From assembly GCA_025055435.1 (NCBI GenBank), contig JANWWN010000008.1, positions 1 to 64,000 of the forward strand: 64,000 nt of DNA, given 5' to 3'. Positions within the stretch are counted from its first letter, which is position 1. Each line of letters begins with the position of its first letter. The notes beneath the pieces were generated by a model that ran no database searches, was not told where the DNA came from, and was given only the letters and a program-made list of their open reading frames with translations. The translations under genes and the position numbers were made by a program. Positions 1 through 64,000 of the stretch are shown piece by piece. The stretch is from Cyclobacteriaceae bacterium. Lineage in GTDB: Bacteria; Bacteroidota; Bacteroidia; Cytophagales; Cyclobacteriaceae.

Positions 1-647
1 TTGTCTTCAAAAAAAAGATAATGGGCCCGAAGCGGAAGTACCAGATGTGAGGTGTGGTAGGAGATAATTTTAAATTTTGATCGTTTAATCCGGCGCAGCA
101 GGTTTGGCAGCAACAGGTAATTAACATAGGGTTGTCCTTCAGTGTAAGGTTTTCCGATTGCTTTCCGGTAAATACACCACAGGCCGAAAAAATTAAAGTA
201 GTTCGGACAGGTAAGGTAGAGAATGCCTCCCGGCTTCAATACGCGATAAAGTTCATGAAGTGCCTTTTGAGGTTGAGGAACATGCTCAATGGTTTCGCAG
301 GAAATAATCCTGTCAAACGTATTGTCGGCAAACGACAGCGCCTGTATATCTTCTTTTTGCCAGAAAATATTTTTGTGATGAGGAAACCGCTTTTTTGCAA
401 TTTCAAGTGCCTGAGCAGAGTAATCACAGGCGTAAATTTTCTCCGGTGGCTGAGGTAAGCCGGCTATGTAAGCGGAAAGGCCGCCACGCCCGCATCCTAT
501 TTCAAGGAGCAACATGCCTCCGGGATTATCGCGGTTGATTTGTTTTTTTATAAACCGGTGCCAGGCCGAATCGGTGTCTTCATCCGAAGCATATTGATCA
601 TGCCACCGATCATAGGCTATATCATTACTTTTAATTTCCATCTCCAT
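1..647 (-). CDS. class I SAM-dependent methyltransferase, C-terminus beyond window
   Basis: Open reading frame with no stop before base 1, so the 3' end is missing; about 215 codons are visible. The Rossmann SAM-binding motif I is seen near residues 48-56 (LEIGCGRGG), followed by the acidic loop YACDYS, a motif around FDRIISCETIEHV and the post-motif LHELYRVLKPGG, all typical of class I methyltransferases (Methyltransf_11/25 type). The substrate is unknown. ATG at 647 or 641 are both possible. The start overlaps the end of the small gene 631-810, so the two are probably one transcript. A glycosyltransferase is divergent next door, so a glycan or lipid substrate is a guess. Confidence 0.85.
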   Translation of the reverse strand, partial: MEMEIKSNDIAYDRWHDQYASDEDTDSAWHRFIKKQINRDNPGGMLLLEIGCGRGGLSAYIAGLPQPPEKIYACDYSAQALEIAKKRFPHHKNIFWQKEDIQALSFADNTFDRIISCETIEHVPQPQKALHELYRVLKPGGILYLTCPNYFNFFGLWCIYRKAIGKPYTEGQPYVNYLLLPNLLRRIKRSKFKIISYHTSHLVLPLRAHYLFFED

Positions 648-810
648 CAATGATCACGCGTTTAAAATGACTCGGATCCACACTTCCCAGTCCTTCAGTA
701 ACTGTTTTCTTTCGGCTATGCCTTAAGCGATAAATTTGTGCACGGATAAAATCGGAAACCATGGTTTTAAAGAACCGTTTTTGCCGTGAGGCGTAAATAT
801 GTTCGAACAT
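631..810 (-). CDS. small basic protein, 59 aa, unknown function
   Basis: Unrecognised 59-residue protein, rich in Arg and Lys (RLRHSRKK near residues 33-40), with no signal peptide or membrane segment. An in-frame ATG at 828 exists, but the ATG at 810 is preferred because a TACATTTG box ends only 4 bases upstream. Its 3' end overlaps the methyltransferase start by 17 bases, which suggests translational coupling. The promoter fit and the overlap are the reasons for calling it real. A frameshifted N-terminal extension of the methyltransferase is an alternative I could not confirm. Confidence 0.55.
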   Translation of the reverse strand: MFEHIYASRQKRFFKTMVSDFIRAQIYRLRHSRKKTVTEGLGSVDPSHFKRVIIDGDGN

Positions 811-814
811 TGTA

Positions 815-844
815 CAAATGTAATTCACATCTTACGATTAGCAA
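815..844 (-). promoter_or_regulatory. Bacteroidota-type promoter for the 59-aa gene and methyltransferase
   Basis: On the minus strand TTG (844-842), a 19-base spacer and TACATTTG (822-815) match the -33 TTTG / -7 TAnnTTTG pattern known for the Bacteroidota primary sigma factor. The ATG at 810 is 4 bases downstream, implying a leaderless or nearly leaderless mRNA. Confidence 0.6.
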
Positions 845-1026
845 GGCAGATAAATAACTGAACTTGCGGACAAAGTGCGCAATCCGTTGTTTCTAATAAC
901 TTTGCGCTTCAAAACGAAAATAAACTTTGAAAAAATCTTTAGTAACCTGCCGCTCTAAGTTCGTGGTTGTTTTCAATAAAAAAGGCTTGTTGAGCATCTC
1001 GTTTTCAATTTGTCAATCCTCCCGTC

Positions 1027-2118
1027 ATGTTGTCGCACAAAAACCTTAAGGTGGTTTTTCTTTCTCCCTATCCGGCCGATACGGCTCCGGGACAACGGTT
1101 TCGATACGAGCAGTACCTTGACCTTCTGCAAAAAAAAGGTTACACCATAAGGTATTACTCTTTTCTTACTCACAACCATTACCGTCATTTTTATGATGCA
1201 TCCGCTCCATATAAGCTCCTGGTCTTGCTCATCGGTTTTCTACGTACCATTATTCATTTTGTACAGTGCCTGAAGGCTGATTTTGTATTTATCTACCGCG
1301 AAGTTACACTGGGCGGTCCTCCTGTTTTTGAATTTTTATTAGCCAAAGTATTGCGTAAAAAAATCATTTATGATTTTGATGATGCCATCTGGCTTACCGA
1401 CAACCTACACGAAAGCCGGCCGGAGCGCTGGCTGCGGTGGCGTTCGAAAGTAAAATCCATTTGCCGTTGGAGTTACCGTGTAAGCTGCGGTAACGCTTAT
1501 CTGGCTGCTTATGCCCGGCAGTTCAATGGTTCTGTTATCGTAAATCCAACCACCATTGACACGATAAATCTCCACAACCCGGAGTTAGTAAAGACGAATA
1601 GAAATAATGAAAAGATTGTGATTGGCTGGACAGGCTCACACTCTACCCTGAAATATCTGGATTTGCTGGTTCCGGTTTTTCAGGAACTGGAAAAAGAGTT
1701 TCCGCAACTGCATTTTCTGGTTATCGCCAACCGCAACCCCGGCCTGCCTTTACAACGCTGCAGCTTTGTACCCTGGAATAAGAAAACTGAGGCAGAGGAC
1801 CTGGCCCGAATGGATATTGGTGTTATGCCCCTGCCCGATGACGAATGGACACGCGGCAAGTGCGGATTTAAGGCATTGCAATACATGGCCATGGAAATAC
1901 CTTGTGTGGCCTCTCCCGTTGGTGTAAACACCGAAATAATTCAGCACGGTAAAAACGGCTTTCTTGCTTCCACTGCCGATGAGTGGAAAGCCTGTTTAAA
2001 AGCCCTGATTACCGATGCGTTGCTTCGGAAAAAAATCGGAAAGGCAGGCAGGGAACAGGTTATTCAGCGCTACTCGGTCGAATCCAACACTGCTTTATTT
2101 CTTTCTTTGTTTGCGTAG
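1027..2118 (+). CDS. glycosyltransferase, GT-B fold, family 4-like
   Basis: 363 residues, the usual size for a GT4 enzyme. The N-terminal Rossmann half begins at KVVFLSPYPAD. IIYDFDDAIW (residues 113-122) is a signature common in this subgroup. The C-terminal half starts at IGWTGSHST (199-207) and carries GKCGFKALQYMA (277-288), the nucleotide-sugar binding region where the classical EX7E motif would sit. It probably adds a sugar from a nucleotide-sugar donor during surface glycan synthesis; donor and acceptor are unknown. A TAACTTTG box lies at 897-904, but no good -33 element accompanies it. The 3' end overlaps the convergent membrane-protein gene by 49 bases. Confidence 0.85.
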   Translation: MLSHKNLKVVFLSPYPADTAPGQRFRYEQYLDLLQKKGYTIRYYSFLTHNHYRHFYDASAPYKLLVLLIGFLRTIIHFVQCLKADFVFIYREVTLGGPPVFEFLLAKVLRKKIIYDFDDAIWLTDNLHESRPERWLRWRSKVKSICRWSYRVSCGNAYLAAYARQFNGSVIVNPTTIDTINLHNPELVKTNRNNEKIVIGWTGSHSTLKYLDLLVPVFQELEKEFPQLHFLVIANRNPGLPLQRCSFVPWNKKTEAEDLARMDIGVMPLPDDEWTRGKCGFKALQYMAMEIPCVASPVGVNTEIIQHGKNGFLASTADEWKACLKALITDALLRKKIGKAGREQVIQRYSVESNTALFLSLFA

Positions 2119-3401
2119 TGGTAAATATGAATGAGAGCCAGTAAGTAAAAAGGTATTAAAGGTATTTTATAACGGGCCAGTGTTCCGAAGTTGAACGTGC
2201 TTACCCCCACGGCAAAAGCAAACGTAATACTGAACACCAGGCAGAACAGCACAGTCGGGTTTTTCAGGGCCCGGAAAAAATTTATACCACATTTAAAAAT
2301 CATCCCCAGCGTAAGGATGAACAAAGCAAAGCTCTCTAAAGCTGACAAGAGCATAAGCGGATTCCTTACTTCCCATAGGTAAGGACGAAAAAGACTGACA
2401 TTTACGGCCTGTGGGAATTTGCTGATCAGGTTACCAAATGTTCCGTCCAGTTCGCCGAGGGTATAGGTGCTACCCGCATCTTTTCCGGTATAAAAACCAA
2501 TATCGTATGCTGTTATCTGAGCCGTAATAGCTATTCTGTCGAGGGAGTAGCGCGGATCATCTTTACCAATCAACACCACCGCATAATAACCCGAAACAAG
2601 AAGTCCTGCACTGATTACAGGTACCAACATGATTTTCAACACAGCCGAACGGATCATCGCCAGCCGGCTGGCATACATCCAGAGCAACAATGCGGGCAAG
2701 TAACACAACAGAATATAAATTTTAACCGAGTAAATTATCCATGCAGAAAAAAGAAGCAATACAATTTTTCCTAACCTGACTTTTTTTTCTATAAGCACCG
2801 TGTAGGCCGCATGGGTAAGCAGGCCGAGCGCACCCAGTGTGAGCGTATCTTTTAAAATACCCGACCCCCAGAAAATTACCGATGGGATAAACAAAATGGC
2901 CAGGGCCAGCCAGCCATGCGCCTGTGGCATTGTCCGGTAAAAGGTTAAATACATCAGCCAGCAACCGAAAAAACTAAACCACGAAAACAAAACAGCCGTG
3001 GCGCTATAGGTAGAAAAAGTGAATAAATCGAGTATCGCTGCCGTGCGAACCACGAAAAACGATGACGGGTCGGTATAAAAAGGTATTCGCGAGGCATATT
3101 GTGCAGCTCCGGGAATATATTCTCCGGATGACCACAATAACCGCCAGCCTGTTTCGGGCGATTTGGTGAACGCCTCCCAGATTACGCGGCTGCCGTGGGT
3201 ATGAAAATTAAATGTATCTCCTCCATCGTAATAATACTGATACAACAAACCCAATGCTATCGCACCTGCTATTTTTAAACCGAGTGCAGGAAAATAATAT
3301 CGAAAGGTTACTTCATCTGTTAATCGTCTCCGAAACAAATAGGACACGGCATAAACCATGATGATTACAAGAGGTGTAACAACCAGGTCGCGGATGTCCA
3401 T
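2070..3401 (-). CDS. multi-pass membrane protein, probable glycan-related
   Basis: 443 residues with roughly ten hydrophobic segments, starting with VVTPLVIIMVYAVSYLF and ending in a short cytoplasmic tail. A conserved-looking DGGDTFNFHTHG loop follows the second segment, and FIPSVIFWGSGILKDTL lies mid-protein. The layout resembles polysaccharide polymerase or GT-C-like membrane proteins, but I do not recognise the family, so the function is open. Its last 16 codons overlap the end of the glycosyltransferase on the other strand. Confidence 0.75.
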   Translation of the reverse strand: MDIRDLVVTPLVIIMVYAVSYLFRRRLTDEVTFRYYFPALGLKIAGAIALGLLYQYYYDGGDTFNFHTHGSRVIWEAFTKSPETGWRLLWSSGEYIPGAAQYASRIPFYTDPSSFFVVRTAAILDLFTFSTYSATAVLFSWFSFFGCWLMYLTFYRTMPQAHGWLALAILFIPSVIFWGSGILKDTLTLGALGLLTHAAYTVLIEKKVRLGKIVLLLFSAWIIYSVKIYILLCYLPALLLWMYASRLAMIRSAVLKIMLVPVISAGLLVSGYYAVVLIGKDDPRYSLDRIAITAQITAYDIGFYTGKDAGSTYTLGELDGTFGNLISKFPQAVNVSLFRPYLWEVRNPLMLLSALESFALFILTLGMIFKCGINFFRALKNPTVLFCLVFSITFAFAVGVSTFNFGTLARYKIPLIPFYLLALIHIYHYANKERNKAVLDSTE

Positions 3402-3460
3402 GTAAAAATTCTTTTCAGTAAAGGTAAATGCTTTGCAGAAATATTCTTGTTAATAAAAAA

Positions 3461-3660
3461 TCAGTCCAGGGTTGATTAGTCCATGGTTGATCGGTTTGTC
3501 AGTCCATGGTTGATTGGTCCATGGTTGATCGGTTGATTGGTCCATGCATGCTCAGACTATTAAACTATGGACTGTTAAACTATGGACTGTTAAACTATGG
3601 ACTATTAAACTATGGTCAATTAAACTATGGTCAGTTAAACCATGGACTATCCAACCATGA
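3461..3660. repeat. two-armed 15-bp minisatellite with inverted halves
   Basis: The left arm (about 3461-3545) repeats a unit close to TCCATGGTTGATTGG. The right arm (about 3553-3660) repeats TTAAACTATGGACTG about seven times. The right-arm unit is an imperfect reverse complement of the left-arm unit, so the region can fold into a long hairpin or cruciform about the short centre at 3546-3552. It fills most of the gap between two minus-strand genes and ends just before the stop codon of the TPR gene at 3666. There are no unique spacers between units, so it is not CRISPR. Confidence 0.85.
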
Positions 3661-3665
3661 ACCAT

Positions 3666-4889
3666 TCAATCTTTCTTATCCAGGTTTTTTAATCTTCGTT
3701 TGGCTTCTTTGAAGGCTTCGTCTTTGCGGCCGGCTTTTTTGCGCACCTGGGTAAAGTATTTTTTTGCTTCGGTTTTGTTGCCCTGATATTCGGCAATTTC
3801 GCCCAGCGCTATCAGCGAATAAAGATAGTATCCCGAATCCTCCATGTCCAGTTTTTCGGCATAGTCCACACACAGTTGATAATATTTGCGTGCTTCATCC
3901 AGTTGTCTGCGCGATTCATAAATCTGACCTAAAAAAAATGCAGCGTATCTTCCGGTATTTATTTCATAGCCGGTCATGCCGCTGTCAATCCGCGCAAGAA
4001 TTTGTTTTGAAACTATTTCGGCCAGGGCAAATCTTCCAGTTGCATACAACATGCGGGCATAGTACCGGTGAAAAAACGGGTTGTCCGGATAAGTCTGATA
4101 GAGGTATTCGCTGATCTGAAATGCTCTAAGGTTATCATTTTCATAGTTATTCAAAATACGCATAAGCCATACCATGGCTTCGGTGCGGGTATAGAATGCG
4201 TTATACGATACTTCTTTTAATTGCTGAAGGCCGAGTTTTTTGTCGCCTTTTGGAAAAAACCACAGTAATGGTTTTAAGGCCGGATAATTTTCAGGAACCC
4301 AAACTGAAAAGTAATTGTATAACGCATCACCAAACAGCAGCTCGGGACTTAAATGCTGGCTTTGCTTACAAACTTCCAGGTAGTCCAGCGCATTTTTTCC
4401 GGCAACAGCGGCCTTGCGCCATTGCTTTCGGTACTCATCGGAATAGAGGCGCCCTTTAAATCCGTAGGCTGCCGCCAGAAAAAACGCAGCCTCTACTTTA
4501 TGTTGCGGATATTTTTTGTACAGGTTCTCCGCTACCATAATGGTGCTATCCATGTAAGCCAGAAAAATCTCGTCATACTGTTCATTTTTTGTATTGGGCA
4601 TAATCTTCCACCACTCAATCAAACCCATCAGAAAATACGGCATCGGATGCCAGCGGTATTTATACCGAAGGTAACGAAACTGATTTTCGGCCTTGTCGAA
4701 CTTAAAGTTATACAGATCATTTAAAGCTTGTGTACATTCCAGCTGAATGGCCAAGTCGGATAATAAAATGATGGTTGTATCTTTTTTCTGAAGCATTTGT
4801 GCCCGTAGAGACGGGCTGACGACAGATATCAGCACGACAAGCCATGGGATAAAAAACTGCAGCCCTATTTTACCTTTACCTTCCACCAT
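3666..4889 (-). CDS. exported TPR-repeat protein
   Basis: 407 residues from the ATG at 4889. That start puts a clean signal peptide at the N-terminus (GLQFFIPWLVVLISVVSPSLRAQ, cleavage after RAQ). The longer in-frame start at 4931 would bury the signal. The rest is helical with TPR-like pairs (LYNFKFDKAENQFRYLRYKY, then FALAEIVSKQ, LDEARKYYQLCVDYAEK and NKTEAKKYFTQVRKK). TPRs mediate protein-protein contacts in the periplasm; no enzymatic motif is seen. The start codon shares bases with the divergent gene at 4888. Confidence 0.75.
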   Translation of the reverse strand: MVEGKGKIGLQFFIPWLVVLISVVSPSLRAQMLQKKDTTIILLSDLAIQLECTQALNDLYNFKFDKAENQFRYLRYKYRWHPMPYFLMGLIEWWKIMPNTKNEQYDEIFLAYMDSTIMVAENLYKKYPQHKVEAAFFLAAAYGFKGRLYSDEYRKQWRKAAVAGKNALDYLEVCKQSQHLSPELLFGDALYNYFSVWVPENYPALKPLLWFFPKGDKKLGLQQLKEVSYNAFYTRTEAMVWLMRILNNYENDNLRAFQISEYLYQTYPDNPFFHRYYARMLYATGRFALAEIVSKQILARIDSGMTGYEINTGRYAAFFLGQIYESRRQLDEARKYYQLCVDYAEKLDMEDSGYYLYSLIALGEIAEYQGNKTEAKKYFTQVRKKAGRKDEAFKEAKRRLKNLDKKD

Positions 4890-5520
4890 GAAGTTGAACC
4901 ACGAAACTAACGCATTATTTACGGCCGACAAGCGCCTTTTGTTCCTGCTGCTGTGCCTTTGTTCCTTTGTTTTGTTGTTCGCAAGGCAGTCTTTTATTGA
5001 AAGTCAGACGGCCGCATTTGAATTTTTACAGGACCGGCCGGAGGGTTTTGTCTTACGTTTGGTTCAGGGCCTGCAATGGCTGGGCGTACCGATAATTTAC
5101 CTGTGGAAGCTCACCGTTATTGCCTTTCTGCTGTGGGTAGGATGTTTTACGTTTGGCTACCGGGTGACTTACAGCCAATGCTGGTCGGTGGCGCTGGGAG
5201 CTGAATTTGTTTTTCTGATACCGGATTTAATTAAGGTGCTTTGGTTTTTCTTTTTCGTACCCGATCCCGGTTATGCCGAAATCGGCTCGTTCTATCCGTT
5301 GTCGTTGTTATCTTTTTTCGATTACCATGAAATAGACCGCAAGTGGGCCTACCCGCTGCGTGCGCTCAATGCATTTGAAATTTTTTACTGGTTTATTCTT
5401 ACCAAGGGTTTGCGACTCTACACCCGACAGTCATTATCTGCAACGTGGCGCGTTACAGCTTTTTTCTACGTTTCCATATTTCTGGCATGGCTCGCGTTTT
5501 ATGTAGTCGTCTATAAATAA
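4888..5520 (+). CDS. integral membrane protein, unknown family
   Basis: 210 residues with about five hydrophobic segments (RLLFLLLCLCSFVLLFA, VIAFLLWVGCFTFGY, FVFLIPDLIKVLWFFFF, FEIFYWFILT and FFYVSIFLAWLAFYVVV). The layout resembles Yip1-like small membrane proteins, but I do not recognise the family. The only start available is the ATG at 4888, which overlaps the start codon of the divergent TPR gene within one CATG. TACCTTTA at 4871-4878 is one mismatch from a TAnnTTTG box. Confidence 0.7.
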   Translation: MKLNHETNALFTADKRLLFLLLCLCSFVLLFARQSFIESQTAAFEFLQDRPEGFVLRLVQGLQWLGVPIIYLWKLTVIAFLLWVGCFTFGYRVTYSQCWSVALGAEFVFLIPDLIKVLWFFFFVPDPGYAEIGSFYPLSLLSFFDYHEIDRKWAYPLRALNAFEIFYWFILTKGLRLYTRQSLSATWRVTAFFYVSIFLAWLAFYVVVYK

Positions 5521-5578
5521 CTGCCCCGGGTGTATCGGCTTTATTGCGTATTTTCGCCCCTTTGTCGGACGAACAGCT

Positions 5579-8527
5579 ATGAATTTTCAGAAGATCAACA
5601 ACATCACCGGATGGGTCATTTTCACCATAGCACTTGCTGCTTACTGGACTACCATGGAAGAAACCGCAAGCTATTGGGACTGCGGAGAGTTTATTGCGGT
5701 TTCCTATAAACTACAGGTACCTCATCCGCCGGGTGCACCGTTATTCCTGTTGCTGGGCCGCATCTTTTCATTCCTTTCACTTGGCGATGTTACCCGTGTT
5801 GCCTACTGGATTAACTTTCTTAGCGTGCTGGCGGGTGCCTTTGCCTCGCTGTTTACCTTTTGGTCCATCACCCTGTTCGGCCGTAAGCTGCTTCAGCTTA
5901 AAGACCACGAATTACCCGCCGATAAAATTTGGTTACTGATGGGAGCAGGTGCGGTAGGTGCTCTGGCCATGACCTTTGCCGATTCCATCTGGTTCTCCGC
6001 TGTCGAAGCCGAGGTGTATTCCATGTCCATGTTTTTCACGGCTTTTGTGGTATGGGCCATGTTAAAATGGGATGCCATGGAAGATGAAGCCCAGGCCAAC
6101 CGCTGGATTTTACTGATATCCTATGCCATGGGTTTATCCATCGGGGTACACCTGCTGAACCTGGTTACATTGCCTGCACTCGGTTTAATTTTTTATTTCA
6201 AAAAATATCAGCCCACCCGTTGGGGTATTATTGCCACACTGGCCATCAGCGGTTTGCTCATCATTTTTATAAACGACTTCATCATCCCCGGCCTTCCCGG
6301 CCTTGCCGGAAGCTTTGAAGTGTATTTTGTTAATTCACTCGGACTGCCTTTTGGCTCCGGTGCTTTATTTTTCAGTTTGCTCATCATTGCCGCGCTGGTT
6401 TATGGTATCGTGTACAGTCAGCGTAAAGGAAAAGCCATACTCAACACCTTTTTACTGTCAACAACCTTTATACTTATCGGCTACACCTCGTATGCCATTA
6501 TTGTTATCCGCAGCAACTACAATCCGCCTATTGATGAGAACGATCCGAGTGATGTAATGAGTTTTGTAAGCTACCTGAAGCGCGAACAATACGGAAGCCG
6601 GCCGTTATTGTATGGCCCCTACTTCACGGCCGAAATTGTTGACGTGAAAGAAGGAGCGCCTATTTATAAAAAGGGAAAAGACCGCTATGAAATAGTTGAC
6701 CGTAAACGCGATTACGTGTACGACCCCAAGCAGATGACCATCTTGCCGCGCATTTACAGCAACATGGAAAACCACGCCTCCATTTACCGCAGCAAGCTCG
6801 GCCTGCGCGAAGGTGAGAAACCTACTTTTGCCGACAACCTGAAGTTTATGTTTAATCATCAGATCGCCTGGATGTACATACGCTATTTTATGTGGAATTT
6901 TGCCGGGCGTGAAGGCGATGAAATTGGCGATGACTGGCTCGGACCTACTCAATGGTTTGAAAAAGTTCCCTACCTGATTTCGTACAACAAGGCCCGCAAC
7001 AACTTCTTCATGATTCCCTTCGTGCTGGGCTTTTTCGGTTTGTATTATCAGATGATTAAAGACCCGAAGAATGCTGCCGTGGTAGGATTACTGTTTATCC
7101 TCACAGGGGTTGCGCTTGTTATTTATTTGAACTCACCGCCTACCGAGCCGCGCGAACGCGACTACATCTATGCCGGCTCATACTATGCATTTGCTTTCTG
7201 GATTGGTTTGGCGGTTATCGGCATTGCAGCCAGCATTGAAAAATTCATCCGCAACGGCAAAGTAGCCGCAATTGTTGCCACACTTATTGGTCTTTCAGCA
7301 CCCGGGATTATGGCTGCCGAAGGATGGGATGACCACAACCGTTCCGACCGCTGGTTTTCCGTTGACTCAGCCGTAAACTACCTGGAATCGTGTGCTCCGA
7401 ATGCCATTTTGTTTACCGGAGGCGATAACGACACATTCCCGTTGTGGTATGCGCAGGAAGTGGAAGGCATTCGCACCGACATGCGCGTGGTGGTGCTGAG
7501 CTACTACAACACCGATTGGTACATTGAGCAAAGCATGCGTAAACACTATGCATCCGAACCCTTTCCCTACACGCTTACCGCTGAACACTACCGTCAGGGT
7601 GGACCCAACGAAGCACTGGTTTATTTCGATGCAGGCATCAGGAGCATTGACCTGGCTCAGTACATCGACCTGTTGAAGAAGAAAAGCCCCAGCCTGCTGC
7701 ACCCGTACTACCCCAATACTAACATGGTGCCCGCTAAAGAACTGGTGCTAAAGGTGGATACCGCGGGGGTAAAGGCCATGGGCATCATACCTAAAGAATT
7801 TGAAAAATATCTTGTACCCGAAATGAGACTGCGCCTGCGCAAAAACTCATTGATGAAACAGGATCTTGCCCTGCTCGACCTGATGCTCACCAACAAATGG
7901 GAACGCCCCCTGTACGTAAACAACACTTCACTCGAACAATTTAATATCGACCTGAAGCCTTTTGTGGTGAGCGAAGGTAACGCCTTCCGTATTCTGCCTA
8001 TTCAAAACCCTTCACCGGAAACCCGCTTTGTAAACACCGAAATTGCTTACAACAATATCATGAATAAATTCCGGTTCCGCGGATTGGATAATGCCCGGGT
8101 TTTCTATAGTGTGGATTACCGGAACTTCGTGCAAAATCATCGCAGCACCTTTAATGATGTAGCCGAGGCCCTGTTGTTGAAAGGAGATACGGCACGTGCC
8201 CGCGAAGTGCTGCTACGCAGCATTGAAGTGATGCCCGACAAAAGTATCCCTTATGATTTTACCCAAGCCCTTGGCCTGCAGTACTGGTTTGAAGTGGGCG
8301 AAAAAGAAAAAGGAATTGAAATTGCCCGGATACTGGGCGACCGCACCGAAGAAATGGCCAACTACATGATTAGTAAAGGTTTAATTAACCGCGACCTGTA
8401 CAACCACATTGCCGTGCTGGGCACCATTCAAAATGTGTTGTATGAATATGGCGAAGATGAACTGGCCCAGCGTTACGAGCAGGCCTATCAGAAACTTTCG
8501 GAGCAGGTACCTGTGCGTTTTCGCTAA
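5579..8527 (+). CDS. DUF2723 membrane protein, GT-C mannosyltransferase-like
   Basis: 982 residues. The N-terminal half has about 12 membrane segments and the DUF2723 signature: an acidic motif in the first loop (ASYWDCGEF, residues 30-38) followed by HPPGAPLF (49-56). This matches the GT-C layout, where an Asp in loop 1 is catalytic; the human relative TMEM260 is a protein O-mannosyltransferase. The soluble C-terminal half has GGDNDTFPLWY and a TPR-like stretch (LKGDTARAREVLLRS). In Bacteroidota it may glycosylate exported proteins from a lipid-linked sugar, which is inference. The stop codon overlaps the stop of the convergent methyltransferase. Confidence 0.85.
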   Translation: MNFQKINNITGWVIFTIALAAYWTTMEETASYWDCGEFIAVSYKLQVPHPPGAPLFLLLGRIFSFLSLGDVTRVAYWINFLSVLAGAFASLFTFWSITLFGRKLLQLKDHELPADKIWLLMGAGAVGALAMTFADSIWFSAVEAEVYSMSMFFTAFVVWAMLKWDAMEDEAQANRWILLISYAMGLSIGVHLLNLVTLPALGLIFYFKKYQPTRWGIIATLAISGLLIIFINDFIIPGLPGLAGSFEVYFVNSLGLPFGSGALFFSLLIIAALVYGIVYSQRKGKAILNTFLLSTTFILIGYTSYAIIVIRSNYNPPIDENDPSDVMSFVSYLKREQYGSRPLLYGPYFTAEIVDVKEGAPIYKKGKDRYEIVDRKRDYVYDPKQMTILPRIYSNMENHASIYRSKLGLREGEKPTFADNLKFMFNHQIAWMYIRYFMWNFAGREGDEIGDDWLGPTQWFEKVPYLISYNKARNNFFMIPFVLGFFGLYYQMIKDPKNAAVVGLLFILTGVALVIYLNSPPTEPRERDYIYAGSYYAFAFWIGLAVIGIAASIEKFIRNGKVAAIVATLIGLSAPGIMAAEGWDDHNRSDRWFSVDSAVNYLESCAPNAILFTGGDNDTFPLWYAQEVEGIRTDMRVVVLSYYNTDWYIEQSMRKHYASEPFPYTLTAEHYRQGGPNEALVYFDAGIRSIDLAQYIDLLKKKSPSLLHPYYPNTNMVPAKELVLKVDTAGVKAMGIIPKEFEKYLVPEMRLRLRKNSLMKQDLALLDLMLTNKWERPLYVNNTSLEQFNIDLKPFVVSEGNAFRILPIQNPSPETRFVNTEIAYNNIMNKFRFRGLDNARVFYSVDYRNFVQNHRSTFNDVAEALLLKGDTARAREVLLRSIEVMPDKSIPYDFTQALGLQYWFEVGEKEKGIEIARILGDRTEEMANYMISKGLINRDLYNHIAVLGTIQNVLYEYGEDELAQRYEQAYQKLSEQVPVRFR

Positions 8528-9318
8528 GCGGATTTCTTACGCGCAATCACAAACAAATCCAAGGCATCATCAGCCCGGTCGGTAAGCAGGTAATCTTCGT
8601 GGGTAATGGAATCGGCTAACTGATGGTTACGGTTGCGCAATCTGTTTCGGTTTATTCGATTAAGTATTTCATAGGGCAACCGAAGCATCCAGCCCGGCAA
8701 CCGGTGCTGCAGGTTCAGCACGTCCCATCGCATAATCCGTTCAACGGCCATGCGGTTTTGTTCGTAGTAGGCCATCACCTTGTCGTTACCGGCTATGCCT
8801 TTTATCTCAACTTCGTTGAAAAAATGTGACGTGAGGTTTTCCAGTTCGTCGGCCAGGTATTCGCGAACATGCCAGGGATTTCGCGACAGCGATTTCTTGC
8901 GGTTTGGTGTGGTAAGCAGTGCCACACCTCCGGGCTTCAGCACGCGATGAATTTCCTGTAAAAAGAAACGGTCATCCCGAATATGCTCAATCACCTGAAA
9001 ACTCAGCACCACATCAAATAAATTGTCTTCAATGCCGGTAAACGGAGGAAAATTCATCGCTAAAAAACGGGCCTGTGGATATTTGTCACTCAGCCGGTCA
9101 ATGGCCGGTTTCAGTTTATCAACAGCCATGAAATGCGAAACTGCCGGAAGCAGCAAATCAATACCTCGGCCTTCACCACAGCCAACCTCCAGCACATTGT
9201 CTTCTTTATTCAGGTACGATAGCGCTAATACATAAGCTTTAAATAAGCGCTGATGCAACGGATTGTCGGATGGTAACGTATCGGAGGTTACTTCGGTGGT
9301 ATAAATTTTGCGCAACAT
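8524..9318 (-). CDS. class I SAM-dependent methyltransferase
   Basis: 264 residues. Motif I is NVLEVGCGEGRGIDLL (about residues 39-54), with DVVLSFQVIEHIRDD and HRVLKPGGVALLTTPN further on, as in Methyltransf_11 proteins. The substrate cannot be read from the sequence. The gene lies between the DUF2723 protein and the GWxTD protein, so an envelope glycan or lipid substrate is plausible. It is distinct from the methyltransferase at the left edge. Its TAG and the TAA of the DUF2723 gene overlap as CTAA. Confidence 0.85.
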   Translation of the reverse strand: MLRKIYTTEVTSDTLPSDNPLHQRLFKAYVLALSYLNKEDNVLEVGCGEGRGIDLLLPAVSHFMAVDKLKPAIDRLSDKYPQARFLAMNFPPFTGIEDNLFDVVLSFQVIEHIRDDRFFLQEIHRVLKPGGVALLTTPNRKKSLSRNPWHVREYLADELENLTSHFFNEVEIKGIAGNDKVMAYYEQNRMAVERIMRWDVLNLQHRLPGWMLRLPYEILNRINRNRLRNRNHQLADSITHEDYLLTDRADDALDLFVIARKKSA

Positions 9319-9325
9319 AAACGCA

Positions 9326-9333
9326 CAAAAATA
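9326..9333 (-). promoter_or_regulatory. -7 box TATTTTTG upstream of methyltransferase
   Basis: TATTTTTG on the minus strand sits 7 bases before the ATG at 9318, matching TAnnTTTG. I see no clear -33 element. Confidence 0.35.
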
Positions 9334-9378
9334 GACGAAGCCACCCTAAATGTCAGATGAATACGTTATTTTAAACCG

Positions 9379-10545
9379 ATGATTATCCGTTGTGCATTTT
9401 TGTTATTCAGTCTCATCTTAAGTTTTGCAGTTTCAGGACAGACGCTGCGCGACAATAACTTCAGCAATATCTATAACCCCGATGAATTGTTTTCGGTGAG
9501 CACCATCTGCTATCACGATAATGGCAAACTCTTTTTTTACTTTACTTTTTCGCTTCGCGGCCAGCGTAACATCAATGAGTTTAGCTTTCAGGCCGAGGTG
9601 CGCGAAGACCTGAGTTCCCGGGAAGGAAGCCCGCTTCCCGAACCCGAATGGCTGACAATCAGCGAAACAGTAAAATCCGGAAAAATTGCGCTGCCGGCCG
9701 AAACAGGCGGCATGCTGGTTGTGCTTAAAATCATCATGGCTTCCGCGCGAAGACCGTGGTTTTTTTTCACCGAGATTCCGAAAGGAAAAGCTTTTGCCCT
9801 GCTTAAAAACAACATACCGGTAACCGGAAAATACATCACCACCGGTGAAGCTGTAACTTGTTCAGGATTTGAACCGGATAAGCCCTTGATCATCTCCCTG
9901 TATGAAGATGATTTCCCGGCTGCGCTTCCGCCCTTTGCTACAGCACAGGCACGTGTTACACCGGTTTTAAAACCATCGGCTGTACTGGTGCATCAACCCG
10001 ATCGCCCGCTCTCTTTTCAAAAAAAAGCACTGGTACTCATTCAGCAGGACACAACCTCAGCAGAAGGTATAGCCTTTCGGGTAGAAGAAGATTATCCACG
10101 GCTGGCTACTATTTCTTCGCTTACCGGACCGATGATTTACGTATGCGAAAAAAAGGAAATGGATAAGTTGCGGAGTGCCGCCGGAAATAAAAGCGCATTC
10201 GATAAAGTGATTCTGGATATTGTCGGTAATACCGAGCGTGCCCGCATTTTCATGCGCAGTTACTTCCAACGGGTGGAGCAGGCCAACCGAATGTTTACTT
10301 CATATAAGGAAGGATGGAAAACCGACCGGGGCATGATATACATCATATTTGGTCCGCCTGAAGAAGTTTATCTGCTGGGCAACCGCGAAATCTGGGAATA
10401 CACCAACGCTAATTTTAAAGGACGATTTACCTTTACCCGTTCGGCCACGCTGTTTGACCCAAAAAATTATGTTTTGATTCGCGAGGCCAACATGCGTGAC
10501 AATTGGTACAACATGGTAGATTTATGGCGCAAGGCCCGTTTCTGA
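9379..10545 (+). CDS. GWxTD domain protein, exported
   Basis: 388 residues with an N-terminal signal peptide (CAFLLFSLILSFAVSGQ). The C-terminal portion contains EGWKTDRGMIYIIFGPPEEV near residues 309-328, the motif that names the GWxTD domain. These proteins are widespread in Bacteroidota and other groups, and their biochemical role is unknown. The N-terminal part is beta-rich. It is co-directional with rlmB, 18 bases upstream, although rlmB seems to have its own promoter box. Confidence 0.85.
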   Translation: MIIRCAFLLFSLILSFAVSGQTLRDNNFSNIYNPDELFSVSTICYHDNGKLFFYFTFSLRGQRNINEFSFQAEVREDLSSREGSPLPEPEWLTISETVKSGKIALPAETGGMLVVLKIIMASARRPWFFFTEIPKGKAFALLKNNIPVTGKYITTGEAVTCSGFEPDKPLIISLYEDDFPAALPPFATAQARVTPVLKPSAVLVHQPDRPLSFQKKALVLIQQDTTSAEGIAFRVEEDYPRLATISSLTGPMIYVCEKKEMDKLRSAAGNKSAFDKVILDIVGNTERARIFMRSYFQRVEQANRMFTSYKEGWKTDRGMIYIIFGPPEEVYLLGNREIWEYTNANFKGRFTFTRSATLFDPKNYVLIREANMRDNWYNMVDLWRKARF

Positions 10546-10551
10546 AATACT

Positions 10552-10559
10552 TACCTTTG
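10552..10559 (+). promoter_or_regulatory. -7 box TACCTTTG for rlmB
   Basis: TACCTTTG fits TAnnTTTG exactly and ends 4 bases before the rlmB ATG, suggesting a leaderless message separate from the GWxTD gene. Confidence 0.45.
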
Positions 10560-10563
10560 CCAA

Positions 10564-11304
10564 ATGGGTAAACCCGGTCTGATTTACGGCACGCGCGCAG
10601 TAACCGAAGCCATACTGGCCGGTAAAACACTGGAGCGCGTTTATATTCAACAAGGCATAAGAAATGAGCTGGTTCGCGACCTGATTCGCCTGTTGCGCGA
10701 AAAGCACATTCCTTTTTCGCAAGTTCCTGCAGAAAAACTCGGTCGGCTTACCGGCAAGAATCATCAGGGCGTTGCCGGTTATCTTTCTTCGGTTGATTAC
10801 GCTTCGCTTAGTAATATCGTTCAGCAGGCTTTTGAAGAAGGACGACAGCCGCTCATTGTTATACTCGACCGCATTACCGATGTACGCAACCTGGGCGGCA
10901 TAGCCCGTACGGCAGAGTGCCTCGGAGCCGACGCACTGGTAGTACCCGAAAAAGGAAGTGCTCCGATATCCGCCGATGCCGTAAAAACCTCAGCTGGCGC
11001 CTTGCACCACCTGCCGGTTTGCCGCGAAAAAAATCTGAAGCAAACGGTGCAATTGCTAAAAGATACCGGGCTGACGGTGGTGGCCTGCACTGAAAAAGCA
11101 TCGAAAAAAATTTTTGAAACAGACCTGAACCGACCCCTGGCTTTGATTTTCGGTTCGGAAGAAGACGGCATTTCAACGGAGCTGTTGCGCACGGCTGATG
11201 ATCTGATTAAAATTCCTATGACCGGAAAAATTCAATCGCTGAATGTATCGGTAGCTGCCGGTATGGTGCTTTATGAAGTTATGCGTCAACGGCAGAGTGC
11301 GTAA
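10564..11304 (+). CDS. rlmB: 23S rRNA (guanosine-2'-O)-methyltransferase, TrmH/SpoU family
   Basis: 246 residues, normal for RlmB, which methylates the 2'-O of G2251 in the 23S rRNA P-loop. The N-terminal substrate-binding domain starts with LIYGTRAVTEA. The SPOUT knot motifs are all present: DRITDVRNLGGIARTA (102-117), LIFGSEEDGIS (194-204) and IPMTGKIQSLNVSVA (217-231). The family can also act on tRNA (TrmH), but the N-terminal domain and length favour RlmB. Its stop directly abuts the stop of convergent manC. Confidence 0.9.
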   Translation: MGKPGLIYGTRAVTEAILAGKTLERVYIQQGIRNELVRDLIRLLREKHIPFSQVPAEKLGRLTGKNHQGVAGYLSSVDYASLSNIVQQAFEEGRQPLIVILDRITDVRNLGGIARTAECLGADALVVPEKGSAPISADAVKTSAGALHHLPVCREKNLKQTVQLLKDTGLTVVACTEKASKKIFETDLNRPLALIFGSEEDGISTELLRTADDLIKIPMTGKIQSLNVSVAAGMVLYEVMRQRQSA

Positions 11305-12384
11305 TCATAAATAATCGTTTCCGTTTTTCAGCGCCTTGACGTCGTTTACAAACTGACGGAACAAATCTTCGCGATCTTTCTCACAAACAATAATCACATT
11401 GCCGAATTCGCCTACCAGATAACCGTTTAGTCCATGTGCCACCAGCAGTTTTTCCGGCGAAGAGGTTTTGAATATGCAGTTTCGCGATTCATAAGCCAGT
11501 ACACGGCCGGTAATGAGGTTGTTTTCCTTATCTTTTGCTGACACATCGTGTATGCTTCCCCATGAACCCAGGTCGGACCAGGTAAACGAAGCCGGCACCA
11601 CATACACATTGGTAGCTTTTTCCATAACACCGTAATCAATGGATATGCTTTTGCATTGTGCGTAAGCCTGTTCTACTGCTTTTCGTTCGTCGGGCGTACC
11701 AAAACTGTGTGCGCATTCCTCGAACACTTCGGCCATTTCGGGTAAATGTTCTTTTAGTGCCTGAATGATGGCTTGTACACCCCAGATGAATATACCGGAG
11801 TTCCATACAAAGTCTCCGCTCTCCAGAAACTTCTTCGCTAAGGTCAACTGCGGCTTTTCGGTAAAAGTCTTTACTTTTTTAAGATATGACTTATCAGGAT
11901 GGTACTGAATGTACCCGTAGCCGGTTTCAGGCCGGTTAGGTGTTATACCTAACGTGATGAGTTTATCCTGATCACGCGCATATTCAACAGCGCGTATTAT
12001 CGTTTTCTCAAACTCTTTCTCATTAAGTATCAGGTGGTCGGCCGGGCTAACCACCAACACGGCATCGTTGCTAAGTTGGGCTATGCGGTAGCTGGCATAA
12101 GCAATACATGCAGCTGTATTTTTACGCATGGGCTCAGCCAATATCTGCGATGCAGGTAATTGCGGCAATTGTTCGCGCACCAGGTGAACATGTTCTTCGT
12201 GCGTGACCACATAAATCTTATCGGGGGCACAAACGGGTAAAAAGCGCTCATAGGTAGCCTGAAGCAATGTTTTGCCCATGCCCAAGACATCCAAAAACTG
12301 TTTAGGCTGGCGATTTCGGCTATAGGGCCAAAAGCGTACACCCACGCCTCCGGCCATTAGCACCACATAGGGTTTCTTATTCAT
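11305..12384 (-). CDS. manC: mannose-1-phosphate guanylyltransferase
   Basis: Makes GDP-mannose from GTP and mannose-1-phosphate for surface glycans. The ATG at 12384 gives 359 residues and places the nucleotidyltransferase signature GGVGVRFWPYSR at residues 12-23 with the PKQFL lysine just after. An earlier in-frame ATG at 12444 would overlap kdsD and add 20 odd residues. VVSPADHLI and the FTEKP, WNSGIFIW motifs are also visible. There is no C-terminal phosphomannose isomerase domain, so it is the single-function type. It follows kdsD by 52 bases, as a two-gene sugar-precursor unit. Confidence 0.92.
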   Translation of the reverse strand: MNKKPYVVLMAGGVGVRFWPYSRNRQPKQFLDVLGMGKTLLQATYERFLPVCAPDKIYVVTHEEHVHLVREQLPQLPASQILAEPMRKNTAACIAYASYRIAQLSNDAVLVVSPADHLILNEKEFEKTIIRAVEYARDQDKLITLGITPNRPETGYGYIQYHPDKSYLKKVKTFTEKPQLTLAKKFLESGDFVWNSGIFIWGVQAIIQALKEHLPEMAEVFEECAHSFGTPDERKAVEQAYAQCKSISIDYGVMEKATNVYVVPASFTWSDLGSWGSIHDVSAKDKENNLITGRVLAYESRNCIFKTSSPEKLLVAHGLNGYLVGEFGNVIIVCEKDREDLFRQFVNDVKALKNGNDYL

Positions 12385-12436
12385 GTCAGGAATTTTGCGG
12401 TGTGTATAATGTAACTCTGCAACATGTATTGCAGCA

Positions 12437-13405
12437 TCAGGCAATACCTTCTTTTAACAAATCATGCAGGTGAATAAACCCTGCTATGTGTTCTCCATTC
12501 ATAACTACCAGTTGGGTAATATTATTTTCCTGCATCTGCTGTAAAGCTTTTACGGCAAATTCATCGTGTTGAATGGTCTTGGGGTTTCGCGTCATGATGT
12601 CGCGGGCCTTCAATGCCGATAAATCCGGATTTTTTTCCAGCATTCTGCGCAGGTCGCCATCGGTAATTATGCCTAACAGTTTTTTATCGCTATCGGCAAC
12701 AGCCGTACAGCCCAGTCGTTTGGATGAAATTTCCACAATTACTTCTTTCAGTGAAGCATCCGGGTGTACCACCGGTAAGGCATTGTGCACCGAAATATCC
12801 GAAACTTTAAGGTAAAGTTGTTTACCGAGCGAGCCGCCCGGATGAAAGTTGGCAAAGTCGGCCGGAGTGAAATTGCGCAAATGCACCAGGCAAACCGCCA
12901 ACGCATCGCCCATGGCCAGATGTGCCGTTGTACTTGTGGTTGGAGCGAGGTTATTCGGACAAGCCTCCTTATCGATGGTGGCATTCAGGACAAAGTCAGC
13001 CTGACGGGCCAGGTAACTGTCGGTATTACTTACCAGTGCAACCAGCATCGCGCCCCTTCTTTTCAGCAGCGGCACAAGCACTTTAATCTCAGGAGTATTA
13101 CCGCTCTTGGAAATACAGATAACAATGTCATCCGGCTGCACCATACCCAAATCGCCATGAATCGCATCGGCCGCGTGCATAAAAAGTGCCGGTGTTCCGG
13201 TTGAGTTCAAAGTGGCCACAATTTTATTTGCAATGATTGCACTTTTGCCAACGCCTGTTACGACAACTCTGCCTTTCGCAGAATAAATCGCCTGAACGCA
13301 CGCTTCAAAATCATCGTTTATGTAATTCGTTAACCGTTCAATGGCTTTCGATTCATTAATTAAAACTTCGCGTGCAATGTTTTGTATATTTTTTACTATA
13401 TTCAA
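12437..13405 (-). CDS. kdsD: arabinose-5-phosphate isomerase, KpsF/GutQ family
   Basis: 322 residues: a SIS domain (about 35-170) with VVVTGVGKSAIIANK, followed by two CBS domains (about 205-322). Converts ribulose-5-phosphate to arabinose-5-phosphate, the first step of KDO synthesis for lipopolysaccharide. No ATG fits; the likely start is TTG at 13405, because the reading frame upstream has no ATG and the family normally has about 40-45 residues before GVGKS. The motif FHPGGSLGKQL is typical. It lies upstream of manC on the same strand and diverges from recQ. Confidence 0.92.
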   Translation of the reverse strand: MNIVKNIQNIAREVLINESKAIERLTNYINDDFEACVQAIYSAKGRVVVTGVGKSAIIANKIVATLNSTGTPALFMHAADAIHGDLGMVQPDDIVICISKSGNTPEIKVLVPLLKRRGAMLVALVSNTDSYLARQADFVLNATIDKEACPNNLAPTTSTTAHLAMGDALAVCLVHLRNFTPADFANFHPGGSLGKQLYLKVSDISVHNALPVVHPDASLKEVIVEISSKRLGCTAVADSDKKLLGIITDGDLRRMLEKNPDLSALKARDIMTRNPKTIQHDEFAVKALQQMQENNITQLVVMNGEHIAGFIHLHDLLKEGIA

Positions 13406-13434
13406 TGCCCTTTCCGAATTAGTTTTGTTGTTAG

Positions 13435-13442
13435 CAAAGATA
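13435..13442 (-). promoter_or_regulatory. -7 box TATCTTTG for kdsD-manC
   Basis: TATCTTTG on the minus strand matches TAnnTTTG and would start transcription about 25 bases before the TTG start of kdsD. The -33 region is not clear. Confidence 0.4.
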
Positions 13443-13469
13443 AAAGATTAAACTAACCCACGTTAGGTT

Positions 13470-15662
13470 ATGATAGTGGCTGAAGAGAAAGATGTTTTAA
13501 AACTTAAACTCAAGGAAGTTTTCGGTTACAGCAATTTCCGCGGTAATCAGGAAGCCATAATTCGCAATGTGCTGGAAGGGAAAAATACGTTCGTCATCAT
13601 GCCCACCGGAGCCGGTAAGTCGTTGTGCTATCAGCTTCCGGCAATTATCATGGATGGCCTTGCGGTAGTGATTTCTCCGCTCATCGCATTAATGAAAAAT
13701 CAGGTTGATCAGCTGAACGCCTACGGCATCAACGCACGATTTCTGAACTCCACGCTTTCGAAAGGTGAGATAACCCGCTTGAAAAAAGACTGCATCAGCG
13801 GCAATGTAAAGTTGCTGTACGTAGCGCCTGAATCGCTTAACAAGGAAGAAAACATCGAGTTCCTTAAAAAGGTGAAAGTTTCCTTCGTTGCTATTGACGA
13901 AGCTCACTGTATTTCCGAGTGGGGCCACGACTTCCGGCCGGAGTACAGGAAAATAAAATCCATGATTCAGCACCTGGGTAACCTGCCCATCATCGCGCTA
14001 ACCGCAACAGCCACACCCAAGGTACAGCTTGATATCCAGAAAAACCTTCAGATGGAAGATGCCGACATCTTCATCTCATCGTTTAACCGCAAGAATCTGT
14101 ATTACGAAGTACGTCCGAAAAAAGAAACGAAAAAGCAGCTTATAAAATTTTTGCGCGACAACAAGGGCAAATCGGGAATTGTGTACTGCCTGAGCCGCAA
14201 AAAAGTTGAAGAAATTGCTAACCTGCTTACCGTAAACGGATTTAAAGCTGCGCCCTATCACGCCGGCCTCGATGCCGATGTACGCGAGAAAAACCAGGAT
14301 GCCTTCCTGAACGAAGAAATTGACATAATCGTAGCCACGATTGCCTTCGGAATGGGAATTGATAAACCCGATGTTCGGTTTGTGGTACATTACGATGTAC
14401 CCAAGTCGCTCGAAGGTTATTATCAGGAAACCGGACGCGCCGGCCGCGACGGTCTGGAAGGACATTGCCTGATGTTCTACAGCCACAACGACCTGAACAA
14501 ACTTGAAAAGTTCAATAAAGACAAATCTGTTCAGGAGCGCGAAAACGCACGCATCCTGTTACAGGAAATGGAGTATTATGCCGAGTCGCCCGTATGCCGC
14601 AGACGTCAGCTGCTTCATTACTTTGGTGAAGAGTTCAAGGAAGACAACTGCGGCATGTGCGATAACTGTGTACACCCGCGCGAACGGTTTGACGGAACCT
14701 CGTATGTTAAAACCGTACTGCAGGCTGTTAAGCAAACCAACGAGCGCTTCGGCCTCAATCACCTGGTCAACGTTATCCGTGGTATTGAAGATGAATATGT
14801 AAAAAGCTACGCCCACTTCGACCTGCCCGTTTTCGGAACCGGCAGCGATGAAGAGGCGGATTTCTGGAAATCGGTTATTCGTCAGGCACTTATCTACCAA
14901 TACCTGGAAAAAGATATCGAAAACATCGGTGTGCTTAAGTTAACACCGAAAGGAGAGGCATTCCTTAAAAAGCCGCACCCCATTGAGCTGGCACGCGATC
15001 ATGACTTTACTACCGACCTGGATGAGGAGGAAGAATCATCCGATCGCGTACCCATGAACACCAAGGCGTACGATGATAAACTCTTTGAGATGCTCAAAGA
15101 CCTTCGCAAAAAAATCGCACGCGAAAAAAATCTTCCTCCTTATGTAATCTTCCAGGACCCTTCACTGGAAGAAATGGCCACCACCTATCCCACCACCAAA
15201 GAGGAACTCGCCCAGGTAAACGGCGTGGGTATGGGTAAAGTGAACAAGTTTGGCAAAGAGTTTCTGGAAGTGATTCAGAAATATGTAGAGGAAAACGACA
15301 TCGAAACCGCAACGGAAGTGGTGGTGAAATCCTCGGTAAACAAATCAAAAACCAAGATCTTCATCATTCAGCAAATTGATAAGAAGGTTGACCTGGAAGA
15401 GATTGCCGAAATGGCCAATCTTTCTTTTGACGAACTGCTTACCGAAATAGAAAACATCACCAACTCAGGAACCAAGCTGAACCTGGATTACTACATCGAT
15501 CAGGTGCTCGATCCGCAAAAGCAGGAAGACATCCACGATTATTTCATGCAGGCCGAAACCGACAGCCTGGAGGAAGCCCTGCAGGACGAAAGTCTGGCCG
15601 AATACACCGAAGAAGAAATCCGGCTGGCCCGTATTCAGTTCATGAGTAAATACGCACACTAA
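13470..15662 (+). CDS. recQ: ATP-dependent DNA helicase RecQ
   Basis: 730 residues. The superfamily-2 helicase core has Walker A MPTGAGKSLCY (44-54) and the DEAH box AIDEAHCISEWGHDF near residue 140, plus QETGRAGRDG (motif VI). The zinc-binding subdomain shows CRRRQLLHYF and CGMCDNC, then a winged helix, an HRDC domain around 545-625, and a further acidic helical extension of about 100 residues. RecQ unwinds DNA at stalled forks and recombination intermediates. The protein is longer than the 610-residue E. coli enzyme, mainly because of the extra C-terminus. Confidence 0.95.
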   Translation: MIVAEEKDVLKLKLKEVFGYSNFRGNQEAIIRNVLEGKNTFVIMPTGAGKSLCYQLPAIIMDGLAVVISPLIALMKNQVDQLNAYGINARFLNSTLSKGEITRLKKDCISGNVKLLYVAPESLNKEENIEFLKKVKVSFVAIDEAHCISEWGHDFRPEYRKIKSMIQHLGNLPIIALTATATPKVQLDIQKNLQMEDADIFISSFNRKNLYYEVRPKKETKKQLIKFLRDNKGKSGIVYCLSRKKVEEIANLLTVNGFKAAPYHAGLDADVREKNQDAFLNEEIDIIVATIAFGMGIDKPDVRFVVHYDVPKSLEGYYQETGRAGRDGLEGHCLMFYSHNDLNKLEKFNKDKSVQERENARILLQEMEYYAESPVCRRRQLLHYFGEEFKEDNCGMCDNCVHPRERFDGTSYVKTVLQAVKQTNERFGLNHLVNVIRGIEDEYVKSYAHFDLPVFGTGSDEEADFWKSVIRQALIYQYLEKDIENIGVLKLTPKGEAFLKKPHPIELARDHDFTTDLDEEEESSDRVPMNTKAYDDKLFEMLKDLRKKIAREKNLPPYVIFQDPSLEEMATTYPTTKEELAQVNGVGMGKVNKFGKEFLEVIQKYVEENDIETATEVVVKSSVNKSKTKIFIIQQIDKKVDLEEIAEMANLSFDELLTEIENITNSGTKLNLDYYIDQVLDPQKQEDIHDYFMQAETDSLEEALQDESLAEYTEEEIRLARIQFMSKYAH

Positions 15663-15665
15663 CCG

Positions 15666-15695
15666 CGCCTGCGTCCGTTTATTTTGACGGGCGCA
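15666..15695 (+). other. hairpin between recQ and purD
   Basis: GCGCC (15666-15670) pairs with GGCGC (15691-15695), and CGTC (15673-15676) with GACG (15687-15690), around a T-rich loop. No T-run follows, so it is not a standard intrinsic terminator. It could mark the recQ 3' end. Confidence 0.35.
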
Positions 15696-15731
15696 TGGCT
15701 TTGTTCATCTTTGGGTTTTTTAACCGTCACG

Positions 15732-17015
15732 ATGAACATCTTACTCGTTGGCAGCGGAGGCCGTGAACATGCACTGGCCTGGAAAATCAGGCAGAGCAGT
15801 CGTTGTCGTCAACTGTACATTGCACCAGGTAATGCCGGCACAGCACGCGAAGGGATCAATGTCTCCATTCCGGCCGATGACTTTCCGGCCTTAGCCGATT
15901 TTTGTCTGAAAGAACAAATTCAGCTTGTCGTAGTCGGGCCCGAAGCACCACTGGTTGCCGGTCTTCGCGATTACTTTGAGCAACGTACCGACACACAACA
16001 CATTGCCATAGTAGGACCGGGTAAAGCCGGTGCCCGGCTGGAGGGCAGTAAAAATTTTTCGAAAGCCTTTATGCTTCGTCATCATATACCCACAGCCCGA
16101 GCCCGTACTTTCTCTTCAAGCCAGCTCAATGAAGCCCTCGCTTACCTGGATGAAATTCCATCTCCGTATGTTATTAAAGCCGATGGACTTGCAGCAGGCA
16201 AAGGCGTTATCATTACTTCCGACAAGCGTGAAGCCTCCCACGAACTAACGCTCATGCTGAGTGGTGAAAAATTCGGCAACGCCGGCACCACCGTGCTCAT
16301 TGAAGAACATCTGTCCGGCATCGAACTTTCCGTATTCATTCTGACCGATGGCACCGGTTATGTTATACTTCCGGAAGCAAAAGACTATAAACGCATAGGC
16401 GATGGCGACACCGGACCCAACACCGGAGGCATGGGCGCAGTTTCGCCCGTACCTTTTGCTGATACCGTGTTCATGAAAAAAGTAGAAGAACGCATCATTC
16501 TACCAACCCTGCGCGGCCTACAATCGGAAAATATTTCATACCGTGGATTTATCTTCATCGGGTTAATGAATGTGAAGGGCAATCCGTACGTCATTGAATA
16601 TAACTGCCGGATGGGCGACCCGGAAACGCAGGCAGTAATGCCGCGTATTGAATCGGATTTGGTTGACCTGCTATGGAAAACCGCTACCGGCACACTGGAT
16701 AAAACAAGTATCCGCATATCTCCGCTAACTGCTGTTACGGTGGTTATGGCAGCCGGAGGTTACCCGGGTGATTTCAAAAAGAACAACGTGATTAACGGGC
16801 TGGATAAAGTGAGCAATGCCCTTTGTTTTCATGCCGGAACCAAACAACTCAACGGCAACGTGGTTACTCAGGGCGGGCGCGTTCTGGCTGTAACAGGAAT
16901 GGGAAATAACCTGGACGAAGCCCGTAAGACCGCCTATTCCGGCGTCTCGGAAATCAGCTGGACGGATGCTTATTTTCGAAAAGACATTGGAATGGATATT
17001 TTGCGTTATTACTGA
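15732..17015 (+). CDS. purD: phosphoribosylamine-glycine ligase
   Basis: 427 residues from the ATG at 15732, which places the N-terminal motif NILLVGSGGREHALAW directly at the start; a start at 15684 would add 16 unsupported residues. ATP-grasp fold with KADGLAAGKGVII, GEKFG and GDGDTGPNTGGMGAVSP. Catalyses the second step of purine synthesis, joining glycine to phosphoribosylamine with ATP. It ends 6 bases before ricT and is probably co-transcribed with it. Confidence 0.95.
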   Translation: MNILLVGSGGREHALAWKIRQSSRCRQLYIAPGNAGTAREGINVSIPADDFPALADFCLKEQIQLVVVGPEAPLVAGLRDYFEQRTDTQHIAIVGPGKAGARLEGSKNFSKAFMLRHHIPTARARTFSSSQLNEALAYLDEIPSPYVIKADGLAAGKGVIITSDKREASHELTLMLSGEKFGNAGTTVLIEEHLSGIELSVFILTDGTGYVILPEAKDYKRIGDGDTGPNTGGMGAVSPVPFADTVFMKKVEERIILPTLRGLQSENISYRGFIFIGLMNVKGNPYVIEYNCRMGDPETQAVMPRIESDLVDLLWKTATGTLDKTSIRISPLTAVTVVMAAGGYPGDFKKNNVINGLDKVSNALCFHAGTKQLNGNVVTQGGRVLAVTGMGNNLDEARKTAYSGVSEISWTDAYFRKDIGMDILRYY

Positions 17016-17021
17016 AAAGTC

Positions 17022-18167
17022 ATGGCCTGTTCATGTTCATCGGGAAAGGGGGTTAAAGTTGCCGGATGTAAAAACAACGGCATGTGCCTTACCGGCGGAT
17101 GCAACAAGATGAACGTATTCGACTGGCTGGCTGATATGGACCTGCCGGGCGATCAGCAGTTTGATGTAGTGGAGGTCCGCTTTAAAAACGGGCGCAAAGA
17201 TTTTTTCCGAAACAGTGCAAAGCTGAATCTTCATACAGGCGATGCCGTGGTAGTTGAAATGCCCACCGGTCATCATATTGGCTATGTGTCGCTTCAGGGC
17301 GAACTGGTCAGGCTGCAGATGCAGAAAAAGAAAGTGGCCAATGACGATGAGATAAAAAAAATTTACCGCCTAGCCACTACCCGCGATTTGGAAAAGATGG
17401 CTGAAGCACAAAGCCGGGAGATGCCCACGTTGTACCGCACGCGCGAAATCATCCGGCAGTTAAATCTGAAAATGAAACTTTCAGATGTGGAATACCAGGC
17501 CGATAACACCAAGGCCACTTTTTATTACTCAGCCGATGACCGCGTTGATTTCCGTGAATTAATCAAAATACTGGCAGCCGAATTCAAAATACGGGTAGAG
17601 ATGCGGCAGATTAGTCTGCGACACGAAGCCGGCCGGCTGGGCGGCATCGGTGTTTGCGGCCGTGAATTATGTTGTTCAACGTGGCTCAGCGATTTCAAGA
17701 ATGTTGCCACCAGTGCCGCCCGTTATCAGAACCTGTCGTTAAACCCTACCAAACTTTCAGGTCAGTGTGGCAGATTGAAATGCTGTCTGAACTACGAACT
17801 GGATACGTATCTGGAGGCGCTGAAAGATATTCCTAAAATCGAAGCGCCCTTATTGACCGAACAGGGCGAGGCACGCCTGCAAAAAACCGACATCTTCCGG
17901 AAAATTATGTGGTTCGGATATCGCGAGGACAATACGTGGTATCCGCTGGATGTGGCTCGGGTAAATCATATTCTGGAAATGAATAAGGCCGGCAAAAAGC
18001 CGGCTACCCTGCTGGAAGATGTACTTGAAGAAAAAGAAAACAGTGGTGTGCTGAACAGCGACCTCGAACAACTGGACAGAAAGTTCAAATCCAAATCGAA
18101 GAAAAAGAAAAAGAAACGCAGTCATTCCCAACGCAACAACCGCAACAACTCCTCCAATCCGAAATGA
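17022..18167 (+). CDS. ricT: PSP1-domain protein, RicT/YaaT-like
   Basis: 381 residues. Cysteines 3, 5, 16, 22 and 27 form a Cys-rich N-terminus. The PSP1 region lies around 70-155. The paired signatures GVCGRELCCS (Cys 212, 217, 218) and GQCGRLKCC (Cys 249, 254, 255) are those of RicT, which in Bacillus forms an Fe-S-bearing complex with RicA and RicF acting on RNase Y. A very basic C-terminus (KSKSKKKKKK) suggests RNA binding. Its stop overlaps the gldH start by four bases (ATGA), so the two are coupled; the link to gliding or surface secretion is unknown. Confidence 0.85.
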   Translation: MACSCSSGKGVKVAGCKNNGMCLTGGCNKMNVFDWLADMDLPGDQQFDVVEVRFKNGRKDFFRNSAKLNLHTGDAVVVEMPTGHHIGYVSLQGELVRLQMQKKKVANDDEIKKIYRLATTRDLEKMAEAQSREMPTLYRTREIIRQLNLKMKLSDVEYQADNTKATFYYSADDRVDFRELIKILAAEFKIRVEMRQISLRHEAGRLGGIGVCGRELCCSTWLSDFKNVATSAARYQNLSLNPTKLSGQCGRLKCCLNYELDTYLEALKDIPKIEAPLLTEQGEARLQKTDIFRKIMWFGYREDNTWYPLDVARVNHILEMNKAGKKPATLLEDVLEEKENSGVLNSDLEQLDRKFKSKSKKKKKKRSHSQRNNRNNSSNPK

Positions 18168-18628
18168 AAAAAAAATACTGGCTGGTTTTTCTGCTTTTTG
18201 CAGCTTGTGACTCGAACCGACTTTTTGAACAAAATCATGATTTCAGCTCAGGCTGCTGGACAGCCGGAGAAAGACCGGCATTTTCTTTTGAAATTTCCGA
18301 CACCACATCAGCTTATAATCTATACATCAACATCCGAAACGACAGCGACTACCCCTTCTCGAACCTGTATTTTACTTACCGGCTTAGTGATTCGGCCCGG
18401 GTTCTTCAGGAAAAACTACATTCGGCTGATCTCTTTGACCGTAAAACCGGCAGGCCGCTGGGTCGTAGTGGTATAGGTTATCTGTACGACCATCGGGAGC
18501 CCTTGTTGCGTAATTACCGCTTCAAGCAACCGGGTACCTATACCATTCAATTTGAACAATTCATGCGCACCGATACCCTTTGCGGCATACGGGCTACCGG
18601 CCTTCGGGTTGAGCGGGCAGATGGATAA
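18164..18628 (+). CDS. gldH: gliding motility lipoprotein GldH
   Basis: 154 residues with a lipobox ending at Cys15 (VFLLFAAC), so it is predicted to be lipidated and envelope-anchored. NLYINIRNDSDYPFSNLYF and GIGYLYDHREPLL match the GldH family. GldH is required for gliding in Flavobacterium johnsoniae, though its exact step is not known. Here it sits behind ricT and overlaps it by four bases. It is the only gld gene in the window. Confidence 0.85.
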   Translation: MKKKYWLVFLLFAACDSNRLFEQNHDFSSGCWTAGERPAFSFEISDTTSAYNLYINIRNDSDYPFSNLYFTYRLSDSARVLQEKLHSADLFDRKTGRPLGRSGIGYLYDHREPLLRNYRFKQPGTYTIQFEQFMRTDTLCGIRATGLRVERADG

Positions 18629-18645
18629 TTAAGTGATTTGCGTTA

Positions 18646-18683
18646 CATTTGACATTTTACAGTAAACTGTAAAATGTCAAATG
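18646..18683. promoter_or_regulatory. perfect 38-bp palindrome over the regulator's start codon
   Basis: An 18-base arm (CATTTGACATTTTACAGT), a 2-base centre (AA) and its exact reverse complement. The right arm ends in the ATG of the downstream winged-helix gene (18681-18683). A dimeric DNA-binding protein would fit the perfect symmetry, so autoregulation by the encoded regulator is the simplest reading. In RNA it would also be a hairpin hiding the start codon. Confidence 0.8.
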
Positions 18684-19655
18684 GTAAAATCCAGAATTTT
18701 GGAGCTTTTTCTCAGCCAGGGGGAGCTTTCTGTTAAAGAAATCGTTGACAAACTTTCCGTATCCCGGCAGATGGTTCACCTCGCCCTACACCAGCTTTTG
18801 GAAGCCGGTTTAATTGAAAAACTGGGTCGCCCGCCCAAAACGGTTTACCGTCTGGCCAGCGGCTCAAAATCAGCGCCTGTTCAGACTTTTTCAAAGGAAC
18901 AAGAAGAGTTTCTGAAGGAAAATTTTTTGGTCATAACTGAAACCGGACATATGCTTGAAGGCACCGAAGCTTTTAGTTACTGGTGTGCTCAGCGCAAACT
19001 TCCCGTGGAGAAGACCCTTTTTGAATTTATTGAAACAAAAAAACGATACGAAAAATATTACAATAAAGTCGGTTTAATTGACGGCATGGAAAAACTGCGC
19101 AACACCACAGGCTTTGAAGCCATTTGGCTGGATCAACTTTTTTATCTGGATTTTTACGCAATTGAACGCTTTGGTAAAACACGATTAGGCACATTGCTAC
19201 ACTACGCCAAACAGGGACAAAACAGATTACTGATGGCGCAAATTATTTTGGAATGCGACAAAAAGATTAAACATTTTCTTCGGGAACAACAGGCCGACGC
19301 GGTAGGATTTGTTCCGCCTACCATCAGGCGGGAACTGCAGTTTATGAGTTATTTGCAAAAGCATCTGAATATTGCTTTGCCCCATGTTGAAATCAGAAAG
19401 CTGCCAGGTATCATACCGGTTCCGCAAAAATCACTGTCAAAAATTGAGGAACGCATCCGTAATGCCGAAAACACATTCGCTGTGAGCGAATCCAGAAGAT
19501 TTAATCATGTTGTGATGATAGATGATGCAGCCGGATCGGGAGCTACGCTAAATCAGTTGGCAAAAAAAATGAAAACAAAACGTGTAGCTAATAAAGTTAC
19601 CGGCCTGGCACTCGTAGGAAGCTTCAAAGGTTTTGATGTAATAACCGATGTATAA
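18681..19655 (+). CDS. winged-helix regulator with ComF-like phosphoribosyltransferase domain
   Basis: 324 residues. Residues 1-58 form a winged helix-turn-helix (LSVKEIVDKLSVSRQMVHLA, then a GRPPKTVYRL wing). A middle helical region (about 70-210) is unrecognised. The C-terminus resembles ComF-type phosphoribosyltransferases: QKSLSKIEERIRNAENTF (249-266) is the Q..L....R..N..F signature, and VVMIDDAAGSGATL (277-290) is the PRPP-binding loop. The likely role is a transcription factor sensing PRPP or a nucleotide, as Bacillus PurR does with a similar order of domains. The only possible operator is the palindrome covering its own start. Confidence 0.75.
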   Translation: MVKSRILELFLSQGELSVKEIVDKLSVSRQMVHLALHQLLEAGLIEKLGRPPKTVYRLASGSKSAPVQTFSKEQEEFLKENFLVITETGHMLEGTEAFSYWCAQRKLPVEKTLFEFIETKKRYEKYYNKVGLIDGMEKLRNTTGFEAIWLDQLFYLDFYAIERFGKTRLGTLLHYAKQGQNRLLMAQIILECDKKIKHFLREQQADAVGFVPPTIRRELQFMSYLQKHLNIALPHVEIRKLPGIIPVPQKSLSKIEERIRNAENTFAVSESRRFNHVVMIDDAAGSGATLNQLAKKMKTKRVANKVTGLALVGSFKGFDVITDV

Positions 19656-19688
19656 AAAACACCGGCCCGTTTTGCGGACCGGTGTTTT
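19656..19688. terminator. bidirectional intrinsic terminator
   Basis: AAAACACCGG (19656-19665) pairs with CCGGTGTTTT (19679-19688), with an inner CCG/CGG extension. The flanking A and T runs make it usable from both strands, serving both the regulator gene and convergent secDF. Confidence 0.85.
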
Positions 19689-19712
19689 CGTTATTGACCA
19701 AACAGGGCGTTA

Positions 19713-22700
19713 TTAAACCCCTGCCGTAACCGGTTTTTTAGGTTCGGTCTTCAATGACTTTTTCCGGCCTAAATCCAGAATAACCGGAGCAGCGATGAAT
19801 ACGGAAGAGTAGGTTCCGACAACGATACCCACAAATAAGGCAAACGAAAATCCACGCAGCACTTCACCTCCGAACAGGAGTAACACCAGCACTACCAGCA
19901 AGGTCGTGCCTGCCGTAATGATGGTGCGTGAAAGTGTATCGTTGATGGCATCGTTGACGATTTTCTTATCATCATGCGAAGTACCCAAATTGAAGTATTC
20001 GCGGATGCGGTCGAATATAATTACCGTATCATTGATTGAATAACCGATAATGGTAAGCACGGCCGCCACAAATACCTGATCAACTTCAAAGCTGATACCG
20101 AAAGCTTTGGCTATGGCAAAAGCAGCAAACACAAACAGGGTATCGTGCACTGTGGCCAATATGGCTCCGGTACTAAACTGCCATTTGCGGAAGCGCACAA
20201 GAATATAAACGAAGATGGCCGCCAGGGAAAGAAGACTGGCCTTCCACGCTGAATTTTTAATGTCATCGGCTACCGTGGCACCTACTTTGGATGAACTGGA
20301 GATGGTAAAGGTGTCATCGCTGAGCTGGGAGTCGTGCTCCACATATCGTTTACCGGTAAGTTTTTCCATCCCGGCAATCAGGGTTTGTTTTACCTTTTCA
20401 TCGGCTTCATCGCTGTCGTCATCAATCAGGTACGAAGTAGTAACTTTTACCTTGCTGTTGCTACCGTAGTTTTTCACTTCGGTACCGGCATTAACAAATG
20501 CCTGACTCAGCCCAACCTTCAATTCAGTTGCTTTAACCGGCTGGTTGAACGACACTATATACGAGCGACCGCCTTTAAAATCAACTCCCAACGTAAGACC
20601 GTTCAACGCAATAAGCACAATACCTACAACAATAATTGCCGATGAGGTGATATAGGCCAGTTTGCTGTTACGAACAAACGCAAACTGTCTGCGCTTTTTC
20701 ACCATTCGCGCAATGAACGTATCGAATGAAATTTTGGCTTCATCTCCTTTTCTCGTCATCCATTCAACCACCACGCGCGATACATAAACAGCTGTGAAGA
20801 AGGAGGTAAGAATACCGATGATCAGGGTGACGGCAAATCCACGTATAGGCCCCTGACCCACCCATGCCAGGAAAGCAGCTGTAATTAACGTGGTCAAATT
20901 CGAATCGAAGATAGTCCAGAAAGCCTTTTGGTATCCGGTTTTTATCGCATCTTTCATCTTCCGTCCGTGCTGATACAACTCTTCCTTTATGCGCTCGAAT
21001 ATCAGCACGTTGGCATCTACGGCCATACCCATGGTGAGTACAATACCGGCTACACCGGGCAAGGTAAGAGCTGCATCGAACTGCGCCAGGATGCCAAGTA
21101 TAAAGAATATGTTAAACAATAAAGCGAGGTTGGCAACCCATCCGCCTTTGTTGTAGTAAATAATCATAAAGATGACCACAAGCGCCAGACCGGCAAACGT
21201 AGATATCAACCCCTGCTTCCGCGCAAGCTCACCTAATGTAGGTCCTACAATGGCCTCCTCAACAATCCGCGTAGGGGCAGGCAGCGAACCGGCTTTCAAA
21301 ATGTTGGCCAGGTCTTTGGCTTCTTCTACCGTAAAGTTTCCGGAAATCTGAGAGTTACCGTTCGGTATTTCGGTATTCACTACGGGTGCACTATACACCA
21401 GGTTATCCAGTACGATGGCTATTCGTCCTCTTGGTGACTTGCTCGATGCTTCGGCAGTCCACTTAGCCCAGATGCGTGTACCTGTAGCATTCATCGTCAT
21501 GCTTACAGCGGGTCGGGCAAATTCATCCAGATCCTGCCGCGCATCATTGATTACTTCACCGGTAAGTTTGGGTTTACCTGTGCGACCTAAATCGAGGAAG
21601 TACAGTTGAAGAGCTTCATTATTTGATAAATCTTTGTCGGGTTTGTTGGCCCAGTAAATGCCTACGTTGCGCGGCAGCAGACTGCGCACATCAGCCCGTC
21701 GGAAAATCCGGTTTATTTCGGCTGTGTCTTTCAGCGGGTAACGGAATGTACCCTGTGGGATGCTTTTGGCAAACAACGGAGAAACGGCCAGATTTTGCAG
21801 CGAATCCAAACCGCTTCGGGTAGTATCAGATGAGGAAGCTTTTTGCAATTGCTTTTCTAAATCGGTAAGCGTTGTGTCGGCCTTGTTTTCTGTTTGAGCT
21901 GTAGCTGTTCCTGAGGCGGATTGCGCTGCAAGTGCACGGCTTTCTTTCACAAGCAAGTCATTGATACTCATCAGTGCCGGCATGATTTCGTTCGGCTCAA
22001 TCAAATCCCAGAACTCCAGCCTGGCTACTCCCTGAAGCAGTTTACGCACGCGCGCGGGGTTGTCGGCACCGGGAATTTCTATCTGGATGCGGCCCGTGCC
22101 CGGCAGGCGCTGAATATTGGGCGCGGAAGTTCCAAACTGGTCAATTCGGTTTTTCAAAATCGTGTAGGCCCTGTCGATTGCGCTTTCAACTTCCTGATTC
22201 ACCACTTCCATCACTTTTTCATCCGGGTCGTTCAGACTGATGCGGCCCCGTGTGTTGGCCGATGCAAATACCTGAGCCAGTTTCTTACCCGGATTGTCTT
22301 CGCGGTAGGCTTTAAAAAACAAATCGGTAAAATTCTCCTGGCTGTTTTTCTGCATTTGCGCAGCCTTGCCAAGAGCACGCACAAAAGCCGAGTCTTTGCT
22401 GTTGCCACTTAATCCGCGCAGGATGTCAACAGGCGATACTTCAAGTGTAACATGCATCCCGCCCTGCAAATCGAGGCCCAGACTCAGTTCATTTTCTTTT
22501 ACTTCTTTATAGGTGTATTCAACACCGAACAGGTTATACACGGGCTTGTTCCACACCGAATCGATGTAGGCCACTTTTTTGTTCAGGTCAACCACGCCAT
22601 TTGCATCGGTAGCATAGGCTATGGCATCGCGTTGTACGCGGGTAGATACTACCGTAAACGAAAGATAAAACAGGCAGAGTGCCGAAATAATAACAGTTAG

Positions 22701-22727
22701 AAAAATTACAAATCCTTTGTTTTGCAT
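19713..22727 (-). CDS. secDF: fused protein translocase subunits SecD-SecF
   Basis: 1004 residues. The SecD half has an N-terminal membrane segment, GLDLQGGMHVTLEV, a large periplasmic domain and the membrane block around GIVLTMGMAVDANVLIFERI. The SecF half begins near residue 670 and has GVDFKGGRSY and ILTIIGYSINDTVIIFDRI. SecDF uses the proton or sodium gradient to pull proteins through SecYEG. The fusion is normal in Bacteroidota. Terminates at the shared hairpin at 19656-19688. Confidence 0.96.
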   Translation of the reverse strand: MQNKGFVIFLTVIISALCLFYLSFTVVSTRVQRDAIAYATDANGVVDLNKKVAYIDSVWNKPVYNLFGVEYTYKEVKENELSLGLDLQGGMHVTLEVSPVDILRGLSGNSKDSAFVRALGKAAQMQKNSQENFTDLFFKAYREDNPGKKLAQVFASANTRGRISLNDPDEKVMEVVNQEVESAIDRAYTILKNRIDQFGTSAPNIQRLPGTGRIQIEIPGADNPARVRKLLQGVARLEFWDLIEPNEIMPALMSINDLLVKESRALAAQSASGTATAQTENKADTTLTDLEKQLQKASSSDTTRSGLDSLQNLAVSPLFAKSIPQGTFRYPLKDTAEINRIFRRADVRSLLPRNVGIYWANKPDKDLSNNEALQLYFLDLGRTGKPKLTGEVINDARQDLDEFARPAVSMTMNATGTRIWAKWTAEASSKSPRGRIAIVLDNLVYSAPVVNTEIPNGNSQISGNFTVEEAKDLANILKAGSLPAPTRIVEEAIVGPTLGELARKQGLISTFAGLALVVIFMIIYYNKGGWVANLALLFNIFFILGILAQFDAALTLPGVAGIVLTMGMAVDANVLIFERIKEELYQHGRKMKDAIKTGYQKAFWTIFDSNLTTLITAAFLAWVGQGPIRGFAVTLIIGILTSFFTAVYVSRVVVEWMTRKGDEAKISFDTFIARMVKKRRQFAFVRNSKLAYITSSAIIVVGIVLIALNGLTLGVDFKGGRSYIVSFNQPVKATELKVGLSQAFVNAGTEVKNYGSNSKVKVTTSYLIDDDSDEADEKVKQTLIAGMEKLTGKRYVEHDSQLSDDTFTISSSSKVGATVADDIKNSAWKASLLSLAAIFVYILVRFRKWQFSTGAILATVHDTLFVFAAFAIAKAFGISFEVDQVFVAAVLTIIGYSINDTVIIFDRIREYFNLGTSHDDKKIVNDAINDTLSRTIITAGTTLLVVLVLLLFGGEVLRGFSFALFVGIVVGTYSSVFIAAPVILDLGRKKSLKTEPKKPVTAGV

Positions 22728-22809
22728 AATACAGTGTTTGTTTGATGACAGGAATGATAATTAAGCAATCCGGTTGTTACCGGATAAATAATTTAAATCA
22801 GATGATATT

Positions 22810-23160
22810 TCAGGGCGCGTTAGGTGAAATAACTACCCGAAGAATTTTTTCCAACAGAGCCGTCCATGCAGTGGAGGACGATTCCCTTGTGGGCTCGTCA
22901 TCTGGCTCAACCGGAAAGATTTCAAGAATAGGATGCAGTCCGGAAGAATTTTCCTGCGCAGTTGTTGAGCTTTGCGCGCAGGCCGGCATGGTAAGCACTT
23001 CCTCTCCCGATCGACTATCTGTTTGCGGCGTTTCGCTCTGCTCGGTTTTTACCCGGTCATTGGTCTTATACTGAAGAACCTGCAACGACACAATGGCCAG
23101 CACCAGCACTGAACCCAGTACCAGCATCAGGAAGCGCACTGTGGTGTTGTTTTTCCGCAT
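22810..23160 (-). CDS. hypothetical single-pass membrane protein
   Basis: 116 residues: a short basic N-terminus (MRKNNTTVR), one membrane segment (FLMLVLGSVLVLAIVSLQVL), then a low-complexity, Ser/Glu-rich exterior part with one Cys. No family recognised. It lies between udk and secDF on the same strand, in a position suiting a small accessory membrane protein, but there is no evidence of a link. Confidence 0.5.
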   Translation of the reverse strand: MRKNNTTVRFLMLVLGSVLVLAIVSLQVLQYKTNDRVKTEQSETPQTDSRSGEEVLTMPACAQSSTTAQENSSGLHPILEIFPVEPDDEPTRESSSTAWTALLEKILRVVISPNAP

Positions 23161-23213
23161 CGGGGCTACAAAAGTAGGGAAAGCCGGAAAAAATAAAAGC
23201 CCTAAATAGGATT

Positions 23214-23840
23214 TTAACCGTTTTCGGCAATCCGTGCTTTCAATGCCCAGGTAAGCACTTCCAGGGCCGCCTCAAAATGATGGTTGTTGGGAATAATCAG
23301 GTCGGCCTGGTGTTTAAGGGGCTCGATTAGTCGTTCATATACCGGCATTACATGATAGTGGTACCGGTAAAGTACATCTTCAAGGTCATAGCCCCGCTCT
23401 TCGTTGTCGCGTTTTATCCTCCGGCTCAGCTTAAGATAGTCTTTTGCTTCAATGAAAATTTTTAAGTCGAGCTCCTGTCGGATTTCCGGAAAGTACTGAA
23501 CAAATAATCCCTCAATAACCAGAATGGGTGCCGGTTTATAGATGATATTTTTCGGAGTTGTTTTGGGGTTATTAAATGTGTATTCGGTAAGTGTTACAAT
23601 TTCGCCGCGCTTCAGGCGTCTGATGTCTTCCGCAAAGCGGGCAAAATCAATGGCTTCGGGTAAATCGAAATTTTTTACACCGCGGTCATCGGTCTGTTGT
23701 CGGTCACGCGGATGGTAGTAGTTATCCTGTGAAATGAAACATATTTCGTCTGCACCAAACCGCTGCGACAATTTGGTTAAAAAATATGTCTTTCCCGAAC
23801 CGCTGCCGCCTGTTATTCCTATGGTGTAGGGCTTCGTCAT
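23214..23840 (-). CDS. udk: uridine kinase
   Basis: 208 residues, normal length. The P-loop GITGGSGSGKT is at residues 7-17. DNYYHPRD and NFDLPEAIDF are the nucleoside-binding motifs, and RRIKRDNEERGYD the lid. Phosphorylates uridine or cytidine with GTP or ATP in pyrimidine salvage. It is next to rdgB, giving two nucleotide-metabolism genes together. Confidence 0.92.
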   Translation of the reverse strand: MTKPYTIGITGGSGSGKTYFLTKLSQRFGADEICFISQDNYYHPRDRQQTDDRGVKNFDLPEAIDFARFAEDIRRLKRGEIVTLTEYTFNNPKTTPKNIIYKPAPILVIEGLFVQYFPEIRQELDLKIFIEAKDYLKLSRRIKRDNEERGYDLEDVLYRYHYHVMPVYERLIEPLKHQADLIIPNNHHFEAALEVLTWALKARIAENG

Positions 23841-23853
23841 CGCAGCTATAAAG

Positions 23854-24456
23854 TTACAAGCTTTGTTTCGAAGGTTGCCGCGAAAGCAAATGGCCGATTA
23901 GCTTTCGCATCGCTTTTGCCCTGTGGCTGATTCGGTTTTTTTCTTCCAAGCTCATTTCGGCAAGCGTACGTGTCTCTCCTTCGGGAACAAACACCGGGTC
24001 GTAACCAAAGCCTCCGGTTCCTCGCGGCGTTTGAATAATTTCTCCAGGCAGCATGCCTTCGAACAACTGAACTTCATCTTTTTCTACCAGTGCAATAACG
24101 CAACGAAAGCGGGCTTTCCGGTTCTTTTTACCTTCCATACGGGCCAACAGCAGGTGTATATTATCCACACTGCTCCGCTGCGGCCCGGCATAATGTGCCG
24201 AATGCACACCCGGTTCACCGCCAAGGGCTTCCACCTCCAGCCCGGAATCATCGGCAAAACATGCTACGCCAAATCTTTGAAATACAAACTCGGCTTTTTG
24301 CCGGGCATTGTCCTGGAGTGTTTCTCCGGTTTCCGGTAAATCTTCCGTACAGCCTATCTCAGCAAGTGATTGTATGATAATTTGATTGCCTGCTGCCTGC
24401 TTCACTTCCTCAAGTTTATGCAGGTTATTTGTAGCAAACACCCAGGAAGCAGGCAT
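23854..24456 (-). CDS. rdgB: XTP/dITP pyrophosphatase, HAM1 family
   Basis: 200 residues from the ATG at 24456, just 7 bases after the FKBP stop; a longer in-frame start at 24549 would overlap the FKBP gene. The N-terminal WVFATNNLHKLEEV is the family start. FADDSGLEVEALGGEPGVHSA is split as FADDSGLEVEALGG and GVHSAHYAG, and GGFGYDPVF and SHRAKAMRKL follow. Hydrolyses non-canonical purine triphosphates such as dITP and XTP, keeping them out of DNA. Confidence 0.94.
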   Translation of the reverse strand: MPASWVFATNNLHKLEEVKQAAGNQIIIQSLAEIGCTEDLPETGETLQDNARQKAEFVFQRFGVACFADDSGLEVEALGGEPGVHSAHYAGPQRSSVDNIHLLLARMEGKKNRKARFRCVIALVEKDEVQLFEGMLPGEIIQTPRGTGGFGYDPVFVPEGETRTLAEMSLEEKNRISHRAKAMRKLIGHLLSRQPSKQSL

Positions 24457-24463
24457 GTGCAAC

Positions 24464-25396
24464 TTATTTTTTAGCTGATTTTTCTTCCGGCTTAAAATCC
24501 ACCAGCTCGATATCAAAAACCAACACGGTATTTGGCTTAATGGTTTCACCCATGCCTGAGGCCCCGTAAGCCATCTGCGAAGGGATGTAAAACGTGCCTT
24601 TGGCGCCCTTGTTAAGGTATTTTAATGCTTCGTGCCACCCGGTTATCACATTGCTTCGGCCAATGGTAACTTCCATGGGCTGATACGTTCGCAGCGGGTT
24701 ATACAATCCAGCTTCGTGTGCAAAACTTTCAATGTTGGTATCAAAATATTGTCCGTTCAAAAAATATCCGACATAATTAACCAGCACAGTCTGGTTCATC
24801 CGGGCATTTTCACCGATTCCGGGGCGGGTGATGACGTAACGGATACCGTGCTCGGTGGTATCGGCCTTTAGGTTTCTGCTGGCCAGAAAGGCATCAATTG
24901 CGCGTTTATCTTTCGCTGTCTGTCTCCTATAAAATATGTTCATTACCTCACGCTGGTAGTCGGTGTACTCCCGGTTGGTCATGATGGCGTTAATGCGGAA
25001 ACGATACGTCATGCGCAGGCTGGGATCGATGTATTTCGGGCGTGTGCCACGGCTGAGTTTACTGTAGAAGTCATTTACCGACATGGTTACTACCACACTG
25101 TCTCCTTTGGAAAGCATGCGCAGCATTTGCACAATGCCGTTTTCCTGCGGGATCATGCTGCTGTCATCAATGATGAATGCACTGGGATAGGTGTCGAAGG
25201 TGGAGGTCCAGACCGAATCTTTCGAATCGGAAAGCATGTAATCGAACACCATCACCTCGCCAACGCGAGCCAGTTTGCCATCACCTTTCCGGACGATTTT
25301 AAACTTCAACCCATTGGGTGTTTTCTTGACATTACCGGAACAGCCGGCTAAAAACATCAGTATCAGAAAAATGACACCATATCTTAATTTTAACAT
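24464..25396 (-). CDS. FKBP-type peptidyl-prolyl isomerase lipoprotein, two FKBP domains
   Basis: 310 residues with a lipobox ending in Cys19 (LILMFLAGC). Two FKBP-like domains: the first around 30-150 (GEVMVFDYMLS, then LSKGDSVVVTMS) is divergent, and the second around 195-300 keeps VNYVGYFLNGQYFDTN, ITGWHEALKYLNKGAKGTFY, IPSQMAYG and VLVFDIELVD. It is an envelope-facing foldase. Gliding bacteria have a related FKBP lipoprotein, GldI, but this assignment is not secure. Confidence 0.85.
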   Translation of the reverse strand: MLKLRYGVIFLILMFLAGCSGNVKKTPNGLKFKIVRKGDGKLARVGEVMVFDYMLSDSKDSVWTSTFDTYPSAFIIDDSSMIPQENGIVQMLRMLSKGDSVVVTMSVNDFYSKLSRGTRPKYIDPSLRMTYRFRINAIMTNREYTDYQREVMNIFYRRQTAKDKRAIDAFLASRNLKADTTEHGIRYVITRPGIGENARMNQTVLVNYVGYFLNGQYFDTNIESFAHEAGLYNPLRTYQPMEVTIGRSNVITGWHEALKYLNKGAKGTFYIPSQMAYGASGMGETIKPNTVLVFDIELVDFKPEEKSAKK

Positions 25397-25409
25397 ACGC
25401 TTCCTTGTT

Positions 25410-26426
25410 TTAATTATCTGTCAATAAGCTGGCTTGGTAATCGGGCAGCAAATCTAAAAATTTCTTAACGGTTGCCTCCAGCGAAGTCTTGCTCGATCCA
25501 CCTGCAGCGTTTTTGTGTCCACCTCCGTCAAAATGCTTACGGGCCAGGTCGTTAACCGAAAAGTTACCGATAGACCGAAAGGAGAGTTTAATTTCATCGG
25601 CACGCTCATAGATCATCACCGACAGGCGGATGTCTTTAATGGAAAGTCCGTAGTTAACAAATCCTTCGGTATCGCCGGTTTGCGAGCCGAATCTTTTTAA
25701 CTCTTCATTCGACAACGTCATATAGGCAGTCCGGTATTCCGGCAGTACCACCAGTTTTTCCGTGAGCACGTAGCCCATCAGCCGCAGGCGTTCAAGGGTG
25801 TTCGTATCATAAATCAGTTTGGCCACGCGCGAAGGATCGGCCCCAAGCGATACCAAATCGGAGGCAATCATAAATTCCTCCCTGCGGGTGTTGCTGTGTC
25901 GGAAACCGCCCGTGTCGGTCATTAGTCCGGCATACAGGCAGTTGGCTGCATCGGCTGTTATTTTTTTCCGGTCGCCCAGTTCCACAATCATTTCGTACAC
26001 CAACCCCGCTGTAGAAGCCGAGTTAACATCCCATTGTTCAAAATCAGCAAAGTGTTCGGGTTCAAGGTGGTGGTCAATCAATACTTTTTTCGCTTTCGAC
26101 TGCTTTACTTTTTCACCCAGGTTATTAATGCGGTTTAACGCCGAAAAGTCCAGGCAAAAAATAATTTCAGCCTGTGCGAATGCCGCATCGATGCGATCCC
26201 GATTCACCGGTTCATCAATCCACACGGTTTCATTACCCGGCATCCAGTTCAGAAAAGCCGGATAATCGCTGGGGGTGATGACCTGAGCGTGGTGACCGCA
26301 TTGTCTTAAATAGTGAAACAACCCCAGCGAAGACCCCAGTGCATCTGCATCGGGTTTGTAGTGGGTAACGATAATAACCTTTCGCGGACTGCTCAAGAAA
26401 GCCTTGAACGCGCTGAGATTGGTCAT
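25410..26426 (-). CDS. nrnA: DHH-DHHA1 phosphoesterase, NrnA-like
   Basis: 338 residues from the ATG at 26426; the in-frame ATG at 26495 adds 23 residues unlike the family. DHH motifs: THYKPDADALGSSLGL, CLDFSALNRINN, LIDHHLEP (the DHH triad) and LMTDTGGFRHSNT. The DHHA1 end has FDGGGHKNAAGG. The family breaks down nanoRNA oligonucleotides and 3'-phosphoadenosine-5'-phosphate. It lies directly upstream of the FKBP gene and head-to-head with ndk. Confidence 0.9.
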   Translation of the reverse strand: MTNLSAFKAFLSSPRKVIIVTHYKPDADALGSSLGLFHYLRQCGHHAQVITPSDYPAFLNWMPGNETVWIDEPVNRDRIDAAFAQAEIIFCLDFSALNRINNLGEKVKQSKAKKVLIDHHLEPEHFADFEQWDVNSASTAGLVYEMIVELGDRKKITADAANCLYAGLMTDTGGFRHSNTRREEFMIASDLVSLGADPSRVAKLIYDTNTLERLRLMGYVLTEKLVVLPEYRTAYMTLSNEELKRFGSQTGDTEGFVNYGLSIKDIRLSVMIYERADEIKLSFRSIGNFSVNDLARKHFDGGGHKNAAGGSSKTSLEATVKKFLDLLPDYQASLLTDN

Positions 26427-26502
26427 GAGGCGGGGATTGGTAAGTCGCAAAAATAAGCAGGAAATACGGATTGCCCCGGAGAGTGATATTCTCAAATAAG
26501 TC

Positions 26503-26510
26503 TATTTTTG
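26503..26510 (+). promoter_or_regulatory. -7 box TATTTTTG for ndk
   Basis: TATTTTTG at 26503-26510, repeated at 26517-26524, both matching TAnnTTTG upstream of the ndk ATG (26538). The first would give a leader of about 20 bases. No convincing -33 element. Confidence 0.4.
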
Positions 26511-26537
26511 CGACCGTATTTTTGAAAACCTTTAACC

Positions 26538-26957
26538 ATGGCAGGAAACCGCACATTTACCATGATTAAGCCCGATGCCGTAAGTGCCGGGCATACCGGA
26601 GCCATTATTAAAATGATTGAAGAAGCCGGCTTCCGAATTGTTGCAATGAAAAAAACACAACTCACCAAAGAACGCGCAGGCCAGTTTTATGCCATTCATA
26701 AGGAGCGTCCTTTTTACAATGACTTGTGCAACTACATGTCATCCGGCCCGATTGTGCCGATGATTCTGGAAAAGGAAAATGCTGTTGAAGATTTTCGCAA
26801 ACTGATTGGCGCCACCGATCCGCAGAAAGCCGCGCCCGGCACCATCCGCAACCTGTTTGCCAAATCCATCGAAGCCAATGCCATTCATGGCTCTGACAGC
26901 GATGCGAATGCCGAAATAGAAAGTAACTTTTTCTTTTCGAGGACCGAGCAGTTCTGA
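26538..26957 (+). CDS. ndk: nucleoside diphosphate kinase
   Basis: 139 residues, complete. The N-terminal [11 protein letters not shown] and the catalytic-site [15 protein letters not shown] (phospho-accepting His) are present, with FFSRTEQF at the end. Balances NTP and dNTP pools using ATP. Convergent with the homogentisate dioxygenase-like gene, with only 11 bases between stops. Confidence 0.96.
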
Positions 26958-26968
26958 ACCACGAAATA

Positions 26969-28168
26969 TCACGGACTGTTTACCTCATTAAATCCTTCAG
27001 CAGGATTTACATCGGTCCAGCTCATCGGATAGTTTTTATCCACGTACGGAAGGGCATCGGTAGTAAGAAACAATGGGCGGAAAGTGTCAATCATTACAGC
27101 CAGTTCGTGGGTTTCTTTGGCACCGATGCTTTTCTCGACTGTTCCCGGATGCGGACCATGCGGCAATCCGCCGGGATGTAAGGTAAATGAGCCACGCTCA
27201 ATACCTCTGCGACTCATAAAATTTCCCTCCGCATAGTACAACACTTCGTCACTGTCAATATTGCTATGGTTGTAAGGTGCCGGTATGGCCAGCGGATGGT
27301 AATCGAACAGCCGGGGCACAAATGAGCAAATAACAAAGTTGTGCGCCTGGAATGTCTGATGCACCGGGGGAGGCTGATGGATGCGCCCGGTGATAGGCTC
27401 GAAGTCGTGAATGGAGAAAGCATAGGGCCACAAAAATCCGTCCCACCCCACCACATCCAGCGGACTGTGGTCGTAAACATACTGATGCAGATAGCCCTGC
27501 TTTTTAATTTTGATGAGATACTCTCCTTTGGCCGTCTCGGTAATGAGTTCCTGCGGTGGCCGGATATCGCGCTCGCAGTATGGCGAGTGCTCCAGCAATT
27601 GTCCTAATTCGTTTCGGTATCGTTTTACCGTTTCAACCGGTGATGCGGACTCGATAATGAGCAGGCGAAGCGGACCGGTTTCGTTGAACTCAAGCCGATA
27701 GATTACCGTGCGCGGAATGACAACATAGTCGCCTTGCCGGATTTCAACCACACCAAACTGGGTTATCAGTCTTCCGCTGCCATCATGTACAAACAACACC
27801 TCATCGCCTTCGGCGTTTTTATAGTAGTAATCCATTTTTCGTTTGCGCGGTGAGCAAATGGCCAGGGCACAGTCGTTGTTTTTCATCAGCACCTTGCGCG
27901 CTTCCAGGTAGTCATCGCCCGTAGCCTCTACCTTTGAAGTATTCAGATGGGTATGCCGCAACGCGTAATCTTCAATAACCGTGGGGCCGAATTTTACCGG
28001 TTCACGCAACTGCTTGACACGGGTAGGCGGATGGATATGATAAAGATTAGAATAGATTCCGGAAAAACCTTCCGAGCTCACCAGTTCTTCTTTGTACAGG
28101 CTGCCATCGGGCTGGCGAAACTGAATGTGGCGTTTAGGTGGTATTTTTCCGAGTCGGTGGTAAAACAT
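26969..28168 (-). CDS. hmgA: homogentisate 1,2-dioxygenase family protein
   Basis: 399 residues, somewhat shorter than the 430-445 of classical HmgA. Cupin-type fold with NHSNIDSDEVLYYAEGNF and LHPGGLPHGPHPG supplying the His/Glu iron ligands, and WDGFLWPYAFSIHDFEPITG mid-protein. HmgA opens the homogentisate ring in tyrosine and phenylalanine breakdown. Neighbouring maleylacetoacetate or fumarylacetoacetate genes are not in the window, so the substrate is assigned by family only. Confidence 0.82.
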   Translation of the reverse strand: MFYHRLGKIPPKRHIQFRQPDGSLYKEELVSSEGFSGIYSNLYHIHPPTRVKQLREPVKFGPTVIEDYALRHTHLNTSKVEATGDDYLEARKVLMKNNDCALAICSPRKRKMDYYYKNAEGDEVLFVHDGSGRLITQFGVVEIRQGDYVVIPRTVIYRLEFNETGPLRLLIIESASPVETVKRYRNELGQLLEHSPYCERDIRPPQELITETAKGEYLIKIKKQGYLHQYVYDHSPLDVVGWDGFLWPYAFSIHDFEPITGRIHQPPPVHQTFQAHNFVICSFVPRLFDYHPLAIPAPYNHSNIDSDEVLYYAEGNFMSRRGIERGSFTLHPGGLPHGPHPGTVEKSIGAKETHELAVMIDTFRPLFLTTDALPYVDKNYPMSWTDVNPAEGFNEVNSP

Positions 28169-28222
28169 AATTCAGCGATTTATGGTCGAAATTAAACAAC
28201 GCTGGCGGATTTAGCCATTTCC

Positions 28223-29854
28223 TTACAGGCTTCCGGCTTTCAACAACTCCGGCATTTTGTCGAACAGTTTGAGCGATTGTTTAAGGATTTCATTTGTTTC
28301 ATTAAGTACCGGGTACATGCCGCGGTTGCCCCACAGCTTGCGCGCAATCTGCGCTTTAATGTGAATGCGGAACAACATCTTTTTGTCGCGCAGTTCTTTA
28401 TGGTCGGGTTTCACCTTATTGCGAACACCCAGGGCAACCAAATCATTCAGCATGGCATCGGTTACGGTAAAGTTTTTCAGAAACCAGTCCAGTCCTTTCT
28501 TTTCCAGTTCATCTTTGTGCATGGCGGCATAGTTGAATGTATATTCCTGGATGGTTGTTGAAGTGTAAAGCTCGTTCAGGTAGTGGCTGTTAAGGGTTGT
28601 ATCGAGCGGAATAAAGTAATCGGGCATAATACCCCCGCCCCCGTAAACCACCCTTCCGCCCACGGTGGTGTATTTCAACGAGTCGTTCAGGTGAATGCTG
28701 TCGGCATGAAAAAACTCTCCTTTTTTATAGCGTTCCAAAATATCGGTAGCATATTCATCTTCATCGTAATAAGGTTTTTGAATAGACCGGCCGCTGGGCG
28801 TATAGTAGCGCGATATGGTTAGGCGCAATTCCGATTTGTCGCTCAGGTCAAACGGATGTTGAACCAGCCCTTTGCCGAATGTTCTTCTGCCCGCAATCAA
28901 TGCACGGTCATTATCCTGTAAAGCACCGGCCAGTATTTCGGAGGCCGAAGCACTGCCTTCATTTACCAGCACAATAACCGGTCCCTGCTCGAAACTGCCG
29001 CGCGCCGTGGCATTGGCATCGGTATCAAGGCGAGCATCTTTACCCCGGGTGTACACGATTTTCCGGCCTTCCGGCAAAAATTCATCCGCTATTTTAATGG
29101 CCTCGGCCATATACCCTCCCGGATTACCCTGCAAATCCAAAACCAGACGCGTTATACCCTGCTTTTTCAATTCTCCCAGATGCTGAATGAATTCATCATA
29201 GGTGGTTGCCGAAAAACGACTGATTTTTATATAACCTGTTTGTGCATCCAGCAGGTAAGAAACATCAACGGATTGCTGCGGTATTTTATCGCGGGTAATG
29301 GTAAATTCCAGCAGGTCGTTGGTAGCGGGTCGTTTGATGGTAACTTTCACTGTTGTGCCACGCGGACCTTTTAGCAAACGCATTACTTCTGCATTGGTAA
29401 TTCCTATTCCGGCCACATTTTTATCATCAACAGCTACGATTTTATCTCCCGATTGAATACCAATAGCCTCCGATGGCCCTCCGCTTAACGGCGCTACCAC
29501 AACAATCGTATCCTGAAAAATATTGAACTCAATCCCGATACCATCAAAATTTCCGCGCAAATCTTCATTGGCCACTAAACGTTCAGAAGCCGGTATATAG
29601 GCAGAGTGCGGATCGAGTTTGGTGAGTAAATGACGAATGGCTTCATCCGTCAGGTTCGTGGTGGAAATATCGTCCACGTATTTTTCGCTGATATACGTCA
29701 GTACTTCCCGAAGTTTCTGCACATCGCGGTCAACCTCCTGGTTTAACGCGGGTTTACCCAGTTGCACACCCAGCAAAAGGCCGGTAGCCAGACCAATAGC
29801 CATAATTAGCGGAAGCTTCACTTGATTGGGCGTGTTAACAGGCTTGTTTTCCAT
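28223..29854 (-). CDS. ctpA: S41 family C-terminal processing protease
   Basis: 543 residues. An N-terminal membrane anchor (LPLIMAIGLATGLLLG) is followed by a PDZ domain around 85-165 (GIGIEFN, IQSGDKIVAVDDKNVAG) and the S41 catalytic domain with NEGSASASEILAGALQD (serine) and RRTFGKGLVQ (lysine). A helical C-terminus follows. The periplasmic protease trims C-termini of envelope proteins. It diverges from the RIC/hemerythrin gene. Confidence 0.93.
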   Translation of the reverse strand: MENKPVNTPNQVKLPLIMAIGLATGLLLGVQLGKPALNQEVDRDVQKLREVLTYISEKYVDDISTTNLTDEAIRHLLTKLDPHSAYIPASERLVANEDLRGNFDGIGIEFNIFQDTIVVVAPLSGGPSEAIGIQSGDKIVAVDDKNVAGIGITNAEVMRLLKGPRGTTVKVTIKRPATNDLLEFTITRDKIPQQSVDVSYLLDAQTGYIKISRFSATTYDEFIQHLGELKKQGITRLVLDLQGNPGGYMAEAIKIADEFLPEGRKIVYTRGKDARLDTDANATARGSFEQGPVIVLVNEGSASASEILAGALQDNDRALIAGRRTFGKGLVQHPFDLSDKSELRLTISRYYTPSGRSIQKPYYDEDEYATDILERYKKGEFFHADSIHLNDSLKYTTVGGRVVYGGGGIMPDYFIPLDTTLNSHYLNELYTSTTIQEYTFNYAAMHKDELEKKGLDWFLKNFTVTDAMLNDLVALGVRNKVKPDHKELRDKKMLFRIHIKAQIARKLWGNRGMYPVLNETNEILKQSLKLFDKMPELLKAGSL

Positions 29855-29887
29855 CCTTCACAGTTTGTTTAACGAAAAACGACAGGG

Positions 29888-29895
29888 CAAACATA
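29888..29895 (-). promoter_or_regulatory. -7 box TATGTTTG for ctpA
   Basis: TATGTTTG on the minus strand fits TAnnTTTG and lies 33 bases before the ctpA ATG (29854). No clear -33 element. Confidence 0.35.
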
Positions 29896-29947
29896 AATGT
29901 TTGCCATGTCGGCTGGCCGCAAAAATGATAAAAACCAAAGTAAACCC

Positions 29948-29955
29948 TATATTTG
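29948..29955 (+). promoter_or_regulatory. -7 box TATATTTG deciding the RIC/hemerythrin start
   Basis: TATATTTG fits TAnnTTTG and ends 7 bases before the ATG at 29963. An upstream in-frame ATG (29897) would put this box inside the coding region. Confidence 0.45.
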
Positions 29956-29962
29956 GGTTGAA

Positions 29963-30718
29963 ATGGACACAGCCGGACTGAAATCGAAGCGCATTGCTCA
30001 GTTGGTGGAAGAGAACCACATCCACGCCTATGTGCTTTACTATTACGGAATCCATTTTAGCCACTACTCCGAGCACACCCTGGAGCAGGTATGCTACGAG
30101 CGCGGCCTGCGGGTGGAGCAGGTAATAAAAGACCTTGAGAGTCAGGCCCATCAGCCGCAGGAGCAACCGCCACTAAACACTTATCCGGTCGATTTGATTT
30201 TGGAGTACTTGCGGCACGCTCATTATCACTTTATAAAGGAAAAGTTACCCTATATATCACGCCTGGTAGCTGATTTTCAGGCCGGTCACGATGGCTATAA
30301 AATGCTGGAACGCGACCTGAAAGTGGTGTTTCCTCTGTTTGTAGAAGATTTTATCCATCATATTTACGAAGAAGAGGATACGCTTTTTACATACATTCAG
30401 GTGTTGGATAAAGCCGTGAAGGGACAATATCACCCGGCGCGGTTGTTTTACATGCTGGAAAACAACTCGGTGCAACGCTTTGCCCTTGAGCATGAGGCGC
30501 ATGATGACGAAATGGAAGGGATACGTCACATAACCAACAACTACCATCTTACAACCGAAACACCCCTGCCGGTGAAGGTTATTTTCCGTGAATTGCAGGA
30601 TTTTGAAAAAAATCTGATCGTTCACGCGCGTGTTGAAAATGAAATCCTTTTTCCGAAAGCGCTTGCACTTGAGGCGAAAGTAAAACAACTCTTCTTCGAA
30701 CGCAGCCGCAACAACTGA
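29963..30718 (+). CDS. RIC-like hemerythrin protein lacking the CC motif
   Basis: 251 residues from the ATG at 29963 (a longer frame starts at 29897). The N-terminal part follows the DUF542/ScdA pattern (KRIAQLVEENHIHAYVLYYYGI, then HTLEQVCYERGL), but where the family has DFCCGG this protein has HFSHYS. The C-terminal hemerythrin domain looks complete: LRHAHYHFIKEKLP, HHIYEEEDTLF, EHEAHDDEMEGI and VHARVENEILFP supply the His/Glu diiron ligands. RIC proteins help repair Fe-S clusters after nitrosative stress; loss of the cysteines argues for a changed role. Stop and ruvX start overlap by one base (TGATG). Confidence 0.8.
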   Translation: MDTAGLKSKRIAQLVEENHIHAYVLYYYGIHFSHYSEHTLEQVCYERGLRVEQVIKDLESQAHQPQEQPPLNTYPVDLILEYLRHAHYHFIKEKLPYISRLVADFQAGHDGYKMLERDLKVVFPLFVEDFIHHIYEEEDTLFTYIQVLDKAVKGQYHPARLFYMLENNSVQRFALEHEAHDDEMEGIRHITNNYHLTTETPLPVKVIFRELQDFEKNLIVHARVENEILFPKALALEAKVKQLFFERSRNN

Positions 30719-31140
30719 TGGGCCGCCTCCTTGCCCTGGATTACGGTTTAAAACGCACGGGCATTGCCGTAACCGACCCGCAACAAATCATTGCCACAGC
30801 TTTGGAAACCGTTCCCACAGCTTCCCTACCTGAATTTCTGAAGAGTTATGTGTTCCGCGAACAGGTTGAAGCTTTCATCATTGGCATGCCCCGCAGCATG
30901 AACAATACCGATTCTTCGCTCACCCCGCATGTGCGTAAATTCAAGGCTGAACTTGAAAAGCAGTTCCCGGATATTCCGGTTTATGAGGAAGATGAACGTT
31001 TAACCAGCATCATGGCACAGCAGGCCATACTGGAAGGCGGCATGAAAAAAAAACAACGCCGGCAAAAAGGCCAAGCCGATAAAATCAGTGCCGTATTGAT
31101 TTTACAATCGTTTATGGAACGCAGGCGAACGGCCCGTTGA
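30718..31140 (+). CDS. ruvX: pre-16S rRNA nuclease / Holliday junction resolvase-like, YqgF
   Basis: 140 residues. RNase H-like fold beginning GRLLALDYGLKRTGIAVTDP (catalytic Asp8), with GMPRSMNN, EDERLTSIMAQ and DKISAVLILQSFM. YqgF matures the 16S rRNA 5' end in E. coli and was earlier proposed as a resolvase. Translation is likely coupled to the hemerythrin gene through TGATG. Confidence 0.92.
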   Translation: MGRLLALDYGLKRTGIAVTDPQQIIATALETVPTASLPEFLKSYVFREQVEAFIIGMPRSMNNTDSSLTPHVRKFKAELEKQFPDIPVYEEDERLTSIMAQQAILEGGMKKKQRRQKGQADKISAVLILQSFMERRRTAR

Positions 31141-31154
31141 CACATCAATTTCAT

Positions 31155-31162
31155 TACCTTTG
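31155..31162 (+). promoter_or_regulatory. -7 box TACCTTTG for def
   Basis: TACCTTTG fits TAnnTTTG exactly and ends 7 bases before the ATG at 31170, supporting that ATG over the upstream one at 31137. Confidence 0.45.
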
Positions 31163-31169
31163 CTCCCCG

Positions 31170-31739
31170 ATGATTCACCCGATAGTTGTATACGGTGACC
31201 CGATACTGCGCCAGCGTGCCAAAGACATTGAGCCCGGCACAGATGTAAGCCAGCTGGTAACGGATTTATTTGAAACCATGCACGCTGCACAAGGCATTGG
31301 ACTGGCCGCACCGCAGATTGGCAAAAGTGTCCGGATATTTGTAGCCGATGGCACCGCCCTGCATCAGGACGATGAGGAAAACGAGCCGGGTATGGATACA
31401 TTTAAAAAAGTCTTCATCAACCCCGTCATACTGGATGAGGACGGTGAACCCTGGGTTTTTGAAGAAGGCTGCCTGAGCATACCCAACATTCGTGAAAATA
31501 TTTCGCGCAAAGCCCGGGTGCGCATCCGGTACTACGATGAAAACTGGAACCTGCACGAAGAAGAATTTGACGGGATGAAGGCACGCATCATTCAGCATGA
31601 ATACGATCACCTGGAAGGAAAACTTTTTATCGATTACCTGTCTCCGCTGAAAAAACGCATACTCAAAGGAAAGTTAAGCGACATCAGTCGCGGACAGGTT
31701 CATACCGAGTACCGCATCCTCGCTCCGCTTCGCAAATAA
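31170..31739 (+). CDS. def: peptide deformylase
   Basis: 189 residues from the ATG at 31170. All three motifs are present: GIGLAAPQIG, EGCLS and HEYDHLEG, which carry the metal ligands Cys and two His and the catalytic Glu. Removes the formyl group from new polypeptides. An in-frame ATG at 31137 overlaps ruvX and is less likely because a promoter box lies between the two. Confidence 0.95.
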   Translation: MIHPIVVYGDPILRQRAKDIEPGTDVSQLVTDLFETMHAAQGIGLAAPQIGKSVRIFVADGTALHQDDEENEPGMDTFKKVFINPVILDEDGEPWVFEEGCLSIPNIRENISRKARVRIRYYDENWNLHEEEFDGMKARIIQHEYDHLEGKLFIDYLSPLKKRILKGKLSDISRGQVHTEYRILAPLRK

Positions 31740-31799
31740 AAATCAAGTTGTTAGGTAGCTTCGCGCCCCTTTTAAAGGCAGCTTTTCAGATGGCTTCCT

Positions 31800-31807
31800 T
31801 AACTTTG
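31800..31807 (+). promoter_or_regulatory. -7 box TAACTTTG for the ybdL-yafV pair
   Basis: TAACTTTG fits TAnnTTTG, about 35 bases before the ATG at 31843. The -33 region is poor. Confidence 0.35.
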
Positions 31808-31842
31808 AATTTTATAACATAAACCATTTAACCTTCTACTCC

Positions 31843-32976
31843 ATGTCCCGCCTTCCCGATGTAGGCACGTCCATCTTCACCATCATGTCGCGCATGGCCA
31901 ACGAATGCGGAGCCATTAATCTATCGCAGGGCTTTCCGGATTTTCAAGTTGACAGAAAGCTGATTGATTTGGTTTATCACTACATGAAGGAAGGCTACAA
32001 CCAGTATGCGCCCATGCCCGGTGTGCCGGCATTGCGACAAAGCATTGCAGACACACTAACAGCTACGTACCAGCGACCCTTTAATCCCGAGACCGAAATA
32101 ACCGTTACTGCCGGCGGAACACAGGCTTTGTTTTCGGCTATCGCAGCTTTTGTTCAACCGGGCGATGAAGTAATTGTACTCGACCCCGCCTACGATTCCT
32201 ACAGCCCGGCTATCCGTTTAAATGGCGGTATTCCGGTGCATGTTAATTTGCATTATCCCGATTTTTCAATTGACTGGAATGAAGTAAAAAGCAACATCCA
32301 TGCACGCACACGGATGATTATGATTAACACCCCGCATAATCCCAGCGGTGCTGTACTTACGCCAAACGATTTGAATGAACTCGGACGTATAGCAGAAGAA
32401 CATAACCTCATAGTACTGAGCGATGAGGTGTACGAACGCATCATATTCGATGGCATCCGTCATGAAAGCGTATTGCATTACCCCGGTTTAGCAAACAGAA
32501 GTGTAGCTGTTTTTTCATTTGGAAAAACGTTTCATGCCACCGGCTGGAAAGTAGGCTACACCGTGGCACCCGAAGCATTGACCCGCGAAATCCGCAAAAC
32601 CCATCAGTTCATAACCTTTGCCGTAAATACACCGGTTCAAATGGCCCTTGCCGAATACATGAAAAACCCGCAACACTATCTTCACCTGGGTAAATTTTAC
32701 CAACAGAAGCGCGACTACTTCCTCAACGGCCTGCAAGGCTCTTCATGGCAACCTGTACCCTGCCATGGTTCCTATTTTCAAACCCTTTCCTATGCTTCCT
32801 TCTCCGGTTTACCCGATATACAGATGGCCGAGGAGTTAACCCGCAAGCATAAAGTAGCGTCCATACCGGTATCCGTTTTTTACCGCGATAAGACCGACAA
32901 TAAATTGTTGCGGTTCTGCTTTGCAAAAAATGAAGATACACTTGATAAAGCACTTGAAATTCTAAGGAAATTCTGA
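31843..32976 (+). CDS. ybdL: PLP-dependent aminotransferase, methionine/glutamine type
   Basis: 377 residues, fold-type I class I/II. NLSQGFPDF near residue 26, GGTQALFSAI, NTPHNPSG, SDEVYERI and FGKTFHATGWKVGY, whose Lys holds PLP. Best match is the methionine aminotransferase YbdL / glutamine transaminase K group. It precedes yafV with a one-base TGATG overlap, so the pair probably works together: transamination with glutamine gives 2-oxoglutaramate for the amidase. Confidence 0.85.
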   Translation: MSRLPDVGTSIFTIMSRMANECGAINLSQGFPDFQVDRKLIDLVYHYMKEGYNQYAPMPGVPALRQSIADTLTATYQRPFNPETEITVTAGGTQALFSAIAAFVQPGDEVIVLDPAYDSYSPAIRLNGGIPVHVNLHYPDFSIDWNEVKSNIHARTRMIMINTPHNPSGAVLTPNDLNELGRIAEEHNLIVLSDEVYERIIFDGIRHESVLHYPGLANRSVAVFSFGKTFHATGWKVGYTVAPEALTREIRKTHQFITFAVNTPVQMALAEYMKNPQHYLHLGKFYQQKRDYFLNGLQGSSWQPVPCHGSYFQTLSYASFSGLPDIQMAEELTRKHKVASIPVSVFYRDKTDNKLLRFCFAKNEDTLDKALEILRKF

Positions 32977-33773
32977 TGGAAAATCTCCGCATCACGCTCA
33001 TTCAAACCGAACTGTACTGGGAAGACCGCACAGCCAACCTGTCTTCGCTGGAAGAGAAAATCTGGCGCATCGGCCAGGAAACCGATGTTATCGTGCTGCC
33101 CGAAATGTTTACCACCGGTTTCACCATGAATGCAAAAAAACTGGCTGAACCGTTGAATCTCCACACGTTCAAATGGATGAAGCAGATGGCCGCGCAAACC
33201 GGAGCGCTGATGCTGGGCAGTTACATAGCTGGTGAGGATGGAAAATTTTATAACCGCCTGTTATGGATGCAGCCGGATGGAAAATTTTTTACCTACGACA
33301 AACGCCACCTGTTCCGCATGGCTGATGAACACCGAACTTATTCGGCAGGACAAAAGCGCCTGACGGCTGAATGGAAGGGTTGGCGGATTTGCCCGTTGAT
33401 TTGTTATGACCTGCGCTTTCCGGTATGGAGCCGAAATGTATATCGTTCAGACCTGAACCGAATGGACTACGATGTACTGATTTACGTAGCGAACTGGCCT
33501 GCCGCGCGCGTGCAGGCATGGGACGCGCTGCTTAAAGCACGTGCCGTAGAAAATCTGTGTTATGCTGCAGGTGTAAATCGCGTAGGACAAGATGGTAACG
33601 GTATTGAATACAACGGCCACTCGGCAATATATGGCCCCCGGGCTGAAACCCTGGCATGGGAAACCAATCGTGAAGTATCCGTTACTGTAGAACTAAATGC
33701 GGAAGATTTATTAACCTACCGTGAAAAATTTCCCGCCTGGCGGGATGCTGATAATTTCCAACTGAACTTTTAA
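32976..33773 (+). CDS. yafV: omega-amidase, nitrilase superfamily
   Basis: 265 residues. The catalytic triad is seen as Glu in VLPEMFTTGF, Lys in YDKRHLF and Cys in PLICYDLRFPVW. The YafV/Nit2 group hydrolyses 2-oxoglutaramate or 2-oxosuccinamate. Coupled with the aminotransferase before it, it would drive glutamine-dependent transamination, for example in methionine salvage. Convergent with nfuA; the 141 bases between hold no gene I can see. Confidence 0.88.
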   Translation: MENLRITLIQTELYWEDRTANLSSLEEKIWRIGQETDVIVLPEMFTTGFTMNAKKLAEPLNLHTFKWMKQMAAQTGALMLGSYIAGEDGKFYNRLLWMQPDGKFFTYDKRHLFRMADEHRTYSAGQKRLTAEWKGWRICPLICYDLRFPVWSRNVYRSDLNRMDYDVLIYVANWPAARVQAWDALLKARAVENLCYAAGVNRVGQDGNGIEYNGHSAIYGPRAETLAWETNREVSVTVELNAEDLLTYREKFPAWRDADNFQLNF

Positions 33774-33914
33774 CCTTCCCATCAGGCTGGATACCGAATG
33801 AACGGACGCCTGAAATGAATCTTACTCGCCAGAAGAATTCAAGAATTCAGGAAAGACGCGGATTTCTTCCAGCCGAAAAGCTTAAGATTTCAACATTTAA
33901 ATCTTTAACCTCAA

Positions 33915-34487
33915 CTAAATAGCCTCCACAGCTTTTACTTCACCAGGCATTAAACGGGTGAATAAATTTTCAATACCGGCTTTCAGGGTAATCATGGATG
34001 AAGGACAACCGCTGCACGAACCCTGCAGGCGCACTTTGAGAACACCTTCGTTAAAGGAGTGATACGTAATGGCGCCCCCGTCCTGCTCAACAGCCGGACG
34101 AATGTACTCGTCCAGAATGCTCTTAATTTTCCTTACCGATTCGTTTTCCGTTTCTTCACCCTGTGCCGGCTCTTCTACCGGCTCGAGTATCAGCCTTCCG
34201 CTTTCCAGAAACTTCTTTATATGCTGACGCAGCGTATCCTGAATTTCTATCCACTCCACATCCTCGCGTTTGGTAACCGTAATGAAGTTGCTCATGTAAA
34301 AAACACGCTCTACAAAAGGATACTGAAACAACTCTTTGGCAAGTGGCGCACGTTCGGCACTTTGCGGATCGGGAAAATCAAAGCTCAGGCCTTCGGGTAC
34401 GAGCATTTCATTTACCACAAACTTCAAAGAGTTGGGATTGGGATTCGACTCCAGGTAAATATGTACAGGGTGAAGTGGCTTATTCAT
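33915..34487 (-). CDS. nfuA: NifU-type Fe-S scaffold protein
   Basis: 190 residues from the ATG at 34487 (an in-frame ATG at 34526 gives 13 extra residues). The N-terminal Nfu_N domain runs YLESNPNPNSLKFVVNEML to about residue 90. The C-terminal NifU domain has LQGSCSGCPSSMITLKAG with the CxxC that holds a [4Fe-4S] cluster. Acts as a carrier delivering clusters to apo-proteins. Confidence 0.9.
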   Translation of the reverse strand: MNKPLHPVHIYLESNPNPNSLKFVVNEMLVPEGLSFDFPDPQSAERAPLAKELFQYPFVERVFYMSNFITVTKREDVEWIEIQDTLRQHIKKFLESGRLILEPVEEPAQGEETENESVRKIKSILDEYIRPAVEQDGGAITYHSFNEGVLKVRLQGSCSGCPSSMITLKAGIENLFTRLMPGEVKAVEAI

Positions 34488-34528
34488 AACGTCATAACGT
34501 ATATGCTGTAAAACAATGACAAACAAAA

Positions 34529-35827
34529 TTAGTTCGCTCCATCCGGTTTCTGAAATCCGTTTTCCGTAGTGGCTACAATACTGGCCACCACCGTATCGCC
34601 TGTCACGTTAACAATGGTGCGACACATATCCAGTGGCCGGTCGATGGCTATAATCAGGGCAAGTCCTTCGGGCGACACACCAATAGCACCCAGCACAATC
34701 ACCAGAGTAATCAGCCCGGCGCTGGGCACAGCCGCTGCACCTATAGACGACAACGTAGCGGTTAGAATGATGACCAACTGATCAGCCAAGGTTAAATCAT
34801 GCCCGAACGCCTGCGCAATAAACACAGCCGAAACAGCCTGATGGATGCTGGTGCCATCCATGTTAATGGTGGCGCCAAGCGGCAAAACGAAGCTGTTGAT
34901 TTCATCTTTTATTTTCAGATTTTTCTCAGCACACTCCATGGTAACCGGCAACGTGGCTGCACTGGAACTGGTAGTAAAAGCCATGATTTGTGCCGGCAAT
35001 ATGGCTTTTAAAAACTCTTTGTACTTTAAATGAGTAAACATGCGGATGGCCAGCGGATAAATCAGCAACACCATCAATGCCAGACTAAGCAGCACCGTGA
35101 AGGCATAAACTCCCAATGCACTGAATAATTCCAGCGCCTGTTTCGGATTATCACCGGCTACATCGGTCATCAAAGCCGCCAGCAGCGCCATGACGCCAAT
35201 GGGCGCATAGCGCATCACCATATCCACCAGTTTCAGTATTACTTCGTTTATTCCGTCAAAAAAATTTTTTACCGGCAGTCCCTTTTCTTCCGGTGTCATC
35301 AGCAGCGCAATGCCGAAGAGTACGGCAAAAAAGATAACCTGGAGCATGTTTCGGTTTGCCGATGCAGCACCAAAAATGTTATCCGGTACAATGTCCACCA
35401 CAACCTGAAGCGGGCCTGACTCTTTAAGTTTCTGTGCATCGGTAACACGCAGGCTGGCATCGCTGGCATAGCGTTGCGATAGTTCAAGTTGTTTTTCCCT
35501 CGAAAGAAAATTTCCCGGTTTGATGGTATTCACCGCAACAAGCCCAACCGTTATGGCCAGCACCGTTGTTATGAGATAAAGACTGAGTGTTTTACCGCCT
35601 ATACGCGACAGCTTGGAAATGTCGCGCAGGTTCGACACCCCGCTTACCAGAGAAGCCAGGATGAGCGGGATGGCAATCAGTTTTAACAGGTTGATGAAAA
35701 TCGTACCCAACGGTTTTATCCAATCGGTGATAAAACCGCCCAGTTGAAATGCGATGCCCAGGCTGCCAACGACCAGGCCAACACCCATGCCGATAAGGAT
35801 GCGGGTATGCAAAGGAACTCTCTTCAT
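34529..35827 (-). CDS. dicarboxylate/amino acid:cation symporter (copy 1)
   Basis: 432 residues with eight or so membrane segments and two re-entrant loops. The DAACS signatures are clear: TSSSAATLPVTMECAEKN (first hairpin), PLGATINMDGTSIHQ, and CRTIVNVTGD (substrate site). Takes up glutamate, aspartate or C4-dicarboxylates with Na+ or H+. It lies 82 bases from a close relative at 35910-37172, pointing to tandem duplication. Confidence 0.9.
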   Translation of the reverse strand: MKRVPLHTRILIGMGVGLVVGSLGIAFQLGGFITDWIKPLGTIFINLLKLIAIPLILASLVSGVSNLRDISKLSRIGGKTLSLYLITTVLAITVGLVAVNTIKPGNFLSREKQLELSQRYASDASLRVTDAQKLKESGPLQVVVDIVPDNIFGAASANRNMLQVIFFAVLFGIALLMTPEEKGLPVKNFFDGINEVILKLVDMVMRYAPIGVMALLAALMTDVAGDNPKQALELFSALGVYAFTVLLSLALMVLLIYPLAIRMFTHLKYKEFLKAILPAQIMAFTTSSSAATLPVTMECAEKNLKIKDEINSFVLPLGATINMDGTSIHQAVSAVFIAQAFGHDLTLADQLVIILTATLSSIGAAAVPSAGLITLVIVLGAIGVSPEGLALIIAIDRPLDMCRTIVNVTGDTVVASIVATTENGFQKPDGAN

Positions 35828-35909
35828 AGAAGAACAAATCCGCGCAATTTAGCGGAATGTTCTGCCATTTAAAGCGTCCCAGGTCAAGAAATACACCAGC
35901 GGGATACCG

Positions 35910-37172
35910 TTACAACAGCGCTCTTTCCGCCCTGGCTACCACCGATGCTACGGTGGAGTCGCCCGTCACATTGACCACAGTGCGGAGCATATCCAACGGG
36001 CGGTCAACTGCAAGAATTAAAGCCAGTCCGGCCGGGTCAAGACCCACCGCTTCCAACACAATAATCAGCATGATAATCCCCGCGCCGGGCACCGCAGCCG
36101 CTCCGATTGATGAAAGAACCGCTGTGAGCAGAATGGTAAGTTGCTGCCCTACTGTCAGGTCTATTCCAAAAGCCTGGGCAATGAACACTGCCGAAACGGC
36201 CTGATGAATACTCGTACCGTCCATGTTGATGGTGGCTCCGAGCGGCAGCACAAAACCGGAAACCTCTTCGGATATGCCAAGGTTTTTACGCGCGCATTCC
36301 ATCGTTACCGGCAGCGTGGCTGCACTGGAACTGGTAGAGAACGCCAATATTTGCGCTGGAAGAATGCCCCGTACAAAATCCGGATAACGGATGCGCGAAA
36401 GAAACCGGAGCAACAGCGGGTATATCACAAACACCATGAAGGCCAGCCCAAGCACCACCGTTAAACTGTACGCACCCAATGCACCGATAAGCTGAAGGTC
36501 AATATTCAGACTGGCCAGCAGGGCAAACACCCCCACCGGTGCAAACTTCATTAGCAATTCCACAAACTTCAGAATAACCTCATTACCCCCTTCAAAAAAT
36601 CCCTTCACCGTTTTAACCTTATCGGCAGGAGCCAAAATCATGGAAATACCAAACAGGATGGAAAAGAAAATAACCTGCAACATGTTGGTATTACTGCTCA
36701 TTGCACCAAAAACATTATCGGGAACAATATTGACCAGCACCTGTAAAGGCCCTTCACTTTTCTGCTGATGCGCAACCGTAACGCGCGTACCGATATCGGA
36801 GGCATAGGCCTCGCTGAGTTGCTGACGCTTTTCGGCTGAAAGAAATTTTCCCGGACGAATCATATTCACCGCAACCAGCCCGATGGTCACGGCAATTACT
36901 GTGGTGAACAGATACAACCCGATGGTACGCCCGCCCATGCGCGATAGTTTTGATACATCGGAGAGTGAAGAAATACCGTCAACCAGCGAAAATAAAATAA
37001 GCGGTATGGCAATGAGTTTGAGGGAATTAATAAACAAAATGCCCCACGGCTTAATCCAGTTGGCGGTAAAGCCCAGCAAACCCAGTGGCTCGGCCACAAA
37101 CCCCCATACCAGCCCGATACCCATGGCCACGAGTATTTTGGCATACAACGGCAGGCGCAGCAATCGCTTCAT
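35910..37172 (-). CDS. dicarboxylate/amino acid:cation symporter (copy 2)
   Basis: 420 residues, same family and colinear with the copy at 34529-35827 (LYAKILVAMGIGLVWG versus LHTRILIGMGVGLVVG). It has TSSSAATLPVTMECARKN, PLGATINMDGTSIHQ and RTVVNVTGDSTVAS. The substrate-site motifs are almost identical, so the two differ elsewhere. It neighbours aspartate aminotransferase, fitting uptake and use of aspartate or glutamate. Confidence 0.9.
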   Translation of the reverse strand: MKRLLRLPLYAKILVAMGIGLVWGFVAEPLGLLGFTANWIKPWGILFINSLKLIAIPLILFSLVDGISSLSDVSKLSRMGGRTIGLYLFTTVIAVTIGLVAVNMIRPGKFLSAEKRQQLSEAYASDIGTRVTVAHQQKSEGPLQVLVNIVPDNVFGAMSSNTNMLQVIFFSILFGISMILAPADKVKTVKGFFEGGNEVILKFVELLMKFAPVGVFALLASLNIDLQLIGALGAYSLTVVLGLAFMVFVIYPLLLRFLSRIRYPDFVRGILPAQILAFSTSSSAATLPVTMECARKNLGISEEVSGFVLPLGATINMDGTSIHQAVSAVFIAQAFGIDLTVGQQLTILLTAVLSSIGAAAVPGAGIIMLIIVLEAVGLDPAGLALILAVDRPLDMLRTVVNVTGDSTVASVVARAERALL

Positions 37173-37278
37173 TGGCTAAAAATAGAAAAATCAGCCAAGC
37201 GACTGAAGTAAAAACGTATGCAGTTATGTTACCGGCAGGCAGCTTTAAATTATCCGGATTAAAAAGCTCATTGTATTT

Positions 37279-38484
37279 TTATTTCAACCGGCTCAGGGTT
37301 TCCTTTATTCTCCACATAGCTTCCTTTAGCTCAGCTTCCGAAGCGGCATAAGATAACCGGATACAGTTACCATCGCCAAACGCTGCACCGGGCACAAGTG
37401 AAACATGAGCTTTGTCGAGCAGGTACATGCATAAATCAAAATCGTTCCGGATAACCAGAGTTCCGTCTGACTTACCATAGTAGTATGATACATCCGGGAA
37501 GAAATAAAACGCCCCCTGCGGATAGTTGGCCTTAAAACCGGGAATTTCTTTTAAAAGATTATACACCACTTCACGACGTTTGCGGTATTCCTCGGCCATG
37601 TTGCGCGTAGGTGTGGGATCACCGGTTATGGCTGCCAGTGCAGCGCGCTGGGCTATGGAACAATTAGCCGATGTAAGCTGCCCCTGCATCTTGATGCAAC
37701 CATCGGTTATCCACTTAGGTGCCGCCAGGTAGCCCACCCGCCAGCCCGTCATGGCAAAGCCTTTTGCAAAACCGTTGATGGTAATGGTTCGTTCAAACAT
37801 GCCGGGCAGGGCAGCCATGCTTACCGTTTCGCCGGTAAAGTTGATGTGCTCATAAATTTCATCAGCTATAACCAGCACGTGGTCGTACCGGCGTATAACA
37901 GCTGCTATTTCTTCCAGTTCTTTACGTGTAAAAACCGACCCGGTAGGGTTGCATGGTGATGAGTAAATGATTGCGCGCGTGCGCGGTGTGATGGCTGCCT
38001 CCACCTGCGCGGCAGTTACCTTAAAGTCATTTTCAATCGTACCGCTCACAAACACAGGTATGGCTTCGCATAAACGAATCAATGCATCGTAGCTCACCCA
38101 GTAGGGTGAAAAAACAATCACCTCATCGCCCGGGTTAAGTAGGGCAAACATGGCGTTGGCAATAGACTGCTTGGCACCGTTGGATACGATGATGTTCTCG
38201 GCTTTGTAGGGCACCCGGTTTTCGCGCTGGTATTTCGCGGCCAGTGCATCGCGCAAATCCGGATAGCCGGCTACGGGCGGATAGGCAAACCACCTGCCTT
38301 CATCAATGGCCCGTTTGGCTGCCTCGCAGATGTGTGCCGGTGTTTTGAAATCCGGTTCACCAAGACTCAGATTAATTACGTCAATGCCGCGGCTTTTGTA
38401 TTCGCGGGCTTTGGCCGCCATGGCCAGCGTAGCCGACTCTTCGATGGCGTCTAATCGGTTTGACAAAAATTTTCCCATACTCAT
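37279..38484 (-). CDS. aspC: aspartate aminotransferase, class Ib
   Basis: 401 residues. LSLGEPDFKTP near the N-terminus, SNGAKQSIAN, SSPCNPTG, DEIYEHI and NGFAKGFAMTGWRVGY with the PLP Lys. Exchanges the amino group of aspartate and 2-oxoglutarate. ATG at 38484 or 38478 fit; the former overlaps the stop of the broken PIN gene as ATGA, so its own promoter may have been displaced when the toxin module arrived. Confidence 0.92.
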   Translation of the reverse strand: MSMGKFLSNRLDAIEESATLAMAAKAREYKSRGIDVINLSLGEPDFKTPAHICEAAKRAIDEGRWFAYPPVAGYPDLRDALAAKYQRENRVPYKAENIIVSNGAKQSIANAMFALLNPGDEVIVFSPYWVSYDALIRLCEAIPVFVSGTIENDFKVTAAQVEAAITPRTRAIIYSSPCNPTGSVFTRKELEEIAAVIRRYDHVLVIADEIYEHINFTGETVSMAALPGMFERTITINGFAKGFAMTGWRVGYLAAPKWITDGCIKMQGQLTSANCSIAQRAALAAITGDPTPTRNMAEEYRKRREVVYNLLKEIPGFKANYPQGAFYFFPDVSYYYGKSDGTLVIRNDFDLCMYLLDKAHVSLVPGAAFGDGNCIRLSYAASEAELKEAMWRIKETLSRLK

Positions 38485-38849
38485 TGATAGATAATTACTT
38501 CAGGTGATTTTAGTAATCTGAAATCACCATCCGAAGTAATTAAAGGTATTTGTAAAAATAATGCGGTTGCTGCCACAATACAATCCGGTAATTTAAGTCT
38601 GGTAACTTTTCTTAATTCGATGACATGCTTCTTAATCTCATCATTAATATCTATAACAATACAGTCATCGATAAATCATGAAATCACTTTTTCCTGTGCT
38701 GAAGTTATACCTTCAAAACCTAACAACTCCAGCTGATTGATAAAAGAGAGATACAGTTTCTTTCGATAAAGTATTTCGGCTAAGGTTTTATCTCCGCTTA
38801 ATAAATAGAGAACAATATTGGTATCAGGCAATAAACTATTCCCACTCAT
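38481..38849 (-). pseudogene. VapC-like PIN-domain toxin interrupted by an in-frame stop
   Basis: Reading from the ATG at 38849, the PIN fold is recognisable: LLPDTNIVLYLLSGD (first Asp), INQLELLGFEGI (Glu), then LPDCIVAATALFLQ and LITSDGDFRLL (the other two Asp). An in-frame TGA at codon 58 (38678-38676) splits it between AQEKVIS and FIDDCIVID, after which the frame continues cleanly to a TGA at 38483-38481. PIN toxins are Mg-dependent RNases. The intact rest of the frame suggests a recent nonsense mutation; a single base change would restore it. Start overlaps the antitoxin end by 14 bases. Confidence 0.8.
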
Positions 38850-39003
38850 TTCTCAGTTCTTTTTGAATAATGAGTGGGTCTTTTTTAAGCTTTACAGACC
38901 CGCAATATTTAAAGGTATCTACACCACCCTTTTCGGTTAATGCTTTATTTAGAACTTTTTGGATTTTTCTTTTTCCTGATTTCTTTTTGACAACTGTTGC
39001 CAT
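38836..39003 (-). CDS. small antitoxin partner of the PIN toxin
   Basis: 55 residues beginning MATVVKKKSGKRKIQKVL and ending LIIQKELRNEWE. Very basic at the start. It overlaps the toxin start and shares its strand, the standard antitoxin-first layout, and such short VapB-like proteins are known partners of PIN toxins. The DNA-binding fold cannot be read with certainty. It is intact although the toxin is broken. The pair is richer in A and T than the genes on either side, suggesting transfer. Confidence 0.7.
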   Translation of the reverse strand: MATVVKKKSGKRKIQKVLNKALTEKGGVDTFKYCGSVKLKKDPLIIQKELRNEWE

Positions 39004-39010
39004 AATGTAC

Positions 39011-39018
39011 CAAATATA
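39011..39018 (-). promoter_or_regulatory. -7 box TATATTTG for the toxin-antitoxin pair
   Basis: TATATTTG on the minus strand ends 7 bases before the antitoxin ATG at 39003. The remaining 39019-39182 shows no gene. Confidence 0.4.
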
Positions 39019-39182
39019 CTACTCATTTTGATGACCCGGAAAAACAGGGTATTTAAACAAACTGGTTTCTAATTAAGTCGGGACCGTTCATGCCCGTCAT
39101 TGCTCTCTGATAATATATTGATCACGGAAGGATGAACCACCTGTCAATCATTTTTAATTAAACGGTGAGATTGGCTTTTTAA

Positions 39183-39791
39183 TTAACTGAACTGCGTCCG
39201 GCTGACTATACTCCTTCCCAGCGTGATCTCATCGGCATATTCCAGTTCTCCGCCTACCGGTATGCCGCGGGCAATGGTACTTACCTTCACGGGTAAATCT
39301 TTTACACGCTTATGAATATAGAATGCTGTGGTATCACCCTCCAGCGTAGGACTTAACGCCAGAATAACTTCTTTAATTTCGGTTTGGCCGTGATTCAGTC
39401 GCTGCACCAGCGTTTCAATGTGCAGCTCACCCGGCCCGATGCCTTGTACGGGCGAAATCACGCCTCCTAACACGTGGTACAGTCCATTGTACTGAGCCGT
39501 GTTTTCAATAGCCAGCACATCGCTGGACCGTTCCACCACGCACAGCAGGGAGCGGTCGCGCCTGGCGTTGCTGCAAATGCTGCACACCTCGCCATCGGAA
39601 ATGTTATGGCAATGCACACAAAAGCGGATGTTATCGCGCAGGCGCTGCAGTGCAGTGGCAAGCGCCTGGGTGGTTTCGGGTTTTTCCTTTATAAGATGAA
39701 ACACCAGCCGTAGGGCCGTCTTCCTGCCGATGCCCGGCAGGCGGGAAATTTCGGTTACGGCTTCTTCTATCAGTCGGGACGGAAACTGCAC
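39183..39791 (-). CDS. recR: recombination mediator RecR
   Basis: 202 residues, complete. An N-terminal helix-hairpin-helix (LPGIGRKTALRLVFHLI), a four-Cys zinc site (CVHCHNISDGEVCSIC), and a Toprim domain (LLCVVERSSDVLAIE) are seen in the usual order. With RecO and RecF it loads RecA on gapped DNA. ClpS lies 5 bases upstream. Confidence 0.95.
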   Translation of the reverse strand: MQFPSRLIEEAVTEISRLPGIGRKTALRLVFHLIKEKPETTQALATALQRLRDNIRFCVHCHNISDGEVCSICSNARRDRSLLCVVERSSDVLAIENTAQYNGLYHVLGGVISPVQGIGPGELHIETLVQRLNHGQTEIKEVILALSPTLEGDTTAFYIHKRVKDLPVKVSTIARGIPVGGELEYADEITLGRSIVSRTQFS

Positions 39792-39796
39792 GGTAG

Positions 39797-40111
39797 TCAG
39801 ATAATTCGGGCGTCAATTCCGGCTTCGCAGATGGCATCGCGCATGGGCCTGAGTTGTTCAAAGCTGCCCTGTTTCACGGTGCATTTGCCTCTGTAATGGA
39901 TAATCCATGTGCACTGCTCGGCCTGCTCGGGCGTGTGTTTGCACACCCGGATAAGCGTTTCAATCACATGGTCGAACGTATTCACATCGTCATTGAACAC
40001 CACCAGGTCCAGCACCTCGGTGGTTTCAACGGTTTCCAGCACATCTGCAATAACAAGTTCCTGCTCGCGCATGGGCGAAGTTCGATTAAAACGACTTTCA
40101 AAATTAAGCAA
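39797..40111 (-). CDS. clpS: ATP-dependent Clp protease adaptor ClpS
   Basis: 104 residues. The NDDVNTFDHVIETLIRV stretch is the ClpS signature, followed by EQAEQCTWIIHYRGKCTV. ClpS delivers N-end-rule substrates to ClpAP or ClpCP. ATG at 40111 or 40072 (residue 14) could be the start; the first 13 residues look unusual, so the shorter form is possible. Divergent from the symporter at 40186. Confidence 0.9.
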   Translation of the reverse strand: MLNFESRFNRTSPMREQELVIADVLETVETTEVLDLVVFNDDVNTFDHVIETLIRVCKHTPEQAEQCTWIIHYRGKCTVKQGSFEQLRPMRDAICEAGIDARII

Positions 40112-40185
40112 TCATCTTTCAATCTGCATGGCCTGTTTAATTAGTATTTTTTGCATTTCCGCCCTCTAAACGCATTCTTTGCACC

Positions 40186-41655
40186 ATGTCGCCATTTTTT
40201 GTTTTATCCATTATCGGAATATACTTTTTGGTACTCATCCTCATCTCCCAGCTCACCTCCAAAGGCGCAACAACCGAAACCTTCTTTACCGCCAACCGGC
40301 AGTCGCCCTGGTATCTGGTGGCCTTTGGTATGATTGGCGCTTCACTGTCGGGTGTTACGTTTATTTCAGTGCCTGGCAATGTGGGCAAGACGGGCTTTGC
40401 CTATTTTCAGGTGGTGCTGGGTTATGTGCTGGGTTACTGGGCCATCATCGGCATCCTCATGCCGTTGTATTACCGGCTTCATGTGGTTTCGATTTACTCC
40501 TATCTGGAGCAGCGATTCAGCTTTTGGTCGCACAAAACCGGCGCTTTTTTCTTCATGGTATCGCGCACCATCGGTTCTTCGCTGCGCCTGTACCTGTCGG
40601 CTACCGTACTGCAGTTGTTTCTGTTCGATGCCTGGCATATTCCTTTTTTTGTTACCGCGGCCACCACTATTGTACTGATATGGGTTTATACATTCCGCGG
40701 TGGTATTAAAACCATTGTATGGACCGACACTTTTCAAACCACTTTCCTGGTTTCGGCTGTGGTTGTTGCCGTTTGGCAAATTGCCGACCGCCTGGGTTTT
40801 TCGTTCGGTGAGATGGTAGATGCCATCCGCTCGAGCGGCTATGCCAAAGTTTTTCATTTTGAGGATGTAAACTCTCCGCTTTATTTCTGGAAGCAGTTTC
40901 TGGGCGGAGCGTTCATTGCCTTAACGATGACGGGCATGGACCAGGAAATCATGCAAAAAAACTTAACCTGCCGTACGCTGAAAGAAGCTCAGAAAAACAT
41001 GTTTTGGCTCAGCAAAACGATTGTTGTGGTTAACCTGTTGTTCCTTACGCTGGGGGCTTTGCTGTATATTTACAGTACACGGCATCAGCTTCCGTTACCT
41101 GCCTCTTCTGATGAACTGTTACCGCGACTTGCGCTTCATGAATTCAATCTCACCGTAGGTATTTTCTTTGTGCTGGGTATTACGGCCTCTTCCTACGCCA
41201 GTGCCGACTCGGCCCTGGCGGGATTAACCACTTCATTTTGTATTGACTTTCTCAACTTCAAAAACAAACCCGAAAAACAAAAGCAACGTGAAAAATTTGT
41301 TGTTCATCTGGGCTTTTCAGTGCTCTTTCTCATCATCATTCTCATCTTCAAAGAAATCAACAACCGGGCCGTAATTGATGCAGTGCTCACCATGGCCGCT
41401 TACACGTACGGGCCTTTGCTGGGGTTATTTTCCTTCGGTCTATTTACGCGAAGAAACGTACGCGACAAACTTGTTCCGGTGGTATGCCTGCTTTCACCGG
41501 CAATCTCCTATGCCATCAGCCTGCATGCACCACGATGGTTCAACGGCTATGTGGTGGGGCTGGAAATTCTGCCGGTAAACGGTTTCATCACCTTTGCAGG
41601 ACTGTGGTTGCTGTCCCTGGGACTGCCAAAAAAGGAAAAGGCCATTCCGGCATAG
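40186..41655 (+). CDS. sodium:solute symporter family protein
   Basis: 489 residues with about 13 membrane segments. Family features include FGMIGASLSGVTFISVPG in the second segment, MTGMDQEIMQKNLTCRTLKEAQKNM (shortened: MTGMDQEIMQKNL), and a Na2-site-like SSYASADSALAGLTTSF. The substrate is unknown; SSS members carry sugars, proline, sialic acid or inositol. A promoter-like ATTCTTTG lies just upstream of the ATG. Confidence 0.85.
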   Translation: MSPFFVLSIIGIYFLVLILISQLTSKGATTETFFTANRQSPWYLVAFGMIGASLSGVTFISVPGNVGKTGFAYFQVVLGYVLGYWAIIGILMPLYYRLHVVSIYSYLEQRFSFWSHKTGAFFFMVSRTIGSSLRLYLSATVLQLFLFDAWHIPFFVTAATTIVLIWVYTFRGGIKTIVWTDTFQTTFLVSAVVVAVWQIADRLGFSFGEMVDAIRSSGYAKVFHFEDVNSPLYFWKQFLGGAFIALTMTGMDQEIMQKNLTCRTLKEAQKNMFWLSKTIVVVNLLFLTLGALLYIYSTRHQLPLPASSDELLPRLALHEFNLTVGIFFVLGITASSYASADSALAGLTTSFCIDFLNFKNKPEKQKQREKFVVHLGFSVLFLIIILIFKEINNRAVIDAVLTMAAYTYGPLLGLFSFGLFTRRNVRDKLVPVVCLLSPAISYAISLHAPRWFNGYVVGLEILPVNGFITFAGLWLLSLGLPKKEKAIPA

Positions 41656-41679
41656 CAGAACGGCCTTAACCCGATTAAA

Positions 41680-41696
41680 ACCAACCCCACGTTGGT
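41680..41696 (+). terminator. weak hairpin after the symporter
   Basis: ACCAAC (41680-41685) pairs with GTTGGT (41691-41696) around CCCAC, followed by a moderately T-rich stretch. Weak as an intrinsic terminator. Confidence 0.3.
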
Positions 41697-41724
41697 GTTA
41701 TCTTGTTAACTGCCCTTCGGCAAA

Positions 41725-42054
41725 TTATTTCTTCACATAACTGTACTCCAGGGTTTCGTTGTCTTTTATGATGCGGATGGTGTACGCACCAAACTTCACA
41801 TCGCAGAAGTCAATAATCATTTTTCTCCGGTTCAGGCGCTGGGCAGTAACCACATCGCCATTCGAAGCAACTACCTGAACAATGGCCCCCAGATATTTAC
41901 GCTCGGCCCGGAAAACGAAAAGATTGGGATGACGGGTTTGCAACACATCCACCACTTCCTCCGACTGACCGGCCTGAATAGCCGGTGCAGCCGAAAGGGT
42001 AAAAACAGAAGCCAACAACAGACTCAGTGCAAGAAGCAGGATAATCTTTTTCAT
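41725..42054 (-). CDS. small exported protein, unknown
   Basis: 109 residues from the ATG at 42054, which gives a clean signal peptide (KKIILLLALSLLLASVFTLSAAPA). A longer frame begins at 42231 but runs into the next gene and lacks any export signal. The mature part is beta-rich: VFRAERKYLGAIVQVVASNG, then GAYTIRIIKDNETLEYSYVKK. It resembles T9SS-era secreted beta-sandwich stubs but no family is recognised. Confidence 0.65.
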   Translation of the reverse strand: MKKIILLLALSLLLASVFTLSAAPAIQAGQSEEVVDVLQTRHPNLFVFRAERKYLGAIVQVVASNGDVVTAQRLNRRKMIIDFCDVKFGAYTIRIIKDNETLEYSYVKK

Positions 42055-42190
42055 GGGTTGTTTGATTCGCAGGACACAGTATGCCAAAGCCTGTGCCATG
42101 TAAGAAATCGGGCGATTTTGCCGAATTTTAAAGTGAACAAAGTGGGTTTTGTCCCTTTTTGGGAAGACGGTTTCCCTGATTTGTCCGGGT

Positions 42191-42544
42191 TCAGAGCAAT
42201 TCCGCAGCCGGATCCCAGAAATGACGCTCAAAGTTTATAATCTGGTCGTTTTCCACGCGTATTCCTTCTTTTTCCAGAAGTTGCTGCATGGTGTCTGGTG
42301 TTTCGAAATGGTGCTTGCCGGTAAGTAGTCCGTTGCGGTTCACCACCCGGTGGGCGGGCACATCGGGAGGCGAGGCATTCATGGCCCAGCCTACCATACG
42401 AGCGCTCAATTTAGTGCCAAGATAAGCAGCAATGGCACCATAGCTGGTTACGCGGCCGGGCGGTATGAGCTTCACCACCTCATACACATCGCGAAAGAAA
42501 TCCTTTGCCCGCTCCGGACCCAACGGCGCTTTTTGTTTTTTCAT
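42191..42544 (-). CDS. alkyltransferase-like protein (ATL), catalytic Cys replaced
   Basis: 117 residues. The MGMT-type DNA-binding domain is present: IPPGRVTSYGAIAAYLG and ARMVGWAMNASPP. The active-site box that reads PCHRV in MGMT is PAHRVVN here, so the Cys acceptor is Ala. ATL proteins bind O6-alkylguanine and flag it for nucleotide excision repair instead of removing the alkyl group. Directly downstream of, and only 1 base from, the beta-CASP hydrolase gene end. Confidence 0.88.
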   Translation of the reverse strand: MKKQKAPLGPERAKDFFRDVYEVVKLIPPGRVTSYGAIAAYLGTKLSARMVGWAMNASPPDVPAHRVVNRNGLLTGKHHFETPDTMQQLLEKEGIRVENDQIINFERHFWDPAAELL

Positions 42545-43942
42545 TCAGATTCCCTGGAATAAGTGTACGCTCTCCATGTACTTAGGCACCATCACATTCC
42601 ATTTTAGCCGCTGCCGGATGGCATCGGCATAGGTATAGAGGTCGTTGCCCTCACCATGAACCGTAAACGTTAGCTTGGGTTTTTCCTGGAACTGGCCCAT
42701 CCACCTAAACAATTCTTCACGGTCGGCATGGCCGCTCATGGCACTGGTGTACTCCACGCGACAATTTACGGGTACTTCTTCACCAAAAATTTTTATTGTT
42801 TTTTCGCCATCCAGCAGTCGCCTGCCACGTGTACCTTCAGCCTGATAGCCGGCTATTAACACTGTGTCTTCTTTTCTCCGAAGCCGGTGATAAAGGTGAT
42901 GCAGAATTCTTCCGCCGGTCATCATGCCGCTGGAAGAAATAATAATGGCACGTTGCCTGATGTTATTTAATGATTTGGAATGTTCATTCGAGCGCACAAA
43001 CACCAACATGTTGGTTTCCACCTCATGTGCGAATTCTTTCAGGTTGAAGGTATTTTTCAGATAATCCGCATGACGAAAGAAAAGATAGGTTGCCGAGATG
43101 GCCATGGGACTGTCAATATACACCGGCACATCCGGTATGCGGTCTTCCTTCATCAGCTTGCGCAGATGATAGAGTAAACCCTGTGTGCGTCCAACCGAGA
43201 AAGCCGGGATGAGTAACACACCGTTTTTATCGAACGTTTCATTGGCAAGACGCGCCAGTTCGGCTTCGGGATTGCCCACAGGATTATCCTTGTTGCCATA
43301 GGTACTTTCAATAAACAACACATCGGCCTGTGCAACGGCTGCAGGCGGATGAAGCATCTCACTCTGATACCTTCCGATATCCCCCGAAAAAACAATACGC
43401 TTGGTTTGCTCATTACCCTGAACAGCAATTTCGGTAATGGCCGAACCCAGCAAATGTCCGGCATCACGGAAAGTAACCTGTATGCGGTCGTTCAACCGGA
43501 AGGTTTCGTTGTAGTGAAAAGTTTTAAGAAGCGGAAAAACAGCCTTCGCATCGGTTTCGGTGTAAAGCGGCAACGGGTGCGCATGTTTTGAGTAGCCTTT
43601 ATGGATGGCGTATTCTGTTTCTTCTTCCTGCAGCTTCGCGGAGTCAATCAGCATGATTTCAAGCAAGTCGGCTGTGGGCGGCGTGCAATAGATGGGTCCG
43701 GAAAATCCTTCCCGCACCAGCTTAGGCAGGTAGCCGGAGTGGTCGATATGTGCGTGGCTAAGGACAACTGCTTTAATGGAAGACGGATCAACCGGGAAGG
43801 CATCCCAGTTACGCAAACGTAATTCTTTCAGGCCCTGAAATAATCCGCAGTCAAATAGAAAACGATAATCATCCGCCTCAACCAGATAGCGCGAGCCGGT
43901 TACACTTTCGGCCCCGCCCAGAAACTTAACACGAACATCCAT
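42545..43942 (-). CDS. metallo-beta-lactamase/beta-CASP hydrolase, RNase-like
   Basis: 465 residues. The metal site HAHIDHSGYLP is near residue 58, with GDIGRYQSEM, SGHADREEL and a final VHGE. The beta-CASP insert is in the middle (FIESTYGN, IPAFSVGRTQ). These features fit the YSH1/CPSF-73-like RNA-processing nucleases found in many bacteria. Its start overlaps the acylphosphatase stop by one base. No bacterial substrate is known to me. Confidence 0.88.
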   Translation of the reverse strand: MDVRVKFLGGAESVTGSRYLVEADDYRFLFDCGLFQGLKELRLRNWDAFPVDPSSIKAVVLSHAHIDHSGYLPKLVREGFSGPIYCTPPTADLLEIMLIDSAKLQEEETEYAIHKGYSKHAHPLPLYTETDAKAVFPLLKTFHYNETFRLNDRIQVTFRDAGHLLGSAITEIAVQGNEQTKRIVFSGDIGRYQSEMLHPPAAVAQADVLFIESTYGNKDNPVGNPEAELARLANETFDKNGVLLIPAFSVGRTQGLLYHLRKLMKEDRIPDVPVYIDSPMAISATYLFFRHADYLKNTFNLKEFAHEVETNMLVFVRSNEHSKSLNNIRQRAIIISSSGMMTGGRILHHLYHRLRRKEDTVLIAGYQAEGTRGRRLLDGEKTIKIFGEEVPVNCRVEYTSAMSGHADREELFRWMGQFQEKPKLTFTVHGEGNDLYTYADAIRQRLKWNVMVPKYMESVHLFQGI

Positions 43943-44214
43943 CAGCGCCTGATTTCAAAGTTTGTAAAGTTTATTAATTCTTTTTCTTCAACAAGAACTT
44001 TATCTACTCGCGCACGTGGCGGCCCTTGATGACACCAGGCTATAAGTTGCTGCAATGCCTGCTCCTCTCCTTCAGCTTCCAGATACACGCTGCCATCCGG
44101 CTCATTTCGCACAAATCCGGTGATACCCAGTTTGCGGGCCTGTTCGGCAGCCGAAGCACGGTAATACACACCCTGCACCTTACCCGTTACCCGGATGGCG
44201 AAATGCTTTTTCAT
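43942..44214 (-). CDS. acyP: acylphosphatase
   Basis: 90 residues, the normal size. The catalytic RVTGKVQGVYYRASA stretch (Arg near position 24 in the family) is at residues 7-20, and GFVRNEPDGSVYLEAEG carries the Asn. Hydrolyses acyl phosphates such as 1,3-bisphosphoglycerate and carbamoyl phosphate. It follows the aldehyde dehydrogenase with an overlap of start and stop. Confidence 0.93.
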   Translation of the reverse strand: MKKHFAIRVTGKVQGVYYRASAAEQARKLGITGFVRNEPDGSVYLEAEGEEQALQQLIAWCHQGPPRARVDKVLVEEKELINFTNFEIRR

Positions 44215-45830
44215 TAGATGAGATAATCCGTACTCAGGAATACCGACTCGCGGTTGCGGATAATGGACGAGATAATTTGTTTGTTTTCATCCGTAGCTTT
44301 TGTAGCCACCACCGTGCGAATGGAAAAAGCACGTAAAGCATCGGCTACAGAAAGTGTGCCCTCGGCAGAGTCCTTTCTGCCGTTAAACGGAAATGTATCG
44401 GGCCCGCGCTGGCACTGGGTATTCAGGTTAATTCGGCCCACCTGGTTGGTGAATGCATCAATATACCGCGCCAGTGTTTTACCGGATGAGCTGAAAACGC
44501 TGACCTGCTGTCCGTAGTTGGAGTTTACCACATATTGTATAGGTTCCTCATCGTGATCAAAAGGCACAACCGGAATAACCGGTCCAAACTGTTCTTCCAC
44601 GTACACGCGCATCTTTTCATTAACCGGATACAAAACAGCCGGATAAAAAAACGTGCGGTTTATTTTTCCTCCGTTTTCATTTACAATCCGGGCGCCATGC
44701 TGCACGGCATCTTTTACCAGTGCATCGAGGTAATCGGTTTTTCCGGGCTCAGGCAACGGCGTTAACGAAACACCTGGCTCCCACGGCATGCCGGGTTTGA
44801 GTTGTTTTACAGCTTCGGTAAACTTCCAGAGAAACTCATTTACAATTTTTTTGTGCACAAACAGAATTTTCAATGCGGTACAGCGCTGTCCGTTAAAAGA
44901 CAACGAACCGGTAAGGCATTCGCTGATCGCATTATCCAGGTCGGCATCGGGCAGCACGATGGCCGGGTTTTTTGCATCCAGGCCTAAGATGGCCTTCAGC
45001 CGGTTGGGCTTGGGATGAAGCCTTTTCAAATCGTTTGCCCCCTTATGCGTTCCGATAAATGCAAACACATCCACTTTTCCGGTTTCCATCAAAGCACCTA
45101 CCGTTTCGCGTCCTTTTCCGTAGATAACATTGATAACACCCGGCGGAAACGAATCGCGAAAAGCTTCGAGCAACGGTCGAATGAGCAACACCCCATATTT
45201 GGCAGGCTTAAACACCACCGTATTTCCCATGATGAGCGCCGGTATCAGCGTACTGAAAGTTTCATTTAACGGATAGTTGTAGGGCCCCATACATAAGGCT
45301 ACGCCCAGTGGTACGCGGCGTATTTGCGCCATGAACCCCTGCTCTTCGGTAAATTTGGCTGAGTTCCGATCCAGTTCTTTTAATGCCTTGATCGTATCGG
45401 CAATATAATCACAGGTGCGATCGAATTCTTTTTCCGAGTCTTTCCGTGTTTTTCCAATTTCCCACATCAACAGGTTTACTACCTCACTGCGTACGGTGCG
45501 CATACGTACCAGAAATTTTTCCACATGGGCTATGCGTTCGGCCACTGAGCGGGTAGGCCAGTAGCCCTGACCAAGATTATAGGCCCGCAGTGCTGCATCA
45601 AGAGCCTGCAGTGCCGTAGCCGAATCCATCAGCGGTGTTTTACCGATAACCTGTTGTGTCCACGTGCCATCGGACTGTTTTGTAAAAACCGGACTCACCA
45701 CCGGTGCCAGGTTACCGGTCCACTCGCGCAGCTCTCCGTCAATCAGGTATTCACGTTGCTCGGTAAAAGGCACCTGAACTTCGGCGGGAATCTGATGGGA
45801 TTCCGGGAAAATTTCTTTTAAGTCTTCCAT
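44214..45830 (-). CDS. gapN: NADP-dependent glyceraldehyde-3-phosphate dehydrogenase-like aldehyde dehydrogenase
   Basis: 538 residues, somewhat longer than the 475-490 of GapN because of an N-terminal extension. The cofactor site has GPYNYPLNE and FKPAKYG, with FIGTHKGAN after it. The catalytic cysteine is in FNGQRCTALKI. The non-phosphorylating GapN makes 3-phosphoglycerate and NADPH. An acylphosphatase and deoC, also acting on triose phosphates, are its neighbours, supporting the substrate guess. Confidence 0.8.
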   Translation of the reverse strand: MEDLKEIFPESHQIPAEVQVPFTEQREYLIDGELREWTGNLAPVVSPVFTKQSDGTWTQQVIGKTPLMDSATALQALDAALRAYNLGQGYWPTRSVAERIAHVEKFLVRMRTVRSEVVNLLMWEIGKTRKDSEKEFDRTCDYIADTIKALKELDRNSAKFTEEQGFMAQIRRVPLGVALCMGPYNYPLNETFSTLIPALIMGNTVVFKPAKYGVLLIRPLLEAFRDSFPPGVINVIYGKGRETVGALMETGKVDVFAFIGTHKGANDLKRLHPKPNRLKAILGLDAKNPAIVLPDADLDNAISECLTGSLSFNGQRCTALKILFVHKKIVNEFLWKFTEAVKQLKPGMPWEPGVSLTPLPEPGKTDYLDALVKDAVQHGARIVNENGGKINRTFFYPAVLYPVNEKMRVYVEEQFGPVIPVVPFDHDEEPIQYVVNSNYGQQVSVFSSSGKTLARYIDAFTNQVGRINLNTQCQRGPDTFPFNGRKDSAEGTLSVADALRAFSIRTVVATKATDENKQIISSIIRNRESVFLSTDYLI

Positions 45831-45836
45831 AGGATT

Positions 45837-46487
45837 TTAATCAGGTGAGTTAATGATAGCAATTCCCGATGAGGTTCCCAACCGGTCCGCACCGGCAGCA
45901 ATTAATTCTTCTGCCTGCAAACGTGTTCGGATGCCTCCTGATGCTTTTATACCCACCTGCGGTGGTAAGGATTTTCTCATCAGGCGCACGTGTTCAACTT
46001 TTGCCCCAGCTGGTGCAAAGCCGGTAGATGTTTTCACAAAATCGGCACCAGCATCGGCACATAGCTTACAGGCCTGCACGATTTCCTCATCCGACAGGTA
46101 AGCGGTTTCAATGATCACCTTCAGGATTTTTTGATGGTCGTGCAGCAGCTTTGCGCATTTGGCTATTTCAATTTTAGTCCAGGGCAAACCGGTTTTAAAT
46201 GATGAAATATTCCACACGATATCTACTTCATCAGCTCCGTTGTCGATGGCGCGTTTTATTTCGTCCAGCTTTGTTTCAGTCATGTTGTAGCCCAGCGGAA
46301 AGCCGGCTACTGTAACCAGCGCAACCGGCCTGTTACCAATTTCGCGCTTTGCCCGCTTCACCCAGAAGGGTGGCACGCAGATACCAAAAAAGTTAAACTG
46401 TGCGGCCTCCTCTACCAACCGGTCAACATCAGCAATGGTAAGCACAGGCGAAAGATTGGTGTGTTCAATGCGTTGAGCCAGTTCCAT
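45837..46487 (-). CDS. deoC: deoxyribose-phosphate aldolase
   Basis: 216 residues. VIIETAYLSDEEI (reaction-site region) and DFVKTSTGFAPAGA (Schiff-base lysine) are the family motifs, with KASGGIRTRLQAEELI at the end. Splits 2-deoxyribose-5-phosphate to acetaldehyde and glyceraldehyde-3-phosphate, which the adjacent aldehyde dehydrogenase could oxidise. Only 6 bases separate it from that gene, so a common transcript is likely. Confidence 0.93.
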   Translation of the reverse strand: MELAQRIEHTNLSPVLTIADVDRLVEEAAQFNFFGICVPPFWVKRAKREIGNRPVALVTVAGFPLGYNMTETKLDEIKRAIDNGADEVDIVWNISSFKTGLPWTKIEIAKCAKLLHDHQKILKVIIETAYLSDEEIVQACKLCADAGADFVKTSTGFAPAGAKVEHVRLMRKSLPPQVGIKASGGIRTRLQAEELIAAGADRLGTSSGIAIINSPD

Positions 46488-46587
46488 TTAGCGAAGGTAT
46501 TTAAAAATTGCCTTTGATTTCTCAAAAAATCAACTGGCCGCTTTCACTTAAGTTATTATTAGAGATAATTTAAATCGCAGATTAACA

Positions 46588-46983
46588 TCAATGCCTTATA
46601 CCACACACCTTACAATACTTCATCTTTTCGGGCGGGCGTTTTTTGGGCGGGCGTTTATGCCCGAAATACATCGGGTCGGAGTACTGTGGCTTCTCCATCA
46701 ACTTCTCGTTCTTCCGGCGTTGCTTTGCTACTTCTTCCATCCGCTCATAAAACCTTTCGCGTGCATCGTAGGTTATGGGCTGTTGCTTTATTTTTTTTCT
46801 GGATTTCTTTTCCGCTTCGGGCACATAGTCTTTTTCAGGAAAGTAGGGCTGAAGGGATGTGGGTGAATCGGACTGCCGTTCCTGTGCAGATGATTTCTTG
46901 CGGGAAGAAGAACCCTTAGACTGTGCTGACGCATAAAAAGTAAATACAGCACTTAGTATTACGATAAAACCTATCCGAAGCAT
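46588..46983 (-). CDS. exported basic protein, unknown
   Basis: 131 residues with a signal peptide (LRIGFIVILSAVFTFYASAQ). The mature protein is rich in Lys, Arg, Pro and Ser (SSSRKKSSAQ, HKRPPKKRPPEK) with a C-terminal CKVCG pair. No domain is recognised. The flanking stretch 46984-47117 holds nothing I can identify. Confidence 0.55.
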   Translation of the reverse strand: MLRIGFIVILSAVFTFYASAQSKGSSSRKKSSAQERQSDSPTSLQPYFPEKDYVPEAEKKSRKKIKQQPITYDARERFYERMEEVAKQRRKNEKLMEKPQYSDPMYFGHKRPPKKRPPEKMKYCKVCGIRH

Positions 46984-47117
46984 AGCAGCAAAGATACTAA
47001 CCTGAAAAGGGCCTGAAAATTGTAACCAGTCGCCAGATTAGTGCATAGTAAGGATGAATCTACCGAATTAAAAGTCAGGTGGAAATACTGAGCGCAGCTG
47101 CTGCTTATGAGCTGCTA

Positions 47118-47603
47118 TCAACTTCCCTTGACGGTCAACATACTTTGCTGCCTGCGGAACACCCACGGAGGTGTGGGAGAATCCTCTGACCATAAGCCGG
47201 CTTTTGCCTGTTGTGCCCGCTCCTGCAGTTTCAATAATTCGGGATGAGAACATTTTTCTGATGCCCAGGCTAAACCTTTTTGCACAAGTTCGTAACGTAA
47301 ATCGATTGACGCATGGATATACACCACACCAAGATAGTTGCCATGTCGATCCTTGCCTGTAAGTTCAACAGTGATGTTTTTATTCAACAGTATTTTTTCC
47401 AGATGCATTCTCGCTTCCTCAGCATAAGGCTGCCCGGGTTCCGGACTGTCCACATCATGCAATACAACCTGATAGGTATCTCCTTCGGATATGACTACCA
47501 GCGTATTCCCGTCAACTACCGTAGCTACCTTTCCGGTTATCGGATTGAATGCCATTACCACGCTTGCCAGCAGGTTTACCATAAGAGTTCCCAGCGATTT
47601 CAT
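47118..47603 (-). CDS. thermonuclease-like protein, key arginines replaced
   Basis: 161 residues with an N-terminal signal-like hydrophobic segment (MVNLLASVVMAFNP). The SNase fold is visible: VVDGNTLVVISEGDTY, VDSPEPGQPYAEEAR, and GLAWASEKC. In the canonical nuclease the catalytic Arg35 precedes the L-x-G-I-D-x-P-E motif and Arg87 lies in D-x-x-G-R; here these positions read V and N (YQVVLHDVDSPE, DRHGNYLG). It may be inactive or act on other substrates. Confidence 0.75.
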   Translation of the reverse strand: MKSLGTLMVNLLASVVMAFNPITGKVATVVDGNTLVVISEGDTYQVVLHDVDSPEPGQPYAEEARMHLEKILLNKNITVELTGKDRHGNYLGVVYIHASIDLRYELVQKGLAWASEKCSHPELLKLQERAQQAKAGLWSEDSPTPPWVFRRQQSMLTVKGS

Positions 47604-47714
47604 ACCCGTTCAGTTTTACGGTAAAAGTACGGCAGCCGGCAATGGCACACCCGGCTGAATTACCGGGCAAATGGCACATGTAAGGTTTTTAAGTAAAAAT
47701 GCTGTGGATTGAAT

Positions 47715-50700
47715 TTACTTTCTACAGTACTGGTCAATCTGATACCGCGCTTTGGCATCACCCAGTTCTACTGCCCTGCGCCAGTCGAAGCACGCTTTAT
47801 CTTTTTGTTGCAGTTGATAATACAGGTTACCGCGCATTTTATAGTACGATGCATTTTTCGGTTCTACGCGAATTGCTTCATCCATATCAGAGATGGCCGC
47901 ACCCGGATCGCCCAGTTCGGCCTTGCAATTGGCGCGATTGTAATACGCCACCCCGTCATCCGGATTTATCGTTAATACCTGGTTGTAATCGGTAACCGCA
48001 CCTTCGTAGTCCTGTATGCTTTCGCGTATCAGTGCACGATTAAAATACGCCTTTATATTTTTCTTGTCGATGGTAAGTGCATGGGTGAGTTCGGCAATGG
48101 CCGACTTGGTGTCATCGAGTTCAAGGTGAGCACGGGCCTTATCGAGAAAAAGCTGAACTGCACTCTCTCCGGCTTTAACTGCAGCATCAAAATCTTTAAT
48201 CGCTCCGTTGTAATCACCGGTTTCCAGTTTCACCTTTCCGCGCTTATAGAGGGTAGTCTTATCGTTCGGATTCTGGGCAATCATTTTATCGAAATATTCC
48301 AGAGCCGGCACATAGTTTTTCATATTAAAGTAGCTTTCTGCCAGCCAGGTGTAAAGAGAAGGGTCAGGTTTTTCCGTAAGTTTTTCTGCTGTGCGGAAAT
48401 CTTTTACGGCAGCATCATATTTACCGGCTTTAAAATAGGCTTGACCCCGGTTTTCAAACGCACGCACGTATTGCGGGTTTAGTGCAATAGCCGAAGTAAA
48501 ATCAGCAACGGCTTCGTTCAGGCTTTCCTGTAGCAGGTATGCTTTGCCCCGGTTGTTAAACAAGACTGGGTCCTTGAGTCCCAAGGTTATGGCCTGGGAG
48601 TAACTTTGAATGGCTTCGGGTAGAAGTTTAAGCTGAAATTGCGCTTCTCCGCGATGAAAGAAGGCCACCGCCATTTTGCCGTCGCGTTCGATGGCTTTGT
48701 TAAATTCCTGAACAGCCGCATCGTACTGTTGCAGCTCATAGCGACACACACCAAGGCGGTGAAAGAGTGCGGCATCATCCAGTCCGCTTTTAAATGCCTG
48801 CTCCAAATCAGGCAATGCGCGTGCATACTCTTTCAGGTTGAAGTAGGCATTTCCTCTCGCAGCGTAATTGCTGCCCTGTTTATCCCCCTTTTCAATGGCT
48901 TTGGTTAAATCGGCAACGGCCTTCTCAAATTCTTTCAGTTCCAGGTAACTTTTTCCGCGCGCAACGAATACGCGTGCAGCAACATCGGGCATCTCGGCTG
49001 CTTTTGTCAAATCGGTTACTGCCGTTTTATAATCCTTCAACTCATAGCGGGCGATACCGAGCATGGCATAATCATCCGGTTGTGCTTCGTTGCGGGAAGC
49101 AACAACGGCAAGGTCGGCAGCTACGCCTGCATAATCATTTCGGGCGAATCGAATACGAGCCCGTGCCTTCATGGCCGGAATGTAATCTTTGCGAATAGCC
49201 AAAGCACGAGTCAAATCCTCCAGTGCTTCATCGGTCCGGTTGAGTTGTGCACGGGCTTCTCCGCGTAGCGTAAAAACTTCTTCATTGTTTAGTCCCAGCG
49301 CTATTGCCTTTTCCAGGTGGGTATTGGCTTCGGTAAACTTCTTATCTGCAAATTGAAGTTTGCCCAGATGCAGGTACACTTCTTTGTTGTCGCTGTTCAA
49401 AGCAGCCGCTTTCATCAGCCATGGCAGCGCCTCGTTGTTTTTCTTTAATTGAACCCAAGCAAGGCCCAGCATTTCCACTGCCTCGCGGTCGGTTGTGCTT
49501 CCGGCTATGCGTTGTAAATCAGAAGCAGCGTTTTCGCAGTTATTCAGTTTATAGTAGGCCTTGCCGCGTTTCAGGTAAAGATTGGCTTCATTTTCACCGG
49601 CCGCTTCGGCCAGTTTTAATGCTTCTGTTGAGCCTGCAAAATCACTGCGCTCAAACCGCAGGTATCCTGTGTAGAGAGCAACCTTTCCGTCCTTAACACC
49701 TGCCTTCATGGCCGTTTCCAGTCTTTGCCTTGCCAGATCCATCTGGTTGGTATGCCAGGCGGCAATACCAGTCATGCGCAGGATATCGGGTGTTTCGCCT
49801 GTGGCAGCACGAACTTTTTCCAGATCTTCCAGGCATCCGGAAAAATCATTTTGTGCAAAGCGCAGCGTTCCGCGACCCAGCAGTGCAGATGTTAAATCTG
49901 GTTTTATTTTCAGCGCCTCGGTATAATCGGCAAGTGCTCCACGTGTATCGTTAAGTTTTTGTTTGCATTGCGCCCGGTTGGCAAATACCTGCGCATCGGG
50001 AACACCGGCTTTCAGAAACTGGTCATAGTAATTCAAAGCGGCTGTAAAATCATTCTTACCGAAACGGATATCGCCCAGCATGCGCAACGCTTCGGCATCT
50101 TTCAATCCTGCAGCAAGTGCTTTTTCCAAATCGGGTTGTGCTCTGTCTGTATCGCGCTGCGCCATTAATGCTTTACCGCGTGCTAAAAATACCTCCGGCA
50201 AATTTTCACCTGCGCTAATCGCACGGCTCAGTGTTTCAACTGCAGATGCATAGTCTTTTTCTTTGTATTGACAGAGCCCGAATCGGGTAAAGACTTCCCT
50301 TTCGGAAACGCCCATTGAAACTGCTGCCGCAAAAGCGCGGTTGGCTTCGCTGCACTGACCGAACTGAGCCAGGCTCAAGCCCAGCATACGGAACACATCT
50401 TTATCCTTTACTCCGCGGGTTACCACACGGTTCAGTGCATCGGCAGCACCGGAATAATCTTTCAACTCGAACTTTGCCCTGCCTAATCGCTGATAGAGTT
50501 CCACATCACTGCGCCCGGAAGATAGCAGCTTGTCGGTGTCTTCGGCACAACCCTTCCAACTGTTCATCAGACTTCGCACTTCGGAGCGGTTTTCGAGTGC
50601 ACGATCATAGTCGGGCTTCAATTCCAGTGCTTTGGTGAAATCGGCTTCTGCTGCCGGATATTCTTTCAGCATCATGCGGGCTTTACCACGATTGTTGTAC

Positions 50701-51209
50701 ACCACCGCATCCTGTACACCTTTTGCTATCGCTTTATCATAATTGGCTATGGCATCGCGGTAATTTTCGGTTCGGAACTTCAGATTGCCGAGATTGACAA
50801 AGGTTTCCGGGCGTTGTGCGCCCATCTGCACTGCTTTTTCCAAATCGGGAAGTGCATTCTGATAATCATTTAGAAAAGCGCGGGTATTTCCGCGCAGTTC
50901 AAACAGTTCCACCGCATTGATTCGCTGACGGGCGGCCTCATCGAAATCAGCCCGGGCTTTTTCGTAATCCTTTAGGTAATAGTAAGCTGTACCCCGGTAC
51001 AGATAAATTTCTTTTTGCGCAAAGCCGGCCGTTATTAATCGGGAAAATTCTTCGGTTGCTGCCCGGTAGTCGGAATTATTTAGTTTTTCAACAGCCTGCT
51101 GATACTGCGCGCGCTGCAGCGAGTCGATGCGGGTTTGAGACTGACCCGTTTTCCATAGTGAAACAGAAAGGAGTATCAGGAAAAACCGAAACAGAAAATG
51201 TTTTTTCAT
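47715..51209 (-). CDS. giant TPR-repeat protein, exported
   Basis: 1164 residues from the ATG at 51209, giving a signal peptide (MKKHFLFRFFLILLSVSLWKTGQSQ). The upstream frame (51251) would hide this signal. The whole mature protein is about thirty TPR units of about 34 residues, with recurring blocks such as YNNRGKARMMLKEYPAAEAD and ALPDLEKAVQMG. Nothing but TPRs is seen, so it is a periplasmic or outer-membrane scaffold. The gene is downstream of two tiny membrane-protein genes. Confidence 0.8.
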   Translation of the reverse strand: MKKHFLFRFFLILLSVSLWKTGQSQTRIDSLQRAQYQQAVEKLNNSDYRAATEEFSRLITAGFAQKEIYLYRGTAYYYLKDYEKARADFDEAARQRINAVELFELRGNTRAFLNDYQNALPDLEKAVQMGAQRPETFVNLGNLKFRTENYRDAIANYDKAIAKGVQDAVVYNNRGKARMMLKEYPAAEADFTKALELKPDYDRALENRSEVRSLMNSWKGCAEDTDKLLSSGRSDVELYQRLGRAKFELKDYSGAADALNRVVTRGVKDKDVFRMLGLSLAQFGQCSEANRAFAAAVSMGVSEREVFTRFGLCQYKEKDYASAVETLSRAISAGENLPEVFLARGKALMAQRDTDRAQPDLEKALAAGLKDAEALRMLGDIRFGKNDFTAALNYYDQFLKAGVPDAQVFANRAQCKQKLNDTRGALADYTEALKIKPDLTSALLGRGTLRFAQNDFSGCLEDLEKVRAATGETPDILRMTGIAAWHTNQMDLARQRLETAMKAGVKDGKVALYTGYLRFERSDFAGSTEALKLAEAAGENEANLYLKRGKAYYKLNNCENAASDLQRIAGSTTDREAVEMLGLAWVQLKKNNEALPWLMKAAALNSDNKEVYLHLGKLQFADKKFTEANTHLEKAIALGLNNEEVFTLRGEARAQLNRTDEALEDLTRALAIRKDYIPAMKARARIRFARNDYAGVAADLAVVASRNEAQPDDYAMLGIARYELKDYKTAVTDLTKAAEMPDVAARVFVARGKSYLELKEFEKAVADLTKAIEKGDKQGSNYAARGNAYFNLKEYARALPDLEQAFKSGLDDAALFHRLGVCRYELQQYDAAVQEFNKAIERDGKMAVAFFHRGEAQFQLKLLPEAIQSYSQAITLGLKDPVLFNNRGKAYLLQESLNEAVADFTSAIALNPQYVRAFENRGQAYFKAGKYDAAVKDFRTAEKLTEKPDPSLYTWLAESYFNMKNYVPALEYFDKMIAQNPNDKTTLYKRGKVKLETGDYNGAIKDFDAAVKAGESAVQLFLDKARAHLELDDTKSAIAELTHALTIDKKNIKAYFNRALIRESIQDYEGAVTDYNQVLTINPDDGVAYYNRANCKAELGDPGAAISDMDEAIRVEPKNASYYKMRGNLYYQLQQKDKACFDWRRAVELGDAKARYQIDQYCRK

Positions 51210-51283
51210 ACCCGACAAAAATATCAAAAGGATAACGGGTAAAATGGACAAAAAGCGAAAAACCCTACTTCTGCCGGAATGAA

Positions 51284-51406
51284 CTACGGATGCGTAAAAA
51301 GAGCAAGTAACATATAGCCCGACACCAAAACGAGAATCAGAATAAGCAGATAGCCGAACAAACGGGCCCTGTTGAAATATGCTTTTATGGGAAGGGTTTT
51401 TTTCAT
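51284..51406 (-). CDS. 40-aa single-pass membrane microprotein B
   Basis: Reads MKKTLPIKAYFNRARLFGYL, then a hydrophobic stretch LLILILVLVSGYMLLAL and a terminal FTHP. One membrane segment, basic N-terminus. Its ATG overlaps the stop of microprotein A as ATGA, implying coupled translation. Function unknown. The resemblance to A in length, layout and C-terminal ending suggests duplication. Confidence 0.6.
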   Translation of the reverse strand: MKKTLPIKAYFNRARLFGYLLILILVLVSGYMLLALFTHP

Positions 51407-51522
51407 GGCGCAGGGTTAGTTACCAGTACAACGAGCACATAGGCGGCAATGGAAAGCAGAACCATCACCACGAAATCGCGGACCAAGCCATAGACATTCG
51501 CCACTGAAATACCCTTTTTCAT
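51403..51522 (-). CDS. 39-aa single-pass membrane microprotein A
   Basis: Reads MKKGISVANVYGLVRDFVVM, then VLLSIAAYVLVVLV and a terminal TNPAP. One membrane segment. It lies between lpdA and microprotein B on the minus strand, with 144 bases to lpdA that contain a possible terminator. It is too short for usual gene calling. No relative is recognised. Confidence 0.6.
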   Translation of the reverse strand: MKKGISVANVYGLVRDFVVMVLLSIAAYVLVVLVTNPAP

Positions 51523-51602
51523 AGCCGGAAAGGTTATCTAAGTTAAAGTAAAACTTTAAATGAACGAATCTTGTTCCCGGTTTTTTGAAAAAACCATACT
51601 AA

Positions 51603-51626
51603 CGGTTAGAAAAGCGGGACTAACCG
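51603..51626 (-). terminator. hairpin after lpdA
   Basis: CGGTTAG (51603-51609) pairs exactly with CTAACCG (51620-51626). On the minus strand a GGTTTTTT run follows about 10 bases later, so it is an imperfect intrinsic terminator for lpdA. Confidence 0.5.
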
Positions 51627-51665
51627 CATGGTAAATCCGGTAAAAGGAAGGATGGTTTAGGCGGC

Positions 51666-53066
51666 TTACAGGTGAATCACCTCGCCATAGGCTGCTGCCG
51701 TGGCTTCCATGATGGCCTCGCTCATGGTAGGGTGAGGGTGAACGGACTTAATGATTTCGTGTCCGGTGGTTTCCAGCTTGCGTGCTGCTACGACCTCTGC
51801 AATCATTTCCGTAACGTTGGCGCCAATCATGTGCGCACCCAGCCATTCACCGTACTTGGCATCGAAGATGACTTTAACAAAACCATCGGGCGCACCGGCT
51901 GCTTTGGCTTTTCCGGACGCAGTGAACGGAAACTTTCCGACTTTTATCTGATAGCCTGCCTTTTTGGCTGCTTCTTCTGTGTAGCCAACGGAAGCGATTT
52001 CCGGCGAGCAATATGTACAACCGGGTATGTTATTATAATTGAGCGGCTCAGGATTCAAACCGGCAATCTTTTCCACACAGATGATACCTTCTGCCGAAGC
52101 CACGTGAGCCAGGGCCTGACCTTTAACGATATCGCCTATGGCATAAACGCCCTGAACATTGGTACGATAATAGTCGTCAACCACAACTTTACCTTTATCG
52201 GTCTTTACCCCTGTTTCTTCCAGACCTATTCCTTCCAGATTGGCGGTAATTCCTACGGCAGACAACACGATGTCTGACTCAATTTTTATTTCGCCCGAAG
52301 GAGTTTTAACGGTTGATACGCAACCCTTGCCCTTAGTATCAACGGCGGTTACTTCGGAACTGGTGTAAACATTGATACCCGATTTTTTAAATGATTTTTC
52401 CAAAGTCTTGGAAACTTCAACGTCTTCGAGTGGAACCAGATTGGGCAGAAACTCTACAATGGTTACTTCCGTTCCGATGGCGTTGTAAAAATAAGCGAAC
52501 TCGGTGCCGATTGCTCCGGAACCAACTACGAGCAGTTTTTTTGGCTGTTGAGGCAGCGTCATGGCTTCGCGGTAGCCGATGATTTTCTTACCGTCAATTT
52601 TCAGTGCAGGAAGTTCGCGTGCCCGGCCACCGGTAGCGAGGATGATGTGTTTTGCTTCGTATTCGGTCTTCTTACCATCGGCCGAAATAACCTCAACTTT
52701 TACTACGCTGCCCGATTTCTTTAGTTTACCGAATCCGGCAATGTGTTCAATCTTATTTTTCTTAAATAAAAATTGTATGCCCTTACTCATGCCGGCAGCT
52801 ACTTCACGGCTGCGCTTCACCATAGCGGCAAAGTCGGGTTTAGCATCATTCACCTGAATTCCGTAATCAGCGGCATGTTTAATGTATTCAAAGACATTGG
52901 CACTTTTCAACAGCGCTTTAGTCGGGATACAACCCCAGTTAAGGCACACTCCGCCCAGCTCAGCTTTTTCGACTACGGCTGTTTTCATACCGAGTTGCGA
53001 TGCACGAATAGCCGCAACATAACCGCCCGGACCTGACCCGATTACGATGACATCGAATTTGGACAT
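51666..53066 (-). CDS. lpdA: dihydrolipoyl dehydrogenase
   Basis: 466 residues. FAD-binding GSGPGGYVAAIRA at the start, the redox-active pair in GGVCLNWGCIPTKALL, NAD site GSGAIGTEFAYFYN, and the C-terminal HPHPTMSEAIMEA with the catalytic His. The E3 subunit reoxidises lipoamide of pyruvate, 2-oxoglutarate and glycine complexes. The other subunits are not in the window. Confidence 0.96.
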   Translation of the reverse strand: MSKFDVIVIGSGPGGYVAAIRASQLGMKTAVVEKAELGGVCLNWGCIPTKALLKSANVFEYIKHAADYGIQVNDAKPDFAAMVKRSREVAAGMSKGIQFLFKKNKIEHIAGFGKLKKSGSVVKVEVISADGKKTEYEAKHIILATGGRARELPALKIDGKKIIGYREAMTLPQQPKKLLVVGSGAIGTEFAYFYNAIGTEVTIVEFLPNLVPLEDVEVSKTLEKSFKKSGINVYTSSEVTAVDTKGKGCVSTVKTPSGEIKIESDIVLSAVGITANLEGIGLEETGVKTDKGKVVVDDYYRTNVQGVYAIGDIVKGQALAHVASAEGIICVEKIAGLNPEPLNYNNIPGCTYCSPEIASVGYTEEAAKKAGYQIKVGKFPFTASGKAKAAGAPDGFVKVIFDAKYGEWLGAHMIGANVTEMIAEVVAARKLETTGHEIIKSVHPHPTMSEAIMEATAAAYGEVIHL

Positions 53067-53136
53067 ACCTCAAAAGTTTAACGCGCCAAAGATATAACTC
53101 TTGGGCGGCTTACCATCGCAATTCTAAGCATTTGTC

Positions 53137-53144
53137 TATTTTTG
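53137..53144 (+). promoter_or_regulatory. -7 box TATTTTTG for fabG
   Basis: TATTTTTG fits TAnnTTTG, 22 bases before the fabG ATG (53167). No clear -33 element. Confidence 0.35.
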
Positions 53145-53166
53145 AAATTTAAACTCAGTCCTTAAC

Positions 53167-53913
53167 ATGAAATTATTATCCGGAAAAACCGCACTCATTA
53201 CCGGCGCATCGAAGGGTATCGGTCGCGCCATTGCCGTGAAATTTGCCGAACAAGGTGCCAACGTGGCTTTCACATACTTATCCAGCATCGAACAAGGTCA
53301 GACGCTTGAAGCGGAATTGGTAGCCAAAGGCATTAAAGCCAAAGGTTATCGCAGCGATGCATCCGATTTTGCCCAGGCCGACAAACTGATTAATGATGTG
53401 GTTGCCGAATTTGGTTCGCTGGATATTTTGGTAAACAATGCCGGCATTACCATGGACAACCTGCTGTTGCGCATGACGGAAGAGTCCTGGGATAGAGTGA
53501 TGAACGTCAACCTGAAATCGTGCTTCAACACCGTGAAGGCCGCCGCTAAGGTTATGATGAAGCAGAAAAGCGGCTCCATTATTAATATGACCTCCGTAGT
53601 AGGTATCAAAGGCAATGCCGGTCAGGCCAATTATGCGGCCTCCAAAGCCGGCATCATCGGCTTCACCAAGTCGGTGGCTTTGGAGCTGGGGTCACGCGGC
53701 ATCCGTTCCAACGCCATTGCACCCGGATTTATTGAAACCGAGATGACGGGCAAACTGGATGAGAAGACCGTGCAAAGCTGGCGCGATGCCATACCGTTAA
53801 AACGCGGTGGCAAACCCGAAGATGTGGCCGATGCCTGTGTATTTCTTGCCTCCGATATGTCGTCTTACATCACCGGCCAGGTTATTCAGGTAGATGGGGG
53901 AATGCTGACTTAA
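53167..53913 (+). CDS. fabG: 3-oxoacyl-ACP reductase
   Basis: 248 residues of the SDR family. GASKGIG (about 13-19), NNAGIT, the catalytic Ser in NMTSVVGIKG and YAASKAG. The C-terminal ITGQVIQVDGGM is the usual end. Reduces 3-oxoacyl-ACP with NADPH in fatty acid elongation. It stands alone, without other fab genes. Confidence 0.93.
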   Translation: MKLLSGKTALITGASKGIGRAIAVKFAEQGANVAFTYLSSIEQGQTLEAELVAKGIKAKGYRSDASDFAQADKLINDVVAEFGSLDILVNNAGITMDNLLLRMTEESWDRVMNVNLKSCFNTVKAAAKVMMKQKSGSIINMTSVVGIKGNAGQANYAASKAGIIGFTKSVALELGSRGIRSNAIAPGFIETEMTGKLDEKTVQSWRDAIPLKRGGKPEDVADACVFLASDMSSYITGQVIQVDGGMLT

Positions 53914-54123
53914 AATTCAAGGTTTAAGATTTAAGCTAAAGGATACCAAATTTTTAATTGGTAGTATGTATGCTTTTGTTTGCTCTGTGAATGCATTTTG
54001 TGACAGACCAATTCAACGAGTTTTTCTGGAGCACAGGAAGAAGTAGGAACTTTACGATTCTTTAATAACTAAAGATAGCCATCATTAAACAGGCCCCACA
54101 AGCGTTTATCAACTCCGTCTTTT

Positions 54124-54447
54124 TTACTCTTTAATTTCAGTTGGCCCTGATTTCAATTCGTTTAATAACAAGTCCTTAATCCTGGGGACTAATTTTTTCA
54201 AAGTCAGATAACTGTTGTCAGAAGCATTTAGAATAATCACTGCAATTTTACACTTATCAAAATTTTGCTGATATTGTAGATTCTTATCAAAAGTCAATAA
54301 AGCGTCAAACTCATTTTGAATTAACAGCTCAATTAATTTTCCATTTGTAAGTCCTCTCCAACCTTTATCTGCTGCCGTATAAATTTCATGTTCTTTAAAG
54401 TCGTTTTTAAGTCTTTTTGGTAAGTTTTCATCAAGCAGCAGTTTCAT
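54124..54447 (-). CDS. DUF5615 PIN-like toxin
   Basis: 107 residues from the ATG at 54447. KLLLDENLPKRLKNDF is the DUF5615 N-terminus (Asp-Glu of the PIN-like site), with DALLTFDKNLQ and IAVIILNASDN after it. These proteins are predicted RNase toxins of a type II toxin-antitoxin pair. Overlaps the DUF433 antitoxin end by 17 bases. Base composition is much more A/T-rich than the met operon beside it. Confidence 0.85.
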   Translation of the reverse strand: MKLLLDENLPKRLKNDFKEHEIYTAADKGWRGLTNGKLIELLIQNEFDALLTFDKNLQYQQNFDKCKIAVIILNASDNSYLTLKKLVPRIKDLLLNELKSGPTEIKE

Positions 54448-54673
54448 AAATCTGCTCAATATTCTTAGATGTCAGTATTTTACTCGCTATCTCAATTACT
54501 GCTATAGCCTGATCTCTCGATACAGTTGGAAAATCACTTAAAAACTCGTCTAAGGAAATCCCTTTTTCTAAATGGTCAAACATGGACTGAATAGGCACTC
54601 TTGTACCTTTAAATACAGGTTTCCCTGAAAGGATTTCTTTATCAATATTGATATAGTCCTTCACTTTATACAT
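54431..54673 (-). CDS. DUF433 antitoxin
   Basis: 80 residues. KPVFKGTRVPIQSMFDHLEKG is the DUF433 core (GTRVPIQSMFDHLEKG), with DEFLSDFPTVSRDQAI behind it; the fold is a winged helix. Found with DUF5615 toxins as the neutralising partner. It precedes and overlaps the toxin, as expected for co-expression. The ATG at 54673 is 4 bases from a promoter box. Confidence 0.85.
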   Translation of the reverse strand: MYKVKDYINIDKEILSGKPVFKGTRVPIQSMFDHLEKGISLDEFLSDFPTVSRDQAIAVIEIASKILTSKNIEQIYETAA

Positions 54674-54677
54674 AATT

Positions 54678-54685
54678 CAAATTTA
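54678..54685 (-). promoter_or_regulatory. -7 box TAAATTTG for the DUF433/DUF5615 pair
   Basis: TAAATTTG on the minus strand fits TAnnTTTG and ends 4 bases before the DUF433 ATG. A TTG lies 17 bases upstream of the box, as a possible -33 element. Confidence 0.45.
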
Positions 54686-54745
54686 AATTTTTTTTTAATT
54701 TTCAATGTCAAATTAGCTGGTTAAGGATGGATTATATTCTTAGTG

Positions 54746-55984
54746 TTAAGCCACCGCAGCTTCATGTAAAGCACCCGAACCTGTAGCCGGTAACAGGTTA
54801 ATCTCACAATCATCCGGGAATAGCACCACACGCACATGTTTGTCGGCCAGCAGAGCAGCAAGGTGTCCGAGTACTATTTCTCCGATTATAACCTGACCTT
54901 CCGCATGGGCATAGCCACCCATTACCCTTCGGAATACCTGCCAGGCTGCTGCCCGATTACCATCAAACCAAATCCATGCAGTAACAACCACATCATTTGA
55001 AAAGTGTAAACCAGTTGAAGTCGCCAGTTTGCGGTAATTATACCGGTAATCATTTTGCAGCGACACGATATCCGAAAAAACGGCCAGAGCGGTGGGCAAA
55101 CTTCCTGCGCCTTTTCCTGTGAGCAACTGACGACCCGCGAAGTTTCCGGTAAGCTGTACCGCATTGAACTCGTGGCGGATTCCGGCCAGCTGATGTGCAG
55201 ACGAAACAAATTGCGGCAGCACCCACGCACTGACCTGATTTTCCCTCCGCAGTGCGCGGACTACCAGCTTTAAAGCGAATCGGTGCTGACGTGCAAACTC
55301 TGCCTCTTCGCTGCCGATGCGACTGATACCCGATACCGGAATATCCTCCGGCCTAACGAGCAGTCCGTGTGCATGCAACAGGGCAATGCTTAGCTTATAC
55401 TGCGGATCAATACCCTCTACATCCAACAGCGGATTAGCTTCGGCAAAACCGAGTTGTTGGGCTTCGCGCAAGGCCTCAGTATAGGTTAGTTTTTCTTCCA
55501 GAACGCGGGTTAAGATGTAGTTGGTAGAACCATTAAAGATTCCTTCCAGTGAAACAATGTCTTCGTGCGCATAGTATTCCTCCAGGGTACGGATTACCGG
55601 AATACTGCCGCAAACGGCTGCCTCGTACAATACCGAACGGTTATGCTTTTTCTGCAGTCTGATGATTTCCTCCAGGTTCTCGGCCAGCATTTTTTTATTT
55701 GCTGTAACAACATGCTTGCCTTTTTTAAGGGCTTCTTTCAGAATCGCGAAAGCTGCATGGGCATCATCAATCAGTTCAACAATTACATCAATCGAATCAT
55801 CTGATAAAAGATCATCCGGATTGAAGGTAAAGTATTCGGTCGGTAAGGGTCGCGGCTTCATCGGGTTTTTAACACAGATTTTTTTTATGCTGATACCTGC
55901 CGGCTTTCGCTGCTCCAGGATTTTCCAAAGACCCTGGCCCACGCATCCGAAACCAAAAAGGCCGATGTTTATTTGTTTACTCAT
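54746..55984 (-). CDS. hom: homoserine dehydrogenase
   Basis: 412 residues. NAD(P) site IGLFGFGCVGQGLWKIL at the start, VTANKKMLAENLEE (catalytic Lys region), GIFNGSTNYILTR, and GFAEANPLLDVEGIDPQYKLSI. A C-terminal ACT-like region may follow. Makes homoserine for threonine and methionine. It is the last gene of the osmC-metY-metX-hom operon and overlaps metX by 8 bases. Confidence 0.93.
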   Translation of the reverse strand: MSKQINIGLFGFGCVGQGLWKILEQRKPAGISIKKICVKNPMKPRPLPTEYFTFNPDDLLSDDSIDVIVELIDDAHAAFAILKEALKKGKHVVTANKKMLAENLEEIIRLQKKHNRSVLYEAAVCGSIPVIRTLEEYYAHEDIVSLEGIFNGSTNYILTRVLEEKLTYTEALREAQQLGFAEANPLLDVEGIDPQYKLSIALLHAHGLLVRPEDIPVSGISRIGSEEAEFARQHRFALKLVVRALRRENQVSAWVLPQFVSSAHQLAGIRHEFNAVQLTGNFAGRQLLTGKGAGSLPTALAVFSDIVSLQNDYRYNYRKLATSTGLHFSNDVVVTAWIWFDGNRAAAWQVFRRVMGGYAHAEGQVIIGEIVLGHLAALLADKHVRVVLFPDDCEINLLPATGSGALHEAAVA

Positions 55985-57023
55985 ATAAAAAAAGCGTTTG
56001 GGTGTGATGGGAATAAAAATGCTGAAGTGCCTGTTTCAACTGACCAAACTCGGCCAGGAAGCCGTCATGACCGTACAGGGATGACAACACCGCCAGCCTT
56101 GCTCCGGGTATAGCGGATGCCAGATACTCCTGCTCCTGCAACGGATACAGGATGTCGGAGTCAATTCCGATAACCAGGGTTTTGCCCTGAATACGACCCA
56201 GCGCTTCTTCAGCCGAATCAGACTTTGTTCCTACCTGATGACTATCCATCATTCGGCTGAGCACATAGTAGGTAAAGGCATTAAACCGTTTGGCCAGTTT
56301 TTCGCCGTGGTAACGTTGGTACGTTACAGCTTTAAACTGATTGCTATCATGCCATATACCCTGTTGGGTTTGTCCATAGCAGGTATAGTTCCGGTAGGAT
56401 AACATGGCAATTGCACGGGCAGCCTTAAGCCCTTCGCATCCGGCATCATCGCGATTTTCCTTCCAGGTTGAGTCAGCTTCAATGGCCATGCGCTGTGCTT
56501 CATTAAAGGCAATACCCCAGGGCGAATGAAAAGCATTGCAGGCTATGGGTACAATGTGCCCGAAAACATGCGGCTGCAAAATAGCCCATTGCAGAACCTG
56601 CTGCCCGCCCAGAGAGCCGCCAATCAGCGTGTGAATTTTTTCCAGCCCCAGATGCTTTCGTAACAAATCGAAAGCGCGGGCCACATCGCGGGTTGTGAGT
56701 TGCGGAAAATCATGATAGTAAGGCTTTTTTGTTTCGGGATTAACCGACAACGGACCCGTTGAACCATAACAGCCTCCAAGCGTGTTAACGCAGATAATGA
56801 AATATTTTTCCGGCGCAAATATTCCCTCTTCCGAAAACAAAGGCGCCCACCACTGGGTAACATCCGAAGATCCGGTAAGGGCATGGCATACCCACACGGT
56901 ATTTGTACGGTCGGCATTTAACCGACCCAGTGTGGTATAGCGAAGCCGGAAGCCGGGAAGGACTTTTCCCGACTCCAGCTCAAACTGTTTCGGATACTCG
57001 AAATCGTGATGGGTGGCTATCAT
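55977..57023 (-). CDS. metX: homoserine O-acetyltransferase
   Basis: 348 residues, alpha/beta-hydrolase fold. Nucleophile elbow IGGSLGGQQVLQWAI, an oxyanion-like HALTGSSDV region, and catalytic Asp in VIGIDSDILYP and His in YGHDGFLAEF. Acetylates homoserine for the sulfhydrylase next door. Two bases separate it from metY. Confidence 0.93.
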   Translation of the reverse strand: MIATHHDFEYPKQFELESGKVLPGFRLRYTTLGRLNADRTNTVWVCHALTGSSDVTQWWAPLFSEEGIFAPEKYFIICVNTLGGCYGSTGPLSVNPETKKPYYHDFPQLTTRDVARAFDLLRKHLGLEKIHTLIGGSLGGQQVLQWAILQPHVFGHIVPIACNAFHSPWGIAFNEAQRMAIEADSTWKENRDDAGCEGLKAARAIAMLSYRNYTCYGQTQQGIWHDSNQFKAVTYQRYHGEKLAKRFNAFTYYVLSRMMDSHQVGTKSDSAEEALGRIQGKTLVIGIDSDILYPLQEQEYLASAIPGARLAVLSSLYGHDGFLAEFGQLKQALQHFYSHHTQTLFLYE

Positions 57024-57025
57024 GG

Positions 57026-58802
<1,777 letters not shown>

Positions 58803-58853
58803 ATACAGATAGTTTGGTTTTTTTTGGAGGATTAAAATTGAAATTGAACCGGC

Positions 58854-58921
58854 AGGCACAGATGCACTACGCCTGTTCACCGCAAGGCTTTATCCGTTAC
58901 GGAATATCGGATAGCAGCCTT
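58854..58921 (-). promoter_or_regulatory. alternative hairpins between Cys leader and osmC
   Basis: Right at the leader stop, AAGGCT (58921-58916) pairs with AGCCTT (58889-58884), with ATCCG/CGGAT inside. TCCG-TAA-CGGA (58903-58893) is a competing hairpin using the same CGGA. A second stem, CAGGC/GCCTG, follows and ends at about 58854. No strong U-run follows, so control could be by anti-termination of a weak terminator or by hiding the osmC start; the mechanism is inferred. Confidence 0.5.
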
Positions 58922-59069
58922 AACAGCAGATACAACAACAACACATCATGGCATGCTGACGCATACCTCCTGTGCTGCAAATCGAAATGTGTGCAGAAGG
59001 ATTAAACAGACTGAGCGAAACGGAAACGCTGCGGCCGGAAAGTTGAAGGAGTTGTGCTTTGTTTTTCAT
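58920..59069 (-). CDS. cysteine-run leader peptide ORF
   Basis: 49-residue ORF (ATG at 59069) lying between the riboswitch and osmC. Its final part reads MRQHAMMCCCCICC then stop: codons TGT x4, ATC, TGC, TGT (58943-58923). An internal in-frame ATG at 58964 would give a 14-residue peptide, and AGGAGG (58971-58966) ends one base before it, unusual in this genome. A ribosome stalling on the Cys codons for lack of charged tRNA-Cys would change which downstream hairpin forms. Reading as a regulatory leader peptide is inference. Confidence 0.6.
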   Translation of the reverse strand: MKNKAQLLQLSGRSVSVSLSLFNPSAHISICSTGGMRQHAMMCCCCICC

Positions 59070-59076
59070 TTTTTTA

Positions 59077-59190
59077 TCGGTTTATATTCCCCCCGCTTTG
59101 GCGAGGCGTCAGGATTTAGCACCGTGCACATTTTGTGTCGGTTGCTAGCGCTTCACAGAGCCTGTCTCTCCGCGCTTCTTTATAAATCGA
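59077..59190 (-). promoter_or_regulatory. SAM-I type riboswitch (S box)
   Basis: On the minus strand: P1 strand TCGATTTATA (59190-59181), the AAGAAGCGCGGAGAGA core, GCTAGCAACC, a P3 stem CCGACACAAAATGTGCACGG (CCG, CACA/TGTG and CGG paired), the near-invariant GGTGCTAAATCCTG (59122-59109), a P4 hairpin CCTCGC/GCGGGG, and P1' TATAAACCGA (59086-59077), pairing 9 of 10. These match SAM-I riboswitches that shut off methionine genes when S-adenosylmethionine is high. The operon behind it makes homocysteine, as expected. Confidence 0.88.
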
Positions 59191-59221
59191 TAGCAGCGTG
59201 GTGCTGTGTCGATTGTTAATG

Positions 59222-59253
59222 CAAACGTATAGACTGAAATTTTTGTTACCAAA
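59222..59253 (-). promoter_or_regulatory. promoter of the riboswitch-osmC-metYX-hom operon
   Basis: TTTG (59253-59250), a 20-base spacer and TACGTTTG (59229-59222): a full match to the Bacteroidota -33 TTTG / -7 TAnnTTTG promoter. Transcription would begin about 20-30 bases before the riboswitch. Confidence 0.75.
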
Positions 59254-59296
59254 TAAAAAGACGATTTTTTTTCAATAAAAAACTAACAAGCGTTTG

Positions 59297-59998
59297 ATGG
59301 TAAAGAACCTGATCATTGTCAATTTCCTGATAATCATCGGAATTCAGGCTATCGCACAGGAACGGGCAGACGAGCGGGAACGCATGGTAAAACAACAACT
59401 CATCAGCCGCGGCATCCGCTCAAAAGCCGTGCTGGATGCCATGCGCAAAGTAGAACGACACCGGTTCGTTCCTACCGAAGTAAGTTCCCAAGCCTACAAT
59501 GACTACCCCCTTCCGATTGGCGAAGGACAAACTATTTCACAACCGTATATCGTTGCCTTCATGACGGAAGCACTGGAATTGAAACCAACTGACAAGGTGT
59601 TGGAAGTGGGCACCGGTTCGGGCTATCAGGCGGCTATCCTGGCTGAAATCTGTCGGGAGGTATATACCATTGAAATTGTTGAATCTTTAGGAAAGCAAGC
59701 AGCACAAATCCTTAAACAACTGGGTTACACCAACGTGCACGTGCGCATTGGCGATGGCTATTTCGGATGGCCTGAAGCTGCCCCCTTCGATGCCATTATT
59801 GTAACTTGTTCTCCTTCCGATGTTCCCGAACCGCTGCAGCAACAACTGGCTGAAGGCGGAAGAATGATAATTCCCGTAGGCGAAGGGCAGGTTCAGGAAC
59901 TGGTACTCATCACCAAACAAAACGAAAAACTAAAGCGCCAGCACCGGCTTCCTGTGCTTTTCGTGCCGATGCGGGATAAGAAGGGAAAAAGGTACTAA
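59297..59998 (+). CDS. pcm: protein-L-isoaspartate O-methyltransferase, exported
   Basis: 233 residues from ATG 59297. An N-terminal signal peptide (NLIIVNFLIIIGIQAIAQ) makes it a likely periplasmic form; most PCMs are cytoplasmic. The catalytic domain has RHRFVPTEVSS, the SAM-binding VLEVGTGSGYQAAIL and FDAIIVTCSP. Repairs isoaspartate in aged proteins. Divergent from the met operon; the gap 58803-59296 holds the riboswitch, leader and promoter. Confidence 0.9.
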   Translation: MVKNLIIVNFLIIIGIQAIAQERADERERMVKQQLISRGIRSKAVLDAMRKVERHRFVPTEVSSQAYNDYPLPIGEGQTISQPYIVAFMTEALELKPTDKVLEVGTGSGYQAAILAEICREVYTIEIVESLGKQAAQILKQLGYTNVHVRIGDGYFGWPEAAPFDAIIVTCSPSDVPEPLQQQLAEGGRMIIPVGEGQVQELVLITKQNEKLKRQHRLPVLFVPMRDKKGKRY

Positions 59999-60073
59999 CA
60001 CCAAACTCATCCGGTCAAACGGTGTTTAATGATAAAAAACACCCATTTTCCTGCCGTTTTAACGGCCGGACTC

Positions 60074-60081
60074 TATATTTG
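60074..60081 (+). promoter_or_regulatory. -7 box TATATTTG for nqrF
   Basis: TATATTTG fits TAnnTTTG and lies 22 bases before the ATG at 60104. It supports that start over the earlier in-frame ATG at 60029. Confidence 0.45.
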
Positions 60082-60103
60082 TAACCCTAAAAATGTAAGA
60101 TTC

Positions 60104-61402
60104 ATGGTTATTGCATCGTCCATCATTGCCTTTACCCTAATCATTTTCCTTTTGGTGCTGCTGCTGCTGTTTGCACAGAAAAAACTCGTCCAATCCGGTC
60201 CGGTTAAAATAGTTATCAATGGCGATGAGCAAAAAGCCATCGTTGTACCGGCCGGGTCATCCCTGCTTAGCACACTGGCCAGTCAGAAAATATTTATTCC
60301 TTCAGCCTGCGGCGGAGGGGGCACCTGCGCCATGTGCAAGTGCGTGGTGGAAGAAGGCGGTGGCGATGTATTACCAACCGAGTTGGGGCACCTGAGCCGT
60401 AAAGAAAGAGCCGATCACGTACGGCTGAGCTGCCAGGTTAAGGTTAAACAGGATATGCGTATTCGCATTCCTGAAGAAATTTTTGGTATCAAGAAATGGG
60501 AATGCGAAGTAGTTTCAAATTATAACGTTTCCACTTTTATTAAAGAATTCGTTGTAAAACTGCCTCCGGGCGAGACACTGAAATTTGAAGCTGGCGGCTA
60601 TATCCAGATTGACGTTCCGCCCTGCACGGTAAATTTCAAGGATATTGATATTACGCCTCATCCCGAACTTGGCCACAAACCTGATATATTCAAAAGCGAC
60701 TGGGATAAATTCAAAATGTGGGACCTGAAGATGGTAAATGATGAGCCCATTTTCCGTGCTTATTCCATGGCCAATCATCCCGCCGAAGGCAACATCATCA
60801 TGCTAAACATCCGGATTGCCACACCTCCCTGGGATAGGGCCAACAACAAATGGATGGATGTTAACCCGGGTATTTGCTCTTCCTATATCTTTTCGCGTAA
60901 GCCGGGTGATAAGGTAACCATATCGGGTCCTTATGGTGAATTCCATATCAACCCCACTGATCGTGAAATGATTTACATTGGCGGTGGTGCCGGCATGGCC
61001 CCTCTCCGCGCGCAGATTTTCCACCTGTTCCATACCGAAAAAACCAAGCGCAAAGTCTCGTATTGGTACGGCGGGCGGTCGAAAAAGGAGTTGTTTTATG
61101 TTGACCACTTCCGAAAAATAGAAAAAGAGTTTCCCAACTTCCGTTTCTATATCGGCCTTTCCGAGCCATTGCCGGAAGATAACTGGAAAGTGAAGAAAAG
61201 CCTGGACGATCCGGAAGGCGACGGCTATATCGGCTTTATCCATCAGTGTTTGTATGATAATTATCTGAAACACCATCCGGCACCCGAAGATGTGGAGTAC
61301 TACCTCTGTGGCCCTCCGCTGATGAATGCTGCCGTTTTGAAGATGCTGGATGAAATGGGAATACCGAAAGAAAACATCCGCTTTGACGACTTTGGCGGCT
61401 GA
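60104..61402 (+). CDS. nqrF: Na+-translocating NADH:quinone reductase subunit F
   Basis: 432 residues from ATG 60104. A membrane anchor ([17 protein letters not shown]) and a 2Fe-2S domain with Cys 69, 75 and 78 ([14 protein letters not shown]) and a fourth in RLSCQV. Then an FAD/NAD reductase module with [23 protein letters not shown] and [12 protein letters not shown]. NqrF receives electrons from NADH and passes them to the pump. Subunits A to E are not in the window; the gene is between pcm and a terminator. Confidence 0.93.
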
Positions 61403-61426
61403 TAGCCTTTGCCCACAAATCATCAT

Positions 61427-61452
61427 GCCCGGTTAAAAGCCGGGCTTTTTTA
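61427..61452 (+). terminator. intrinsic terminator after nqrF
   Basis: GCCCGG (61427-61432) pairs with CCGGGC (61440-61445), followed by a run of six or more T. Confidence 0.88.
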
Positions 61453-61549
61453 TTTCTCTTCAGTAAAATTCAGGACACCAGTAGCTGAAAAATATTTCTG
61501 ATTTTTTAATCATTCAATCGTTTGCAAAGGGTTTGTCCCCGATTTGTAG

Positions 61550-61580
61550 TTTGATTCCTCGTTTTCATTTACTAAACTTG
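61550..61580 (+). promoter_or_regulatory. full -33/-7 promoter for the next gene
   Basis: TTTG (61550-61553), a 19-base spacer and TAAACTTG (61573-61580), one mismatch from TAnnTTTG. It sits 19 bases before the GTG start at 61600. Confidence 0.6.
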
Positions 61581-61599
61581 GTTTACCTAAACTTCCAGT

Positions 61600-62142
61600 G
61601 TGAGAAAGGTTTTCGTTATTTTTCTACTGGCACTTTTCCTCTTCTACACCGGAGGGTACTACCTTTTTTATTTTGCCATCAAGCATCATAGGGATGTTAA
61701 ACTGAGTCGGCTGTTCGACTCCGGCTTACCCGAATCTGCATCGACTGTTACCTTAAAAATTCCGTTAACCCTTCCCTATCCCATACATACTTCCGGATTT
61801 GAACGGATAAACGGTGAATTTGAATTTGACGGTGAGTTTTACAAGATGGTAAAACACAAACTGGAAAATGATACCCTTCATATTGTTTGTTACAAAGATG
61901 TACAGGCCAAACGCCTATCCTCAGCCCTGAACGACATCGCCCGGTTCTCCAGCGATCTTCCGGCTTCTTCATCTGCTCCGTTCGCCTTTTTTATCAAGCT
62001 ACTTAAAGATTACGAGCCCTCCTTGCTTCCCGGCCTTACCCATGCCTGCCTGGGCTGGCAACAGAATTTACATTTTGAATTCATTACTAGTAGCCCCATA
62101 CAGCCCGTTGTTTTTGTTCATACTCCTCCTCCCAGGTCTTAA
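61600..62142 (+). CDS. membrane-anchored hypothetical protein
   Basis: 180 residues; the start is a GTG, since the frame has no ATG before the N-terminal hydrophobic anchor (VFVIFLLALFLFYTGGYYLFYF). The exported part has no recognised domain (LPYPIHTSGFERINGEFEFDG). It begins 19 bases after a clear promoter and precedes the outer-membrane and haloperoxidase-like genes, so the three may form one unit. Confidence 0.6.
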   Translation: MRKVFVIFLLALFLFYTGGYYLFYFAIKHHRDVKLSRLFDSGLPESASTVTLKIPLTLPYPIHTSGFERINGEFEFDGEFYKMVKHKLENDTLHIVCYKDVQAKRLSSALNDIARFSSDLPASSSAPFAFFIKLLKDYEPSLLPGLTHACLGWQQNLHFEFITSSPIQPVVFVHTPPPRS

Positions 62143-62175
62143 TCAACCTGCTTAGTCTATTATTCAATACCTGAT

Positions 62176-62197
62176 TGCTTCATCCGATAGTGAAGCA
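62176..62197 (+). other. 7-bp hairpin in the cassette leader
   Basis: TGCTTCA (62176-62182) pairs exactly with TGAAGCA (62191-62197) around TCCGATAG, just before the outer-membrane gene. No T-run follows, so it is more likely an mRNA processing or stability element. Confidence 0.4.
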
Positions 62198-62232
62198 TGT
62201 GTTCTGTCACTACGTTCACTTTACATAAGAGT

Positions 62233-63153
62233 ATGAAAAAATATTTATGCCTGATATGTATTCTACCTGTTTTTGCAGGTAACGCCCAAACTATATCAGA
62301 CGGGCTGATGATGCCTGCGAAAAATTTATGTACCGGTGTGCTGTATACGCATGACCGCTGGACCAATTACTGGGAGGGCACGTTGAAGCGCGATAACGGA
62401 AACATCGGTACACTCACTACCCAAAGCGCTATGTGGGTAGCTGCTTATGGAATTACCAAAAGATTAAATGCCCTGGCTGCTTTACCCTACGTATGGACCC
62501 ATGCCAGTCAGGGTACGCTTGCCGGCCAGCAGGGCATACAAGACCTTACCCTCGCACTGAAGTTCAACTTATTAAACTCCAAAGCCGAACATCATGAATT
62601 CAAAGCATTTGTGGTCGGTGGCTTTTCCACTCCGCTTTCCAACTACACTCCTGATTTTCTGCCGCTCTCCATTGGAACGGGTACCACGAATTTCTCCGGT
62701 CGTATAACATTGAATTACGCCTTCCTGAAAAATTTTTACATCAACTTTTCAGGCGCATATACCTGGCGCAGCAACATTGAAATCGACCGCCAGGCTTACT
62801 ACACCAACGGCCAACTGTATCTGACCCATGAGGTGTGGATGCCCAATGTGTTCGACTATTTTGGGAGTCTGGGATTTCATAAGGGCCCGCTGCAAACCGA
62901 ACTCAACTATTCGCAGCAGGTAACACTGGGAGGCGATGACATCCGCCGGCACGATATGCCTTTTCCTTCTAACCGGATGAATTTTTCAAAAGCCGGTTTA
63001 CTCGTTATGTATTATTTGCCATGGCCCAAATACCTTGCTTTTCGCTGTGCTGCACATTACACCGTAAGTGGTCGAAACGTAGGACAATCAACCGCAATTA
63101 CGACCGGCTTACTGTATACCATCATTTTCAAAGACAAGCAATCACAATTATGA
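62233..63153 (+). CDS. outer-membrane porin-like protein
   Basis: 306 residues from ATG 62233 (the frame also begins at 62197). A signal peptide (KKYLCLICILPVFAGNAQ) is followed by a beta-strand pattern of alternating aromatic residues ending in a terminal strand (TAITTGLLYTIIFKD), as in outer-membrane beta-barrels. A motif GGDDIRRHDMPFPSNR is unusual. Family unknown. Its stop overlaps the start of the next gene (ATGA). Confidence 0.7.
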   Translation: MKKYLCLICILPVFAGNAQTISDGLMMPAKNLCTGVLYTHDRWTNYWEGTLKRDNGNIGTLTTQSAMWVAAYGITKRLNALAALPYVWTHASQGTLAGQQGIQDLTLALKFNLLNSKAEHHEFKAFVVGGFSTPLSNYTPDFLPLSIGTGTTNFSGRITLNYAFLKNFYINFSGAYTWRSNIEIDRQAYYTNGQLYLTHEVWMPNVFDYFGSLGFHKGPLQTELNYSQQVTLGGDDIRRHDMPFPSNRMNFSKAGLLVMYYLPWPKYLAFRCAAHYTVSGRNVGQSTAITTGLLYTIIFKDKQSQL

Positions 63154-64000
63154 AACCGTTGTATTCTCTATTCTTAACGTTTGGCCTGGTAGTGCTTATT
63201 CCGGCCTGCGAAAAGGAAATCAGGCAGGAGGAACAATTCCATGCTTTTGTGCCTGCAAACATTGACCCTAGTGCCGGAAACTGGGCTACAGTACATCTCA
63301 CCGCACCAAATCAAATTGCTGTACCACCTCCGGCACCGGTAAACTCCGATTCTTATCAGGCCGAGCTCGAGGCAATAAAAGATGCCCAACAAAAACTAAC
63401 CGCACAGCAACATGAAATCATTCGTTTTTGGTCCGGTACAGGCGTGCTGCGGTGGAATCAGATTATGCGCGAACTGGTTGCCCAGTTTAATTTACCTCCC
63501 GCTCCGCTTCCGGACGGTACCTATCCGGTGCCCGACCCAGAGAATCCGTTTTCCGATCCGCGGTTTCCTTTTGCCAATCCACCTTATGCTGCACGGGCTT
63601 ATAGTTATGTAAGCACAGCCATGTATGACGCGCTCATCGCCACCTGGCATTACAAATTTCTTTATAACCGGCCGGCACCCTATGAAGTGGACGATGGCAT
63701 TAAGGCTTTTGTGCCTCAAACGGATTTACCGTCCTACCCGTCTGAAGAAGCAGTAATGTCGGGTGTGGCTACCGAATTACTGAAAGCTTTGTTTCCTGCA
63801 GCAGTTGAAAAAATTACCCGATGGGCAGCCGACCAGCGCAATGCCGCTTTGTGGTCGGGAAAAGCAACTCCATCCGACATTTCAGCGGGTCTTGCTCTCG
63901 GAAAAGCAGTGGCAGCTATTTTCATGATACGCGCCCGAGCCGATGGCATGAGCGCTGCTGCTGGTAACAAGGCCCAGTGGGAGGCATTGAAGCTGAATGC
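63150..64000 (+). CDS. PAP2/vanadium haloperoxidase-like lipoprotein, 3' end beyond window
   Basis: The first 283 residues only. A lipobox ends at Cys20 (TFGLVVLIPAC). The scaffold of vanadium-dependent haloperoxidases and PAP2 phosphatases is visible: a long helical part, then YKFLYNRPAPYEV (the K-x-RP motif) and PSYPSEEAVMSGVATELL where the family has PSGH. The His of that motif is replaced by Glu. The third motif lies beyond the window. It is coupled to the outer-membrane gene by an ATGA overlap. Confidence 0.75.
   Translation, partial: MKPLYSLFLTFGLVVLIPACEKEIRQEEQFHAFVPANIDPSAGNWATVHLTAPNQIAVPPPAPVNSDSYQAELEAIKDAQQKLTAQQHEIIRFWSGTGVLRWNQIMRELVAQFNLPPAPLPDGTYPVPDPENPFSDPRFPFANPPYAARAYSYVSTAMYDALIATWHYKFLYNRPAPYEVDDGIKAFVPQTDLPSYPSEEAVMSGVATELLKALFPAAVEKITRWAADQRNAALWSGKATPSDISAGLALGKAVAAIFMIRARADGMSAAAGNKAQWEALKLN

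Follow-up and report, generated by a model that had tools for sequence, protein, structure and literature searches.

The locus raises the question of why a short open reading frame (ORF) that ends in a run of cysteine codons should stand directly behind a SAM riboswitch and ahead of a sulfur operon. The window analysed here, a stretch of 64,000 nucleotides from a Cyclobacteriaceae genome, carries on its minus strand a promoter-like element about 30 nt 5' of the aptamer, the aptamer itself, the ORF and, 117 nt beyond the stop codon of the ORF, the start of an operon with the gene order osmC-metY-metX-hom (Table 1). An earlier note had placed the ORF between the riboswitch and osmC; its coordinates were right, and ORF, riboswitch and operon all lie on the minus strand. 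The tail it described (four Cys codons, Ile, two Cys codons, stop) is exact, and two Met codons that it did not mention precede it, the peptide ending in ...MRQHAMMCCCCICC*, that is, MMCCCCICC followed by TAA.

The leader and its distribution

A short ORF with a run of putative regulatory codons near its end, as found here, is one mark of a leader-peptide attenuator. The aptamer matched the SAM-I covariance model over its full length and with a score well above the gathering score. The promoter-like element fits the consensus of the Bacteroidota type; TTG-N18-22-TANNTTTG occurred 5' of the aptamer at 52 of the 77 leader loci described below, against 0.4 expected in shuffled sequences. On the plus strand across the promoter (59297-61402) lie ordinary genes, for a protein-L-isoaspartate methyltransferase and nqrF.

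Table 1. Features of the leader region and operon, with positions in the window
Feature	Position	Strand	Basis
Promoter-like TTTG-N20-TACGTTTG	59222..59253	minus	read from sequence; presumed Bacteroidota type
SAM-I riboswitch aptamer (RF00162)	59079..59188	minus	cmscan 72 bits, gathering score 44.4, full length
P1 helix 3' strand (UAUAAACC), proposed leader initiation region	59079..59086	minus	P1 sequence compared with metH type; folds of 77 leaders
Leader ORF, 49 aa, ATG 9 nt 3' of aptamer	58920..59069	minus	sequence; 77 distinct leaders resembling it
Proposed regulatory codons Met-Met-Cys4-Ile-Cys2, adjoining TAA	58923..58949	minus	Cys by position; Met by enrichment
Post-stop hairpin 1 (predicted)	58886..58919	minus	folding; post-stop z against shuffles
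Post-stop hairpin 2 (predicted), without U-tract	58850..58882	minus	folding
osmC-family gene	58359..58802	minus	Pfam PF02566, 69.7 bits
metY, O-acetylhomoserine sulfhydrylase	57026..58351	minus	TIGR01326, 675 bits, cut-off 495
metX-like homoserine acyltransferase	55977..57023	minus	TIGR01392, 323 bits, under the cut-off of 500
Homoserine dehydrogenase (hom)	54746..55984	minus	NF004976, 323 bits, cut-off 205

The expectation that such a Cys run would hardly arise by chance was borne out. CCCC-x-CC-stop with up to three mismatches was expected 0.11 times in the window and matched three times, the leader being the only exact match, while CC-x-CC-stop matched three times in the 2.79-Mb genome, one match ending in TGG (no stop) and another lying on contig C4, and the reversed control pattern gave no match there. 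The decisive evidence is conservation: 77 distinct leader peptides, selected by Cys and not by Met, were recovered from 80 of 152 riboswitch regions, and the leader ORF is therefore real.

SAM riboswitches were detected in 53 of 59 genomes, that of the window included. A leader was scored where an ATG lay within 25 nt of the riboswitch and opened an ORF of 18-70 aa with at least three Cys in the last 14 residues. The genus/family set comprised 82 riboswitches, namely 80 hit regions from genomes G000-G035 (G035 with one of its three hits; G036-G058 were left out), the window itself and one additional aptamer in region L063, which is L063b in the leader count and L115 in the set of 219 riboswitches used below. 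In this set the leader followed 24 of 27 riboswitches before metY, five of eight before sulfite reductase operons and two of six unclassified ones. By the same criterion it followed none of the 31 metH riboswitches, which serve as an internal control because they were drawn from the same set of genomes, and none of those before other Cys/Met PLP enzymes (0/8) or before metX or hom alone (0/2).

Among 80 named loci chosen by metY similarity, 71 had a riboswitch match (nine had none) and 50 of these 71 had the leader. Leader-bearing taxa were Chryseolinea serpens, Pontibacter, Hymenobacter and Thermonema in the Cytophagales, Mucilaginibacter and Pedobacter in the Sphingobacteriales, and metagenome-assembled genomes in the Saprospirales; orders were checked for Mucilaginibacter, Hymenobacter, Lewinella, Chryseolinea and Thermonema, and those of the remaining leader-bearing taxa (e.g., Pontibacter, Pedobacter) are our presumption. 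The 21 riboswitch-bearing loci without leader came from Algoriphagus and relatives, from Chitinophagaceae records, where no riboswitch was followed by a leader, and from others. All seven tabulated Algoriphagus loci lacked the Cys run, though the ATG was kept at +8 or +9, and they are losses of the run. In a wider phylum sample, which was not random (30 automatic best-scoring loci and 40 picked by family), the leader was present at three of ten picked metY loci and at none of the ten metY loci within the 30 best-scoring, and it was also missing at three metY genes of greater divergence (50-52% identity), which belong to one other family. Since the metY loci of this wider sample are mostly without it, the leader is confined to some orders and does not extend to the whole phylum.

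Across the 77 leaders (22-64 aa) the peptide bodies drift and the number and spacing of Cys vary, as judged by inspection, while the tails stay Cys-rich. The earlier note had named an alignment of relatives beforehand as its test, and the Cys run proved to be kept in three orders while the rest drifts, the pattern of an attenuator in which regulatory codons are preserved and the remainder is free to change. A functional small Cys-rich peptide, for example one that binds metal, would explain tails rich in Cys and Met, but is made very improbable by this range of lengths, by the variable Cys number and spacing and by the drift of the bodies. NCBIfam 20.0 likewise gave no family for the leader at a maximum E-value of 10, in a search whose filters remove the majority of weak matches.

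The pair of SAM riboswitch and Cys leader also occurred ahead of an ATP-grasp (RimK-like) gene and of a gene without a Pfam match (L050 and L099). At a Paraflavitalea locus (L192), one of the nine named metY loci mentioned above that have no riboswitch match, an ORF with a Cys-rich end (CCCSSQPMMGCCCE) lay 92 nt 5' of metY.

Codons of the tail and the P1 strand

Over the last six codons of the 77 leaders the Cys fractions were 0.75, 0.78, 0.71, 0.58, 0.74 and 0.58, values inflated by the selection for Cys, and past the 14th codon from the end they were 0.00-0.09. Met, which was not selected for, made up 16.2% of the non-Cys tail residues against 1.1% of the body residues (odds ratio about 17, p 1.6e-44), a result reproduced in 38 non-redundant leaders (odds ratio 18, p 2.5e-23), and it occurred within the last 14 codons of 62 of the 77. 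This enrichment of Met codons points to a leader that probably responds to both sulfur amino acids, and we regard its tail as a predicted sensor of Cys and Met, probably not of Cys alone. The proposal that a Cys leader and a SAM riboswitch are joined on one Bacteroidota sulfur operon is thus supported in its core, the combination being conserved, while a restriction of the sensing to Cys codons is probably wrong, since Met is co-enriched. That Cys and Met codons precede metY and metX also gives the match between codon and pathway product that is looked for in leader-peptide attenuators. In other pathways, too, there are leaders that carry codons for more than one amino acid (thrL, ilvL); for methionine-codon leaders, the open-access literature searched gave nothing relevant.

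Met was present in the tails of 60 of 70 metY leaders and two of seven non-metY leaders (p 0.0025). A later sulfite reductase leader, L322, has Met and brings the latter count to three of eight, and a preference of Met for metY leaders over the others is suggestive only. In another genome (L237, G160), the leader that occupies this riboswitch position ahead of metY has a Met-rich tail (MCSPSMRMRMPMSCFSYMCA) with few Cys, possibly a shift from Cys to Met sensing.

The same codons bear on whether the ORF is a product of chance or its UG repeats are kept for RNA pairing and not as codons. In one subgroup, ACAACA-like stretches further 3' offer the Cys codons a pairing partner. TGT and TGC were nevertheless both used (306 and 170 times in the leaders), ATG triplets in the tails numbered 102 in frame but only 12 and 6 in the other two frames, and no such ORF followed any metH riboswitch of the same genome set, all of which makes this explanation exceedingly improbable.

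The 3' strand of the P1 helix differed between leader-type and metH riboswitches. In the leader type its last eight bases were mostly UAUAAAYY, with U at -8 in 90% and A at -3 in 92%, whereas the metH aptamers had G at both places in 31 of 31, the strand being mostly GAUAAGUA. Among 219 riboswitches, from which the duplicate loci L114, L127 and L159 were left out, 92 of the 97 with U at -8 had an ATG at +5 to +11, as had 20 of the 122 others (p 6.5e-35, by a statistic that ignores relatedness); eight Cys leaders in this test were without U at -8, and none of the 31 metH riboswitches had an ATG at +5 to +11. The Algoriphagus loci without Cys run had UAUAAA in six of seven cases and UAUAAG in one, and among the metY riboswitches without leader in the phylum sample all 15 that were printed had G at that position of P1.

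In the window, the P1 3' strand occupies -10 to -17 relative to the leader ATG. When P1 was forced or barred by folding constraint in the 77-leader set, the pairing that changed lay almost entirely between about -9 and -17 of the ATG; for the P1 strand proper, the constraint imposes that change. Once P1 was barred, the strand was mostly unpaired. Leader starts had A at -12, -13 and -14 in 84, 73 and 71% of cases and at -3 in 62%. The P1-dependent region overlaps the A-rich element reported for Flavobacterium johnsoniae, where A at -14 to -11 (notably -12 and -13), -6 and -3 goes with strong initiation (PMC6847099). It has been noted that the P1 helix of SAM-I can include a ribosome-binding site (PMC2258182); here the site would serve a sensor ORF and not the gene. 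The P1 strand thus apparently serves the leader as its site of initiation as well. With the 3' strand of a leader-type P1 lying at the A-rich initiation site, SAM probably gates leader translation, and the riboswitch most likely acts on leader initiation, so that the inputs would work in series, one nested in the other. The two-input control envisaged at the outset is thus retained insofar as both elements occupy one leader, and is revised insofar as the inputs were taken to be independent. We also considered an OR logic, in which the SAM-free RNA hides the leader ATG, and rejected it because pairing of the ATG region hardly differed between folds with P1 forced and with P1 barred.

RNA beyond the stop codon and the proposed control

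RNA after the stop codon folded better than shuffled sequences (mean z -1.23 over the 77 leaders; -1.09 in the window) and better than the leader body (z -0.25; paired p 1.1e-6), although the whole post-riboswitch region of the window did not fold significantly better than shuffled versions of it (z -1.26; 20 of 200 did equally well). The last codons and the stop codon paired with RNA 8-60 nt downstream at a mean z of -0.60 (p 0.0003), against -0.17 and 0.05 in controls (paired p 0.025 against the control segment). This pairing reached p <= 0.05 in 12 of the 77 leaders and was strong in several close relatives; in the window it was not significant (p 0.105). A first version of the test had given z -0.65 against -0.32 in the control, and 0.0 in the window. 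On average the predicted pairing is modest.

Consensus folding yielded no structure for 21 Cyclobacteriaceae-type leaders and weak structures for four other groups. In a subgroup of nine Cyclobacteriaceae-type leaders, compensatory changes were found in six pairs, compared with 1.6 in shuffles and 0-1 when slid. All six fell in the downstream hairpin; the tail helix had no double-sided changes in the tested register and two such pairs in the register of RNAalifold. In minimum-energy folds, tail codons and stop paired downstream in 58 of the 77 leaders without a ribosome and in 51 of them when a stalled ribosome occupied the first Cys codon, while a ribosome at the stop abolished the pairing by construction, its footprint being imposed. 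Untranslated and stalled RNAs thus form the modelled post-stop hairpin about equally, and a simple hairpin logic fails to make the untranslated leader an off state; because that state is left unexplained, a Rho step has to be added by inference.

The search for a conventional terminator gave no intrinsic terminator at positions 58750-59350 of the window (0.7 expected) and five among the 77 leaders (3.5 expected), which is no enrichment, and such an output was rejected. The element is consequently not a classical trp-type attenuator, the shape in which it had been cast by the earlier note. Because a terminator was sought and not found, we file it under leader-peptide control, as a variant distinct from the classical attenuator, and take the output step, purely by analogy, to be presumably Rho-dependent termination or RNA decay. 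The same result weighs on an arrangement in which the riboswitch and a Cys-only attenuator act independently on one operon through a conventional terminator. The two elements do share one leader, as that arrangement would have it, but with intrinsic terminators not enriched, Met codons co-enriched in the tails, and an ATG at +5 to +11 and a changed P1 strand coupling the aptamer to the start of the ORF, we think it quite improbable.

On the observed anatomy, conservation, codon enrichment, P1 strand change and post-stop structure, we consider it fairly probable that the SAM-I riboswitch controls initiation of a Cys/Met-tailed leader, whose stalling lets transcription reach the operon. With SAM bound, P1 would close and pair the A-rich strand about 9-17 nt 5' of the leader ATG, leaving the leader untranslated and the operon off. 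At low SAM the leader, of whose last ~10 codons most are Cys and Met, would be translated. Were Cys-tRNA or Met-tRNA short, the ribosome would stall on the tail, the hairpin of the last codons, the stop and the post-stop RNA could form, and transcription would proceed into osmC-metY-metX; with Cys and Met plentiful, the ribosome would get to the stop and disrupt the hairpin, and transcription would be cut short, probably by Rho since no intrinsic terminator is present. Gating by SAM, stalling and the sign of the response are, like the role of Rho, steps that we infer. Under SAM gating, a shortage of Cys at high SAM would leave the operon off, which counts against the mechanism, as do the Algoriphagus loci that retain the ATG platform but have lost the Cys run. 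The recurrence of an RNA switch directly at the start of a Cys/Met-tailed ORF nevertheless means that one operon probably reads several sulfur signals. With a confidence only a little above even, we further propose that the 'gene' regulated by this riboswitch is itself a tRNA-sensing leader, making a nested SAM/Cys/Met gate on homocysteine synthesis in three Bacteroidota orders, with no intrinsic terminator.

Sulfur metabolism and comparison with known systems

Homocysteine, the product of MetY, gives rise to Met and SAM and, by transsulfuration via cystathionine, to Cys. In the window's genus, cysE (serine acetyltransferase) had no match above 57 bits in 16 of 17 genomes and one at 162 bits in the other, matches of about 502-517 bits to cystathionine beta-synthase were found in 16 of 17 (over the cut-off in four of the 17), and sulfite reductase had no match at E <= 1e-40 in three sampled members. 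The lack of a clear serine acetyltransferase, the presence of beta-synthase-like genes and the lack of a sulfite reductase match together suggest that the genus depends on reduced sulfur and that sulfide probably enters both amino acids through MetY, for which an input from Cys, Met and SAM makes sense. We also asked whether the Cys run marks genomes without direct cysteine synthesis. The genus fits, but the named genomes refute a general rule, since 42 of 50, with and without the Cys run, had cysE-like matches (93-201 bits at E <= 1e-25, none over the cut-off).

These cysE-like genes, with which MetY may compete for sulfide, would suit a response of reverse sign, in which a ribosome at the stop, when Cys and Met are plentiful, permits expression, a stalled or untranslated leader means off, and Met synthesis from sulfide waits until Cys suffices. 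So would the folds, in which many leaders formed a similar post-stop hairpin whether untranslated or stalled and only a ribosome positioned at the stop removed it, the latter a consequence of the imposed footprint. The cysS leader described in PMC8632094 is, however, presumed there to respond in the opposite way, the proline response in mgtCBR was shown to run oppositely (PMC3641672), and the window's genus, without clear cysE and with beta-synthase-like genes, would need MetY for Cys. We therefore judge the reverse sign unlikely and keep to expression upon stalling. If that mechanism is true, it would explain why metY, whose homocysteine serves Met and Cys, has both inputs and why metH, needed for Met only, carries just the riboswitch. 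It would also be a natural instance of a riboswitch and a ribosome-based sensor connected in series, and not side by side, and a case of leader-peptide control in Bacteroidota, a phylum where limited literature searches gave none. Because aptamer, leader codons and P1 strand lend themselves to separate mutation, this logic is open to direct test.

In the open-access literature searched, we found no description of a SAM riboswitch combined with a Cys or Met leader and, among papers on sulfur, Cys and Met leaders, no leader-peptide attenuator in Bacteroidetes. Polycysteine short ORFs of mycobacteria reportedly described by Canestrari et al. in 2020 are said to be leaderless. A 2010 survey names Proteobacteria and Actinobacteria as the only groups in which leader peptides had by that date been demonstrated, and itself adds Firmicutes (PMC2965389). 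The closest parallel is with the cys/cbs leaders of Actinobacteria (PMC1262725), which likewise are short ORFs with Cys codons by the stop before sulfur genes, have no conserved terminator hairpins and prompted the suggestion of Rho; they belong to another phylum and, in the parts of that account compared here, have no upstream riboswitch and no mention of Met codons. The uORFC-8-2 leader of cysS in Rhodobacterales shares Cys codons and a proposed ribosome-mediated attenuation, but as described has two Cys codons, a U run consistent with an intrinsic terminator and no riboswitch, and precedes an aminoacyl-tRNA synthetase gene (PMC8632094).

In the tandem attenuators of Salmonella mgtCBR one leader RNA also reads several signals, one of them via a codon-rich ORF and charged tRNA; in the account given there, by contrast, two ORFs respond to ATP and proline independently and additively, and no metabolite aptamer gates an ORF (PMC3641672). 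The SAM-II riboswitch of Sinorhizobium metA resembles the present element in having a SAM aptamer by the first AUG and regulation further downstream; it differs in aptamer class and in an AUG1 that is in frame with the gene, and its description, as compared here, includes no regulatory codon run (PMC9373788). The metH SAM-I riboswitches of the same genome set belong to the same aptamer family as the leader type but carry GAUAAG in the P1 3' strand in most cases, and both the ATG at +5 to +11 and the leader are absent from all 31.

Outside the leader type described above, three genera that belong to one other family have short ORFs with the tail RCACWFWCC ahead of sulfite reductase (L294, stop near 1249; L299, near 1200; L312, near 1390), with no SAM riboswitch match in the 1.5 kb covered; this is a putative second, separate type of Cys leader, with a conserved peptide. 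In distant members of the phylum (L194, L196, L198, L201, L204 and L205), SAM riboswitches precede a gene whose product resembles what we take to be the N-terminus of an rRNA methyltransferase.
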